The notes under the pieces are model-generated. The model made no database searches, was not told where the DNA came from, and saw nothing but the letters and a program-made list of their open reading frames with translations. A program made the translations under genes and the position numbers. Below are positions 1 through 46,038 of a stretch of 46,038 nucleotides of DNA, in pieces. The first letter of the stretch is position 1, and each line of letters begins with the position of its first letter. This DNA is from Bacillota bacterium (lineage in GTDB: Bacteria > Bacillota > Sulfobacillia > Sulfobacillales > JAIMBI01): positions 1 to 46,038 of the forward strand of contig JAJZWV010000027.1 in NCBI GenBank assembly GCA_021846505.1. Reading direction: 5' to 3'.

Positions 1-2
1 AG

Positions 3-155
3 GAGCTGGTCTACCTGAGCCATTTCCGGACCCGGGCGGAGGCGCGGACGGCCCTCTTCGAATACATCGAGGTCTTCTACAACCGGCAGCGCCTGCACAG
101 CGCCTTGGGCTACCGGACGCCCCAGGAGGCGGCCGTCGCCGCGCTCACCGCCTAA
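3..155 (+). CDS. IS3-family transposase (OrfB), C-terminal end only
   Basis: This is the last 50 codons of an integrase-type DDE transposase; the rest lies before the window. The visible end carries the family signature around FYNxxRLHSALGYxTP, which follows the catalytic glutamate in IS3-family OrfB proteins. The frame is open from base 3 to a TAA at 153-155. A 26-bp segment ending at 203 looks like the right terminal repeat of the same element. The enzyme moves the element by cut-and-paste or copy-paste through a circular intermediate (family knowledge). Whether the element is intact cannot be seen here. Confidence 0.88.
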   Translation, partial: ELVYLSHFRTRAEARTALFEYIEVFYNRQRLHSALGYRTPQEAAVAALTA

Positions 156-177
156 GCCATGCATTCCCCATTTTCGG

Positions 178-203
178 CTGTCCACGATCTTGACATAAGT
201 CCA
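178..203 (+). repeat. Probable right terminal inverted repeat of the IS3-family element
   Basis: The segment runs from CTGTCCACGATC to AAGTCCA and lies 22 bases after the transposase stop. IS3-family ends read TG...CA with a GTCCA-like tip, which matches. The left end lies outside the window, so pairing cannot be checked. The interrupted TPR frame resumes directly after it, which supports an element boundary at about 203/204. Confidence 0.6.
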
Positions 204-837
204 TCTTTATCTCGAGACGGAGACGCGCCTCCATGTCGCGCTGGGGTTCGCCGAAACTCTATTGGAAGCTCAGGCGTGGTCCGCGGGACACCACGTCCTG
301 CGACACACCTGGCGCGTCAATCGGATCGCCTACGGCGGCCGCTACAACGGCGAACTGTATTGGCTTTGTGGGCGATGGGCGTTCGCGCAGGGCCGGTTCG
401 CGGTGGCGGCCGGATGGTTCCGGCGCTGCCAAGCCGCGCGCCTGCGGGGCCACGCACGGCCAACCGCGCTGGCGGTGGCGACGTACGATTACGGGTTAGC
501 ACTGTACCGCCTCGGTCGATGGCCGGCGGCGTTGGAGCAGCTGCAGACGGCCCGTGCGCACGTGAATCCATCTCAAGATGTGCCGATCTGGGGCTATGCG
601 ACCCTCGCCCTGGGCAGCATTCTCTGTCGATCCGGCGCGGTGGCAATGGCCCACCACTACTTTGCGGCGGCAGCCCAGCGCCTGCCAGCCAATGACCCCA
701 TGTGCCAGGGCGCCGAAGATGCCGGCCGTGAGTGTGGTCGGCCCATCGCCCGGGCCCGCGGCTCCCCGGGGACAAGCGACCCCTCGACCCATCATCTGCT
801 GGCGGCGGTGGCCGCGGCCGAACCTCTCCCCCTCTAA
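204..837 (+). pseudogene. TPR-type protein, N-terminus cut off by the IS3 element
   Basis: An open frame is entered right at the IS3 end (codon phase of base 205) and runs to a TAA at 835-837, about 210 codons. The text is helical and has paired-helix TPR-like spacing: an A-x-GRF-x-VAAGWF helix, then YxxGLALYRLGRWPAALEQLQ, then LALGSILCRSGAVAMAHHYFAAA. TPR arrays of this type often form the C-terminal half of helix-turn-helix regulators, but no DNA-binding part is visible. A TTG at 262 could serve as an internal start, but the frame is clearly coding upstream of it, so I read this as the 3' remainder of a gene disrupted by the element. The low-complexity tail after about 750 may not be original. 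Confidence 0.55.
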
Positions 838-1098
838 CTTTACCGCTGCACCGTCGTAGATTCCGGGTCGACTCGCCTTGCCTCGCACGCAGCGCTGTGA
901 GTTCAGGCGTGGTCAGCGCGCGCAGCCCAGGGGACGCGGCACGCCGCCTAGATTGCGCATTGTGCAGCAACGCTTGGCAGGGGATGCGCACCGGGGCAGG
1001 GAATAACCCACCGATTACCAACTGGGGGCCTTTGGACCAGGTCGGGGCCCCCCGTCTTGGCGTGAGACTGGATGAAGACAGGAAGGGAGGAAGAAGGC

Positions 1099-1266
1099 AT
1101 GGATTCACCAGAGGTGGTGTGTACCTGCGAGTATAAGGGCGTCGTTTGCCAATACGACCCGTACTGCCGCGCTCGTCCCCAGATGACGTCGTATTACGAA
1201 CGGTATGAGGCTACCTGCCCAGGGATCCAGTGCAGCGATGGGCCAACCTACTGTGGCTGCCCCTGA
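1099..1266 (+). CDS. Small cysteine-rich protein (55 aa)
   Basis: ATG at 1099 follows a strong GGGAGG site at 1085-1090 with 8-base spacing, which decides the start over an in-frame ATG at 1072. The 55-residue product has eight cysteines (8, 10, 17, 23, 40, 45, 52, 54), including CTC and a CGCP end, several tyrosines and no hydrophobic segment or signal peptide. This could bind metal or form a disulfide-knotted peptide, but I do not recognise a family. It stands alone between the truncated TPR gene and the first propeller gene. The good ribosome site and unusual composition argue for a real gene. Confidence 0.5.
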   Translation: MDSPEVVCTCEYKGVVCQYDPYCRARPQMTSYYERYEATCPGIQCSDGPTYCGCP

Positions 1267-1409
1267 CAGGGCATGACCAGAGCCGCCGCGGCCACCGACC
1301 GTCGTGTCGGCGGCCGCAGCTATGAGGGCCACCCCGTATCCTGACCTCCGATCCGGGGGTGCTACCATGAAAGGGCTCTGGCCGCAACCGGCAAACGGAG
1401 GCGATCACC

Positions 1410-2522
1410 GTGAGGACACCCGGGGCGCGCACTGCGCGACGGGCAGGGCTGGCCGCGGCCGTGTTGGCCGTGGGCGCGGTCATCTGGCTCAGCCACCCAC
1501 ATGCCCATGTCCCGCGCCCACCCGCCGCGGCGGCCGTGCACCCGAATCCGCGCCCGCAGGCCAAGGCACGCTCGAGTCCCTGGCCCATCGCCGTCATCGG
1601 GCAAGGCCTCCTGACGGCGGTGGCCTGCTCCTCCCCCACCCTCTGTGTGGCGGGCTTTTCGAATGGCAGCGTCGATAGCTCCCAGTATCCCACCGGGGGC
1701 ACGCTGGGGTGGGCAGAGTCGATCCCGGCGATTTCCAACCTAGGTTCGCTGGCGGCCATTGCCTGCCCGTCCACGGCGCTCTGCCTGGCCGTCGACACCC
1801 AGGGCCACCTCGTCTGGTCCCGAGATCCGTTCTCCAGTACCCTCGGGCAGCGGGCCGCGTGGAGCGGCACCCGCATTGACCCCACAGCGGCGCTGACGGG
1901 CATCGCCTGTCCCACCACCCGCCTCTGCGTGGCGGTCGACCGCGCGGGCCACGTACTCACCTCCACCAACCCGACCGGCGGCCCGGGCGCCTGGGCTCTG
2001 GGACACGCACCGGGCCTTGCCGCCGGGGAAAATTTCACCGCCGTGTCCTGCAGCGGCGCCCACTTCTGTGCCGCGGTGGCCGGCGGGACGGGCGGCGCAC
2101 TTTTGGCCACCACCCACCCGGCCATGGGCGCCTCCAGCTGACAGCCCATTGCACTGCCGGCCGCCTGGCACGTTTCGTCCCTGGACGGGGTCAGCTGTTT
2201 TTCGGGGGGCTGTGTCGCCGTGAGCCAGACGGGGGAGATCCTCAGTGCCAGCGATCCTGCGGTGGCATCCAGCTGGCACCGGGTGGCCGCCGGCCAGCCG
2301 CTGGCGGCGGTGGCGTGCTCCCCCTCGGGGGGCTTTTGTGCGGCCGTTGGCGGCGACCGGGCCTTCACAACGCATCATCCGATAGCGCCAGCACCCGTCT
2401 GGCGCGATCACCAGGAGCACGTGGGCTATCTGTATCTGCGGCTGGTCGCGGTATCCTGCCCCACGCGGTCGTTTTGCCTGGCGGGTGACCAAGGGGGCTA
2501 CGAAGCGTTCTACCAAGGCTGA
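1410..2522 (+). pseudogene. Secreted seven-bladed propeller protein, copy 1 (nonsense mutation)
   Basis: GTG start at 1410 behind GGAGG (about 1398-1402). The product begins with a basic segment and a hydrophobic stretch (about residues 12-27), a signal peptide or anchor. It then holds seven repeats that each contain a Cys-x4/5-Cys pair in a xxxCPSxxxCLAVD-like strand (VACSSPTLCVAG, IACPSTALCLAVD, IACPTTRLCVAVD, VSCSGAHFCAAV, VSCFSGGCVAV, VACSPSGGFCAAV, VSCPTRSFCLAGD). Seven repeats suggest a seven-bladed beta-propeller with one disulfide per blade, outside the membrane. Codon 244 (2139-2141) is TGA where copy 2 has TGG, so a single G-to-A change stops the protein after the fourth blade motif; the same frame then stays open to 2522. 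Ligand and role are unknown. Confidence 0.8.
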
Positions 2523-2641
2523 GCGGCAAGCGGCGGGGGCTCAGCCGGGCATGGGCCGGCCGGGAGCAACCCTCGGGCCCGCGCCAGGCGACCACACGCG
2601 CGGGGTTCGAGCCACGGCGTCGAGAAACGGAGGCGATCACC

Positions 2642-3747
2642 TTGAGGGCACCCGGGGCGCGCACTGCGCGATGGGCCGGCCTGGTCACGGCCGTGTTGGC
2701 CGCGGCCGCGGCCATCTGGCTCGGCCAGCCACGTGCCCATGTCCCGCGCCCACCCGCCGTGGCGCCCATGCACCCGAATCCGCCGCACCCGGCCCAGGCG
2801 CGCTCGAGTCCCTGGCACATGGCGTTCATCGGGTCCGGGGTCCTGACGGCGGTGGCCTGCCCCGCGCCCACCCGCTGTGTGGCGGGCTTTTCGAATGGCA
2901 GCCTCGACAGCTCGCAGTATCCCACCGGGGGCACACAGGCGTGGCAGGAGACGCTCCCGGCGATTGCCCATCCCGGCTTGATCGCGGCCATCGCCTGCCC
3001 GTCCACGGTGCTCTGCCTGGCCGTCGACCCCCAGGGCAACCTCGTCTGGTCCCAAGACCCGTTCGCCAGCCCCCTCGGGCCGCGGGCCGCGTGGAGCGGC
3101 GCCCGCATTGATCCCACAGCCGCGCTGACGGGCATCGCGTGTCCCAGCACCCGCCTCTGCGTGGCGGTCGACCGCGCGGGCCACGTGCTAACCTCCACCA
3201 ACCCGACAGGCGGCCCCGCGGCATGGGCCCTGGCACACGCACCGGGCCTTCCCGCCGGGGAAACTTTCACCGCCGTCTCCTGCAGCGGCGCCAACTTCGT
3301 GCCGCGGTGGCCGGCGGGACGGGCGGCGCACTTTTCATCACCACCCACCCGGCCATGGGCGCCTCCAGCTGGCAGTCCATCCGGCTGCCGGCCGCCTGGC
3401 GCGTTTCGTCCCTGGACGGGGTCAGCTGTTTTGCGGGGGGCTGTGTCGCCGTGAGCCACGCGGGGGAGATCCTCAGTGCCAGCGATCCGACAGTGCCCTC
3501 CAGCTGGCACCGGGTGGCCGCCGGCCAGCCGCTGGCGGCGGTGGCGTGCTCCCCCTCGGGGGGCCTTTGTGCGGCCGTTGACGGCGACCGCGTCTTCACA
3601 ACGCATCACCCGATGGCGCCAGCGCCCGTCTGGCACGAGTACCACGCGGGCAATCCATATCTGCGGCTGGTCACGGCATCGTGCCCCACGCACTCGTTCT
3701 GCCTGGCGGGCGACCAAGGGGGCTACGGAGCTTTCTACCAAGGCTGA
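2642..3747 (+). pseudogene. Secreted seven-bladed propeller protein, copy 2 (one-base deletion)
   Basis: Tandem paralogue of the preceding gene, closely similar over its full length and in its ribosome-site context (both have ACGGAGGCGATCACC before the start). Here the start is TTG at 2642. The N-terminal hydrophobic anchor and all seven Cys-pair blade motifs are present, but at about 3297-3300 one base is missing (copy 1 reads TTCTGTGCC, copy 2 TTCGTGCC). The frame therefore breaks inside the fourth blade motif and the correct frame resumes to a TGA at 3745-3747. The codon that is TGA in copy 1 is TGG here. The two copies have thus been damaged independently. Confidence 0.8.
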
Positions 3748-3841
3748 GTCGACAGCCGTGCGACCGCGCAGGGCAGGAAATGGGTGGCCGGTCGCGAATC
3801 CCGTGCGCAGGTACAGGTTCGCAGCAGGAAGGTGAGGGCAC

Positions 3842-4249
3842 ATGCGGCAGAACATCGGCGGCAACAGCCCCTGGGAGCGCGAGGCGGGCTATGCCCGGGC
3901 CGTCCGCGTGGATCGCCGGGTGGTGGTGGCCGGCACCACCGCCACTGGCGCCGACGGCAAGCTCATCGGCGGCGCAGATCCCTACTCTCAGGCGGTCCAG
4001 GCGCTGGACAACATCGCCGCGGCGCTGGCGGCGGCGGGGGCCCAGCTGGAGGACGTGGTCCGCACACGCCTGTACATTACTCGCCGCGAGGATGCGGCCG
4101 GCGTCATGCGCGCCCACCGGGAGCGGCTGGGACATGTCCGCCCCGCCGCCACCCTGGTTGTGGTCAGCGGCCTCATCGACCCCGCCATGCTGGTGGAAAT
4201 CGAGGCGGAGGCCGCAGCCAGCGCCCCGCTCGCCGGATCGCCGGAGTAG
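3842..4249 (+). CDS. RidA-family (YjgF/YER057c/UK114) protein
   Basis: A 135-residue protein of normal family length. ATG at 3842 follows AGGAAGG at about 3826-3832. The RidA fold is recognised by the N-terminal SPW-E pattern, the central LDNIAAALAAAGA-x-LEDVVRTRLYIT segment with the substrate-binding arginine, and the C-terminal LVEIEAEA strand with its conserved glutamate. RidA enzymes hydrolyse reactive enamine/imine intermediates made by PLP enzymes; subgroups differ in substrate and the subgroup cannot be fixed here. The stop TAG (4247-4249) directly abuts the minus-strand stop of the mrfA-like gene, forming TAGCTA. No operon partner is visible. Confidence 0.9.
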   Translation: MRQNIGGNSPWEREAGYARAVRVDRRVVVAGTTATGADGKLIGGADPYSQAVQALDNIAAALAAAGAQLEDVVRTRLYITRREDAAGVMRAHRERLGHVRPAATLVVVSGLIDPAMLVEIEAEAAASAPLAGSPE

Positions 4250-6547
4250 CTACTCGGGGTCGGGCGGAATTTCCACAAGCTGCGCCAGCACCTCGCTCGC
4301 CATGGACTTGTCCATCGGCAGGTTGTCGCTGGAGCAGGTGGGCGAGTAGACACAGGACGGGCAGCCCGCCTGGCAGGGGCAGTCCCGCACCAGCGCGTGC
4401 GTGGCCTCGGCCAGGGCCCGCGCGCGGTCAAAGCCGCGCTCGGTGAGCCCGATGCCCCCTTCGGCGTGCTCGTGGATGAAAATCGTCGCCGCCCCGGTAT
4501 CGGGGTGGTGCCACACCGAGAGCGCGCCCAAGTCGCGGCGGTCGCACAGCACCCACAGCGGCATCAAGCTGGCCAGGGCATGCTCGGCGCCGTGCAGGCC
4601 GCCCGGGAGATTGGCGCGCTCCAGGCGGCGCTGGCGGCTGAACGCTTCGGGCAGGGCGAACCACAGCGCACGCGTGCGGTAGGTCACGGGCGGCAGGTCC
4701 ACGGTGTCCTGCGCCACCACCTCGTCGCCGCGGCGGGTTTTGTAGCCCACTACTTGCTCGGTCACCTCCACGTCCCCCCATGCGAGCTTCAGCGCGCCGT
4801 GCTCCCGCGCGTCCCGCTCCTCCAAGATGTGAATGACCACACTTTTCATGGGCTCGGTCCAGTAGTCGACGCGCTGCTTTTTGACCGCGGCCACATAGTG
4901 GGTGAGATCCAGCGAGGACACGACGTGCGTTTCCGCGCCGTGCAGCAGCACGGCCCCGGGGTGCGCCTCCGACAGCGCCCGCGTCCAGTCCATGGTTTCC
5001 AGCACGAACGCCTCCCCGCCCTCCCCTTCGCGCAGGACTTTGACCGTCGCCTGCATGCCGGTGGCGTCCAGCGCCACCACTTGGTGGGCGGCTGGCCGCG
5101 ACTGGTACACCAAGCCGCGCGGCGTCTCCCGCAAGAGACCCCGGGCCTGGAGCTGGTCCAGCACGCCGTCGGCCGCGGGGCCAAAGAAGCGGCGCGCGGC
5201 CGGACGGTCGAGCGGCCGCTCCGCCGCGGCACACAGCAGGTGGCCGCTCAAAATATAGGGGTTGCCCAAATCAATCACGGCGTGCTCGTGCGGCCGCCCG
5301 AAAAAGACGGCCGGCCGCCGCGCCAGGTATTGGTCCAGCGGGTCCGCAAACGGCACCCACACCACCAGCGAGGCGTCCTCACCCCGTCCCGCGCGCCCCG
5401 CCTGCTGCCGCACTGACACCATGGTGCCCGGGAATCCGGACAGCACCACCGCGCCCAAGCTGCCGATGTCCACGCCCAGCTCCAAGGCGTTGGTGCTCAC
5501 CAGCCCGCGGATGCGGCCCGACCGGAGGTCCCCCTCCAGCGCCCGCCGCTCCGACGGCAGATAGCCCGCCCGATACGGCGCCACCTGATCCCCGAAGGGC
5601 GCATGCTCGGCCGCGGCTAGGGCCCGCGCCTGGCGCGCCACCAGCTCCGCCAGCTGCCGCGACACGGCAAACACCAGCGTTTGCACGCCATGCGCCACGC
5701 CCGCGGCTAAGATGCGGGCGGTTTCCTGGTGGGGCGAGGCCAGCCCCGGCCCCAGCGCCTCGGGGTTGTAAAACACAAAGTGCTGCTGGCCGCGCGCGGA
5801 TCCATCGTCGTCAATGACGTCGAGGTGCGAGGGGTCCACGCCGGTCAGGCGCTCGGCCAGCTCGGCGGCATTGGCCAGCGTGGCCGAGGCCAGCACATAC
5901 TGGGGCGCGGCCCCCACCGCGTCCAACAGCCGCGCCAGGCGCCGCACCACCAGGGCGGCGTTGGATCCAAACACGCCCCGATACACGTGCGCCTCGTCAA
6001 TCACCACAAACGCCAGGTGGGACCAGAACCGCTCCCACTGATGCGCCCACCCCAGCGTCTGATGCAGCATGTAGAAGTTAGACAGCACCAGCCGGCTCTG
6101 CGCCCGGATGCGCGCGCGCTGGCCCGGCGGCGTGTCCCCGTCGTACACGGCCGGCAGCACGCGAGCGGGCACCGCCGCCGCCAGGGCGGTGAGCGAGGTC
6201 CACTGGTCCTGCGCGAGCGCCTTGGTGGGGTAGAGGTAGAGCGCCGTCGCCTCGGGGTCCGCCAGGAGCCGCTCCCAGATGGGGAGATTAAAAGCCAGCG
6301 TCTTTCCGGAGGCGGGCGGGGTGCTGAGCAGCACGTGGCGGCCGGCGCGAATCGCCGCGATGGCCTGGGCCTGGTGCGTGCGCAGCACCAGGCCACGCTG
6401 GGCCAAGTAGCGGGCCAGCGGCGGCGCCAGCGGCTCCGCGAGCCATCCCTCGCGCGCCGTGCGGGCGGGCCGCTCTTCTACGTGCGTCACGAAATCTCTA
6501 AAGGGGGGCCTCCGCGTGAGCGTCTCCAGCAACGATTCAACGGACAC
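4250..6547 (-). CDS. mrfA: MrfA-type DEAD/DEAH-box helicase with C-terminal DUF1998/Zn-binding region
   Basis: A 765-residue superfamily 2 helicase. It has Walker A STPPASGKT (about 75-83), VIDEAHVY (DEAH at about 184-187), an SAT motif in LASATLAN, and the GRAGRGED motif VI. The C-terminal region ends with CPCQAGCPSCVYSPTC, a four-cysteine zinc site typical of this family. Length and layout match Bacillus subtilis MrfA (YprA), a 3'-to-5' helicase acting with MrfB in mitomycin lesion repair. GTG at 6545-6547 was chosen because it overlaps the mrfB stop (GTGTCCGTTGA), implying translational coupling. An upstream in-frame start at 6625 would overlap mrfB more deeply and adds 26 non-conserved-looking residues. 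No frameshift is seen. Confidence 0.9.
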   Translation of the reverse strand: MSVESLLETLTRRPPFRDFVTHVEERPARTAREGWLAEPLAPPLARYLAQRGLVLRTHQAQAIAAIRAGRHVLLSTPPASGKTLAFNLPIWERLLADPEATALYLYPTKALAQDQWTSLTALAAAVPARVLPAVYDGDTPPGQRARIRAQSRLVLSNFYMLHQTLGWAHQWERFWSHLAFVVIDEAHVYRGVFGSNAALVVRRLARLLDAVGAAPQYVLASATLANAAELAERLTGVDPSHLDVIDDDGSARGQQHFVFYNPEALGPGLASPHQETARILAAGVAHGVQTLVFAVSRQLAELVARQARALAAAEHAPFGDQVAPYRAGYLPSERRALEGDLRSGRIRGLVSTNALELGVDIGSLGAVVLSGFPGTMVSVRQQAGRAGRGEDASLVVWVPFADPLDQYLARRPAVFFGRPHEHAVIDLGNPYILSGHLLCAAAERPLDRPAARRFFGPAADGVLDQLQARGLLRETPRGLVYQSRPAAHQVVALDATGMQATVKVLREGEGGEAFVLETMDWTRALSEAHPGAVLLHGAETHVVSSLDLTHYVAAVKKQRVDYWTEPMKSVVIHILEERDAREHGALKLAWGDVEVTEQVVGYKTRRGDEVVAQDTVDLPPVTYRTRALWFALPEAFSRQRRLERANLPGGLHGAEHALASLMPLWVLCDRRDLGALSVWHHPDTGAATIFIHEHAEGGIGLTERGFDRARALAEATHALVRDCPCQAGCPSCVYSPTCSSDNLPMDKSMASEVLAQLVEIPPDPE

Positions 6548-7625
6548 GGCCGGCGCCCCACGCGTCGGCCGAGAGCCGCGTGAAGATGCGGGCCAAGCCA
6601 ACCAAATCCCAGCGGTTGTGGTCAATGATGTAGGTCAGCGGGCCCACCTCCCCCTCCTGCTGGTACGCCTCGTAAAACGGCGGCACATAGGCGCCGGGCA
6701 GGTCGTCCGGCCGCTCAATGCCCAGCACCTCGCGCTCGATGGTCACGGCCTGGCAGTCGGGCAGGCGGTCCCGCCACACGCGCCGCGCGAAGTGCACCAA
6801 GTCGTAGTGGGGCAGGGCCGCGAGCGGCCGCGGCAGGCCGTAGTACGCGGCGCGGGCCGCCAGCATCGGCACGTCAAACGACAGACCGTTGTAGGTGACC
6901 AGCGCGGCTTTGCCCGCCGCATGCTGCGCCAGCGCCGCCAGCAGTGCCGGCTCGTCCCCCACCGACTCGGCCACGTACTGGCAGATGGACAGCTGGCCCC
7001 CCTCCCACTCCGCCACCCCGATGAGAATGGCCGCCACACCGGAAAATCCCAGCGTCTCGATGTCCACGAACAAAAACCCCTCCGGGTCAAACAGCGCCCG
7101 GGTTTCCCACAGAAGCGGGTCCGAGGCCCCGACGCGGCGGCGGACCGCGAAAAACGCGGCCGCCGGGTCCTCGGCTGCCACCGCCCGCCACAGCCGGCCG
7201 GCTTCGGCGCCAAAGCGCGGGTGCCCGGCCAGATCCTGGAGCGTGCGGATCCCCTGGCTGCGAAGCGCTTCCGCGTGCCAGGGCCCCACGCCCCACACCA
7301 GCTCCAGCGCGGCCGCAAGCTGCTGGCGCGCTTGGCCGGGGTCCAGCACCTCCGGGGGCGCATCCGGCTCGCCGGTGCGAACGGTGCGGCAGGCGCCTTC
7401 CGGCGTGTCCGTGTCCGTCAGCTGGTACACGTCCCCGAGCTGGCGGCCCCGGTGGCGCGCCGTCACGGCGGCCAGCAGCTGGGCGGCCCGCTCATCCAGG
7501 GAGCGGCCGGCCGCCGCTGGCACGGCCGTGGGCAGAGGGTCGAGCGGCGCCTCGCGGAGGCGCTCTGCCCAATAGTCGCCGACGCCAAAAATTGCGGGCC
7601 GCCGGATGGCCGGCTCCTGCCCCAC
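6537..7625 (-). CDS. mrfB: MrfB-type DEDD (RNase H-like) exonuclease
   Basis: A 362-residue protein with a YprB-like ribonuclease H fold. The metal-binding DEDD residues are visible as FVDIETLG, TYNGLSFD, YDLVHFARRVW and HNRWDLVGLARI. Before the nuclease domain lies a helix-hairpin-helix-like segment (VWGVGPWHAEALRSQGIRTLQDLA). B. subtilis MrfB is a metal-dependent exonuclease that works with MrfA in repair of mitomycin adducts (family knowledge). GTG start at 7623-7625 with a GGGGGAGG site upstream. The gene overlaps the helicase start by 11 bases, so the two are surely co-expressed. It follows the GNAT gene by 76 bases on the same strand. Confidence 0.88.
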   Translation of the reverse strand: MGQEPAIRRPAIFGVGDYWAERLREAPLDPLPTAVPAAAGRSLDERAAQLLAAVTARHRGRQLGDVYQLTDTDTPEGACRTVRTGEPDAPPEVLDPGQARQQLAAALELVWGVGPWHAEALRSQGIRTLQDLAGHPRFGAEAGRLWRAVAAEDPAAAFFAVRRRVGASDPLLWETRALFDPEGFLFVDIETLGFSGVAAILIGVAEWEGGQLSICQYVAESVGDEPALLAALAQHAAGKAALVTYNGLSFDVPMLAARAAYYGLPRPLAALPHYDLVHFARRVWRDRLPDCQAVTIEREVLGIERPDDLPGAYVPPFYEAYQQEGEVGPLTYIIDHNRWDLVGLARIFTRLSADAWGAGRVR

Positions 7626-7701
7626 TCCATCGCCTCCCCCGGCAGCGGGCCAACGTCGCCTATGGCATTTTACCCCGGCCGGATGCGTAGCGGGCGTTCG
7701 T

Positions 7702-8208
7702 TTAGAGCTTTCGTTCCATGCAGCGCTCGGGGAGCTCCTCGGCCGGCCGCGCGGAGCTGGGCCCCACGTCGCGAAATCCCTGCCGCCGGCACAGGGCGAT
7801 GGCCGGGGCGTTATCCGACCGCACGTCCAGCGCGAGCCAGGTGGCGCCCTCCCGGCGGGCCCACGCCGCCACCGCCTCCAGCAGCGCCTCGCCTACCTGG
7901 TGGCCGCGCGCGCTGGGATCCACCCACAGCGACAGCAGCTCGGCCCGATTGGCGTCCACCCGAGCGCCGCTCACCATGCTCATCCAGCGGTTCTGCCTGC
8001 GGGCCGCGAGGTTCAGTGGCACGTCGGTGAGCTGGGCGCGCCAGCGCTCCTCGCGATCCCCTGCACCCTGCCAATCCGCCAGCCGTGACCCAAACGCGGC
8101 GGGTGCCTCGGCCAGCGCCCGAAGGCGCAGGTCCCGCCACAAGCGCCAGTCGTCGGGCCAAAGGCGCTGGAGCACGGCACCCTCCCCGTGCAATTTCTCG
8201 GCTGTCAC
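7702..8208 (-). CDS. GNAT-family N-acetyltransferase
   Basis: A 168-residue protein. The acetyl-CoA binding core is visible as LLSLWVDPSARGHQVGEALLEAVAAWA (motif A, R-G-x-x-V-G) followed by LDVRSDNAPAIALCRRQGFRDVG (motif B). GTG at 8206-8208 was preferred because a GGGGGAGAGAGG site precedes it and it lies just after the HNH stop. A longer frame to 8334 would overlap the HNH gene and has no family-like text. The substrate cannot be predicted. Its place between an HNH endonuclease gene (16-base gap) and mrfBA suggests co-transcription; it might modify a partner protein or simply be a passenger. Confidence 0.82.
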   Translation of the reverse strand: MTAEKLHGEGAVLQRLWPDDWRLWRDLRLRALAEAPAAFGSRLADWQGAGDREERWRAQLTDVPLNLAARRQNRWMSMVSGARVDANRAELLSLWVDPSARGHQVGEALLEAVAAWARREGATWLALDVRSDNAPAIALCRRQGFRDVGPSSARPAEELPERCMERKL

Positions 8209-8224
8209 GCGGCCTCTCTCCCCC

Positions 8225-9154
8225 TCAGCCCACGAACACGGCATCCGCATGCCACGCCAAAAACTCCCGGCGGGGTGCCGGAAAGTCGGGGTGCGGCGGC
8301 GCCAGCAGCTGGCCGGCCAGCGCATAGTAGTCACGGCCGTTTTCGAACTCCTGCCGGATACGCTGGCTGACTTCCAACCGGCGGGTGTCCGGGTGCACCA
8401 TCAGGTAACCCAGGTCAAACAGGCGGTGCAGATCGGACCGCAGCAGCATCCCATTGTCCACGGCATGCGGCCCGCCGTGCGCGTAGGGCTGAATGTGGGC
8501 CGCCTCCAGCGCCGGCAGGGTGCGCTCACCTGTGATGGCGCAGCGCCGCCCATAGGCGTCGGCGATGAGCGCCCGAAAGGCGCCCTGGCCAATCCGCGGC
8601 GCCACCAGGTGCGGGCGCCCGAACCGGGCGCCCTCCACCAGGGCGGCCTGGGCGGGCGGCCGGTCCGCCCCGCGGGCCGCGAGCCGCGCCGCCACCTCGC
8701 CCCAAAGCCACTGGCCGACCGACTCCTCGGTGGAGTAGCCCTTACCCACCTGCACGCCGGTCGCGGGGAAGTTCGGGATGGCGAACCATTCGCGCTCCTC
8801 GAAGAAAAACGCCTCGGACAGCAGCACGCTGCCAATGTAGTGCCGCGGGCCGCGCGGCGCACGCTGATGGTGCCGGGCCAACAGCGCCCGCATGTCCGCT
8901 AGGGTCTTGGACCCATTGGCCAGCTCGAACTGACTCCAGGTCACGTCCACCGGCATCTGGAAGTAGCCGACGAAAAACCCGCCGCCGACAATCTTTCGAA
9001 TCGGGGCATGCAGCTGAAACAGATACGGCTCACCCGGCTGCAGCGCCCGAAACGGCTGGCCGGACGGGCGCCAGAAGTTCACGTCGCTGCCCTCGGCGCG
9101 GTGGCGCAAGAACTGAAACCACCGCTCATCCGTGATCCCCACAAAGATTTTCAC
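8225..9154 (-). CDS. HNH endonuclease with N-terminal ligand-binding-like domain (restriction-type)
   Basis: A 309-residue protein. The C-terminal third holds an HNH nuclease: CAITGE, then AAHIQPYAHGG (H220), VDNGMLLRSDLHRLFD (N234, H243). The N-terminal region (about 1-130), with EPYLFQLHAP and IVGGGFFVGY, resembles the PUA/EVE-like domains found before HNH domains in putative restriction endonucleases; such domains can read modified bases (inference). GTG at 9152-9154 follows AGGGGAGA with good spacing, and the protein then starts MKIFVGIT. It is the first gene of the minus-strand HNH-GNAT-mrfB-mrfA cluster. No methyltransferase is encoded nearby, which fits a modification-dependent or repair role rather than a classical type II pair. 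Confidence 0.83.
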   Translation of the reverse strand: MKIFVGITDERWFQFLRHRAEGSDVNFWRPSGQPFRALQPGEPYLFQLHAPIRKIVGGGFFVGYFQMPVDVTWSQFELANGSKTLADMRALLARHHQRAPRGPRHYIGSVLLSEAFFFEEREWFAIPNFPATGVQVGKGYSTEESVGQWLWGEVAARLAARGADRPPAQAALVEGARFGRPHLVAPRIGQGAFRALIADAYGRRCAITGERTLPALEAAHIQPYAHGGPHAVDNGMLLRSDLHRLFDLGYLMVHPDTRRLEVSQRIRQEFENGRDYYALAGQLLAPPHPDFPAPRREFLAWHADAVFVG

Positions 9155-10005
9155 GGGATCTCTCCCCTTTGCCTCGGGTCTCTGCCGCCGGGGAAGTTCT
9201 CGCTGGGGGTGGGTTTGTCCTGCCAGCCGGGCCGAACTGAACGATGCTGCCCGAGGCGCTGCCAGGTGGATCAGCTGGCGGTGGCGGCCGGCTCTCTCGA
9301 ACATCATCTGCAAAGCCGGCTCGCCGGAGAGACTGCAGGCACCCGCTCGGCGAAGTCTCGGGTCGAGAGACGCGGCGGGCGCGCCATATTCGGCACGCGC
9401 GGCCCCCAAGGTCGCACTTGGCCCCGCCATACAGCAGGGTGCAGTGGAGAATGCGGCCGCCCGCGTCGCAGGCGGTGCCGCGGCTATCCGCCTGGCCGGG
9501 CTCTTCTTCGCACTTCAATTTGCGCAGGAGTGCGCTGCGCACCTTATCCGAGGAGAGCGAAGCCACCTAGCGGTTTGGGCGTTCAGCCACGCCCGCATGC
9601 ACTTCAAATGACGGCTGAGCGAGTCGGCCCGGGTTTGGAGCCCTGCATTTCGTGCACAAGGCGCCGAAGGTCGCTCGCTCTTCGCCCAAGGTCCGCCCCA
9701 CCTCCTGCGTGCCGAGGGCCGGACCGTGAAGGCCGACCCCTTCGTCCTCCATCCAAGCCGCAGCCCGCATCAACGCGGCCACGTGGAATCCTGGCGGAAG
9801 GTCCTCGGCCGTGGTGGACGCAGCCTGGATGGCAGATTGAGGCCGCGGCGGTCGGGCCGGGCTGGGCAAGGGGAACCGCGCTGCGCGCCGATAGCCCATT
9901 CCTGGCGACCGGACGAGCCATGGGCCGTTCCTCCCGGAATCGGCCAGCGGCAGAGTGCCCGGGCCGCTGATCCCAAAATCGTGTAGGCCCGGGGCGCTAG
10001 CGCCG

Positions 10006-10560
10006 CTATGTTTCCAAGTCGTCGGCCATAGCCATCGCTTCTTGAGGAAGGGCTGCGGTGATTTCCAGGCAGAGAGCCATCGGGTTCACAAACCACAGCT
10101 CGATCTTCAAATCCGCGATCCCCTCCTCTTGATCCCGCTCCACAATCCGCAGCCCTATGGCCGGCCGCGAAAATCCGCCCCAGTCCCGGTCACCCCGAGG
10201 ATTCGTTCAGGACCTGGCAGGCGCCCTCCCCGTCTCAGGCCCAGTCCAGGCGAGGGAACGTTGCGGCGCACACACGGCCCCAATGTCCGCGCCCCGGCGA
10301 ATCGTGCCGGTTTCTTGGCTCAGCGACTCATGCACACTGCCTCCGCCTGTTCGCTCCCGCGCCAACGGCTGGATCGCCTGAAGACAGACCGCCGCGCCAG
10401 GGCCATGCCGCCGAACGTGTTCGGCGGCAGCCCCGTCCGGCGACACCTCCAAGTCCGTCAGGCCCAGCTGAATCAACAGTTCTGTGAAGATCGCGGCGGT
10501 CTGACCTTTGCGGATAGGGGCGCAGCCCGGTGCCAATGCGAGCGCCCACCGATAGAACGA
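10006..10560 (-). pseudogene. Degraded gene of unknown family
   Basis: On the minus strand a 60-residue stretch ending at the TAG of 10006-10008 has natural protein composition (DWGGFSRPAIGLRIVERDQ, then ADLKIELWFVNPMALCLEIT, then QEAMAMADDLET). Upstream it is out of frame by one base with a segment ending CQVLNESSG, and further upstream with AAIFTELLIQLGLTDLEVSPDGAA. Removing one T near 10200 would join the first two. This suggests a decayed gene read towards the HNH cluster. I do not recognise the family, and the upstream limit is uncertain. Confidence 0.3.
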
Positions 10561-10943
10561 AAGGAAGGGCCCACCCCCCATGAGCAATCCCCTCACCCGC
10601 CTGATAGCTGCACCGGTGCAGGCCTTGGCCTCCCCCATCGGGCTGGACGCCACACCGATTCCGGATCCGGCAAGCAAGCGATCCGCCGCCGCTGACACCA
10701 GCCAGGGGCCTGAGCGGTGTTTCTGGATTATGCTGCCTGGGGATTCCCGCCGGACGCAGTCTGGCAGGCAGGACTGCGCCTGCTCATGGATCTGGATTTG
10801 CCGCCTTCGTCGGGCGTGCGGCGCCGGGCTGACGGATGACGAGGACCCGCCGCCTGATCCGGTCGGGCGTCCAGCGGCCGCCATCCTTCATTGGGCTCCT
10901 CGTTTGAGCCGCGGCTGCAACTCGGACATTCGGCATAACCAGC

Positions 10944-11105
10944 GGAGATGCCGCCTTAGCGGTGCTGAGAGACTTAGGACCGGCCGCGATCCCAGAGCGT
11001 GGACTCGTGAGGCTCGGCGACCCCAGAAAACTGCTGGGGCTAGCGGAAGGCGACACGCTCCGCATGTGGGTGAACGAAGCGGGTCGGCGCCGCCCGCCCT
11101 GCTGA
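10944..11105 (+). pseudogene. Possible AbrB/SpoVT-like antitoxin-type remnant
   Basis: The frame ending at TGA 11103-11105 contains RGLVRLGDPRKLLGLAEGDT followed by LRMWVNEAG. This resembles the swapped-hairpin DNA-binding domain of AbrB/MazE-like proteins (pattern I-P-x(4-6)-R-K-x-LGL-x-x-GD-x-L). No ribosome site or clear start was found and no toxin gene follows. Weak call. Confidence 0.28.
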
Positions 11106-11561
11106 AAGAAGCCCTAGACAACCTGCAATGGGGTCGGGTGGCGTGCGTTGTTTCGGGGGGATGCCCTCATTCGCGCACTCCGCGAAGCCGATGGCGGGCA
11201 GGGCAGCGCATTGCCCACCCGGCCACGCATGACGGCTGCCCACCTCCCCGCGCGCACCTTCTTCCCCGTGCTGCGGGGGGAGGGGTGCAAGCCCGCGCGA
11301 CTCGGTCGGTTCCCCTCACGCCGCGAGGAGAAGCGCCGTCATCCCGCTCATCGCTGTTGGCCCTCCCGATGTTCTGCCGTGAGCTAGTTCCGCTTCACCG
11401 AACAAACGGCCGCGGCAGCGGCCGCAGGCTCACCCCGCGCGCGGCACATTCTCGGCCCACTCGCCGCCGCATTCCCTCACGGGGGTGAAGGCGTCAAGCG
11501 ATTCGCTTCCTGCATGGGGCCGCGTCCTCACTGTCCGGCGCGAACCACGCGAACCTGCTTG

Positions 11562-11570
11562 TGCTATGCT
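11562..11570 (+). promoter_or_regulatory. Possible extended -10 promoter of ovoA
   Basis: TGCTATGCT contains TG-N-TATGCT, an extended -10 motif, 27 bases before the ovoA ATG at 11598. No good -35 hexamer is seen at the usual distance. Weak. Confidence 0.3.
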
Positions 11571-11597
11571 ACCAATACCGTGAGGGGGGCTTTGCCA

Positions 11598-13715
11598 ATG
11601 GAGCGCCTGCGCATTCAGCCGCTGCGCCTAGACGGTGCCGATGAAGAGGCCAAGCGGGAAGAAATTCGCCACGTTTTTCATGCCACGTTCGCCCTCGACG
11701 AGCGGATTTTTGACCACCTGGCCGACGAGCGGTCCTGGTATGAAAAGCCTATTGCCCTGCGCCACCCCTTGATTTTCTACTTCGGCCACACGGCCACGTT
11801 CTACATCAACAAGTTTGTGGTGGCGGGCATTCTCCCCGGCCATCTGGAGGCGCGGCTGGAGTCGATGTTTGCGGTGGGCGTCGATGAAATGTCGTGGGAT
11901 GACCTGGACGACAGCCACTACGACTGGCCAGCGGTGGCGGATGTGCGCGCGTATCGCGCCCGTGTGCGTGAAGTCGTCGATCGGGTGATAAGCGATCTGC
12001 CGCTCACGCTTCCCATCCGCTGGGACTCGCCCTGGTGGGCTGTGCTCATGGCCATCGAGCACGAAAACATCCACCTCGAAACCAGCTCGGTGCTCATCCG
12101 CCAGCTGCCGCTGGCCCGTGTCCGCCCCGTCCCCGATTTTGCGCCAGGGCCAGTGGACCGGCGCCCGGCGCCCCCTAATCCTTTGGTGTCCATCCCGGGC
12201 GGGCCGGTGCAGCTCGGCAAAAGTCGCGACGATCCCCGCTACGGGTGGGACAACGAGTACGGCGTCCACCGGGAAGCGCTGGCGGACTTTTCCGCCAGCC
12301 GGCATTTGGTCAGCAACGGGGAGTTCCGGGGCTTTGTGGACGCGGGCGGCTATAGCGAGCCCGCGTGGTGGTCGGAAGAGGGCTGGCGCTGGCGCAGCTT
12401 CGCCGAGGCCAAGCACCCCACGTTTTGGGTCCCCGGCCGCGGCGGCTGGAACCTCCGGCTGCTGGGCGAGGAGCAGCCGCTGCCCGAAAGCTGGCCGGTG
12501 GAAGTCAACGAGCACGAGGCGGAGGCGTTCTGCGCGTGGAAGTCGGCGGAGGTGGGCCAGCCGCTGCGGCTCCCCACGGAAGACGAGTGGCGCCGCCTGC
12601 TGGACCTCTCGGGGCTCCCCGACAGCGACCAATGGGAGGAGGCCCCCGCTCAGCTGGGCTTGGCGCACGGCGCGTCGCCCTGCCCGGTGGACCAGTTTCG
12701 CCACGGCCCCGTCTATGACGCGGTGGGCAACGTGTGGCAGTGGACCGCCACCCCCATTTACCCCTTCGACGGATTTCAGGTGCACCCGTACTACGACGAC
12801 TTTACCGTGCCCACGTTTGACCAGCAGCACAACCTCATCAAAGGCGGATCGTTTATCAGCTTGGGCAACGAAACCCAGCGCGAGGCGCGCTATGCGTTTC
12901 GCCGGCACTTTTTCCAGCACGCCGGCTTTCGCTACGTTGCCTCCGACAACCTGGTCTCGGTCGTGCCCGCCTATGAGAGCGACCCGGGGGTGGCGCAAGC
13001 GTGCGCCCTGGACTACGGGCCGGACTATTTCGAGATCCCCAACTATCGCGAGGCGATGGCGCGCCTGGCGCTGGCGGCGCTCGGCAGCCGCCCCGCCCGG
13101 CGGGCGCTGGACGTGGGGTGCGGCGCCGGCCGCAGCAGTTTCGCCCTGGCGCGCCACATCTCCGACGTCACCGGCCTCGATCTGTCGGCGCGCGTGATTC
13201 GGGTGGGAACCGGGCTCAAAGAGCGGGGCCGCTACCCGTACGCGGTCATCGAGGAAGGCGAGCTCGAAAGCCACCGGTGGGCGGATCTGGCCGAGGTGGG
13301 CCTGGCGGCCGTCGGAGACCGCGTGCAGTTTGTGCAGGGGGACCCGACTAATCTAAAGCCGCAGTACCGGGACTACGATCTTGTTCTCGCGGCCAGCGTG
13401 CTGGACCGCCTGCGGGACCCGGGTGGGTTTCTCGCCGCCATGGCCGAGCGCGTGCGGCCCGGGGGGCTTTTAGTCATCAGCAGCGCCTACGCGTGGCAAG
13501 AGGACGTGACGCCGCGGGCGCACTGGATCGGGGGATTTAAGAAGGACGGCGAAACCTTTACGACACTGGATGGGCTGCATGAGGCGCTGGACCAGCACTT
13601 TCAGCTGCTGCCGGGCTTCCCCTGCGAAGTGCCGCTCGTGGCTCGGCAGACCGCCCGCACGTTTTTGCACGCCATCGCCCAGGCGACGGTGTGGGAGCGG
13701 CGCGCGAAGGGCTAG
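11598..13715 (+). CDS. ovoA: OvoA: 5-histidylcysteine sulfoxide synthase fused to 4-mercaptohistidine N1-methyltransferase
   Basis: A 705-residue protein with the three-part layout of ovothiol synthase. The N-terminal DinB-like/iron-binding region has HPLIFYFGHTATFY (about 56-69) and the HxxxHxE motif IEHENIHLE (H155, H159, E161). The central FGE-sulfatase-like domain has GGPVQLG, YGWDNEYG, LPTEDEWRRL, VGNVWQW and KGGSF. The C-terminal SAM methyltransferase has ALDVGCGAGRSS at about 502-513. OvoA joins cysteine to histidine with O2 using nonheme iron, and its methyltransferase domain makes the N-methyl group of ovothiol, a redox thiol. EgtB of ergothioneine synthesis is related but lacks this fused domain. 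ATG at 11598 follows GAGGGGGGC. A PLP sulfoxide lyase is needed but none is seen nearby. Its stop overlaps the next gene's stop at CTAG. Confidence 0.9.
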   Translation: MERLRIQPLRLDGADEEAKREEIRHVFHATFALDERIFDHLADERSWYEKPIALRHPLIFYFGHTATFYINKFVVAGILPGHLEARLESMFAVGVDEMSWDDLDDSHYDWPAVADVRAYRARVREVVDRVISDLPLTLPIRWDSPWWAVLMAIEHENIHLETSSVLIRQLPLARVRPVPDFAPGPVDRRPAPPNPLVSIPGGPVQLGKSRDDPRYGWDNEYGVHREALADFSASRHLVSNGEFRGFVDAGGYSEPAWWSEEGWRWRSFAEAKHPTFWVPGRGGWNLRLLGEEQPLPESWPVEVNEHEAEAFCAWKSAEVGQPLRLPTEDEWRRLLDLSGLPDSDQWEEAPAQLGLAHGASPCPVDQFRHGPVYDAVGNVWQWTATPIYPFDGFQVHPYYDDFTVPTFDQQHNLIKGGSFISLGNETQREARYAFRRHFFQHAGFRYVASDNLVSVVPAYESDPGVAQACALDYGPDYFEIPNYREAMARLALAALGSRPARRALDVGCGAGRSSFALARHISDVTGLDLSARVIRVGTGLKERGRYPYAVIEEGELESHRWADLAEVGLAAVGDRVQFVQGDPTNLKPQYRDYDLVLAASVLDRLRDPGGFLAAMAERVRPGGLLVISSAYAWQEDVTPRAHWIGGFKKDGETFTTLDGLHEALDQHFQLLPGFPCEVPLVARQTARTFLHAIAQATVWERRAKG

Positions 13716-14668
13716 GCATCGCTGGGGGGCTCACTCGCACGCGCCTCCCGGTCCAGCCGCATGGCGGCCTGGCGAAAGGTGAGGCGCAGGTGGTCCCAGT
13801 CCAGCGGCACCAGCAGCGCGACCCGCGCGGGCTGCACCTTTTCCGCTTGAACCAGGGCCCGGATGAACCAGTCGCGGTCAAAGCCGGGGTCCTTTTCCCC
13901 GGCCCAGGCCATGAGCTGGGACAGCTCGAACCGCCCCAGCAGCATGTACACATCCACGAAGTCGCGGGTGGCCGCGCGGCTAAACAGGGCCAGCGTCTTG
14001 TCGGCGGCCAGATCCGGAAGCGACCGCGTGGGCATGCCGTCCACCGCCACGCCGGAGGGGGCCAGCTGGTAGGGGCTGTCCTCGGCCAGCTCCACCTTGA
14101 CGGGGCGCTCACCGACCCACAGGCGGGTGAACGTGGGATAGTGCTGCTCGGTGCGGACCGAAAGCCCCGCCGCTCGCCACGCGGCGTCCACGGCGGGCAC
14201 CGCCTCGGCCAGCGTCCGCGCGCCCGTAAACAGGTCGAAGTCGTCGGAGCGTCGGTGCCCCAGATACCCCGCCGCTAAGCCGGTTCCCCCGGCCAGCTGG
14301 AACCCATAGGCCGGCAGCACCGACGCCGCCACCGCTAAAATGTGGTGCTGCTCGGCGTCCAGCACCTCCCCCCGGTGCTCGATGGCGCGCTCCTCCTCTC
14401 GATAGTGGTCCCAAAAGGCTCGCAGGCGCGGGTCGAGGGCCACCTGACCCCACAGCGCGTCGACGGCGCCCCACCGAATGGTGCGCCAATCCGCGGCCGT
14501 GCCTTCTTCCAAAATCGTGGTGACGACCGCAACCACCCACTCGGGATTGTCCGCATCCCGAGCACTGGGCGCCCGCCCCGACCAAAACAGCCGCCTGAGA
14601 GGCCACTCCGCCGGACTTTGGGTGAGCCACCGCGTCCATCCGCCGGATTCCCCTAAGGCTTGCGCCAT
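13712..14668 (-). CDS. AbiEii/AbiGii-like nucleotidyltransferase (DUF1814), with N-terminal extension
   Basis: A 318-residue protein. The nucleotidyltransferase signature is clear: LAGGTGLAAGYLGHRRSDDFDLF (GG at about 127-128, the HRRSDDFDL metal-binding segment at about 138-146). A later conserved lysine region, DLAADKTLALFSR, is followed by RDFVDVYMLL, both typical of the AbiEii toxin family. The first 110 residues are an extra helical region not needed for the core. AbiE systems pair this toxin with an AbiEi transcription-factor antitoxin just upstream; none is seen here, so it may be an orphan or use another control. ATG at 14668 follows GGGGAGGAG. A perfect TATAAT lies about 60 bases upstream. 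It converges on ovoA with a shared CTAG stop overlap. Confidence 0.82.
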   Translation of the reverse strand: MAQALGESGGWTRWLTQSPAEWPLRRLFWSGRAPSARDADNPEWVVAVVTTILEEGTAADWRTIRWGAVDALWGQVALDPRLRAFWDHYREEERAIEHRGEVLDAEQHHILAVAASVLPAYGFQLAGGTGLAAGYLGHRRSDDFDLFTGARTLAEAVPAVDAAWRAAGLSVRTEQHYPTFTRLWVGERPVKVELAEDSPYQLAPSGVAVDGMPTRSLPDLAADKTLALFSRAATRDFVDVYMLLGRFELSQLMAWAGEKDPGFDRDWFIRALVQAEKVQPARVALLVPLDWDHLRLTFRQAAMRLDREARASEPPSDA

Positions 14669-14726
14669 GACTCCTCCCCTGCTGGTCCGCGCGGCCGCCG
14701 CCGATGCGACTCGATCCTTGACCCTG

Positions 14727-14732
14727 ATTATA
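14727..14732 (-). promoter_or_regulatory. -10 box (TATAAT) ahead of the AbiEii-like gene
   Basis: A perfect TATAAT on the minus strand (plus-strand ATTATA), about 59 bases before the start codon at 14668. The sequence 17 bases upstream does not match TTGACA, so only half a promoter is seen. The 320-base gap to the next gene (14669-14991) otherwise shows nothing. Confidence 0.4.
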
Positions 14733-14991
14733 CCTGCCCTGGGCTCTGGGCGGGCCGCCTCTGTGGCCCAGCTCCCATTTTTAACCCCCTGGCACGTCTG
14801 ACGGCGGTCACCCGAGTCCAGTCCAAGGAGCCAGATCGATTGGCACTACGCAAATCGCCGCCAAAACGGCGCCTATGACCTTGAGGCCATGTGGCGCCCC
14901 TGCAGTAAGCCGCGCGGTCCTCGACCATTCCGGCGCGCCTTTGGATCCACCCGCGCACGGCGCGCAGGATCTCAGCCCACCATGCCGAACG

Positions 14992-16299
14992 ATGTCGCAG
15001 GGAGGGCTCACTATCGCCGCCAAGACGCCGCTGCCACCGCCTGCCCCCACGCTGTGGCGCCACCAAAATTTCATGAAGCTGTGGGCGGGCCAGACGGTGT
15101 CCCAGTTCGGCGCCCAAATTACGCTGGTGGCGTTTCCGCTCACCGCCGTCCTCATCCTCCATGCCAGCGCCCTTCAGATGGGGGTGCTGGAGGCACTGGG
15201 CATGGCGCCGTTTCTCCTGGTGGGGCTGCCCGTGGGGGTGTTAGTGGACCGCGGCCGGCGCCGCCCCCTCCTGATCCTGGCGGACAGCGTGCGCCTGCTG
15301 CTGGTGGGGGCGGTGCCGGCGCTGTACTTGGCCCACGCCCTGCACGCCATGTGGGTGCTGGACGCGGTGCAGTTTGTAGCTGGCGGCATGACGGTGCTGT
15401 TTGACGTGGCCTACCAATCCTATCTCCCCGCCGTCGTGGGGCGCGACACCCTGGTGGAGGGCAACAGCCGCCTGGAAGCGAGTCGGGCCGTGGCCCAAGT
15501 GGCCGGCCCCAGCGTGGGCGGTGCGCTGGTGGCGGCCCTCACGGCCCCGGTGGCGCTGGCCGCCAATGCTGCCACCTACCTGGTGTCCGTGGTGTCGCTG
15601 GCTGCGATTCGCACTGAGGAGCCCGCCCCGCCGCCGCCGCCGCTCGTCGGGATGCACCGCCAAATTGGGGAGGGCCTCGCGCTGGTGGTCAAAAACCCGG
15701 TGCTGGGCTCCATCGCCGGCTCCACCGGCACCGCCAACTTCTTCTCCTCGGTGATGGCAGCCGTGTACGTGCTGTATGCCGTCCGCGACCTGCACCTGGC
15801 GCCCGCCGCCATTGGGCTTTTGTACGGGCTTGGCAGCGTGGGCGGCGTCGTGGCGGCGCTGGTGGCCAGCCGCGCCGCGCTGCGCCTGGGGCTCGGGCGC
15901 ACGCTGCTGGCATTTATCGTGCTGGCATCCGCGGCGGAGCTGTTGGTGCCGCTGGCGCCAGCGCGCCCCCGCGCTGCCTTAGGCGTGCTGGTGGCCGCCA
16001 TGTTTTTCGTGGGGCTGGGCGGGACCGTCTACAACATCAACCAGGTGAGCCTCCGGCAGGCCATCACGCCGGGTGCGTGGCTCGGCCGCATGAATGCCAG
16101 CATGCGCTTTCTCATTTGGGGCACGATGCCGCTGGGGTCGCTGCTGGGAGGCGTGCTTGGTGCCGCGCTGGGATTGAAGGGCGCGCTGTGGGTGGGAGCC
16201 GTCGGGGGCCTCGCCGCCCCCCTGTGGCTGATGCGGCCAGCGGTGCGCCACCTGGTGCGCCTCACGGACGCCCCGCCTTCGGCCGCCCCCACTCCCTAG
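14992..16299 (+). CDS. MFS transporter, MFS_3/DHA3 type
   Basis: About 435 residues and roughly twelve hydrophobic helices. The N-terminal FMKLWAGQTVSQFGAQITLVAFPL is typical of the MFS_3 (enterobactin-exporter-like) group. Motif A appears after helix 2 as GVLVDRGRRRPL, and LVEGNSRLEASRAVAQVAGPSVGG is the usual helix 4-5 region. Such proteins are proton-driven exporters of small molecules or macrolide-like drugs; the substrate is unknown. ATG at 14992 gives a family-like N-terminus. The frame extends upstream to 14875, and the ribosome site is weak, so the start is uncertain. Its stop (16297-16299) overlaps the stop of the convergent MFS gene within CTAG. Confidence 0.88.
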   Translation: MSQGGLTIAAKTPLPPPAPTLWRHQNFMKLWAGQTVSQFGAQITLVAFPLTAVLILHASALQMGVLEALGMAPFLLVGLPVGVLVDRGRRRPLLILADSVRLLLVGAVPALYLAHALHAMWVLDAVQFVAGGMTVLFDVAYQSYLPAVVGRDTLVEGNSRLEASRAVAQVAGPSVGGALVAALTAPVALAANAATYLVSVVSLAAIRTEEPAPPPPPLVGMHRQIGEGLALVVKNPVLGSIAGSTGTANFFSSVMAAVYVLYAVRDLHLAPAAIGLLYGLGSVGGVVAALVASRAALRLGLGRTLLAFIVLASAAELLVPLAPARPRAALGVLVAAMFFVGLGGTVYNINQVSLRQAITPGAWLGRMNASMRFLIWGTMPLGSLLGGVLGAALGLKGALWVGAVGGLAAPLWLMRPAVRHLVRLTDAPPSAAPTP

Positions 16300-17546
16300 C
16301 CCGTATCCGCGCCCGCCGCGCGGCCCGGACGCGCGCGCTGGCGGCCCGACGGCCCGGCCGCCACCCGCTCGTACAGCTGAAAAGTGCCCCCCGCGATGGC
16401 AAAGGCGAGCACCATCCACCCGTAAAATGCGGGCCGCGCCACCACTGCCACCAGCAGGCCGCCCACCAGCGGGCCTATCGCCCGGCCCGCTGAGCTGGCA
16501 CCGGCCACATACCCCTGATACTGGCCTTCCTGCCCCGCCGGCGCCATGCGTGCGGCCGCGGTGGGCACCGCCGGCCACACCAGCATCTCGCCCAGCGTGG
16601 TGAGCACCATGGCCGCCACATAGGCGGCATACCAGTGAGACAGCGCCAGCGTGCCATACGCCGCCACAAACAGCGCGCTGCCGAGGAGGAGCTGGTGGCG
16701 CTCGGACGGCCACCGCCGGGCTATCCCACTGGTCAGCGGCTGTCCGCCCAGAATCAGGAGGCCATTCAGCGTCCACAGCACGCTGTACGCGGGGAGCGCA
16801 AACCCCTGGGCGTGCATGTACGCAGCCGTGGTCGTTTGCCACTGGGTGTAGGCCGTCCAGTCGAGCCCCAGGCCCACCATCAGCAGGAGGACGGCCGGCA
16901 CCTGCAGAAGGCGCGAACGGGCCGCGGGCGCGGCGCGGGCTTTTGGGGCCCTGAGGGCGAACGCGGCACCGCGGTAGCCCCAGTACGCCATGAGCCAAAA
17001 TCCCACGAATAAGATCCCCGCCGCGATGAACGTCAGGTGCAGCGACACGGCCGCCACCAGGCCGCCCGCGACCGTGCCAAGGGCCACCCCCACGTTGCGC
17101 GCCACATACAGCGCATTGAAGGCGGCCCGGCCCCCCTCCGGCCAGATAGTGGCGGCATACGCATACAGCGACGGGCTCACGACGCTGGAGGCGAAGCCAA
17201 ACAGCGTCACCAAGGCGGCAAACACGACAAATTGAGACGTAGCGGCCATGGCGGCCAGCAGCAGCACCGACAGGGCCACGCCGGCCAGGATGGGGCGCCG
17301 CCCCCCCCAGCGGTCAAACAGGGCCCCCCCGACCGCCGCCCCGGCCACCCCTGCCCCGGCTTGCGCCATGAGCACCGCCCCCGACACGGCCAGCGTCTGG
17401 CCCAGCACCACGTGCACATACAGCGTGGTGAACGGCCAAAAGAAGGCAAACCCGCCGCTGTGAATGATGGTGCCGACAATGAGACGCCACACCGGCGCGG
17501 GATAAGCGCTGAGCCACCGCCCGACCCGCTCGCGCCCCCGGCTCAC
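16296..17546 (-). CDS. MFS transporter, multidrug-efflux type
   Basis: A 416-residue protein with about twelve membrane segments. Motif A is GGALFDRWGGRRPIL between helices 2 and 3. A repeated half-motif follows in the second half (LTSGIARRWPSERHQ). LYVARNVGVALGTVAGG matches the helix-5 region of drug/proton antiporters. It is not closely related in text to the neighbouring convergent MFS protein, so the two are not recent duplicates. GTG start at 17544-17546 has no strong ribosome site. The substrate is unknown. The last 25 residues are arginine- and glycine-rich and cytoplasmic. Confidence 0.86.
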   Translation of the reverse strand: MSRGRERVGRWLSAYPAPVWRLIVGTIIHSGGFAFFWPFTTLYVHVVLGQTLAVSGAVLMAQAGAGVAGAAVGGALFDRWGGRRPILAGVALSVLLLAAMAATSQFVVFAALVTLFGFASSVVSPSLYAYAATIWPEGGRAAFNALYVARNVGVALGTVAGGLVAAVSLHLTFIAAGILFVGFWLMAYWGYRGAAFALRAPKARAAPAARSRLLQVPAVLLLMVGLGLDWTAYTQWQTTTAAYMHAQGFALPAYSVLWTLNGLLILGGQPLTSGIARRWPSERHQLLLGSALFVAAYGTLALSHWYAAYVAAMVLTTLGEMLVWPAVPTAAARMAPAGQEGQYQGYVAGASSAGRAIGPLVGGLLVAVVARPAFYGWMVLAFAIAGGTFQLYERVAAGPSGRQRARPGRAAGADTG

Positions 17547-17803
17547 TGGGGAACGGCGGCCCGCGCCGCCCGGGTATCAAGCCCACGGCGCCATGACAGC
17601 GCGGAGCCGCGACCCACCGCACTCCGCTGCCCCCATGCCGCGGGCTCTGCCATAGATGTCGCCTCCTCATCTGTCAGCCCTACTGTATCAGGCGCGCGCT
17701 CCGCGGGGCACCTGCCCCGTCCGTGAGGGCCCGCCGCCCCCGGCACTGCGACCACCAGAAAAGCGGCGGACGCATGGCCCGCGGCTCGCTGGCCTGGTCC
17801 CCC

Positions 17804-18187
17804 TCAGTGAATCCACCACACCGTGAGCGGCATCTGGAAAAACACCAGCGCCGCCGCCACCAGAGCCACGTTCTTGCTGAAGTTGACTTGGTTGCCGCCC
17901 TTCTGCGCCGGATCGCTGTCGGTCCAGTAGCTGTGGAGCGTCAGGTTGGCGAGAATCAAGAAGACCGCCACGGCCGCCATGCCCCAGGGCAGCAGCGTCC
18001 CCAACATGGCGGCCATGCCGCCAAACAGCAGGAATAGGCCCGACACCGCGACGCCCGCTGACGGCGACGGAATCTTCTTGAAGGCCGCATACCCGGTCAG
18101 GGCCTTGAAATCCGTGAAGTGCTTCAGCCCGCTGTACAGCAGGAATAGTCCAAACAGCAGGCGGCCCATGAATACGATGATGTCCAC
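17804..18187 (-). CDS. DoxX-family small membrane protein
   Basis: A 127-residue protein with four hydrophobic helices (about 3-19, 44-64, 67-84, 105-122). The N-terminal MGRLLFGLFLLYSGLKHF is the DoxX-family signature helix, followed by a basic loop and a second helix rich in Gly. DoxX-like proteins include thiosulfate:quinone oxidoreductase subunits and redox-linked partners, but most are uncharacterised. GTG at 18187 follows GAGGAAGAGG. A good sigma-70 promoter lies at 18244-18271, implying a single-gene transcript. The membrane location is certain; the function is not. Confidence 0.85.
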   Translation of the reverse strand: MDIIVFMGRLLFGLFLLYSGLKHFTDFKALTGYAAFKKIPSPSAGVAVSGLFLLFGGMAAMLGTLLPWGMAAVAVFLILANLTLHSYWTDSDPAQKGGNQVNFSKNVALVAAALVFFQMPLTVWWIH

Positions 18188-18243
18188 GATGCGCCCTCTT
18201 CCTCGCTTCCCAGATGCGGCTGCTCGGCAGCCCGCTCACCATT

Positions 18244-18271
18244 ATTATAGTATCTATAGTTCATGCATCAA
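18244..18271 (-). promoter_or_regulatory. Sigma-70 promoter of the DoxX gene
   Basis: On the minus strand TTGATG (18266-18271) and TATAAT (18244-18249) are separated by 16 bases. The region is AT-rich in a GC-rich setting. The DoxX start codon lies about 57 bases downstream of the -10 box. Confidence 0.65.
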
Positions 18272-18722
18272 GAGCCAGTGAGAAGTATTTTTATTGCGGG
18301 TCGTCCGCGGAGGACGTGCCGTGGGGGAGCCAGCCGGTTCGGCTCATCGGTCTGAGGTCGCTGCCAGTCCACCTGCAGGAGCTGCGGGGGCCGAGGGGCC
18401 CCTGGGCTAGCGGCGGACGCTTCGTATTCGCTTCCTTTGCGATCGACCGCTAGACCCCGACTGTGGCTGGCCGAGAGAAGGGTCGCGTGGTGCATGGCGC
18501 CCGTAGGGGCTTCCAGTCGCAGGCGCAGGCCGCGGTGGCCGCGACCCGCACCCCTCCTCAGCAGTTTAGGCGCCCGTGGCTCGGGGCACCCGTTGCCGTC
18601 CAGACGGCCGGCCTGCGAACGGCGCTGTGGTGGTCTTGGGCGCCAGACTGCCCGCGCGCGCAGCCCTGTTCAGGGACGTCCGGCCGACGCCAGCAGGAAC
18701 GGGTCTATAACTTGCTCGCCGC
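18272..18722. other. 450-base gap without a recognisable gene
   Basis: Short frames on both strands have arginine/proline-rich text and no ribosome sites. No hairpin-plus-T-run terminator was found for the Mrr-J gene that ends at 18723. Nothing else is supported. Confidence 0.5.
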
Positions 18723-19898
18723 TCAAGCGCGGCGCGCCTTGACGAAGGCCAGGCAGGCATCTTTCGCATTCTGCAAATGAATGAAGCTCTCGTGATTCCC
18801 TCCAACATCGGGATGGGTTATCGTAGAAAGCTTCCTAAACCTCGCTGTAATTTCCTCTTCCGTAACATTTACCGTGTCGAAGAACAAAGTGCGAAAGCAC
18901 TCAGGGAGGCCATTACCCGCCCGCCCTGCGCCGCCGGCCGGCTGCTGGCCACTCTGGCCTTTTTGCTGCTTGGTGTCGTCCTCTTGAGGGCCGCGGCTTT
19001 GTTGATTGCTGCGAGACTGTTCTTCATATGAGCGTTCTGATTGCTCATCCTGCAGGCGGCCCAGCAACTCCTCTCGCTCCCACACGTCGACTTGGTGCCG
19101 CCGAGCGTAGTCTCGGGCACCAGGAGTCAAATGGCTATTTGTGACAACCAACGCGGCGTCCGCTCTGTAGTAAACCTTGGCGCGCAGTACCTGTTCGACG
19201 GCGCTAGTGCCGACTGGCCCGCTATACCGTTTAAGCTGAGCTGCGACGCGACGCCTGTCAGGCGTCGTGAGCACTAAGTCAGCTCCGCGGTCCCGCGTGC
19301 CCGGAGTTTTCCAGACCCGCCAGCCCAGGGCCTGAAAGTGTTGCCGCATTCGCGTCTCAAAAGCCCACCCGTTCATGGCGTCGATGTCACCCATGGCGCT
19401 GTCTTCGCTGGCGTAAGACGTATGGCGGGACGTGCGTGGGCCCCAGGTCCGGTCGTCGTCGTGGGGAGTGCTGTAGGTGGTGTGCTGAGTCGTGCGGACA
19501 TGGAGAAGCAAGCGCTCTTTGAGCGCATCGAGAGCGTCCATGTAGCGCTTCGCTTCTTTCGGCCAGGCGAACCCCTGTGAATGCGCAGCAAATATCCCCG
19601 CGACTATCGCCACACTGACAAGCCATGCTAGTGATAGGCCGGAAACCTCACCCCAGATCGCGATCCCAATTAAGCAAGAGGCAAAGGCCGTGGCGGTTAT
19701 CCAAAGACTCTCATGGCCGCGCCAAGGCTTTCGCAACACGCTTAGGTCAAGAGCGACGTATCCCTGGCGCTGAAGCCAAACGCCGAGGGCGGCCAGGGCA
19801 GCAAGAACCACCCAGGGAAGCAAAGCCAACACGACAAATAATCCCACGATAAGCGTGAGCCATCCGGGCACCCCGATGGTTGGTTTGCGCGTTCTCAC
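18723..19898 (-). CDS. Membrane-anchored Mrr-type nuclease fused to a C-terminal J-domain
   Basis: A 391-residue protein. Residues about 13-41, 66-82 and 89-106 are hydrophobic membrane segments. A linker follows, then an Mrr_cat-like PD-(D/E)xK domain (about 175-282): NGWAFETRMRQHFQALGW, RGADLVL (D207) and AAQLKRY (Q221-x-K223, the Mrr form of the active site), then ALVVTNSHLTPGARDYA and a VxxWEREEL end. A Gln/Ser-rich linker (283-330) leads to a DnaJ-like J-domain with EEEITARFRKLSTITHPDVGG (HPD at 362-364) and a final helix. Mrr-type enzymes cut modified or foreign DNA; J-domains stimulate Hsp70 (DnaK). GTG at 19898 follows TAAGGAG and lies about 32 bases after a promoter. No methylase or other partner is adjacent. 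Confidence 0.83.
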   Translation of the reverse strand: MRTRKPTIGVPGWLTLIVGLFVVLALLPWVVLAALAALGVWLQRQGYVALDLSVLRKPWRGHESLWITATAFASCLIGIAIWGEVSGLSLAWLVSVAIVAGIFAAHSQGFAWPKEAKRYMDALDALKERLLLHVRTTQHTTYSTPHDDDRTWGPRTSRHTSYASEDSAMGDIDAMNGWAFETRMRQHFQALGWRVWKTPGTRDRGADLVLTTPDRRRVAAQLKRYSGPVGTSAVEQVLRAKVYYRADAALVVTNSHLTPGARDYARRHQVDVWEREELLGRLQDEQSERSYEEQSRSNQQSRGPQEDDTKQQKGQSGQQPAGGAGRAGNGLPECFRTLFFDTVNVTEEEITARFRKLSTITHPDVGGNHESFIHLQNAKDACLAFVKARRA

Positions 19899-19930
19899 CC
19901 ACTCGGACTCCTTAGGGACATGTTTTTGCC

Positions 19931-19960
19931 AGCCTAAACAGTGGTCCGCGGAAGTGTCAA
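19931..19960 (-). promoter_or_regulatory. Promoter of the Mrr-J gene
   Basis: On the minus strand a perfect TTGACA (19955-19960) is followed after 18 bases by TAGGCT (19931-19936), a TAnnnT-type -10. The predicted start of transcription gives a leader of about 25 bases before the GTG at 19898, which supports that start codon. Confidence 0.6.
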
Positions 19961-20458
19961 GTATGTGGTGATTGCCCACAAGTGCCGCGTCTCCTCTGAG
20001 GGGATGGCGAGGTGCACCTCCGAGTGATGCGCCTGCTCCGTCAGCCGCCGCAGGACAATACTGGCACATGAAGGCGAAGGAACACGGCGAGCGATGACGC
20101 GGGCGTCACTGTCGTGAGGCGAATCGTCGGTGCCTTGCCGGCCGTGGGGAAGATTGTGCTGTGCGGGTCGCGAGCGAGGGGAGACGCGACCCGCGACCCG
20201 TGAATTCCGTATGTCGAGAGAGAAGGGGCCCGCATCGAAGTCGTGCAGGTTTTGCACTCCGCCCTTCGGCACAGCGGCGGTGAGGCTCCAGGCGGACGCC
20301 GCTCGTGCCGAGGTCCGCCACACGGGCGCCAGGAGTGGCCCCGGGCCAGCGGGGGATGCGGGGGTGTGGGCGGCGGACGCGGCCGCCATGCGGAAGTGGG
20401 TTATGCCACAGCCGGAGCGCGGCACGCTGCGGCCGTGTGATGAGGCGTAGCCGAGGGG
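19961..20458. other. 500-base gap without an intact gene
   Basis: No ribosome site plus coding-like frame is seen. The right part (from about 20380) may already belong to the IS110 ghost described next, whose upstream limit is unclear. Confidence 0.45.
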
Positions 20459-20800
20459 GTGTGGGCGGCGGCAGGTGGCGCCGCTCGGGTCGCGCGTCAG
20501 CCGGCGCGACCGACGGACCGCATCAAGACCGGCCGGCGCGAGGCGCGCCAGCTGGCGGACGCGCTGCGGCCGCCCCGGGGCCCGCGCGTGGGGCCGGCCC
20601 ATCGGGCGTGGCTCCGCCCCGTCGCGCCGACGCCGCCGCCCGGGGACGCGGTGTGGGGGGAACTGCTGAGCCAGCGCGGCGAAGCGGTCCGTCGGGCTGG
20701 CCGCTTGACCCGGCAGATCGCGGCCGCAGGCCCCACGCACCCGCTGGCGCCACTGATGCTGGTGTGTCAGCGGCTCCGCAGCGTGGGCTGCTCACGGCCG
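20459..20800 (+). pseudogene. IS110-family transposase remnant
   Basis: The frame contains DRIKTGRREARQLADALR, matching the IS110/IS1111 motif D-R-V-K-T-D-R-R-D-A-x-K-L-A, in which the acidic residue of RRDA has become E and the first D has become G. After an apparent internal deletion comes HRAWLR, then GRLTRQIAAAGPTHPLAPLM and QRLRSVG, the usual lead-in to the helix-hairpin-helix region. The N-terminal catalytic part and the C-terminal serine region are missing. IS110 enzymes are RNA-guided (bridge RNA) DEDD recombinases; this copy is dead. The frame happens to stay open into the next gene. Confidence 0.6.
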
Positions 20801-21061
20801 CCACGACGCGCCCTGCCCGGCGTCCAGCTCCAGGGTCGCCAGCCCATCCCCAAGCAACTCGTCATAGGGAAGGATCCGCGGCGGGAACACTGCTTCCGCG
20901 GTGCGGCGGTCGCGGCGGCCGGCGCCCCAGCACCCAGCGCGCGTGAGCGATTCCCGCCGGATCCTGGTCAGATAGGGTGGGATTCTGCACCACCGATGCG
21001 GGGTCTCGCTCCGGCTGCCGCCAGCGCCGCATGTTATGCTCGCGGCGCGGGAGGTGGTTTA

Positions 21062-21742
21062 GTGGCGAGCGACGACGAGATGCGAGCTGTCGGCCCTCGG
21101 CCGGAATCCAGTGAGGCCGAGCGCCAACTCCAAGGCCGCTACGGCACGCAGGCACGGGCGGCGGCCTTTTACGAACATCAGGTGCTTCCCCATCTGAACG
21201 AGGCCATGATGCGGTTTGTCGAGCAGATGGACTTGATGTTCGTCGCCACCGCGGATGCGGCCGGGCGCACGGACAGCTCGGTGCGCGCGGGTCCCCGCGG
21301 GTTCATCCAGGTGCTGAGCCCTCATCGGCTGGCCTACCCCGAATATCGGGGCAACGGCGTCATGGCGAGTCTCGCGAACCTGACGGACAATCCTCACATC
21401 GGGCTCCTGCTGATCGACTTTGCCGAAAGCACCGTGGGGCTCCACGTGAATGGGCGAGCGGAAATCCGAGAGCCCAGCGACGTGCCGGCGGGCATCGCCG
21501 CCGATGCCCGCGCGGAGCACTGGGTTCTCGTTTCCGTGCATGAGGCATACATCCACTGCTCCAAACACCTGCCCCAGATGACCCGAAGCGGCAAGCGCAT
21601 CGCGTGGGGCACAGACGATCCCGGCAAAAAGGGCGGCGATTTTTTTGGAGTGAGTGCGGGCCGGCGCCTCTCTGCCGGTGTGGCCGCCCGCGCCGCGGCT
21701 GGCTCGCCCGTGGATCCGGTGGGCCCGCCGCATGACGGCTAA
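21062..21742 (+). CDS. Pyridoxamine 5'-phosphate oxidase-fold flavin-binding protein
   Basis: A 226-residue protein. GTG at 21062 follows GGGAGGTGG, which decides the start although the frame is open far upstream through the IS110 ghost. The split-barrel core is recognisable: VEQMDLMFVATADAAGRTDSS, then GPRGFIQVL, LAYPEYRGNGVMASLANLTDNPHIGLLLIDF and VGLHVNGRAEI, then VHEAYIHCSKHLPQM. This is the pattern of the COG3576-like flavin-nucleotide-binding group rather than of PdxH itself. The likely cofactor is FMN; the substrate is unknown. The C-terminal tail after about residue 190 is low-complexity. Confidence 0.82.
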   Translation: MASDDEMRAVGPRPESSEAERQLQGRYGTQARAAAFYEHQVLPHLNEAMMRFVEQMDLMFVATADAAGRTDSSVRAGPRGFIQVLSPHRLAYPEYRGNGVMASLANLTDNPHIGLLLIDFAESTVGLHVNGRAEIREPSDVPAGIAADARAEHWVLVSVHEAYIHCSKHLPQMTRSGKRIAWGTDDPGKKGGDFFGVSAGRRLSAGVAARAAAGSPVDPVGPPHDG

Positions 21743-22400
21743 GCCGCCGTGCCGCAGCGCGGGGACACCTCAGCGGAGTCATGCCTCGGGAAGCGGCGGT
21801 GGCCCACAGCCATGATCGCCGGTTCCGACGCACCCGGGCTGACCCACTGCGGGCTGCGCTGAGCGACACGCGAAGGCTCGCATGGGGGAGCCAGCCACGC
21901 TCTGTCGCCCGTGCGGCAGAGCGGCGAGGCCCTGGCGGTCCGCATGAGGGCATCGGCCAGCGGGCCAGCCCTTGGCCGGCCGATTCGAATGCCGCCGGTG
22001 GCGAGGGATTCCACGCCGCCCCGAGCCACGGAGCCGAAAGCAGCGATCCGCGCGCCATCTGCGCGTGCAACCGCAAGCTGGCGCTGTCCGATTCGGTGGG
22101 GCGGGGCTCGCGGCGACTCCCCAGGGGGGCGGTTGGCGAACACGGCGCGCCGCCTCGGCTTCGCGCCTGCCTCACGCGCTCTTGCGCGTGCGGTCCAGCC
22201 ACGGCGTGCGGAAATCGGTAGAATGGTGTCGGCGAGCTGCCCGGGGCCCATCGCTGCCCGTCCTTGCACGATAGATCCCCATCGCGGGTTGAATGTCGGT
22301 TGGCGCCGCATGGCTTGTAAGGTGACGACGCCCTAGCGCTGGCGTCTGGCCGGGCCGCCGTTTGGAGCCGTCCCCCACTTCACCGCATCGGAGGACGTCA
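21743..22400. other. 650-base gap without a recognisable gene
   Basis: Several frames are open on both strands, as usual at this GC content, but none has a ribosome site with family-like text. The last 50 bases contain the GGAGG site of the following gene. Nothing else is supported. Confidence 0.5.
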
Positions 22401-23984
22401 ATGGAAAAGCGCCGGGTGGCCGAGTTGCTGGTGGTGTTTGGCTTTTTTCTGGCCGTGGGCTGGTCGTGGCTCGGCATCATGCCGCTGTGGCAAGGGGCCG
22501 ATGAGCCCGCCCACTTTGCCTACACGCAGTATATGGCGACCCACGTACTGCCCCCGGTGCAGCGGGTGGTGGCGCCCGGCGCGCACCCCTGGACGTTCAG
22601 CCCCTCGCCGGCGGAGGCGGTCGCCATCCAGGTCACGCACCACAGCCGTCTGCTGGCCGGACCCCAGGGCCAGCTGTCCACGACGCCCCGCGAGGCGGCC
22701 CAGGCTCGGCGTGCCGTTCGCCGGGCAAGCGCCGCGCTGGGCGGGGACCAGGCGGGGAGCCAAAACTATGTCGCCATCTATCCCCCGCTGTACTATGCCG
22801 CCGCCGGCCGGCTCGCGGCGTGGCTCCACATCCGGGACGTGTTCACCCAGGCGTTTGTGGCGCGCGCCGTCTCGGCGGCGCTCTTGGGGCTGACGGGGGT
22901 GCTGGTCGACGTCGTGGTGGGGCTGGCCATCGCAGGGCGGCGGCTGCGCGCCGCGCTAGCCGCCGCCCTTGGGCTGGCTTTTCCCACGCTCGGCATGCTC
23001 GGCGGCACGGTGACGAATGACCTTACGGCGGACGCCGCTAGCTTGGCGGTGTTTTACCTCGCGGTCCGGGCTCTGGGGTCCCCGCGCCTTCGCCGCACGG
23101 CCGCGCTGGTCTTTGGCGCCGTGGCTGGCCTGGTGCTCTGGACCAAAGAGGAAGCGTATGTGGGGCTCGCGGTGGCCGTGCCGTTCGTGCTGTGGGCCGT
23201 GTGGCGCCGCGAGGGCCCGCGGCGCGCCGGGACGCTCATCGCCGCCGCCGTGGCCGTGGGCGCGGCCGTGGGCGGCCCATGGCTCTGGTTTACCTGGCAT
23301 GCCTATCACGCCTTAGTGCCGCCGCTCACCTATCAGGCGGCCGGGACCGAGCCGCGCACCGCTGTCTGGGTGCTGCATCAGCAGCTGCTGAACCGCACCT
23401 ACCTGCTGTATCTGTTCGTCAGTCAAACCGTATTTGGCATCGTCTGGTGGAGCCCCTGGTCTCACACCCACCTGCTGTTCGACCTCATCGCCCTGCCGCT
23501 GGCGGCACTGCTGGTCGGGGGCGTCATCCAGGCGCGCCGGGCCCCGGGCTTTTGGCTCGCCACCACTTGGATAGCCGTGGGTGTGGCCGTTTTGTTCTGG
23601 CTGCAAGTCCAGTACACGCTGGCGACCGGTGCTAGCTTCCTCCAGGGCCGGTACTTCTTCTTCCTCCTGGGACCGTATTTCTGGCTGGCCGCCCATGCCA
23701 TCCGGCGCATCGCGGCCGCCGCCGTGCCGCTGCTGCTGGCGGGGGCCGCGGTGCTGTCGGCGCTGGTGGCCAACGCCACCCTCTATCGGTTTTACGATGC
23801 CGGCCTCGGAGCTTATTTCACCGGCCGGATTGTGCCGTTCGGACCCCCGGCCATCCTGCTCCTGAGCCGCCTGGCGGCGGTGGCGGTGGCCCTGGGCGTG
23901 CTCGGCCTGCTGGCCGCGCTGACGATTCCTTATGCCCGGCGCCGGATCGCTGGGCTGGCCCCCCGCGGCCCGGGGGCCAGCTAA
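22401..23984 (+). CDS. Polytopic membrane protein, DUF2142/GT-C glycosyltransferase type
   Basis: A 527-residue protein with about twelve hydrophobic segments. ATG at 22401 follows GGAGG at about 22390-22394. After the first helix comes MPLWQGADEPAHFAYTQYMA, the acidic first-loop motif (D-E-x-x-H-F) of DUF2142 proteins, which are related to GT-C glycosyltransferases that use lipid-linked sugars in surface polysaccharide or protein glycosylation. The long outside loop (about 40-135) and the YPPLYYAAAGRLAA helix entry also match. The sugar and acceptor are unknown and no polysaccharide genes are adjacent. The frame is intact. Confidence 0.8.
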   Translation: MEKRRVAELLVVFGFFLAVGWSWLGIMPLWQGADEPAHFAYTQYMATHVLPPVQRVVAPGAHPWTFSPSPAEAVAIQVTHHSRLLAGPQGQLSTTPREAAQARRAVRRASAALGGDQAGSQNYVAIYPPLYYAAAGRLAAWLHIRDVFTQAFVARAVSAALLGLTGVLVDVVVGLAIAGRRLRAALAAALGLAFPTLGMLGGTVTNDLTADAASLAVFYLAVRALGSPRLRRTAALVFGAVAGLVLWTKEEAYVGLAVAVPFVLWAVWRREGPRRAGTLIAAAVAVGAAVGGPWLWFTWHAYHALVPPLTYQAAGTEPRTAVWVLHQQLLNRTYLLYLFVSQTVFGIVWWSPWSHTHLLFDLIALPLAALLVGGVIQARRAPGFWLATTWIAVGVAVLFWLQVQYTLATGASFLQGRYFFFLLGPYFWLAAHAIRRIAAAAVPLLLAGAAVLSALVANATLYRFYDAGLGAYFTGRIVPFGPPAILLLSRLAAVAVALGVLGLLAALTIPYARRRIAGLAPRGPGAS

Positions 23985-24003
23985 CCCTGTGGGGCCCAGG
24001 CGA

Positions 24004-24366
24004 TCACTCCGTGAGAGGATTGCGAAGCCGCACCCCACCGATGGTGGCCCCCGTCGGGCCATCTTCGGTGATAATCCCGTGGATGGGTGAGGCTGCTCCT
24101 CCACGCCACCGAGTGCCATGGCCAAGGTGTTCGCGGAGGGCAGAATGACCGTCCAGGATCGCCAGTACTCGGCCACTAGGGAGCGGCAGACGCCGGCGTC
24201 GATGCCGTGGCGGAGGGCCACCGCGCTAAACTCTGACAACACCGGGAGTGCCAGGCACACATCGGGCCGCAGACGATCGAATAGCTGCCGCGCCACGCGT
24301 GCCCCCTCCGCATCGGTTCGGATGCCGGCGGCATACACCAGCACATTGGCATCAGCGAGTGCCGTC
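24004..24366 (-). pseudogene. PIN-domain (VapC-type) toxin, internally deleted
   Basis: Directly after the RHH antitoxin stop comes a PIN-domain start, LADANVLVYAAGIRTDAEG, with the first metal-binding aspartate, then LALPVLSEFSAVALR with the conserved glutamate. The frame then loses sense after AMALGG. A second PIN piece appears in another frame, GIITEDGPTGATIGG followed by VRLRNPL, the usual C-terminal end, stopping at 24004-24006. The middle with the third acidic residue is gone. No ATG, GTG or TTG stands next to the PIN start, so the start codon may be damaged too. VapC toxins cleave tRNA or rRNA; this one should be inactive. Confidence 0.68.
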
Positions 24367-24639
24367 CTACTTATCCAGCCGCTCGGCGTACACGTCCGCC
24401 CGTTGGAATCGGTGGGTCGCCTCGCCGGCGATGGGCCAGGCCTCCAACAGTTTCTCGAGGCGCCGCCACGCCACGTCGCGCTTGCCGTCGTCGTCCAGCC
24501 GCTGGCGAATCCCCTCACGAATTAGTGCGGCTTCCGACTGGCCGCGGGCGCGCGCCATCTCTTTCAGCCGCCGGTCCTCATCGGCCGGCAAATAGACCTG
24601 CTGGCGGATCCCGATCACTTGCCTCTCCGTCTCATACAT
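24367..24639 (-). CDS. Ribbon-helix-helix (CopG-type) antitoxin
   Basis: A 90-residue protein that looks intact. The N-terminal RHH fold reads RQQVYLPADEDRRLKEMARARGQSEAALIREGIRQRL: one beta strand and two helices. The C-terminal half is the expected toxin-binding region (WPIAGEATHRFQRADVYAERLDK). ATG at 24639. It precedes the broken PIN toxin on the same strand, the usual antitoxin-toxin order. A palindrome just upstream is a likely autoregulatory operator. With the toxin lost it may persist as a free antitoxin. Confidence 0.75.
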   Translation of the reverse strand: MYETERQVIGIRQQVYLPADEDRRLKEMARARGQSEAALIREGIRQRLDDDGKRDVAWRRLEKLLEAWPIAGEATHRFQRADVYAERLDK

Positions 24640-24640
24640 C

Positions 24641-24654
24641 AGCCGTATACAGCT
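24641..24654. promoter_or_regulatory. Likely operator of the RHH antitoxin
   Basis: AGCCGTATACAGCT is an imperfect palindrome (AGC-N-GTATAC-N-GCT) two bases upstream of the antitoxin ATG. RHH antitoxins usually bind such sites to repress their own operon. The role is inferred from position. Confidence 0.4.
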
Positions 24655-24878
24655 ATTTGGGCACCGGCTCCCTCCGCCGCGCTTTGGGCGTTAGCGCTGC
24701 CAGGGACGGTCGTGCCTTAGGCGCAGGACTCCGAACGGCGCCTGCCGGGGTCCCCACGGCCAGGCCACCGCCACGGACGAGCCACGGCGGCGGCGGGAGC
24801 ATGCTTTGGCGCCCGCCTGGGTCGCCCGCACGCCAACGCCCCCGGGGCTATTGACCCGCCGACGGCACCGCTCAGGGG

Positions 24879-26469
24879 TCAAGCTGGCGGGCCGCCGGGG
24901 CGGCGATGTCCTCGTAGAACCGCCAGCGGCAGCCGCACGCCCTTCAGCACCGCGCGCAAGATGTCAATGGGCATCCGCCCCTGCTGGAGGATGGCGTCAT
25001 GAAAGGCCCGCTCCGCCATGCCGCGCTGCACTGCCAGCTCGCGGTGCAGCGCTCGGAACTGGAGCGCCCCGATGAGATAGGCACACTGGCACAGCGGCCC
25101 GTACCCGCCCTCAAATAGGTGCCGCACCTCCCCGCAGGCGTGGTCCGGCTCGTGGCCCACCCGCTCGATGAGCAGCGCCACCGCCTCGTCGGCCGTCATC
25201 TGGCCCAGGTGGAACCCCAGCGTGTAAATCCTCCGTGCCGAGTGGTGCATGCGCCAAGACAGCATGCCGATGCGCTGCTCGGCCCGCTCGTTGAACCCGA
25301 GCTCCCAGTAGCGCATCTCCCAATAAAACGCCAGGCCTTCGACCCAGAACGCACTGCGAAGCAGCTGGCGGTGCGTCTGGTGGCTGGCCGTCATGTACTG
25401 CTGGAGGCAGTGGCCGGGCAACAGCTCGTGGAACACCGTGGAGCGCGAAAAGTACCGGTTGTTGCCGCGCAGGCTCATCATGGGCTCCTCGTAGCTCATG
25501 GTGTCGGTGGGGCAGGAGATTTGAATCACCTCACCCCCCAGAACAAACAGGTTGATGCGCTGCCGATCGGGAGTCATCATCGCCGTGCGCCACGCTTCCT
25601 GGGCGAGGGCGGGAATGGTCACGAGGTGGTGTGCCTCTGCAAACTGAACGCTTTCGGCCGCCAGCTCATCAGTGACCGGGGGCTGGGCCCCGGGCGGCCC
25701 GCACACGTTTTTCACGCACTCCAGCGCGGGGTGCCAGTCGTCCCGGAAGCCAAGCTCTCGGGACGCCCGCACCATCTCCCGCTCGCACCACCAAAGCTCC
25801 CGCCGCGCGATGTCCGCCAGCTCCTCCGGCGTGCAGGCAGTGACTTCGCCGGCCAATCCGACCAAGAGGGCGTCCCAGCCAATGGGCCGGCCCACTATAG
25901 TGCGAGGGGATCTGGGCGCGGCCCCGTCGTCCGAGAGACGCTGACGGTACTCTGCGAGCGCCTGTTCCACCTCGCGATACGGGGCGGTCGCCCACCAGGT
26001 CAACACGGGTCATACCCGTGGCAAAAGGCGAACCACTCTTGGAGTGCGGCGGACACTGGGCGGCACATCGGCCTCGGACAGCCGCGCCACGCAGGCGCGC
26101 ACCTGGGCCGCCAGCTCCGATGAGCCCCGGGCCGTCCGCTGGGCATCCACCGGCTCCCGGCGGCGGCGCCTGCGCCCACTCGCCAACCGGTGCGGCAAAT
26201 GGCACGACGTCGGCCGCCGCCGCGCGCTCCTCCCCCTGGCGGGCCACTGCGTGCAGCTGAGCCACCGTGTGCCGCTGCAGCAGCAGCGCGTCTGTCAGCG
26301 CGGGCGCGTCGAGGCCGTCCGCGTCCAGCGCCGCCAAGGCGGCCCGCCACTCCGCGCAGTACTGCTGCAGCCGAGCAGCCTGGGCCCGGGGACCCCGGCA
26401 CCCGATAGGTGCGCAGCAAGCGGGCCACGTCCGCGCGGTACCGCTCCACATCTCACGGAAAAAGGACAT
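24879..26469 (-). pseudogene. DUF885-family protein (putative metallopeptidase-like), N-terminal third frameshifted
   Basis: The intact part (GTG at 26006 to 24879, 375 codons) carries the DUF885 core with FHELLPGHCLQQYM (HExxxGH-like motif), AFWVEGLAFYWE and GYGPLCQCAYLIGALQ. Upstream, family text continues but jumps between frames: MSFFREM | VERYRADVARLLRTYR | ARLQQYCAEWRAALAALD...GEWAQA | REPVDAQRTARGS...SVRRT | LQEWFAFCHGYDP | VLTWWATAP. That is about five frame changes in 460 bases. The true start is probably ATG at 26467-26469, eight bases after AAGGAG. Function is unproven; the HE..GH motif suggests zinc hydrolase activity. The 375-codon part lacks about 150 residues and is unlikely to work alone. 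Confidence 0.72.
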
Positions 26470-26698
26470 GCCCCCACTCCTTCTGGGTATCTTCCGCCCC
26501 GCGGCCCGGCGCCGATCGGGGATGCGCACGCTCCACGATGGCACCGCGGCCGGTCTGACGGGCACCCAGGTCCCCTCACCGCCCCAGCAGGAACTTCTCG
26601 CCGTGTGCCGAAGTCGTCACGGCAAATCGAAGCGACGGGTCAGGCCCGCGTCTCGCATGCGGCCGCCGCGAATGGGTCCGGCAAGGAGGCGCCCCAGC

Positions 26699-27214
26699 AT
26701 GACGAACTGTGCGTGGTGCGGCAGAACGGCAGCCGCCCGGGATGCCTTTTGCACCGGCTGCGGCCAGCCGCTGTACGAAGCACCGCCCGCTCCGTGTGAG
26801 GCGTGTGGCGCAGCCCTCCCGCCGGACGCGGCGTACTGCGGGAGGTGCGGAGCCCTCCGCCACCGGCAGGATTCGGCGCGCTGGCAGCCCCCTCGCGAGG
26901 AGCTCCCCCGGACACCTCCGCCGTCCTGGCGCATCGCGGGCCTTGGCTTGGGCGTGGCCACGGCCTCGCGGCTGGCTCTGTGGCTATGGCCCGTCGCCAA
27001 CCTGTTGGACCACTCGTTTTCCATCAGCCAAGCCGCGGCATGGTGCACAGTGAGCCCCAGCCGGCCGGGTTTGGCCGCGGTAGCGCGCATGGCCTGCCAG
27101 GCCAGCAATACTGGCCAGCTGCTTGTGCAGGTAGGGGTGGGCCTTGGGGGGCGCGCTGGTCCTGGTCGGGACGTTTTCGGCCAGCGGACGCGCTCGCAAG
27201 CGGGCCGCCGGTGA
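26699..27214 (+). CDS. Double zinc-ribbon protein with membrane segment, probable frameshift near the end
   Basis: ATG at 26699 follows AAGGAGG. The N-terminus holds two zinc ribbons with CxxC knuckles: CAWCG, CTGCG, CEACG and CGRCG within the first 52 residues. A Pro/Arg linker and a hydrophobic segment (LGLGVATASRLALWLWPVANLL) follow. In the present frame the end is arginine-rich and stops at 27212-27214. Removing one G from the G6 run near 27147-27152 would instead give GGALVLVGTFSASGRARKRA and a stop at 27252-27254, a far more natural second membrane segment. Zinc-ribbon plus membrane proteins are common but functionally undefined. Confidence 0.6.
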   Translation: MTNCAWCGRTAAARDAFCTGCGQPLYEAPPAPCEACGAALPPDAAYCGRCGALRHRQDSARWQPPREELPRTPPPSWRIAGLGLGVATASRLALWLWPVANLLDHSFSISQAAAWCTVSPSRPGLAAVARMACQASNTGQLLVQVGVGLGGRAGPGRDVFGQRTRSQAGRR

Positions 27215-27475
27215 CCTGATGAGAGACGCCTCGGCCAGCCAGCGACCGAGATAGGCGCCCCACGCTATGCCCGGTTCACACCGCCGCGCCCGCCGTGCAG
27301 TCCTCCCCCGCATCCTTCCAGCCCAGCGCGCGACATGGATGGCTGCCGGCGAGGGGGCGCACGAAATGTTGAGCGTGCCGCACGCCAAGGCGGGGCCACC
27401 GGGGGTCACTGCCGCACGAGGCCCAGCGGCGAACAGATGGGCCGGGAGGTGGGCACGCCGAAGCGCCCTAGGATG

Positions 27476-29416
27476 TCAGCCCCGGGAGACTGGACGTCGT
27501 GATGCCCCCAGCCAGCGGTCAAACCACTCCAGCAGGCGCCGGTGGGCATCGATGCGGGTGCTCGGCCGGCCGCCGCGCAGAAACCCATGCGCCTCCTCCG
27601 GATAGCGGACCCACTCCACCGGCTTGCGGAGCCGCCGCAGCGCCACGAACAGCATCTCGGCCTCCGTGAGCGGACAGGTTTGGTCCTCTTCCCCGTGCAG
27701 GATCAGGAGGGGCGCCTGGATGCGGTGCACCAGTGCCAGCGGCGAGTGGGCGCGGTAGTGGTCGGGCCGCTCCCAGGGCTCTCCCCCCATATCCGTCTGC
27801 AGCGACTCCCAGTGGTCGGTCGTATACGCCAGCGTGGCCAAATCCGACATGGTCGACATCGTGACCGCGGCGCCAATCTCCGAGGGGTAGTGCGTCACCA
27901 TCCAGTTGGTCATGAAGCCGCCGTAGCTGCCCCCGTATACGCCCACGCGGCGGGGATCGGCCGCCCCCGCAGCCACGAAGTGGCGGATGAGGGCGACGCC
28001 GTCCTCGCCCTCTTGAAAACCCCAGTTGGCCTGCAGCAAGTCGGCAAACGCCTGGCCCCACCCCGCACTGCCGCGGAAGTTGGGCGCCGCCACCAGGTAG
28101 CCGTGGCTGGCCAGCATCACCTCGGCGAAGCTGAAGTAGGGCCCCACCGCCCCATGCGGACCGCCGTGAAAGTGCACCAAGAGGGGCCGGGGGCCTCCAG
28201 CCGGGTCCGGCGGCTCCCATACGACGCTCTCTATGGGCCCGGCCGGTGACGGCAGCGCCACCACCTGCGGGGCGGCCGGGAGGCGCCGCTCCTCGATCCA
28301 GGGGTTCAAATCGGTGAGCGGGGTCAATGCGCCCGTGGCCAGCGCGGCCACCGCCACCTCCGGCGGGCGGGTGGCTTCTAGCGCGAGCCCCACCACCCGG
28401 GTGCCATCGGGGGAGAGGCGCGCGCTGCTCACGTGCTTGACCAAGGGGGTCGTCTCACCCCCCAGCGACGTCGCCATCAGCCACTGCTGGCCCCCGACGC
28501 TGGCGGGCCAGAGCCAGCGCCCGTCGGGCAGATCGCGCGCTGCGCTGCCACGGGCGGGCACCATGCCTTGGCTGGCGCCGCGATCCACCGCGTGGGTGAG
28601 ACACCGCGCCTGGCTCTCACCGGTGCTGTCCACCATGCAGGTGGTAGTCGGCCGTCGAGCTAGTGGTCGCGGAGTGGTTGTGGAAAAACACCACCTGCCG
28701 GCCACTCCGCGAAAACACGGGCATCAGCGACACGCCGTCTTCCGCCGACAGGCGCGTCCACCGATCCTGCGGCCACTCCACCGTGTACACGTCCCACACC
28801 CACTCCAGGTCCCAGTCCGGACGCTGGCTCGTCACCAGCACCAATCGGCCGCCGTCCGGCGACCAGCTGGGGTGGAAGTGGTGCCGGTCGGGCGGCCCCA
28901 CCACGGACACGGCGCCGGTGGCTGTGTCAACCACCTGCACCTGCCACACCCGGTCGCCTAAAAACCCCGCGCCATTTAAGTCGTACCGCAGGCGGCGCAC
29001 CACGCGGGGCGATCGGGGGCCGCCGGCGCGGTCAGCACCTCCACCGCCACATGCCGGCTGTCCGGCGCCCACTCCACACTGCGGGGCGTGCCCGGCAAGG
29101 ACGCGATGCGCTCGGCCCCACCCCCGCGCGCATCCAGCAGGTACAGGCCCGCCTCATCACCGCGCGTGGCCAAAAACGCGAGCGCGTGCCCATCCGGAGC
29201 CCACGCGGGGCTGTGGCTGTGGCCGTCGTGGGTGAGGGGCCGCGGCGCACGATCCACGCCGGCTTCAAACAGCCGGCTCTGGGCGCGATCCCCCGACAGC
29301 GTGGTCACCGCATACACCACGCGCTCCCCGCGGGGATGCCAGTCGGGAGCGCTGGCGGAAGCTAAGCGGCCAACGTCCTCGGGGGCCAGGGGCTGGCCCG
29401 CGGATGAAATATCCAT
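27476..29416 (-). pseudogene. S9-family peptidase (acylaminoacyl/dipeptidyl peptidase type) with two frameshifts
   Basis: Three frames join into one protein of about 645 residues. Frame 1 starts at ATG 29416 (MDISSAGQPLAPEDVGRL) with propeller blades (WHPRGERVVYAV, WAPDGHALAFLA). It shifts at about 29008-29012, where one C appears lost from a C run, into frame 2 (RRLRYDLNGAGFL, SWSPDGGRLVLV). It shifts again near 28630, where one G appears gained, into frame 3. That frame carries the alpha/beta-hydrolase domain: VHFHGGPHG, GGSYGG (nucleophile Ser), GEEDQTC (Asp) and EEAHGF (His). The last 409 codons are intact with a complete catalytic triad, but without its start the enzyme is probably lost unless the indels are sequencing errors. 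Confidence 0.8.
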
Positions 29417-29549
29417 GGGGCCACTGTAGCCGGACGCCGGTAGCCTGTCGACCGCGCGCCACTGGATGGCCGCCGGGCGAGGCGCCGCGGCTGGTTTAGC
29501 GGGACCTAATCCTCCCCGCCGGCGGCCCGCCACCCCAAAGCCGCACGGC

Positions 29550-30509
29550 TCACAGCCAGCCGCGGCGGTGGAAGATGTAAATCATCACGGCCACCACCAG
29601 CAGCATCAGGAGGATCGTCAGCTCCTGACTGAAGGGCATGAACAGCTCCGGCATCGGGCGCAGGTTCATGCCGAAAAACCCGGTGATAAACGTGATGGGC
29701 AAAAAGATCGTGGAGAAGATCGTCAGGAACTTCATGACTTCGTTAAGCCGCATGGAGCGCTGGTTCAGCTGCAAGTCCACCAGCCCGGTCAGGTTATCGC
29801 GCAGGGCGTCAATGTTGTCGATGATGTGGTAGAGGCTCTCGTACACGTCCACAAACACGTCGGTGTCGCCGCCCGGCGCGGCGCCGCTCCGCCGCGCCAG
29901 CTGGCCGGCCGTGCGCCGCATCTCGGCAATGGTGAGGCGGAGGCTGTGGAGCTGGCGCCGCAGTGAAAACACGTGCCGCGCCCGATCTTGGCCGGTCAGC
30001 ACGCTGTCTTCCAGTTGGTCAAAGGCGTCGTCATAGCCATCCACCTGCTCCAAAAACCCGTCCGCGGCCCGCTGGCACAGCTCCGCGAGTAGCGCGCTGG
30101 GGCTCGCCAGCAGGTAGGGGCGGTCAGGCAGGTCCGCCGCCGCGGCCGCCAGCAGGGGCTCGTCCGCCGGGGCCACCGTGATGAGCAGCGACGGCGACAG
30201 CGCCGCCCGCACCAGCTGAGGGGTGCCGCTGTCGCGGGGCAGGTACACCGACAGCAGCCACACATCGCCACGGCGGTCCGCGCGGGCATGGCCGGTCCCG
30301 TCGCCCAAGAGCGCCACGACCTCCGGCGCCCATCCCAGCGGCGCAAGATTCTCGGCCACCGGGTCACCCGACGCCAGCGCGATCCAGCCGGTGGCGCCCT
30401 CGTCCAGGGGCGCTACCGGCCCGTGCTCGATGCGGTCCCCGCGCTTTACGTACACGGGCACCCGGTGGGGGCACGGCGAGTGCAGGTGGTCACGCCATCT
30501 AGGTAACAC
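29550..30509 (-). CDS. CorA-family divalent metal ion transporter
   Basis: About 319 residues. The C-terminal membrane part has two helices, and the first ends in the family signature GFFGMNLRPMPE (Gly-Met-Asn). Before it lie long helices with RLNEVMKFLTIFSTIFLPITFITG, the CorA pore helix, and the cytoplasmic alpha-helical domain. The protein should form a pentameric Mg2+, Co2+ or related channel in the membrane. GTG at 30507-30509 was chosen because it gives the usual family length. A longer frame reaches 30587 and a GTG further in is also possible, so the start is uncertain. No frameshift. Confidence 0.87.
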   Translation of the reverse strand: MLPRWRDHLHSPCPHRVPVYVKRGDRIEHGPVAPLDEGATGWIALASGDPVAENLAPLGWAPEVVALLGDGTGHARADRRGDVWLLSVYLPRDSGTPQLVRAALSPSLLITVAPADEPLLAAAAADLPDRPYLLASPSALLAELCQRAADGFLEQVDGYDDAFDQLEDSVLTGQDRARHVFSLRRQLHSLRLTIAEMRRTAGQLARRSGAAPGGDTDVFVDVYESLYHIIDNIDALRDNLTGLVDLQLNQRSMRLNEVMKFLTIFSTIFLPITFITGFFGMNLRPMPELFMPFSQELTILLMLLVVAVMIYIFHRRGWL

Positions 30510-30639
30510 ATGGCCCCCATGGTAGCAAATCCGGCCCGCCGTGTGGCGGCGGCGTGCTGCCGCCCAGGATGGGGATGGCCGGCGCAAGGTCGCCCGGCTC
30601 CCGATGGTGAGGAATAATCCACCGGATTGTGGTGGATTA

Positions 30640-30931
30640 TCACCCGGTGGCCTCGCACACTATTGTCATGGGACCTCCTGGGAGCAGCTGCTCCGCGAGG
30701 GCCGCGCGGGCGCTCTTCTGGAAACCTGGGTGCATGGCGAGCTGCGAACCGGCACTGGTGGCGGTCGAAGTCAAAACATCCCCCGCCGGGACCGGCAGCG
30801 CGCTCCGCAATTTTGACGGGCTCGCCCAGGACCAGGGGCTCTCGCTGGGCCTGATGCTTCACCTGGGAGACGAGGCCGTGGTAACGGGTCCCCGTACCGC
30901 GGCCATCCCCGCTGCGTGGCTGTTCTCCTGA
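30640..30931 (+). pseudogene. Remnant of an AAA ATPase of the DUF4143 family (C-terminal part)
   Basis: One frame carries GTSWEQLLREGRAGALLETW followed by VHGELR, the start of the DUF4143 domain. In another frame, a few bases on, comes ALVAVEVKTSPAGTGSALRN, then FDGLAQDQGLSLGLMLHLGD, its C-terminal nuclease-like end with E-V-K, stopping at TGA 30929-30931. The stretch between and the whole AAA domain with Walker motifs are missing. Family members are solitary ATPases of unclear, possibly defence-related, role. This copy is dead. Confidence 0.62.
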
Positions 30932-31057
30932 TCCTCCGCTCGATGGGCACGGCCGCGAAGATCGGGCACCCGGCTTGCCCACCGCGGCAGGCTTGATACC
31001 TGCTGGGCTTGACCAGAGGGGCATCCTGACAGCACACTCGCCGCAGGGAGGCGCACC

Positions 31058-32167
31058 ATGGCCCAGACAGCACCAGTCATCGCGGTAATCGGTGGGGGCT
31101 ACGCCGGCATTGCCGCCATCGGCGGCTTGGCTGGCCGCGGCCGCCCGCCCGCGGAGCTGCACCTGTTTGACCCCAGTCCCGGCCACCAGCTGATGCCGGA
31201 GCTTCCAAGCGCGCTGGACCCCGGCGATGACGTGGCGCGGCATGTGCTCCCGTTTCCGAAGTTGCTGGGCCACCGCTCCGTCCAGTGGCACCGCGTTCGC
31301 GTCGCGCAGGTCAATGCGGCGCAGCACACGCTCACCGATGAATCGGGCACACGCCATGCCTTTGACTGGGCGGTGGTGGCCGTGGGCACGACCACCTTTT
31401 GGCCGCCGGTGCCTGGCTTGGCGGCCCATGCGCTGCCCTTTCGCACAGCCACCGATGCCGAAGCCGTTAAAGCCGCGCTTAAGTCCCGGCGGCGGCTGGT
31501 CGTGGGCGGAGGCGGCCTAACCGGTGTGGAGCTTGCGGGGGAACTGGCCCCGCGCTACCACGTGGTGCTGGTGGAAGCGGCGCCGCGCCTGCTGCCCGGG
31601 CTGGGCCTCGGCCTGGCCCGGTACGCGGCCGAGCGCCTGGAGCGCGCCGGGGTTCGCGTGATGGCCGGCCAGCGCATCCGGGCAGTGACTGATCCGGATA
31701 TCCTGTTGGACGGTGGCGGCCGTATCCCCTATGACACCCTCATCTGGGCAGGTGGGGTCGCGGCACCGGCCGGGCCCGAGCTGCCGGGGGTCGCGCATGA
31801 TGAGCACGGCTACCCGCGGGCCGACGCCTGGGGGCAGGTGGCGCCCGGCGTGTTTGTGGCCGGCGACTTGTGGATCCACCGCAGCGCACGGGGCGGCATT
31901 TGGCCGCAAACGGCGCAGAGCGCCACGGCTGACGGCAAGTTTGCCGCCCAGACGATCTGGTCGCGCGTCGAACGCCGCCAACCCGGGCCCGCCTTTGAGC
32001 CCACGAACCATGGCATCTTGGTGTCCCTGGATCCCTCTAAAGGGGTGGGCTGGGTGGTGGACGAAGGCATTCCCGTGTGGGGCTTCGGTGCACGGGTGAT
32101 GAAAAACCTAGCCTTCAAACGCTACCGGCAGCAGGTGGCGCACGCCTTCGGCCGCCGCCGGCCCTAA
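31058..32167 (+). CDS. NDH-2-like FAD-dependent NAD(P)H:quinone oxidoreductase
   Basis: A 369-residue protein. ATG at 31058 follows AGGGAGG. The N-terminal FAD dinucleotide fold is VIAVIGGGYAGIAA (GxGxxG-like, 12-17). The NAD-binding fold is RRLVVGGGGLTGVELAGEL with a later acidic strand end (VVLVEAAPRLLPG). The second FAD motif is GVFVAGDLW. WAVVAVGTTTFWPPVPG and TLIWAGGV are the usual linking strands. Such enzymes (type II NADH dehydrogenases and relatives) pass electrons from NAD(P)H to quinone at the inner membrane face without pumping protons. The C-terminus lacks a long amphipathic anchor, so a soluble relative is also possible. Intact. Confidence 0.85.
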   Translation: MAQTAPVIAVIGGGYAGIAAIGGLAGRGRPPAELHLFDPSPGHQLMPELPSALDPGDDVARHVLPFPKLLGHRSVQWHRVRVAQVNAAQHTLTDESGTRHAFDWAVVAVGTTTFWPPVPGLAAHALPFRTATDAEAVKAALKSRRRLVVGGGGLTGVELAGELAPRYHVVLVEAAPRLLPGLGLGLARYAAERLERAGVRVMAGQRIRAVTDPDILLDGGGRIPYDTLIWAGGVAAPAGPELPGVAHDEHGYPRADAWGQVAPGVFVAGDLWIHRSARGGIWPQTAQSATADGKFAAQTIWSRVERRQPGPAFEPTNHGILVSLDPSKGVGWVVDEGIPVWGFGARVMKNLAFKRYRQQVAHAFGRRRP

Positions 32168-32267
32168 CCGGGGGCGGCGCTAGCCTGGTTGCCCTGGGAC
32201 CGCCGGCGCCCGTCGGCTGCCGCGCCCGGAGTGTGGCGCCTAGCCGGCTGGTGGGCTTCTCGCCACG

Positions 32268-32573
32268 ATGGCTCGTGTCCACATGTCGTTTCCCTTCCGG
32301 TACTTGTTTGAGAACCCGGACATGAGCCCCGAGGAGTGGCAGGCTATCTGCTGCGAGGGTTCCATCGTCAAGTACATCGTTCACGAACAATTCAAGACCG
32401 GCTGTACCGAGGAAGAGGCCACTCGGAAGCTCCACAGTCTCTGGCCCGACTTCTTTCTCCAGTACGCGCCCCGCTGGGCAAAAGCGGCGGTGGTGGCCCC
32501 GTGGGCGATGGACGGCACCACCCCGCCTGCGGCCGAGGCGCCGGAGCCCTCCGTCCCCGACCAAGGCCCTTAG
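32268..32573 (+). CDS. Hypothetical protein (about 100 aa)
   Basis: A natural-looking sequence (FRYLFENPDMSPEEWQAICC, then FKTGCTEEEATRKLHSLWPD), acidic, with three cysteines and no membrane segment. ATG at 32268 or 32283; neither has a strong ribosome site. The last 20 residues are Pro/Glu-rich. I do not recognise the family. A 7-bp hairpin follows the stop by 5 bases. Confidence 0.5.
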   Translation: MARVHMSFPFRYLFENPDMSPEEWQAICCEGSIVKYIVHEQFKTGCTEEEATRKLHSLWPDFFLQYAPRWAKAAVVAPWAMDGTTPPAAEAPEPSVPDQGP

Positions 32574-32578
32574 GCGCT

Positions 32579-32599
32579 GGAGGGCGCTTTGTGCCCTCC
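32579..32599 (+). terminator. Hairpin after the 100-aa gene
   Basis: GGAGGGC-GCTTTGT-GCCCTCC forms a perfect 7-bp stem with a 7-base loop, five bases after the stop. No T-run follows on either strand, so it is at best a weak or Rho-assisted terminator between convergent genes. Confidence 0.35.
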
Positions 32600-32626
32600 G
32601 GGACTTTGGGCCCATCCGTGGGTCGG

Positions 32627-33034
32627 TCAGGGGCCGGTCGAGGTGCTCTCCGCCAGCCGACCGAGGCGCTGCGCGTAGTCGTGCGGCGCTACGCGATACA
32701 TCACTCGCAGCAGGCGATACGACTCCGTAAGCGGGAGGTCCCACCACAGCTGGGTGCGCTGGCCAAACCCAATCCCGAGCCGCAGTGCCAGCGCCACGCG
32801 GTCGCGCTGGGGCGACAGGCCATCGACAGCCACCGCCCCGCCCGAGGGATGCAAGATCCCGGTCATCATTTTGATGGTGGTCGACTTCCCGGCGCCGTTC
32901 GCGCCGAGAAACCCGACGAACTCGCCCGCCTCCACCGCAAACGACAAGGGGCGGACGGCATGCGTGACGCGCCGCCGCGCTCCCCGCCCGCGGACAAACG
33001 TTTTCTCCAGCCGGTCGGCTGCGATAATGGGCAT
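32627..33034 (-). pseudogene. ABC transporter ATPase (COG4586 type), C-terminal half missing
   Basis: ATG at 33034 follows AAAGGAG. The 135-codon frame has Walker A (GANGAGKSTT, preceded by GEFVGFL) and the Q-loop segment FGQRTQLWWDLPL, which is characteristic of the COG4586 ABC-2 exporter ATPases. It ends abruptly at LGRLAESTSTGP. The signature motif LSGGQ, Walker B and the switch histidine are absent, so about 180 residues are missing and the protein cannot hydrolyse ATP. It is the third gene of a minus-strand operon with two broken permeases. Confidence 0.82.
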
Positions 33035-33058
33035 GGCGGCTCCTTTCTTCTGGGCGCA

Positions 33059-33867
33059 TTAGGTTCCGGTGCTGGCGTAGTGGCGGACACCGTAGTTCCA
33101 AAACTTCAGCGCCAGCACCATGGCGAGGGCCCCGGCGCCCGCCGCGGCCACCAGCGCGGACGGCCCGAGCCCTTTGTGCAGCACCACCAGCGCGGGTACG
33201 TAGCTGCCAAAGGCTACCGGCTAAACGGTGAAAAACAGGAGGCGGAGGCCGGCCGGATACACCGTCAGCGGAAACGTCGAGGCGGTCTGGGGGCCGTACA
33301 GCACCAGCGGCTGCAAATCATCGATGCGGGTGGTGAAAAAGCCGAGCGTCGCCACCGCCGTGACCAGCGCCATCCACACCAGGCTGCCCACCACCACCCC
33401 GACCCGCTGCTCCACCGCCGCGGCCAGGCCGGAGTGAGCCCAAAGTCTAGGAGAGATCCCGACACGGCCATGATGGCCACGCCCTCCACGATCCAGCCCA
33501 CCTGGTCCAAGTCGACGGACCGGCTCACCACCGTCGCCCAGGTGTGCACCGGCCGCATAAGAATCGCGTCAAACTCGCCGTGGACCAAGTAGCGGTCAAA
33601 GTCATTGAGCTCCGACAGAAACACGCGATACACGCCTGCCGCCGCCGCACTTAAGCCATACCGCAGCATCACTTGGCGGCTGGTCCACCCTATGATCCCA
33701 TGGACCCGGCTGACGAGGAGCAGGATCACTGCCAGCTCACCGGTGATCCTGATGAAGTTGAACACCAGTCCGAGCCAAAACTTGGCTCGGTAGATGGTGC
33801 GCCCGCGCAGCGTCACGCGCGTCATGGCCCGATAGAGCCGCTACGCCTCCCGCAGTTCGGCGATCAT
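33059..33867 (-). pseudogene. ABC-2 permease (COG3694 type) with two nonsense codons and a frameshift
   Basis: The original start is probably ATG 33865-33867, which overlaps the preceding permease's TGA as ATGA (MIAELREA). Codon 9 is TAG (33841-33843), where the frame otherwise continues RLYRAMTRVTLRGRT. Six-helix ABC-2 permease text follows (FWLGLVFNFIRITGELAVIL, FDRYLVHGEFDAILMRPV). Near 33420-33440 the frame shifts into AAVEQRVGVVVGSLVWMALV, then a second TAG interrupts LLFFTV*PVAFGSYVPALVV, after which the family text runs to TAA at 33059-33061. Three separate lesions make loss of function certain if the sequence is right. The partner ATPase lies 25 bases downstream. Confidence 0.8.
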
Positions 33868-34636
33868 CCGCCCTGCACCTCCAGACGCCGCTGTGCCATT
33901 TGGGTCAGCTTCCACGCCAACCCGCCCAAGATCCCGAGCCACACCACGGCCGACCACCACGCTCGGGGACTGGACACGCCCAGCCAGGTCGAGACCGGCA
34001 GGTTTACCAGCGTCTGAAACGGTGACCACGTCAGGGCCCGCTGCAGCGAGGACGGCATCAGCTGAATGGGCAACAGCTGCCCGCTCATGAAGATGCTGAG
34101 GCCCCGGAACACCCGGCGCACCCACCGAATCTCAATGGTCCAAAAAGCGGACAGACCCACGAGATAATGAAACAGGACCCCCATGAGCAAGGCGGTCGCC
34201 AAGGCGACCACACACAGTAGGGCGTGGCCCGCCGTGGCCAGGCTCCCCCAGCGAAACACCCCCCAACCGCGTGAAGCAGATAATCAGGGGGAAACTGCGA
34301 AAGGCTAGGTTGTACAGCCCTTCGCCCACACCCGACGCCATCATCCGCGGCACATACGGCACCGGCCGCGCCATCTCCAGCGCGACCGACCCGGTGCGAA
34401 CCTGCTGCGCGATGTCCAGCCCCGATGGCAGAAACACGCTGACCCACAGCACGGCTTGGCTGAGCGCAATATAGCTCTCCAGCTCCCGGGCATGAAAGGG
34501 CCCGAGCGTCCGGCCTTGGGTCGCCGCATGCCACAGGGCAATGTATATCAGGCCAAACAAAAAAGCTGCCCTGAGCGCCCAAATACGCCAGGTTCTTCAG
34601 AAAGGCCGCCCGGGCGACGGCAATCCGGGTCCTCAT
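33864..34636 (-). pseudogene. ABC-2 permease (COG4587 type) with two frameshifts
   Basis: ATG at 34636 follows GGGAGAG and gives MRTRIAVARAAFLKNLAYLG. The frame breaks in a T6 run near 34560, where removing one T restores FLFGLIYIALWHAAT. It continues through VRTGSVALEMARPVPYVPRMM, which is typical of this permease group, to a G6 run near 34255-34262. There it breaks again and resumes as FRWGSLATAGHALL to a TGA at 33864-33866. About six membrane helices are present in total. First gene of the three-gene exporter operon; the substrate is unknown. Both indels sit in homopolymer runs, so raw reads should be checked. Confidence 0.8.
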
Positions 34637-34826
34637 CGTGTTCTCTCCCGAGGGGAAGGCGTTAGCGAAGCGGCACTTTACCAGATGGGCGGAGGCCTCA
34701 CAAGCGCGGGCCGACCGTCGTGCCCACGCCGTCAGGCCCTGGACGCGCGGGGGTCCGCAGGGCCTTGACAGGCCCGAGGCTATGCCGCCCACCACCCGCG
34801 GCGTGTAATCCCGGCGTCGGCCGATA

Positions 34827-35477
34827 TCACCCGCGGCCAATGGCCGGCGAAATCGGCGGCGGAGTGTTCCCGTACATCGCGTCGTCGGTCATCACGCCGC
34901 TCGCGGCATCGACCACCTGGCGATACCAATTGAAGTATTCGGACGGAAGCCCACTCGGCTGCGACCCCTGAAATAGCTGCGGGCTCGGGTAGTGCACGGT
35001 GATGACCCACACCGGGCGCGTCGGGTTGATGATGTCGCTGGCCGCGAGGCTGGGCAGCGCGCGATGGATCGCCCCATACGTGGTGAGCAGCGCCTGGGTG
35101 ATGGTGCCCTCCGCCGCCAGTCCCTTTTCGGCCTCTGCCTTGGTTATGGGGGGAGTGCCGGCAGCGACCGGCACGCTGAGGTTGGCGCCCAAGTTCGGCG
35201 CGGCCCGGGCCGGCGACTGGTTGCACACGAGGTAGTGCTTCATGCAGTGGGCCAACCCTGGGACCGTGGCGGCGCAGTTCTGCTGGCGCGCCAGGCATCG
35301 CGCCAGCGCCGCCTGATTCACCCCGTGGAACACATCGGCCGCCGCCGGCGCCGCTCGGGCCGGCCGCCCCGGGTGATGGGCCAGCGACGCGCCGACCCAT
35401 ACCAGCGCCGCCAGCGCCAGAGCCAGCCCGACCACCCACCGGCCCGAATGGGCAACTCGGATACCGTTGGCCCGCAT
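34827..35477 (-). CDS. Secreted or membrane-anchored protein of unknown function
   Basis: A 216-residue protein. ATG at 35477 follows AAGGAGG with ideal spacing. Residues about 14-33 (WVVGLALALAALVWVGASLA) form a signal peptide or anchor. The exported part has four cysteines in a 30-residue stretch (ARCLARQQNC, AHCMKHYLVC), probably two disulfides, then a mixed region with VWVITVHYPSP and EYFNWYRQVVDAASG. I do not recognise the family. Intact and well initiated, unlike its operon-like neighbours. Confidence 0.7.
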   Translation of the reverse strand: MRANGIRVAHSGRWVVGLALALAALVWVGASLAHHPGRPARAAPAAADVFHGVNQAALARCLARQQNCAATVPGLAHCMKHYLVCNQSPARAAPNLGANLSVPVAAGTPPITKAEAEKGLAAEGTITQALLTTYGAIHRALPSLAASDIINPTRPVWVITVHYPSPQLFQGSQPSGLPSEYFNWYRQVVDAASGVMTDDAMYGNTPPPISPAIGRG

Positions 35478-35737
35478 TCGCCCAGCCTCCTTCGCGACCC
35501 GTACGGCGGCTCCCTATCCCCTGCGCTCTTGATTGTTCGACCCTTCGGGGGGAGCTCGTCAGCGGGCATTGGGTCGCCGCTCCGGTCGACGCCTCGTTCG
35601 GCCATTGTACCGAGTCCGCTCCGCTTGCACGCGGCGGCCGGCGGGCGCACCTTGGGCGGGCGGACCGGGCGCCAGCCATGTGACACCGCAGACCCCAAGC
35701 TTCTGCCGCGCGGACTTCAGCACCCACGCTCGCCGCC

Positions 35738-36480
35738 TTAGGGCCGCGGAGGCCGCGCCGGCACGGGTCGTGCCGGGGGGGCCGCGCGGGTGTCACCCAG
35801 GGGACTCGCCCAGCGACGCTCCAACTCCGTGAAGGCGCGAATCACCTCCGGCGCTTCAAAGGCGCGGTTCCGGCGGCCCGCCGTGGTTTGATGAACGATC
35901 CCGGCCTGCACCTGCCGGTGCATCTCGAGGTTGACGGGCTGGGTGCTGCGCCCGGTTAAGGCGACGGCCGACGGGACCGTGAGCACCGGAGCACCCGGCA
36001 GCGTCGCGCCGCGCATCCATCCGCTGGCGCCACGTCCGCTGCAAATCGTCGCAGACCGCCTCAAATCGGTTCACGTTTGCGGCCGCCTGGCAGCAGGCGG
36101 CCGCAAACGTGGCGATCCGCTTGTTCCAGCCGATATGGGCTGCCTCCCCATCCGATGGCCCCTCGTAGCGGGTGGCCATCAGGCCAACCTCATAATCTCG
36201 GCTCCAGGTGCCCAGCGCCAGCGAAACCGGTGGACGTATCCGATGAACGAGCCCCGGCGGCGCACAATCATCTGAATGAGCGCACGCCCGGTGCGGCCCT
36301 TGCCGTCGGCAAAGGGATGAATGGTCTCCAGCTGAGCGTGAGCGAGCGCCGCCTGTGCTACCGGCGGCAAGCGATCCCGTTGGCCAAACGAGACGAGGTC
36401 GTCCATCAAGGCCGCCACGCGCTCAGGGGGTGACGGCACAAAGGTGGCCGTACATTGCATAGCCGCATGACACGCGCGGT
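35738..36480 (-). pseudogene. Fic-domain protein, fragmented
   Basis: The catalytic Fic motif is visible as HPFADGKGRTGRAL in a frame starting at 36460 (ATFVPSPPERVAALMDDLVSF precedes it, the usual flap region). The canonical motif is HxFx(D/E)GNGRxxR, so the second position after Gly is Lys instead of Asn. After FIGYVHRFRWRW the frame is lost, and family-like helical text continues in a second frame (YEGPSDGEAAHIGWNKRIAT, QAAANVNRFEAVCDDLQRTW) and a third (EMHRQVQAGIVHQTTAGRRN, PEVIRAFTELERRW) to a stop at 35738. The N-terminal part before the flap is gone. Fic enzymes transfer AMP to proteins; this gene is broken. Confidence 0.72.
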
Positions 36481-36790
36481 GGGGTATCAGGGGCAGCCGC
36501 GGTGGCCTCCCGCCCTTTCACGCACACGTCAGTGCCGTGGCTGTTCGCATGGGGGCCGGAGCGCGGCGGCCAACCGCCTCACGCACGAACAGGTCCCGTA
36601 GGCTCCGCCCGACCGTTGGATGCCCGGGGTCCAAGGAAGCGCCCCCAATGGCGCCCCGTGTGGCGGCTAGCCCGCGTGGGCTGTGTCGGATCGCAACCTC
36701 AAGCCCCGGCCAGCCGTTTCTCGGCTGGGGCCGCGGCGCGCCATCCACGATCGGTGGGTGGTGCAGTGCCGGACACGGGAGGGACAAGGC
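36481..36790. other. 310-base gap
   Basis: It may contain the lost N-terminal part of the Fic gene in scrambled form, but no recognisable motif was found on the minus strand. The GGGAGGG ribosome site of the lipoprotein gene lies at its right end. Confidence 0.4.
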
Positions 36791-38041
36791 GTGAGCGCAT
36801 GCGTCCCATCGCGGCGAGGGCACGGCTGGCGATGGCCGTTGCTGTCACTCGCCGTCTCACTGGTGCTCGTGGGGTGTGGTCCGGCTCGCACCGCTGCGCC
36901 GCATCGGCCTATCACCCCCACCGCTGGCCGTCCGCAACGGCCTGCGCATGCAGGCGCCTCACCGTCGCCGTCCACCAATGTCCAAGTGTTTGCGATGTCG
37001 TCCTCCGCCCATGGCGCCGCGGTGGCGGGCAGCACCCTGTACCAAACCGCGGATGGTGGGCACACGTGGCACGCGGTCCGGGCGGTCAGCGCAGCGTCAT
37101 CGCTCTACGCGCTGTCCAGCGGCTCGCTCGTGCTTATGAGCGTGCGTGCCGTCCCCGGGGGCCAGCTCGATCTTACCCTCGGAAGTTGGAGTCCCCCCCA
37201 CCACGCGTGGACATTTCAGTCGGTCCGCGTGACATCCTTTCTGGCAGATAGCGCGGGCGCCGGCGTGCCACCGGAGGCCACCTGCTCGTTCATCAGCACT
37301 GCCGCTGGCTGGTGCCTCCTGGACATGGGTGGGGGAATGCAGCTCAGCGATGCGCAGTTATGGCAAACGACGACAGCTGGCAAGACCTGGTCCGCGCTGT
37401 CCAACGCGCCGACTCCCGCCGGCACGGTCCAACACGGATACAAAGACGGCATCGCCTGGGTCTCAGACACCACCGGATGGATGACCGCGAGCACGTTGAC
37501 TGCGGGCCCCAGCGACAGTGTCAACCCCGTACTGTACCGCACGCGTGATGGTGGAGTTCGCTGGACGCCCGTGGGCATCCCCTATCTCTCCGTGCCCGGC
37601 CGCCCCGGCAGCATTGCCCTGGGACCCCCACTTTCCCTGCCGCTGAGCGGAGGATGGGCAGTCCTGGAGACGGCCACCAATGCATCGGCCACGGCCACCA
37701 GGCTGCGGGTGCTCGTGCTTCCTCACCCGGACACCCAAACGTGGCTTCCCGCTGGCGCCTCCCTTGCCGTGTCGGGGGTGACCGGCGATGCGCAACTATT
37801 CCCTGCTGCCCCTGCAACCTGGTGGCTCTGGACGGGTCGCGCGCTGTATCAGACGAAGGATGCGGGGCGGCAATGGGATGCGGTGCCAGTGCCGCCGGCA
37901 CTGCGGGGTGGTGGGCCCGTCGCCGTCGCCGGCTCCCGCCGGGCATGGATCTGGGTGGCCTCGCCCTCGGGCTCGTGTGTGCTCTGGCAGTGGTCCGGTC
38001 AGAACTGGGCACCGATATTCGGCCCCGGCGCGCGACGTTGA
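36791..38041 (+). CDS. Lipoprotein with Asp-box (BNR-like) repeats, probable beta-propeller
   Basis: A 416-residue protein. GTG at 36791 follows GGGAGGG and places a proper lipoprotein signal: basic start, hydrophobic LLSLAVSLVLVGC with the lipobox cysteine at residue 29. The body has four Asp-box-like turns: TADGGHTW, TTTAGKTW, TRDGGVRW and TKDAGRQW. These are spaced as in sialidase/YCF48-like propellers. A Ser/Pro/Thr linker follows the lipid anchor. It should sit on the outer face of the membrane. It is unrelated in motif to the disulfide-repeat propellers at 1.4-3.7 kb. Ligand unknown; the frame is intact. Confidence 0.8.
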   Translation: MSACVPSRRGHGWRWPLLSLAVSLVLVGCGPARTAAPHRPITPTAGRPQRPAHAGASPSPSTNVQVFAMSSSAHGAAVAGSTLYQTADGGHTWHAVRAVSAASSLYALSSGSLVLMSVRAVPGGQLDLTLGSWSPPHHAWTFQSVRVTSFLADSAGAGVPPEATCSFISTAAGWCLLDMGGGMQLSDAQLWQTTTAGKTWSALSNAPTPAGTVQHGYKDGIAWVSDTTGWMTASTLTAGPSDSVNPVLYRTRDGGVRWTPVGIPYLSVPGRPGSIALGPPLSLPLSGGWAVLETATNASATATRLRVLVLPHPDTQTWLPAGASLAVSGVTGDAQLFPAAPATWWLWTGRALYQTKDAGRQWDAVPVPPALRGGGPVAVAGSRRAWIWVASPSGSCVLWQWSGQNWAPIFGPGARR

Positions 38042-38291
38042 CCTAGAAAAGCGCATCGCCTGCGCCTGGGATGCTGGCGCGGTCCCACGGCTGAGCCAGA
38101 AGGCGAACGAAGAGACGTCCGAGGGCCGCATCCGAAACACTCCAGCCAGCTGCGCTCCAACGGGGCCAGCGGCAGCCCCTCGGCAGGCGGGTGGCTTGCC
38201 TTCGCATCGGTGATGCGGCGCTACGGTGACTCCAAATCGTTGGCATGACTCATCCTCCCCGGTGTTACAAAGCTGACGAGGTGATACCAGC

Positions 38292-38560
38292 GTGGCGCGT
38301 GCACACGTAGGCCCAAAGGGACAAGTGGTGGTGCAGAAGGAGGAGTTCCGCCACTTGCTTCACATTCACCCCGCCGACACCGTCGTGTTTGAAGCCCGCG
38401 GCGAAAAACTCATGCTCACGCCGGTGGCACATTGCACGGCTCGAGATCTGCGCGGCGCGCTGAAGGTGGGCCACCCCATCGATCTAGAGCATGCGCGGAG
38501 GAGAGCCGCCAGGATGACTTGGCGGCCAAGGCGCTCGCGGAGCCCCTTGACGATGACTGA
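38292..38560 (+). pseudogene. AbrB/MazE-type antitoxin (VapB), frameshifted near the end
   Basis: GTG at 38292 follows GAGGTG. The N-terminal half is a swapped-hairpin DNA-binding domain (VGPKGQVVVQKEEFRHLLHI, then PADTVVFEARGEKLML). Around 38495-38505 the frame shifts: the natural toxin-binding tail, AEESRQDDLAAKALAEPLDDD, lies in another frame and ends at TGA 38558-38560. That TGA overlaps the toxin ATG (ATGACTGA), the normal vapBC arrangement. As it stands the protein would run on in the wrong frame. Confidence 0.65.
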
Positions 38561-38794
38561 CGGCGCACCAATCCACGTCGACACCAACGTGATCGTTTGC
38601 TGCTCAATCAGCCGCCCAGCCAAGCCCGCAACGCCGAGATGCTCGTTGAGCGAGCCGCACACGGTGACTTCACCATCATCATCCATCCGCCGGTCCTTGC
38701 CGAAGTGGTCTGCGTCCTCGCCTCGCCGCGCGTGGGCGACGTGCCCCGTGCCGACGTGGCTGCGCACGATAGCTGCGCGCATGTAGCACCATGA
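38553..38794 (+). pseudogene. PIN-domain (VapC-type) toxin, frameshifted and truncated
   Basis: ATG at 38553 overlaps the antitoxin stop and gives MTDGAPIHVDTNVIV, the first PIN strand with its metal-binding Asp. A frameshift near 38600 leads to the second frame (LLNQPPSQARNAEMLVERAA, then FTIIIHPPVLAEVVCVLASP with the conserved Glu). The text degenerates after RADVAAH, so the C-terminal half with the other acidic residues is missing. The second PIN toxin in this window to be broken. Confidence 0.68.
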
Positions 38795-39093
38795 GGGCCG
38801 AGGTGGCGCCTGGCCCAACGCCTTTATGATCGCGGATCAGTGCTGGGCTCGACTTGTCCGGGCCTAGTCACCAAGGGGCCCGAAGACAGGACAGCGCGCG
38901 GTGGCTTGTATCCCCAGCGGTTTTGGCACAGCTCCGGCTCTCATCATTCCTGGAGTCGAGAGGCCGAATCAGGGCGGAGCGTACCGTGGCCCGCGCTGCC
39001 GTCCTTCATCGCTGCAACCTTTTCGCTCGCGCTGACGATCCATAGCCAGAGAGACGGAAGCCAGAGACGCGCCAAAATGGATCGCGAGGGACC

Positions 39094-40836
39094 ATGATGC
39101 CTAACGCACAGTACACGCCGACGCAAGCGAGGCGGTTTGCGTCCCGGCCGTGGGCAGCGGCGCTGGCTGCGCTGACGCTGGCGTGCGTGGCCCTCCCCTC
39201 ATCCGAAGGGCGCCCGGCCCCGAACCACTCTTCCACAAGCAGCTTCGCGAGAGGCGGCGTGCCCCGGGGAGGACGGCGGGCATCAGCGGCTGGCACCCCG
39301 CTGGGGGCGCTCAAGTCCGCCCCGCTGCCTCCCATGCGCTATGCCGCTACGACGAGTCTGCTGCTGGCCTTGGGGGAAGGGCGTGCTTTGTCGCAGTCCG
39401 TGGTGCCGGTGCGCCTGCCGAGCTCCCTCGATGCCCTCAGCGCGCCAAATCCGTTCATGCCACGCCTCTCGCGGTACTTGCAGTCCACTGTGGTGTCGGA
39501 GGCGTGGGCACCGCCCATCACCCCGTCGCTCCTGAAGCTTCCCTCGCCCGGCCGAGGGGGAGACATCCCGGGGCCGCTGGCGGGAACCGCGTTTCCCGTG
39601 GACGGCCGCGTACCTGGCTACACCGTCATCCTCGGGACCGGCGCGGCGGAGCACAGCCTATCCCCGCCGCTCGCCACCGTGAAAGCGCTTCAGGGAGTGG
39701 AGCTCGCGTTCATGGGAGAGGCGACTCCCCACAGCGCCATGGGCAAGCCAACGCGCCGTCTCACCCTGCCCGACGGCGTGTCGGCCAGCTACTACGCTGC
39801 GCCGGCGGTGCAGCCGCTCGGGTCCGCGGCGAGCTATGTGCCGGCGGCCCTCCTGATGTGGGCCGAGGGCCCGAATACGTACGCCCTGTACGAAAGCGGG
39901 TACGGAGTGCCTGCGGTCCCGGCCAACGCCTCGCTCCACGTGCTGGCAGCGCTCGCCAACACTATGAGCCAGAGCCACATTACCCAGGTAAGCCGGGTCA
40001 CGCGCAAGCTCCGCCTCTTTGCAGATACGGGCAGCGACTGGTATTCCACCAGTTTCTCCGCGCCGCTCATCACGGAGACGGTAGAGACCGGCCCGCCGGG
40101 GACACCGGGGTACACCACCCGAAACCGTGTCGGCATTCGGATTGTCCGCCAGTCGATCGCTTTGCACGGCACCCGGTCCCCGTTTCCCGAAGTGCCCACG
40201 GCGTCCAACCCGTGGCCCGCGCTCTCCCCCGCTATCCCCTATCTGAAAAGCGCCGGGGTGCCCGTGCTTCTGCCAGCGGTCGTGCCCCTTCCCCCAGGCC
40301 TCTGGCCTAGGGTCGAGGTCGCCGCGAACCGAAGCGGCTACGCCATGCAAATCGCGGAGTCTGCCGTGAACCTTCCCCCGAATACCGCCTACCAGGTGGG
40401 CCAGGGCCTTGGGAGCCTCTTCGGATCCGTACGCGGTTCGCGCACACCCATCGCCTCGGGATACGGCGTCGGGCCGCCTAACGCGCCGCCAGTGCCGCTA
40501 GCCGCGGTGACGGGTGCGTGGCTCCGGGCGCGCTGGCCCGCTGGCTACTATCATGGGACCGTCACGCTGGGGAACGGCCTGCCGGCTCTGCTGCTTGTCA
40601 CCTTCGCGGGCGACGGCGACCACACCACCGTGCTCTTTCGGGAGCAGGGGGTGTACTACGCGGTGGGCAACTACCACTCGGCGCGGCAGGCGCTCGCGAT
40701 GGCCAACAGCATGGTGGCCGTTCCCGGACCAGTCGCCCGCCGCGCGAAGGGCCCTGCTCAGGAAGCCCGGATAGTGTCCAGTACAAGGCGAAGGCCGGCC
40801 GAGGGGGAGAACCCGTACCCAGCCAGCCGCTTGTAG
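39094..40836 (+). CDS. Large secreted protein of unknown function
   Basis: A 580-residue protein. ATG at 39094 (or the adjacent ATG at 39097) follows GAGGGA. Residues about 19-36 form a signal peptide (WAAALAALTLACVALPSS). The exported part is rich in Ala, Pro and Ser, with strand-rich segments such as VSRVTRKLRLFADTGSDWYS and, near the end, GNGLPALLLVTFAGDGDHTT and LFREQGVYYAVGNY. No domain was recognised. The last 26 residues overlap the minus-strand frame ending at 40758 and are arginine-rich, so the original C-terminus may have been replaced where the integrase-side DNA joined (about 40745). Confidence 0.65.
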   Translation: MMPNAQYTPTQARRFASRPWAAALAALTLACVALPSSEGRPAPNHSSTSSFARGGVPRGGRRASAAGTPLGALKSAPLPPMRYAATTSLLLALGEGRALSQSVVPVRLPSSLDALSAPNPFMPRLSRYLQSTVVSEAWAPPITPSLLKLPSPGRGGDIPGPLAGTAFPVDGRVPGYTVILGTGAAEHSLSPPLATVKALQGVELAFMGEATPHSAMGKPTRRLTLPDGVSASYYAAPAVQPLGSAASYVPAALLMWAEGPNTYALYESGYGVPAVPANASLHVLAALANTMSQSHITQVSRVTRKLRLFADTGSDWYSTSFSAPLITETVETGPPGTPGYTTRNRVGIRIVRQSIALHGTRSPFPEVPTASNPWPALSPAIPYLKSAGVPVLLPAVVPLPPGLWPRVEVAANRSGYAMQIAESAVNLPPNTAYQVGQGLGSLFGSVRGSRTPIASGYGVGPPNAPPVPLAAVTGAWLRARWPAGYYHGTVTLGNGLPALLLVTFAGDGDHTTVLFREQGVYYAVGNYHSARQALAMANSMVAVPGPVARRAKGPAQEARIVSSTRRRPAEGENPYPASRL

Positions 40837-41030
40837 GTGAGTTCCACTTCGGGCCGGAGCAGCGTCGCCTCCGGTCCGCCGTCTGGGAGGGCCAGGCTTT
40901 CCTTGAACGACAGGGTGCCGGTGAGGCCGGAGAGCGGGAGGGTGTGGCGAAGGACATCGATGAAGCAATTGGCGGATTGAGCGGGCGCCACGCCGACGTG
41001 AAGGGCACCGAGCGCCTTTTGCCCCAGCAC
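40758..41030 (-). CDS. Unrecognised short frame beside the integrase remnant
   Basis: About 90 residues from a GTG at 41028-41030: VLGQKALGALHVGV, then SANCFIDVLRHTLPLSGLTG, TLSFKESLALPDGGPEATLL and ELTYKRLAGYGFSPSAGLRL. The composition looks like a genuine protein and the coding-like text extends a few residues upstream (LTYSAELNI), so this may be the tail of a larger lost gene. No ribosome site. It lies where the integrase catalytic domain should continue but does not resemble it. Confidence 0.33.
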   Translation of the reverse strand: MLGQKALGALHVGVAPAQSANCFIDVLRHTLPLSGLTGTLSFKESLALPDGGPEATLLRPEVELTYKRLAGYGFSPSAGLRLVLDTIRAS

Positions 41031-41089
41031 AATGTTGAGCTCCGCGCTGTACGTGAGGCCGACGCGAGGCGAACGCCCGTGACCGCCAG

Positions 41090-41698
41090 TAGCGCCCACA
41101 GTGCGTAGAATCGCTCCTCCTCGGCGGGAGACGCAAGCGCTTGGGCCTCGGCTGCCGTGGGGACAACAGGCTCGGTGCGGAGTGCGCGCGGGGGTTTCAC
41201 CCGATCCGCCGGATTCACCGGAATCAGGCCCCATTCCACGGCACCCCTCAGCGCGTGTCAGGGGACGACCAAGGCGTATCGGGCAGTCCGGGGACTCTTC
41301 CCCGCGGCCAGCACGCGCTTCACCGCGCGCGGGCAATCAAGGGGCGTGAGCGTATCGAACGGCACGTCGCCACTGGCCGTGATGCTGTGGGCCAGCATCT
41401 GGCGATAGGCGCGGACGGTGGCCGCTCGCCCGTGAGGAGCGACCGACTCCAAGCAGCGCGGCAGATGGTCGCGCAACCGCTCGTGTGCGGGAGGACGATA
41501 CCCAGGGGTCTTCCGGTGCTCCATCTTGGCGGCGTCAACCCACGCCTCCACTTCCCATTTGTGGCCGAACGCTTCCGACCACCGCCGCCAGCGTTCCTCC
41601 GCAACATCCCAACATTTCACGACGCCCTGCCAGCGCTCGGTCGCTGTGTCGGGGTGCGTGCGGATAAACCCAGACGGATGGCGGGGACGGTGCGGCAT
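41090..41698 (-). pseudogene. Tyrosine recombinase (phage/ICE integrase), frameshifted and truncated
   Basis: ATG at 41698 follows GGGAGG and starts MPHRPRHPSGFIRTHPDTAT, an N-terminal arm-type domain (RWQGVVKCW). The SAM-like core-binding domain follows (AATVRAYRQMLAHSITASGD, RAVKRVLAAGKSPRTARYAL). At about 41260 the frame shifts and the core continues as WGLIPVNPADRVKPPRA, then ERFYALWALLAVTGVRL, which is the entry to the catalytic domain with its first arginine (T-G-x-R). The text then ends. The remaining catalytic residues (K, HxxR, H/W, Tyr) are absent. It once integrated an element, plausibly at the tRNA-Lys site 2.2 kb away. Confidence 0.8.
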
Positions 41699-41908
41699 GG
41701 GCCTACCTCCCATCTCCCGTGCTGTGCTGGCCGTGCATGGCTCGCGGTGGGTTCGCACGACGCGTCAGCACTGGATGGCTCTTTCAGAGCAGTCACTCTT
41801 CAGTCCCTGGGGCAGCGTTGCTCCAAGTCGGTCGCCCAACTTGGTGACCAACGGGTCAGCTATGATGGTGTCGCCCAACTCGACCGGCCTTGGAGGCGGT
41901 AGCGGTGG

Positions 41909-42364
41909 GTGTTCAAGCCCACATGCGTCACGAGGAATTACGACGGCAACAACTTGGAAATCACCTTTTGGGTTGTTCAGAATTCTTCGTCCACAATCCA
42001 TGACACGTTTTACGCAGACGCCTACTGGTTTAACGGGGACACTATCACCAGCGGCAACCGCGACTACCTGACAATTGCTTGGTATCCCTACACTTCTGTG
42101 CTGAGCGGCAGTAATCACGTGCAGGCAACCAGCAGTTATGGTACCGATCCTGCCTCCTTGGTCGCCCTCAGTCCGTCCCAAGTGACCTACTCCACGCCCG
42201 ACAATGCGTACAGCTACTTCCCGCTCGACCAGTTCGAGACGTGGGTTGCGTACAATTTTTCCTTCAGCGTCGGCTACCCCTCGGGGGCAGCCGTGACGGT
42301 GAGCCCGGGCGGCGGTCACAACTTGTGGCTCACAAACAATGTCAACTGGGCCGCGCACGCGTAG
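41909..42364 (+). CDS. Unknown protein, low-GC gene, perhaps a truncated secreted protein
   Basis: A 151-residue frame rich in Tyr, Asn, Ser and Thr (FWVVQNSSSTIHDTFYADAY, VTYSTPDNAYSYFPLDQFET), the composition of an extracellular beta-sheet protein. GTG at 41909 is preceded by a stop 9 bases upstream and there is no signal peptide, so the N-terminus may have been lost. Base use is strikingly different from the surroundings (41941-42000 is about 45% GC), a sign of transfer. I do not recognise the family. Confidence 0.5.
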   Translation: MFKPTCVTRNYDGNNLEITFWVVQNSSSTIHDTFYADAYWFNGDTITSGNRDYLTIAWYPYTSVLSGSNHVQATSSYGTDPASLVALSPSQVTYSTPDNAYSYFPLDQFETWVAYNFSFSVGYPSGAAVTVSPGGGHNLWLTNNVNWAAHA

Positions 42365-42444
42365 CATGGTGGACAGCGACGGGACGGTCCACGACAATTG
42401 GGGCGTCCCGTCGCGCCTGCTCAGAGTGGGGGTAACGATGCGCA

Positions 42445-43014
42445 ATGGCACGGACAGTTCATAGTCACTCACGGCGGAACTGGATCCGCGCGGCAGCGGC
42501 GCTAGTCGGCATAGCCGCCGCGGTGGGCGTCTACGCGTTGACGCCCGTGTGGACGGTGGTGACCACCCCCACCACGACCGGGTATTCCATCCCCAAGCCC
42601 CCGCGCGGCGCGCTTGTGTACTATGGCACCCATGGCCGCTGGGCCGTTTGCGCCGCCGTGTATCCCGACGGCATGTACTACTCCTACGTGGCCTATCAAG
42701 GGCTGCATGTGGCCTGGCCCGTCAACGTCGTTTGGAAGCGCGGTTGGGGAATCGCCGCCAGCTGGCACCGGCTCTCGGTAAAGTCCACGGAGTACTCGCA
42801 GGACATTGCGCGGGTGCCCAGTACCGTGTGGCCGCCGACCCTGGTGTACTACGACTCGGATGGGATGCCGCCGTACGCCGGCCATCATCTAGCGGCTTTC
42901 CTGGCGTCGGAGCGGTGGACGATTACGCTGCCGAACGGGCAACATATCGTCATCCATGCACACCGCCAACGAACGCTCCGCGCCATTTGGCCGCCGTACT
43001 TCGGCGCCTCATGA
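42445..43014 (+). CDS. Membrane-anchored or secreted protein of unknown function
   Basis: A 189-residue protein with a twin-arginine-free basic start and a hydrophobic segment (about 13-32: IRAAAALVGIAAAVGVYAL). The exported part is rich in Tyr and Trp (RWAVCAAVYPDGMYYSYVAY, KRGWGIAASWHRLSVKSTEY) and ends with a strand pair. ATG at 42445; the GTGGGGG upstream is a modest ribosome site. No family recognised. It follows the low-GC gene on the same strand and may share its origin. Confidence 0.6.
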   Translation: MARTVHSHSRRNWIRAAAALVGIAAAVGVYALTPVWTVVTTPTTTGYSIPKPPRGALVYYGTHGRWAVCAAVYPDGMYYSYVAYQGLHVAWPVNVVWKRGWGIAASWHRLSVKSTEYSQDIARVPSTVWPPTLVYYDSDGMPPYAGHHLAAFLASERWTITLPNGQHIVIHAHRQRTLRAIWPPYFGAS

Positions 43015-43216
43015 CAGACGACGTGCCGGTGCTTGGTTGGGAGCGGAAAGTGGCCAGAGAACAAAGCCTCGCGCGAACCGACTGAAGGTGGCGCGGCCGC
43101 GTGCAAGACAGAGCCCTCCTGTGAGAGCCACGAGGTCAGTCAGCTCGGGACTCCGCGGCAGTGACTGCTTCGTCATGAAAGGGGTAACCTGTCTGAAAAT
43201 GAGGGGGGCTAAACGT

Positions 43217-43756
43217 ATGTCGGACGCATTGGTCGTTTCTGAACCACGAGATTTGAACATGCTGTGGTTCCTGGCTCACGCCCATTATTGGTGTCCGTAT
43301 GCTCAGGGGGACTGCGCCCTGTTCGATGACCCGCTCGTGCGCACATTCCGAGGGCTGCCGGGCACGACCAGTGGCGTTGACGTTGAGGCCGTCAAGAGCC
43401 TATGGGCAGCCCAGGTGCGGCGCCATGCGGATGCGGGCTGGAACTGGCGAAATGACGCGAACGTGTGGCAGCACCTGCCTCCTGCCCAGCGCGAACGTGT
43501 GACCCAGGTGGACTGCCTATTCCATCCTCTGTGGACCTCCCATCTGGGGGTAGCCATGGCTCTGGCGTGGTGGAACAGGACATGGGGTGACCTGTTTCGC
43601 TCTACGATGTCGCTGGAGAAGTGGCGGGCCGCCACTTCGATTAGCGCGGTCGATATCATAGGGGCCGAAGACGCTGTCCTAAAAATCGGTAGCTGGACTG
43701 CCGCCGGCGCGATAGCGATGCGGTCCCCACAACACCTACTTGATTGCCTCACATGA
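43217..43756 (+). CDS. Hypothetical soluble protein (179 aa)
   Basis: ATG at 43217 follows GAGGGGGG at 43201-43208 and was chosen over in-frame starts further upstream, whose text is not protein-like. The product is rich in Trp, His and Asp (NMLWFLAHAHYWCPYAQGDC, DAGWNWRNDANVWQHLPPAQ, LGVAMALAWWNRTWGD). There is no signal peptide or clear membrane helix. No family recognised. It is the last gene before the tRNA-Lys fragment, so it may be element cargo. Confidence 0.6.
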   Translation: MSDALVVSEPRDLNMLWFLAHAHYWCPYAQGDCALFDDPLVRTFRGLPGTTSGVDVEAVKSLWAAQVRRHADAGWNWRNDANVWQHLPPAQRERVTQVDCLFHPLWTSHLGVAMALAWWNRTWGDLFRSTMSLEKWRAATSISAVDIIGAEDAVLKIGSWTAAGAIAMRSPQHLLDCLT

Positions 43757-43881
43757 CAACACCTCGGTTGGAGCCGTTCAAAGAGTCGTGACAGGTCGGC
43801 CCCCGACCCGTCAGGGCGAGGGCACTCCCCTGCCCCCGCTCACGGTGACGCGCCCGGGTCTTGAACCACTTCGCAGGCACT

Positions 43882-43906
43882 AAAAAACCCCACAGGCCTT
43901 GCGGGG
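43882..43906 (-). terminator. Rho-independent terminator behind the tRNA-Lys fragment
   Basis: Read on the minus strand: CCCCGCA-AGGCC-TGTGGGG followed by six T. The stem has 7 pairs with one G-T. It lies 13 bases beyond the CCA end of the tRNA fragment, where a tRNA gene's terminator is expected. Confidence 0.75.
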
Positions 43907-43919
43907 CTTCAAGTTTTAT

Positions 43920-43964
43920 TGGTGGGCGTGGCAGGGATCGAACCCGCGACACGCTGATTAAGAG
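43920..43964 (-). tRNA. tRNA-Lys(CTT) 3' half only; att-site remnant
   Basis: Read on the minus strand the 45 bases are: anticodon loop CTCTTAA (anticodon CTT), 3' anticodon strand TCAGC, variable GTGTC, T-arm GCGGG-TTCGATC-CCTGC (one G-T pair), 3' acceptor strand CACGCCC, then A and encoded CCA. The required 5' partners (GCTGA before the loop, GGGCGTG at the 5' end) are not upstream, where the sequence reads instead TATCCGCTAGCCGCCTAA. The match therefore starts exactly at the anticodon loop, where many tyrosine integrases cross over. This is the copy left at one end of an integrated element, not a working tRNA. Confidence 0.78.
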
Positions 43965-43982
43965 TTAGGCGGCTAGCGGATA

Positions 43983-43999
43983 CTCGGAGTTCCTCCGAG
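43983..43999. repeat. Perfect short inverted repeat next to the tRNA fragment
   Basis: CTCGGAG-TTC-CTCCGAG, a 7-bp perfect stem with a 3-base loop, 19 bases from the tRNA fragment on its non-tRNA side. It could be part of an att arm region or a hairpin in a leader. No T-run follows. Confidence 0.45.
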
Positions 44000-44199
44000 A
44001 CCACTCAAGGTATGTAGAGCGCTGGTTTAAGCCTTCGGCCTTCGGCGCGAGATCCCCTCAGTTTTGGCCAGTCGGGGCCACTTCGCACACCACCCGCACA
44101 CCTGCATCATCGTTTGGGCGCAGGTCTCCTGGCGGTGCTGCTACACCCGCGGTACGCGAGCACCCAGTCCTGAGCCCCTCCGTATGCTGCGATGGCTAG

Positions 44200-44214
44200 G
44201 AGGTTGTCCATAAA
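44200..44214 (+). repeat. Left terminal inverted repeat of the IS1182-family element
   Basis: GAGGTTGTCCATAAA, matching the right end at 14 of 15 positions; preceded by the CTAG target duplication. Confidence 0.85.
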
Positions 44215-44377
44215 CGGGGCCGGGGGGCGGTTCCGAGGGATGAGGAGACGCCGCGACCCCGGGAGGACCGGAAAAAGACCGCCGCGGGGGCGGTCCGGGC
44301 GGGGGGCGGTCCGGGTGGGGAGCGGCCGCGCGGTGCCGCCCGGGGGGCCCCCGCCCGCGTTTTGGGGCGGGGGGGCC

Positions 44378-45898
44378 TTATCCGGCTCGCAAATCGGCCA
44401 ACGAGCCGATCTCTCCCGTGTCCCGTGCGCGGCGGCGCAGGGCGGCCGCGATCTTGCGCACGTTGTAGGTCAAGCACACCAGCGCCCATTCCCCCGCACA
44501 CTTGGTCTGCCCGCGCACACTGAACTGGCGAAAGCCCAGCGTTTCTTTGATGATCCCGAAGGCCGGCTCGACTTGGCCCTTCCGCGTGCGATAAATCGTG
44601 TCCCCGGCCGGCGTCCGCACTTTCTCCTTCATCGCATCCCGCACGGCGTCATCGGCCCCCCGGGTCAGTTGCTTCTGCCGTTGCTTCGGGGTGAGACACT
44701 GGTCCTTCAGGGGGCACGCGCCACACGTGGCGCGGTCCCCCCGGTACACCTCCACTGTCCGGGTCGCCTCCCCGCCCACCGCCTCCGTGCGGGTGTGGTG
44801 CCACGGCAGGAGCTGGTCGCCGGGGCAGCGATACGTGTTCGTCGTCTCGTCATAGGCAAATTGCCCTTTGCCGTAGAGGGTCTGCCCCTTCACGTGCCGC
44901 CACGCGTCCGCGCCCGCGGCGATGAACGCGTCCACGTGGTGGGCCTCGGCCACCGCCACATTCCCCGCGGAAAAGTACCCCGCATCCGCCGTGAGCTGGG
45001 CGAACTGCGCGCCCCCGGTGGTCGTCTCCACGGCGGTCAGGGCGGGGGCCAGTTCCTGCTGGTCGTTGGGGTGCGCCGACAGGGTCGCGCCCACAATCAC
45101 CCCGGCCGTCGCATCCACCACCACTTGGCCGTTGTAGGCTTGCTGCACCCCCCGCGTCTTGGTCACCATGATGTGGGAGTCGGGGTCCGTAAAGCTGATC
45201 TGGGTGCCGTCCGGCGGGGTGGGCTCTTCCGGGTGCTCCGCGACCCACCGGGCCTCCAAGTCGGCTTCGGCTTTCTGCACGCGGGCCAACTGCGCCTGGA
45301 GCCGGTCCAGCCGGTCGGTCGGCACCGCCGGGACGGGCGGGGCCTCTTCGGCGTCCGCCGCCCCCTGGCGCGTCACCAGGGTGGCGATCTCCGCCTTCAA
45401 GACGGGCAGTACCTCCTTGATCCGCTTGTAGGACATGGCCTTATGCTTGGACGCGTCCGCCTGGAACTTCGACCCGTCGATCGCGCCGAGCTTCAACCCC
45501 ACCATCCCGAGGTCCAGGCAGACCAGCACCACCTGGGCCATCCACCCGGGCAGATCCTCGGCGTGCTGGGTCCGAAAGGCGGCCAGCACACTGTGCTGGG
45601 GCTGTTGCAGGCGGGCCAGCCACATCAGGGCCAAGTCCTCGCGGCAGGCGCTGCTGATGCGCCGCGAGCTAAAGCGCTGCGTCAGGTAGCCATAGGTCAG
45701 GAGCTTCAGCAACAGCTTGGGGGGGTAGGCCGGCGCGCCGGCGCCGGTGGTATGGAAGGCGGCCTCGGCCGCCGACAGGTCCAGCAGGTCGATGGCCTCG
45801 TCCACCACGCGCGCCAGGTGGCCGGGGGGCAACCACTCATCGACGCGCGGGGGGAGCAAGAACGCTTGGTCGGACGACACGCCCCGGCGAAATTGCAT
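44378..45898 (-). CDS. IS1182-family transposase
   Basis: A 506-residue DDE transposase. ATG at 45898 follows GAGGAGG. The N-terminus (SSDQAFLLPPRVDEWLPPGHLARVVDE) and the DUF772-like region (YPPKLLLKLLTYGYLTQRFSSRRI) are typical of the family. Catalytic acidic residues are expected in AIDGSKFQADASKHK (first Asp), TADAGYFS (second Asp) and GQVEPAFGIIKE (Glu). A cysteine cluster CGACPLKDQC lies before the Glu. The length and all motifs indicate an active enzyme. A coiled-coil stretch (about 205-245) is rich in Leu, Gln and Ala. Confidence 0.93.
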   Translation of the reverse strand: MQFRRGVSSDQAFLLPPRVDEWLPPGHLARVVDEAIDLLDLSAAEAAFHTTGAGAPAYPPKLLLKLLTYGYLTQRFSSRRISSACREDLALMWLARLQQPQHSVLAAFRTQHAEDLPGWMAQVVLVCLDLGMVGLKLGAIDGSKFQADASKHKAMSYKRIKEVLPVLKAEIATLVTRQGAADAEEAPPVPAVPTDRLDRLQAQLARVQKAEADLEARWVAEHPEEPTPPDGTQISFTDPDSHIMVTKTRGVQQAYNGQVVVDATAGVIVGATLSAHPNDQQELAPALTAVETTTGGAQFAQLTADAGYFSAGNVAVAEAHHVDAFIAAGADAWRHVKGQTLYGKGQFAYDETTNTYRCPGDQLLPWHHTRTEAVGGEATRTVEVYRGDRATCGACPLKDQCLTPKQRQKQLTRGADDAVRDAMKEKVRTPAGDTIYRTRKGQVEPAFGIIKETLGFRQFSVRGQTKCAGEWALVCLTYNVRKIAAALRRRARDTGEIGSLADLRAG

Positions 45899-45989
45899 TC
45901 GGCGCCTCCTCAGGCAACTCGATCCTTGTCTAGGGAGATTCGCGATTCACCAGATGAACTCCTTCTGCTCTGGAGTACCCCGGCAATAA

Positions 45990-46004
45990 TTTATGGACAA
46001 GCTC
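45990..46004 (-). repeat. Right terminal inverted repeat of the IS1182-family element
   Basis: TTTATGGACAAGCTC on the plus strand, the inverted partner of the left end; followed by CTAG at 46005-46008. Confidence 0.85.
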
Positions 46005-46038
46005 CTAGCCGGCGAGCCGGGCGCTGCCCGATGCGGCT

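Follow-up and report, generated by a model that had tools for sequence, protein, structure and literature searches.

A candidate DnaK-linked defence nuclease: a membrane-anchored Mrr protein with a J-domain tail of phage and mobile-element type

The fusion gene and its surroundings

The window, meaning the whole stretch of 46,038 nucleotides that was analysed, carries on its minus strand a gene (18723–19898) encoding 391 amino acids in a single uninterrupted frame, which runs from a GTG start at 19898 to a stop codon at 18723–18725; an upstream ATG also lies within the open frame and would give 448 residues. The ribosome-binding site pointed out in an earlier note on this DNA can be read directly from the sequence as AAGGAG (19908–19913, minus strand), 9 nt 5′ of the GTG. 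The same note had described a clean promoter. The promoter-like element upstream (19931–19960, minus strand) does contain a perfect −35 hexamer, TTGACA (19955–19960), followed by an 18 bp spacer, but ‘clean’ was overstated, because the weak −10 hexamer TAGGCT (19931–19936) matches the consensus in only 3/6 positions and a consensus promoter scan called no promoter upstream of the gene.

The fusion gene sits between a DoxX gene and a transposase gene remnant on the plus strand (20337–20993). The DoxX gene is conserved in the three congeneric genomes, in which it is followed by a different gene. From the translation of the best aligned copy of the transposase remnant we take it to be IS110-like; several diverged copies occur in the same genome and in congeners. 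The GC3 of the fusion gene is 0.60–0.76 over its main parts versus mostly 0.81–0.89 in the flanking genes, a composition that suggests a foreign origin. The low values are common to the Mrr part and the J part, and since both share this foreign signature, a recent joining of the two within this genome appears unlikely.

The neighbouring genes in the window, encoding DoxX, MFS transporters, an AbiEii-like protein and PNPOx, form no defence island. The AbiEii-like nucleotidyltransferase (13715–14668, minus strand; PF08843, 2e-12), some 4 kb away from the fusion gene, may be a type IV toxin or a solitary relative thereof. At about 23960–24639, also on the minus strand, a ribbon-helix-helix-like antitoxin ORF adjoins a PIN-like ORF, as read from their translations, and the pair is possibly a VapBC module.

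Membrane segments, nuclease domain and J-domain tail

An AlphaFold model of the protein, built with 17 sequences and with pLDDT above 90 across most of the Mrr and J parts, comprises two long helices (residues 12–44 and 63–107) that are hydrophobic across three stretches, and places the nuclease at 163–275 and the J-domain at 333–390, with some linker parts below 50. The first membrane helix (residues 12–44; 19767–19865, minus strand) was delimited by the model together with hydrophobicity, while the predicted second and third segments (residues 63–107; 19578–19712, minus strand) share one modelled helix with a likely hairpin at GEVSG. A topology of three membrane segments, the first and last loops being basic, fits this protein as well as both Alicyclobacillus fusions described below and, because these loops are basic in all three, the Mrr nuclease and the J tail would lie in the cytoplasm according to the positive-inside rule. 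A SLATT match was too weak to use.

The Mrr_cat PD-(D/E)xK nuclease domain (residues 172–279; 19062–19385, minus strand), previously proposed from its D207 and Q221-x-K223 residues, was confirmed in the Pfam scan by a match to PF04471 (E 6e-23; 81.6 bits, above the gathering cut-off of 21). Alignments showed that D207 (codon 19278–19280), Q221 (19236–19238) and K223 (19230–19232), all on the minus strand, as well as the upstream E181, are invariant in other Mrr proteins with membrane segments (TM-Mrr) and in the two other fusions. A Foldseek search with the whole model placed MspJI and AspBHI, both modification-dependent enzymes, closest to the nuclease, with overall TM-scores that are low because the model has several domains. 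The profile match and the D…QxK residues together identify the protein as a predicted nuclease of the Mrr_cat type. The suggestion that it restricts modified DNA has no support from a recognition domain: the Pfam scan found neither Mrr_N nor any other target-reading domain, membrane segments being present there instead. Judged by its domain content, the fusion is neither a classical Mrr nor a type IV restriction enzyme like E. coli Mrr.

A low-complexity linker (residues about 280–329; 18912–19061, minus strand), with pLDDT below 50 in part and 6–29% identity between fusions, leads to a C-terminal mini J-domain (residues 330–391; 18726–18911, minus strand), delimited by profiles, AlphaFold, Foldseek and its position in a tree. 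J-domains work through Hsp70 recruitment. The HPD motif (residues 362–364; 18807–18815, minus strand) lies between helices II and III, flanked by model helices at 347–361 and 369–390. The earlier J-domain assignment fell short of the Pfam threshold, with PF00226 scoring 18.1 bits (E 0.003) in the whole protein and 22.1 bits with the J-domain alone, against a gathering cut-off of 27.8, but it was supported by the motif, the family profile and the modelled structure. All of the J-family members (12/12) match Pfam DnaJ, and nothing else was matched consistently; the tail itself matches PHROG_9210 at 4.9e-7, and the J-family profile finds 37 solved chains, mostly J-domain proteins. Likewise, every Foldseek match listed for the tail model either is a J-domain structure or has one within it, among them Tim14 and 5nro, a J-domain bound to DnaK; given the modest E-values (best 0.02, for a short model), the weight of this search lies in the uniformity of the matches and in probabilities near 1. 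Fold, motif and family profile thus indicate that the tail is a J-domain, though one that scores below the Pfam threshold.

The HPD motif, helix II residues R353/R355/K356 and F372 are invariant across the three fusions. Compared with E. coli DnaJ, the tail keeps the HPD motif, the helix II basic pair R355/K356, the preceding aromatic residue F354, and F372. By inspection, it appears to have no counterparts of DnaJ R22 and R36, and stimulation of DnaK by the tail is uncertain for that reason.

Relatives, spread and genomic contexts

Scanning the J-family alignment against an 85,000-species genome collection with a strict peptide pattern returned two loci (J-domains 57–62% identical), both inside TM-Mrr-J proteins, those of Alicyclobacillus ferrooxydans TC-34 (329 aa) and A. 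tolerans BL-1 (374 aa). The architecture is therefore seen in three genomes, and since the pattern was strict, further members may exist. The repetition in two other species rules out an assembly join or a chance frame, and agrees with the earlier description of one intact gene that combines three membrane segments, an Mrr domain and a J-domain. Both Alicyclobacillus proteins are 57–58% identical to the window protein in the Mrr domain and 53–60% in the J-domain, versus 13–22% in the membrane part and 6–29% in the second linker, where alignable. Because the J tail matches the nuclease in conservation while the membrane and linker parts mostly do not, it appears to be under comparable constraint.

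The fusion is absent from three congeneric genomes, and neither the 154 genomes of its class nor 398 drawn from the phylum gave a second full-length match; the 59 genomes of the A. ferrooxydans order and 399 drawn from its class yielded no other fusions either. Phage, plasmid and IMG/VR searches returned Mrr-only or J-only relatives and no fusion. A single-protein query of genome contigs and viral contigs gave no match, its patterns having been derived mostly from variable stretches, while the J-family alignment did find the fusions.

TM-Mrr proteins of about 200 residues and devoid of a J tail were common among the genomes searched. Those of Bacillota, annotated as ‘restriction endonuclease’, likewise have N-terminal membrane segments and an Mrr_cat domain with D and QxK, share roughly 31–48% identity with the nuclease domain of the window protein, and differ from it in having no J-domain. 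The Mrr tree unites the three fusions at low support (83/29); closest to them are TM-Mrr proteins devoid of J, and two tailless relatives (L217 and L218) belong to that region of the tree. The fused J-domains of the three species, on the other hand, form one clade (support 99/99), and the J family of the tail is split from chromosomal DnaJ, including that of the same genome, at 98/94. Members of this family form the C-terminus of phage or prophage proteins about 170 residues long (PHROG_9210); others stand alone, as proteins of some 75 residues, in seemingly integrative (ICE-like) elements. By sequence, then, the fused J-domain is of a phage or mobile-element type set apart from chromosomal DnaJ, although a long branch (1.0) separates the fused clade from the phage J-domains. 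These data fit a single origin of the fusion followed by horizontal spread.

The PHROG_9210 phage protein of about 170 aa is itself widespread (L016, L018, L087, L091, L095, L101 and other loci), with a conserved N-terminal part and a mini J tail, and such proteins may be recruiters of DnaK. In Syntrophomonadaceae-type genomes, seemingly conjugative or pilus gene clusters encode free-standing mini J proteins with a length of about 75 aa (L089, 197–415; L090, 3943–4170).

The fusions differ in their surroundings, with a clear defence island in one of the three genomes. In A. ferrooxydans the gene lies directly after hsdM-hsdS-hsdR, on the same strand and 404 bp past hsdR; a profile identified hsdR, while the assignment of hsdM and hsdS comes only from their position and a reading of the sequence. 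Next to the fusion comes a YgjP-like peptidase gene, and a gene matching PD-T4-10_B and PDC-M63B lies 1.4 kb beyond the fusion. In A. tolerans a lipoprotein gene lies 16 bp ahead of the fusion gene, and a resolvase gene is found at a distance of about 2 kb.

An Mrr match was present at 116 loci, a number that counts some places more than once, and among them J-domain neighbours other than the fusions were seen in three genomes only (G037, G096 and G321). In G037, from the order of the window genome, an XRE/S24 repressor, a J-domain protein and a TM-Mrr protein are encoded in a row (L086 5073–7615, G037:C44), the J gene (Pfam 3e-17) being separated by 17 bp from the TM-Mrr gene, with a recombinase-like gene beside them. 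The J protein has an additional C-terminal part without an assigned domain. This arrangement would be a split, two-gene version of the J/Mrr pairing with a different J type, and is a candidate system. The G096 gene pair was set aside as possibly coincidental, since its membrane J protein resembles one encoded elsewhere in the window genome, as was the combination in G321, where 2 kb separate the J gene from an Mrr gene on the other strand, within a prophage-like region.

A possible DnaK-linked role in defence

The open literature searched contained no described Mrr-J fusion, in accordance with the earlier note, which knew of no well-described system of this architecture; absence there is not proof of novelty. 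Among known defence proteins, the membrane-bound SNIPE cleaves phage DNA as it is being injected and becomes toxic once its membrane anchor is removed, so that the tether both spares the host and directs the nuclease to the injected DNA (PMC13190303). It resembles the fusion as a membrane-anchored nuclease on the cytoplasmic face, but has a DUF4041 sensor, a GIY-YIG nuclease fold and no J-domain (PMC13190303); the Pfam scan of the window protein found neither DUF4041 nor GIY-YIG, and the protein is not SNIPE. For the antiphage protein bNACHT25, sensing of phage protein synthesis and the DNA degradation that it triggers depend on host DnaJ and on contact between DnaJ and DnaK (PMC12169576). This dependence on DnaJ/DnaK recalls the fusion; however, bNACHT25 is a NACHT ATPase with DnaJ in trans, and the same scan gave no NACHT match, so that the window protein is not a bNACHT. 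Phage J-proteins provide a further parallel: PHROG_9210 tails and the fused tail share one J subfamily, and Rki of phage RB43 acts on DnaK early in infection (PMC3486835), but these proteins have no nuclease and Rki serves the phage. The best PADLOC matches of the fusion, Zorya ZorD and the candidate PDC-S02, arose through the Mrr domain, and neither matches the J tail or the membrane part. Zorya combines ZorAB with an SNF2 helicase carrying Mrr, whereas here only the C-terminal Mrr part of ZorD was matched, and the window protein is not a Zorya member. Toxin-antitoxin-chaperone modules (SecB-like) also use a chaperone as sensor or threshold in conflict, with a different chaperone, toxin and layout (PMC7159879, PMC9519451).

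The TM-Mrr-J protein is probably an undescribed DnaK-linked defence nuclease, as suggested by the recurrence of the same three-part protein in A. tolerans and, right behind a complete restriction-modification operon, in A. ferrooxydans. We infer its membrane topology, DnaK binding, nuclease activity and defence role, and we give a probability of about 0.5 to the reading that it is an inner-membrane nuclease directed against phages or mobile DNA, whose activity or access to its target is coupled to DnaK. Anchored in the inner membrane, the protein would expose its Mrr domain and J tail to the cytoplasm, and the tail would recruit DnaK to the nuclease and stimulate the DnaK ATPase. Most likely, coupling to DnaK would serve to restrain the nuclease, or to ensure its correct assembly, as long as the cell is healthy, and an infection that alters DnaK availability, for instance through phage proteins flooding DnaK or through a competing phage J-protein, would switch it to DNA cleavage. 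The direction of control, whether DnaK restrains the nuclease, activates it or prepares its target, is speculative. A defence role had already been proposed for this gene, and the hsdM-hsdS-hsdR context in A. ferrooxydans and the analogies to SNIPE (PMC13190303) and bNACHT25 (PMC12169576) point in the same direction. That interpretation stands as regards the architecture and both domains, while it overlooked the phage or mobile-element type of the J-domain and how common J-less TM-Mrr proteins are.

Other explanations of the tail are conceivable. It might recruit DnaK in order to strip or remodel proteins on foreign DNA at the membrane and so enable the Mrr cut. DnaJ/DnaK removes lambda P during phage lambda replication. 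The requirement of that replication for DnaJ/DnaK (PMC12169576), a membrane position suited to DNA entry sites and the joint cytoplasmic placement of J and Mrr by the positive-inside pattern are in line with such a role, which we nevertheless consider unlikely, as no substrate-binding region accompanies the J-domain, just a short low-complexity linker. We are slightly more sceptical of a tail acting only as a folding or assembly aid in cis, with no sensing through DnaK: this would be the simplest account of a J-domain in cis and accommodates the tailless TM-Mrr relatives nearby in the tree, but those close relatives work, if at all, without a tail, and the tail is conserved as much as the nuclease.

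The affinity of the fused J-domains with PHROG_9210 tails and ICE-like stand-alone proteins rather than with chromosomal DnaJ (98/94) could suggest an integrated decoy, in which the tail mimics a J-domain of a phage or mobile element, so that the enemy’s own J-protein triggers the nuclease. The tail would then bring the nuclease to the phage partner of the J-domain, or sense its loss of DnaK. The long branch (1.0) to the phage J-domains, and the fact that no matching phage is known for the host of the window, make this decidedly doubtful. Finally, the Pfam score under the gathering cut-off would be expected of a degenerate or chance J-like tail without DnaK function, an explanation that the invariant HPD, R353/R355/K356 and F372 and the match of both fold and family profile to J-domains render highly improbable.

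Returning to the DnaK-linked defence nuclease, a more specific version, which we advance only tentatively, is a single-protein defence in which a membrane nuclease has captured a mobile-element J-domain and either the demand of an infection on DnaK or a phage J-protein directly switches on cutting. Since both domains reside in one polypeptide of 329–391 aa, the link between J-domain and nuclease would be addressable by two point changes, in HPD and in D207. The precedent of bNACHT25 indicates that bacteria can sense phages via DnaJ/DnaK (PMC12169576), and the fusion would join three threads in one protein, namely membrane nucleases at the sites of DNA entry, the guarding of chaperones and phage J-proteins that act on DnaK.
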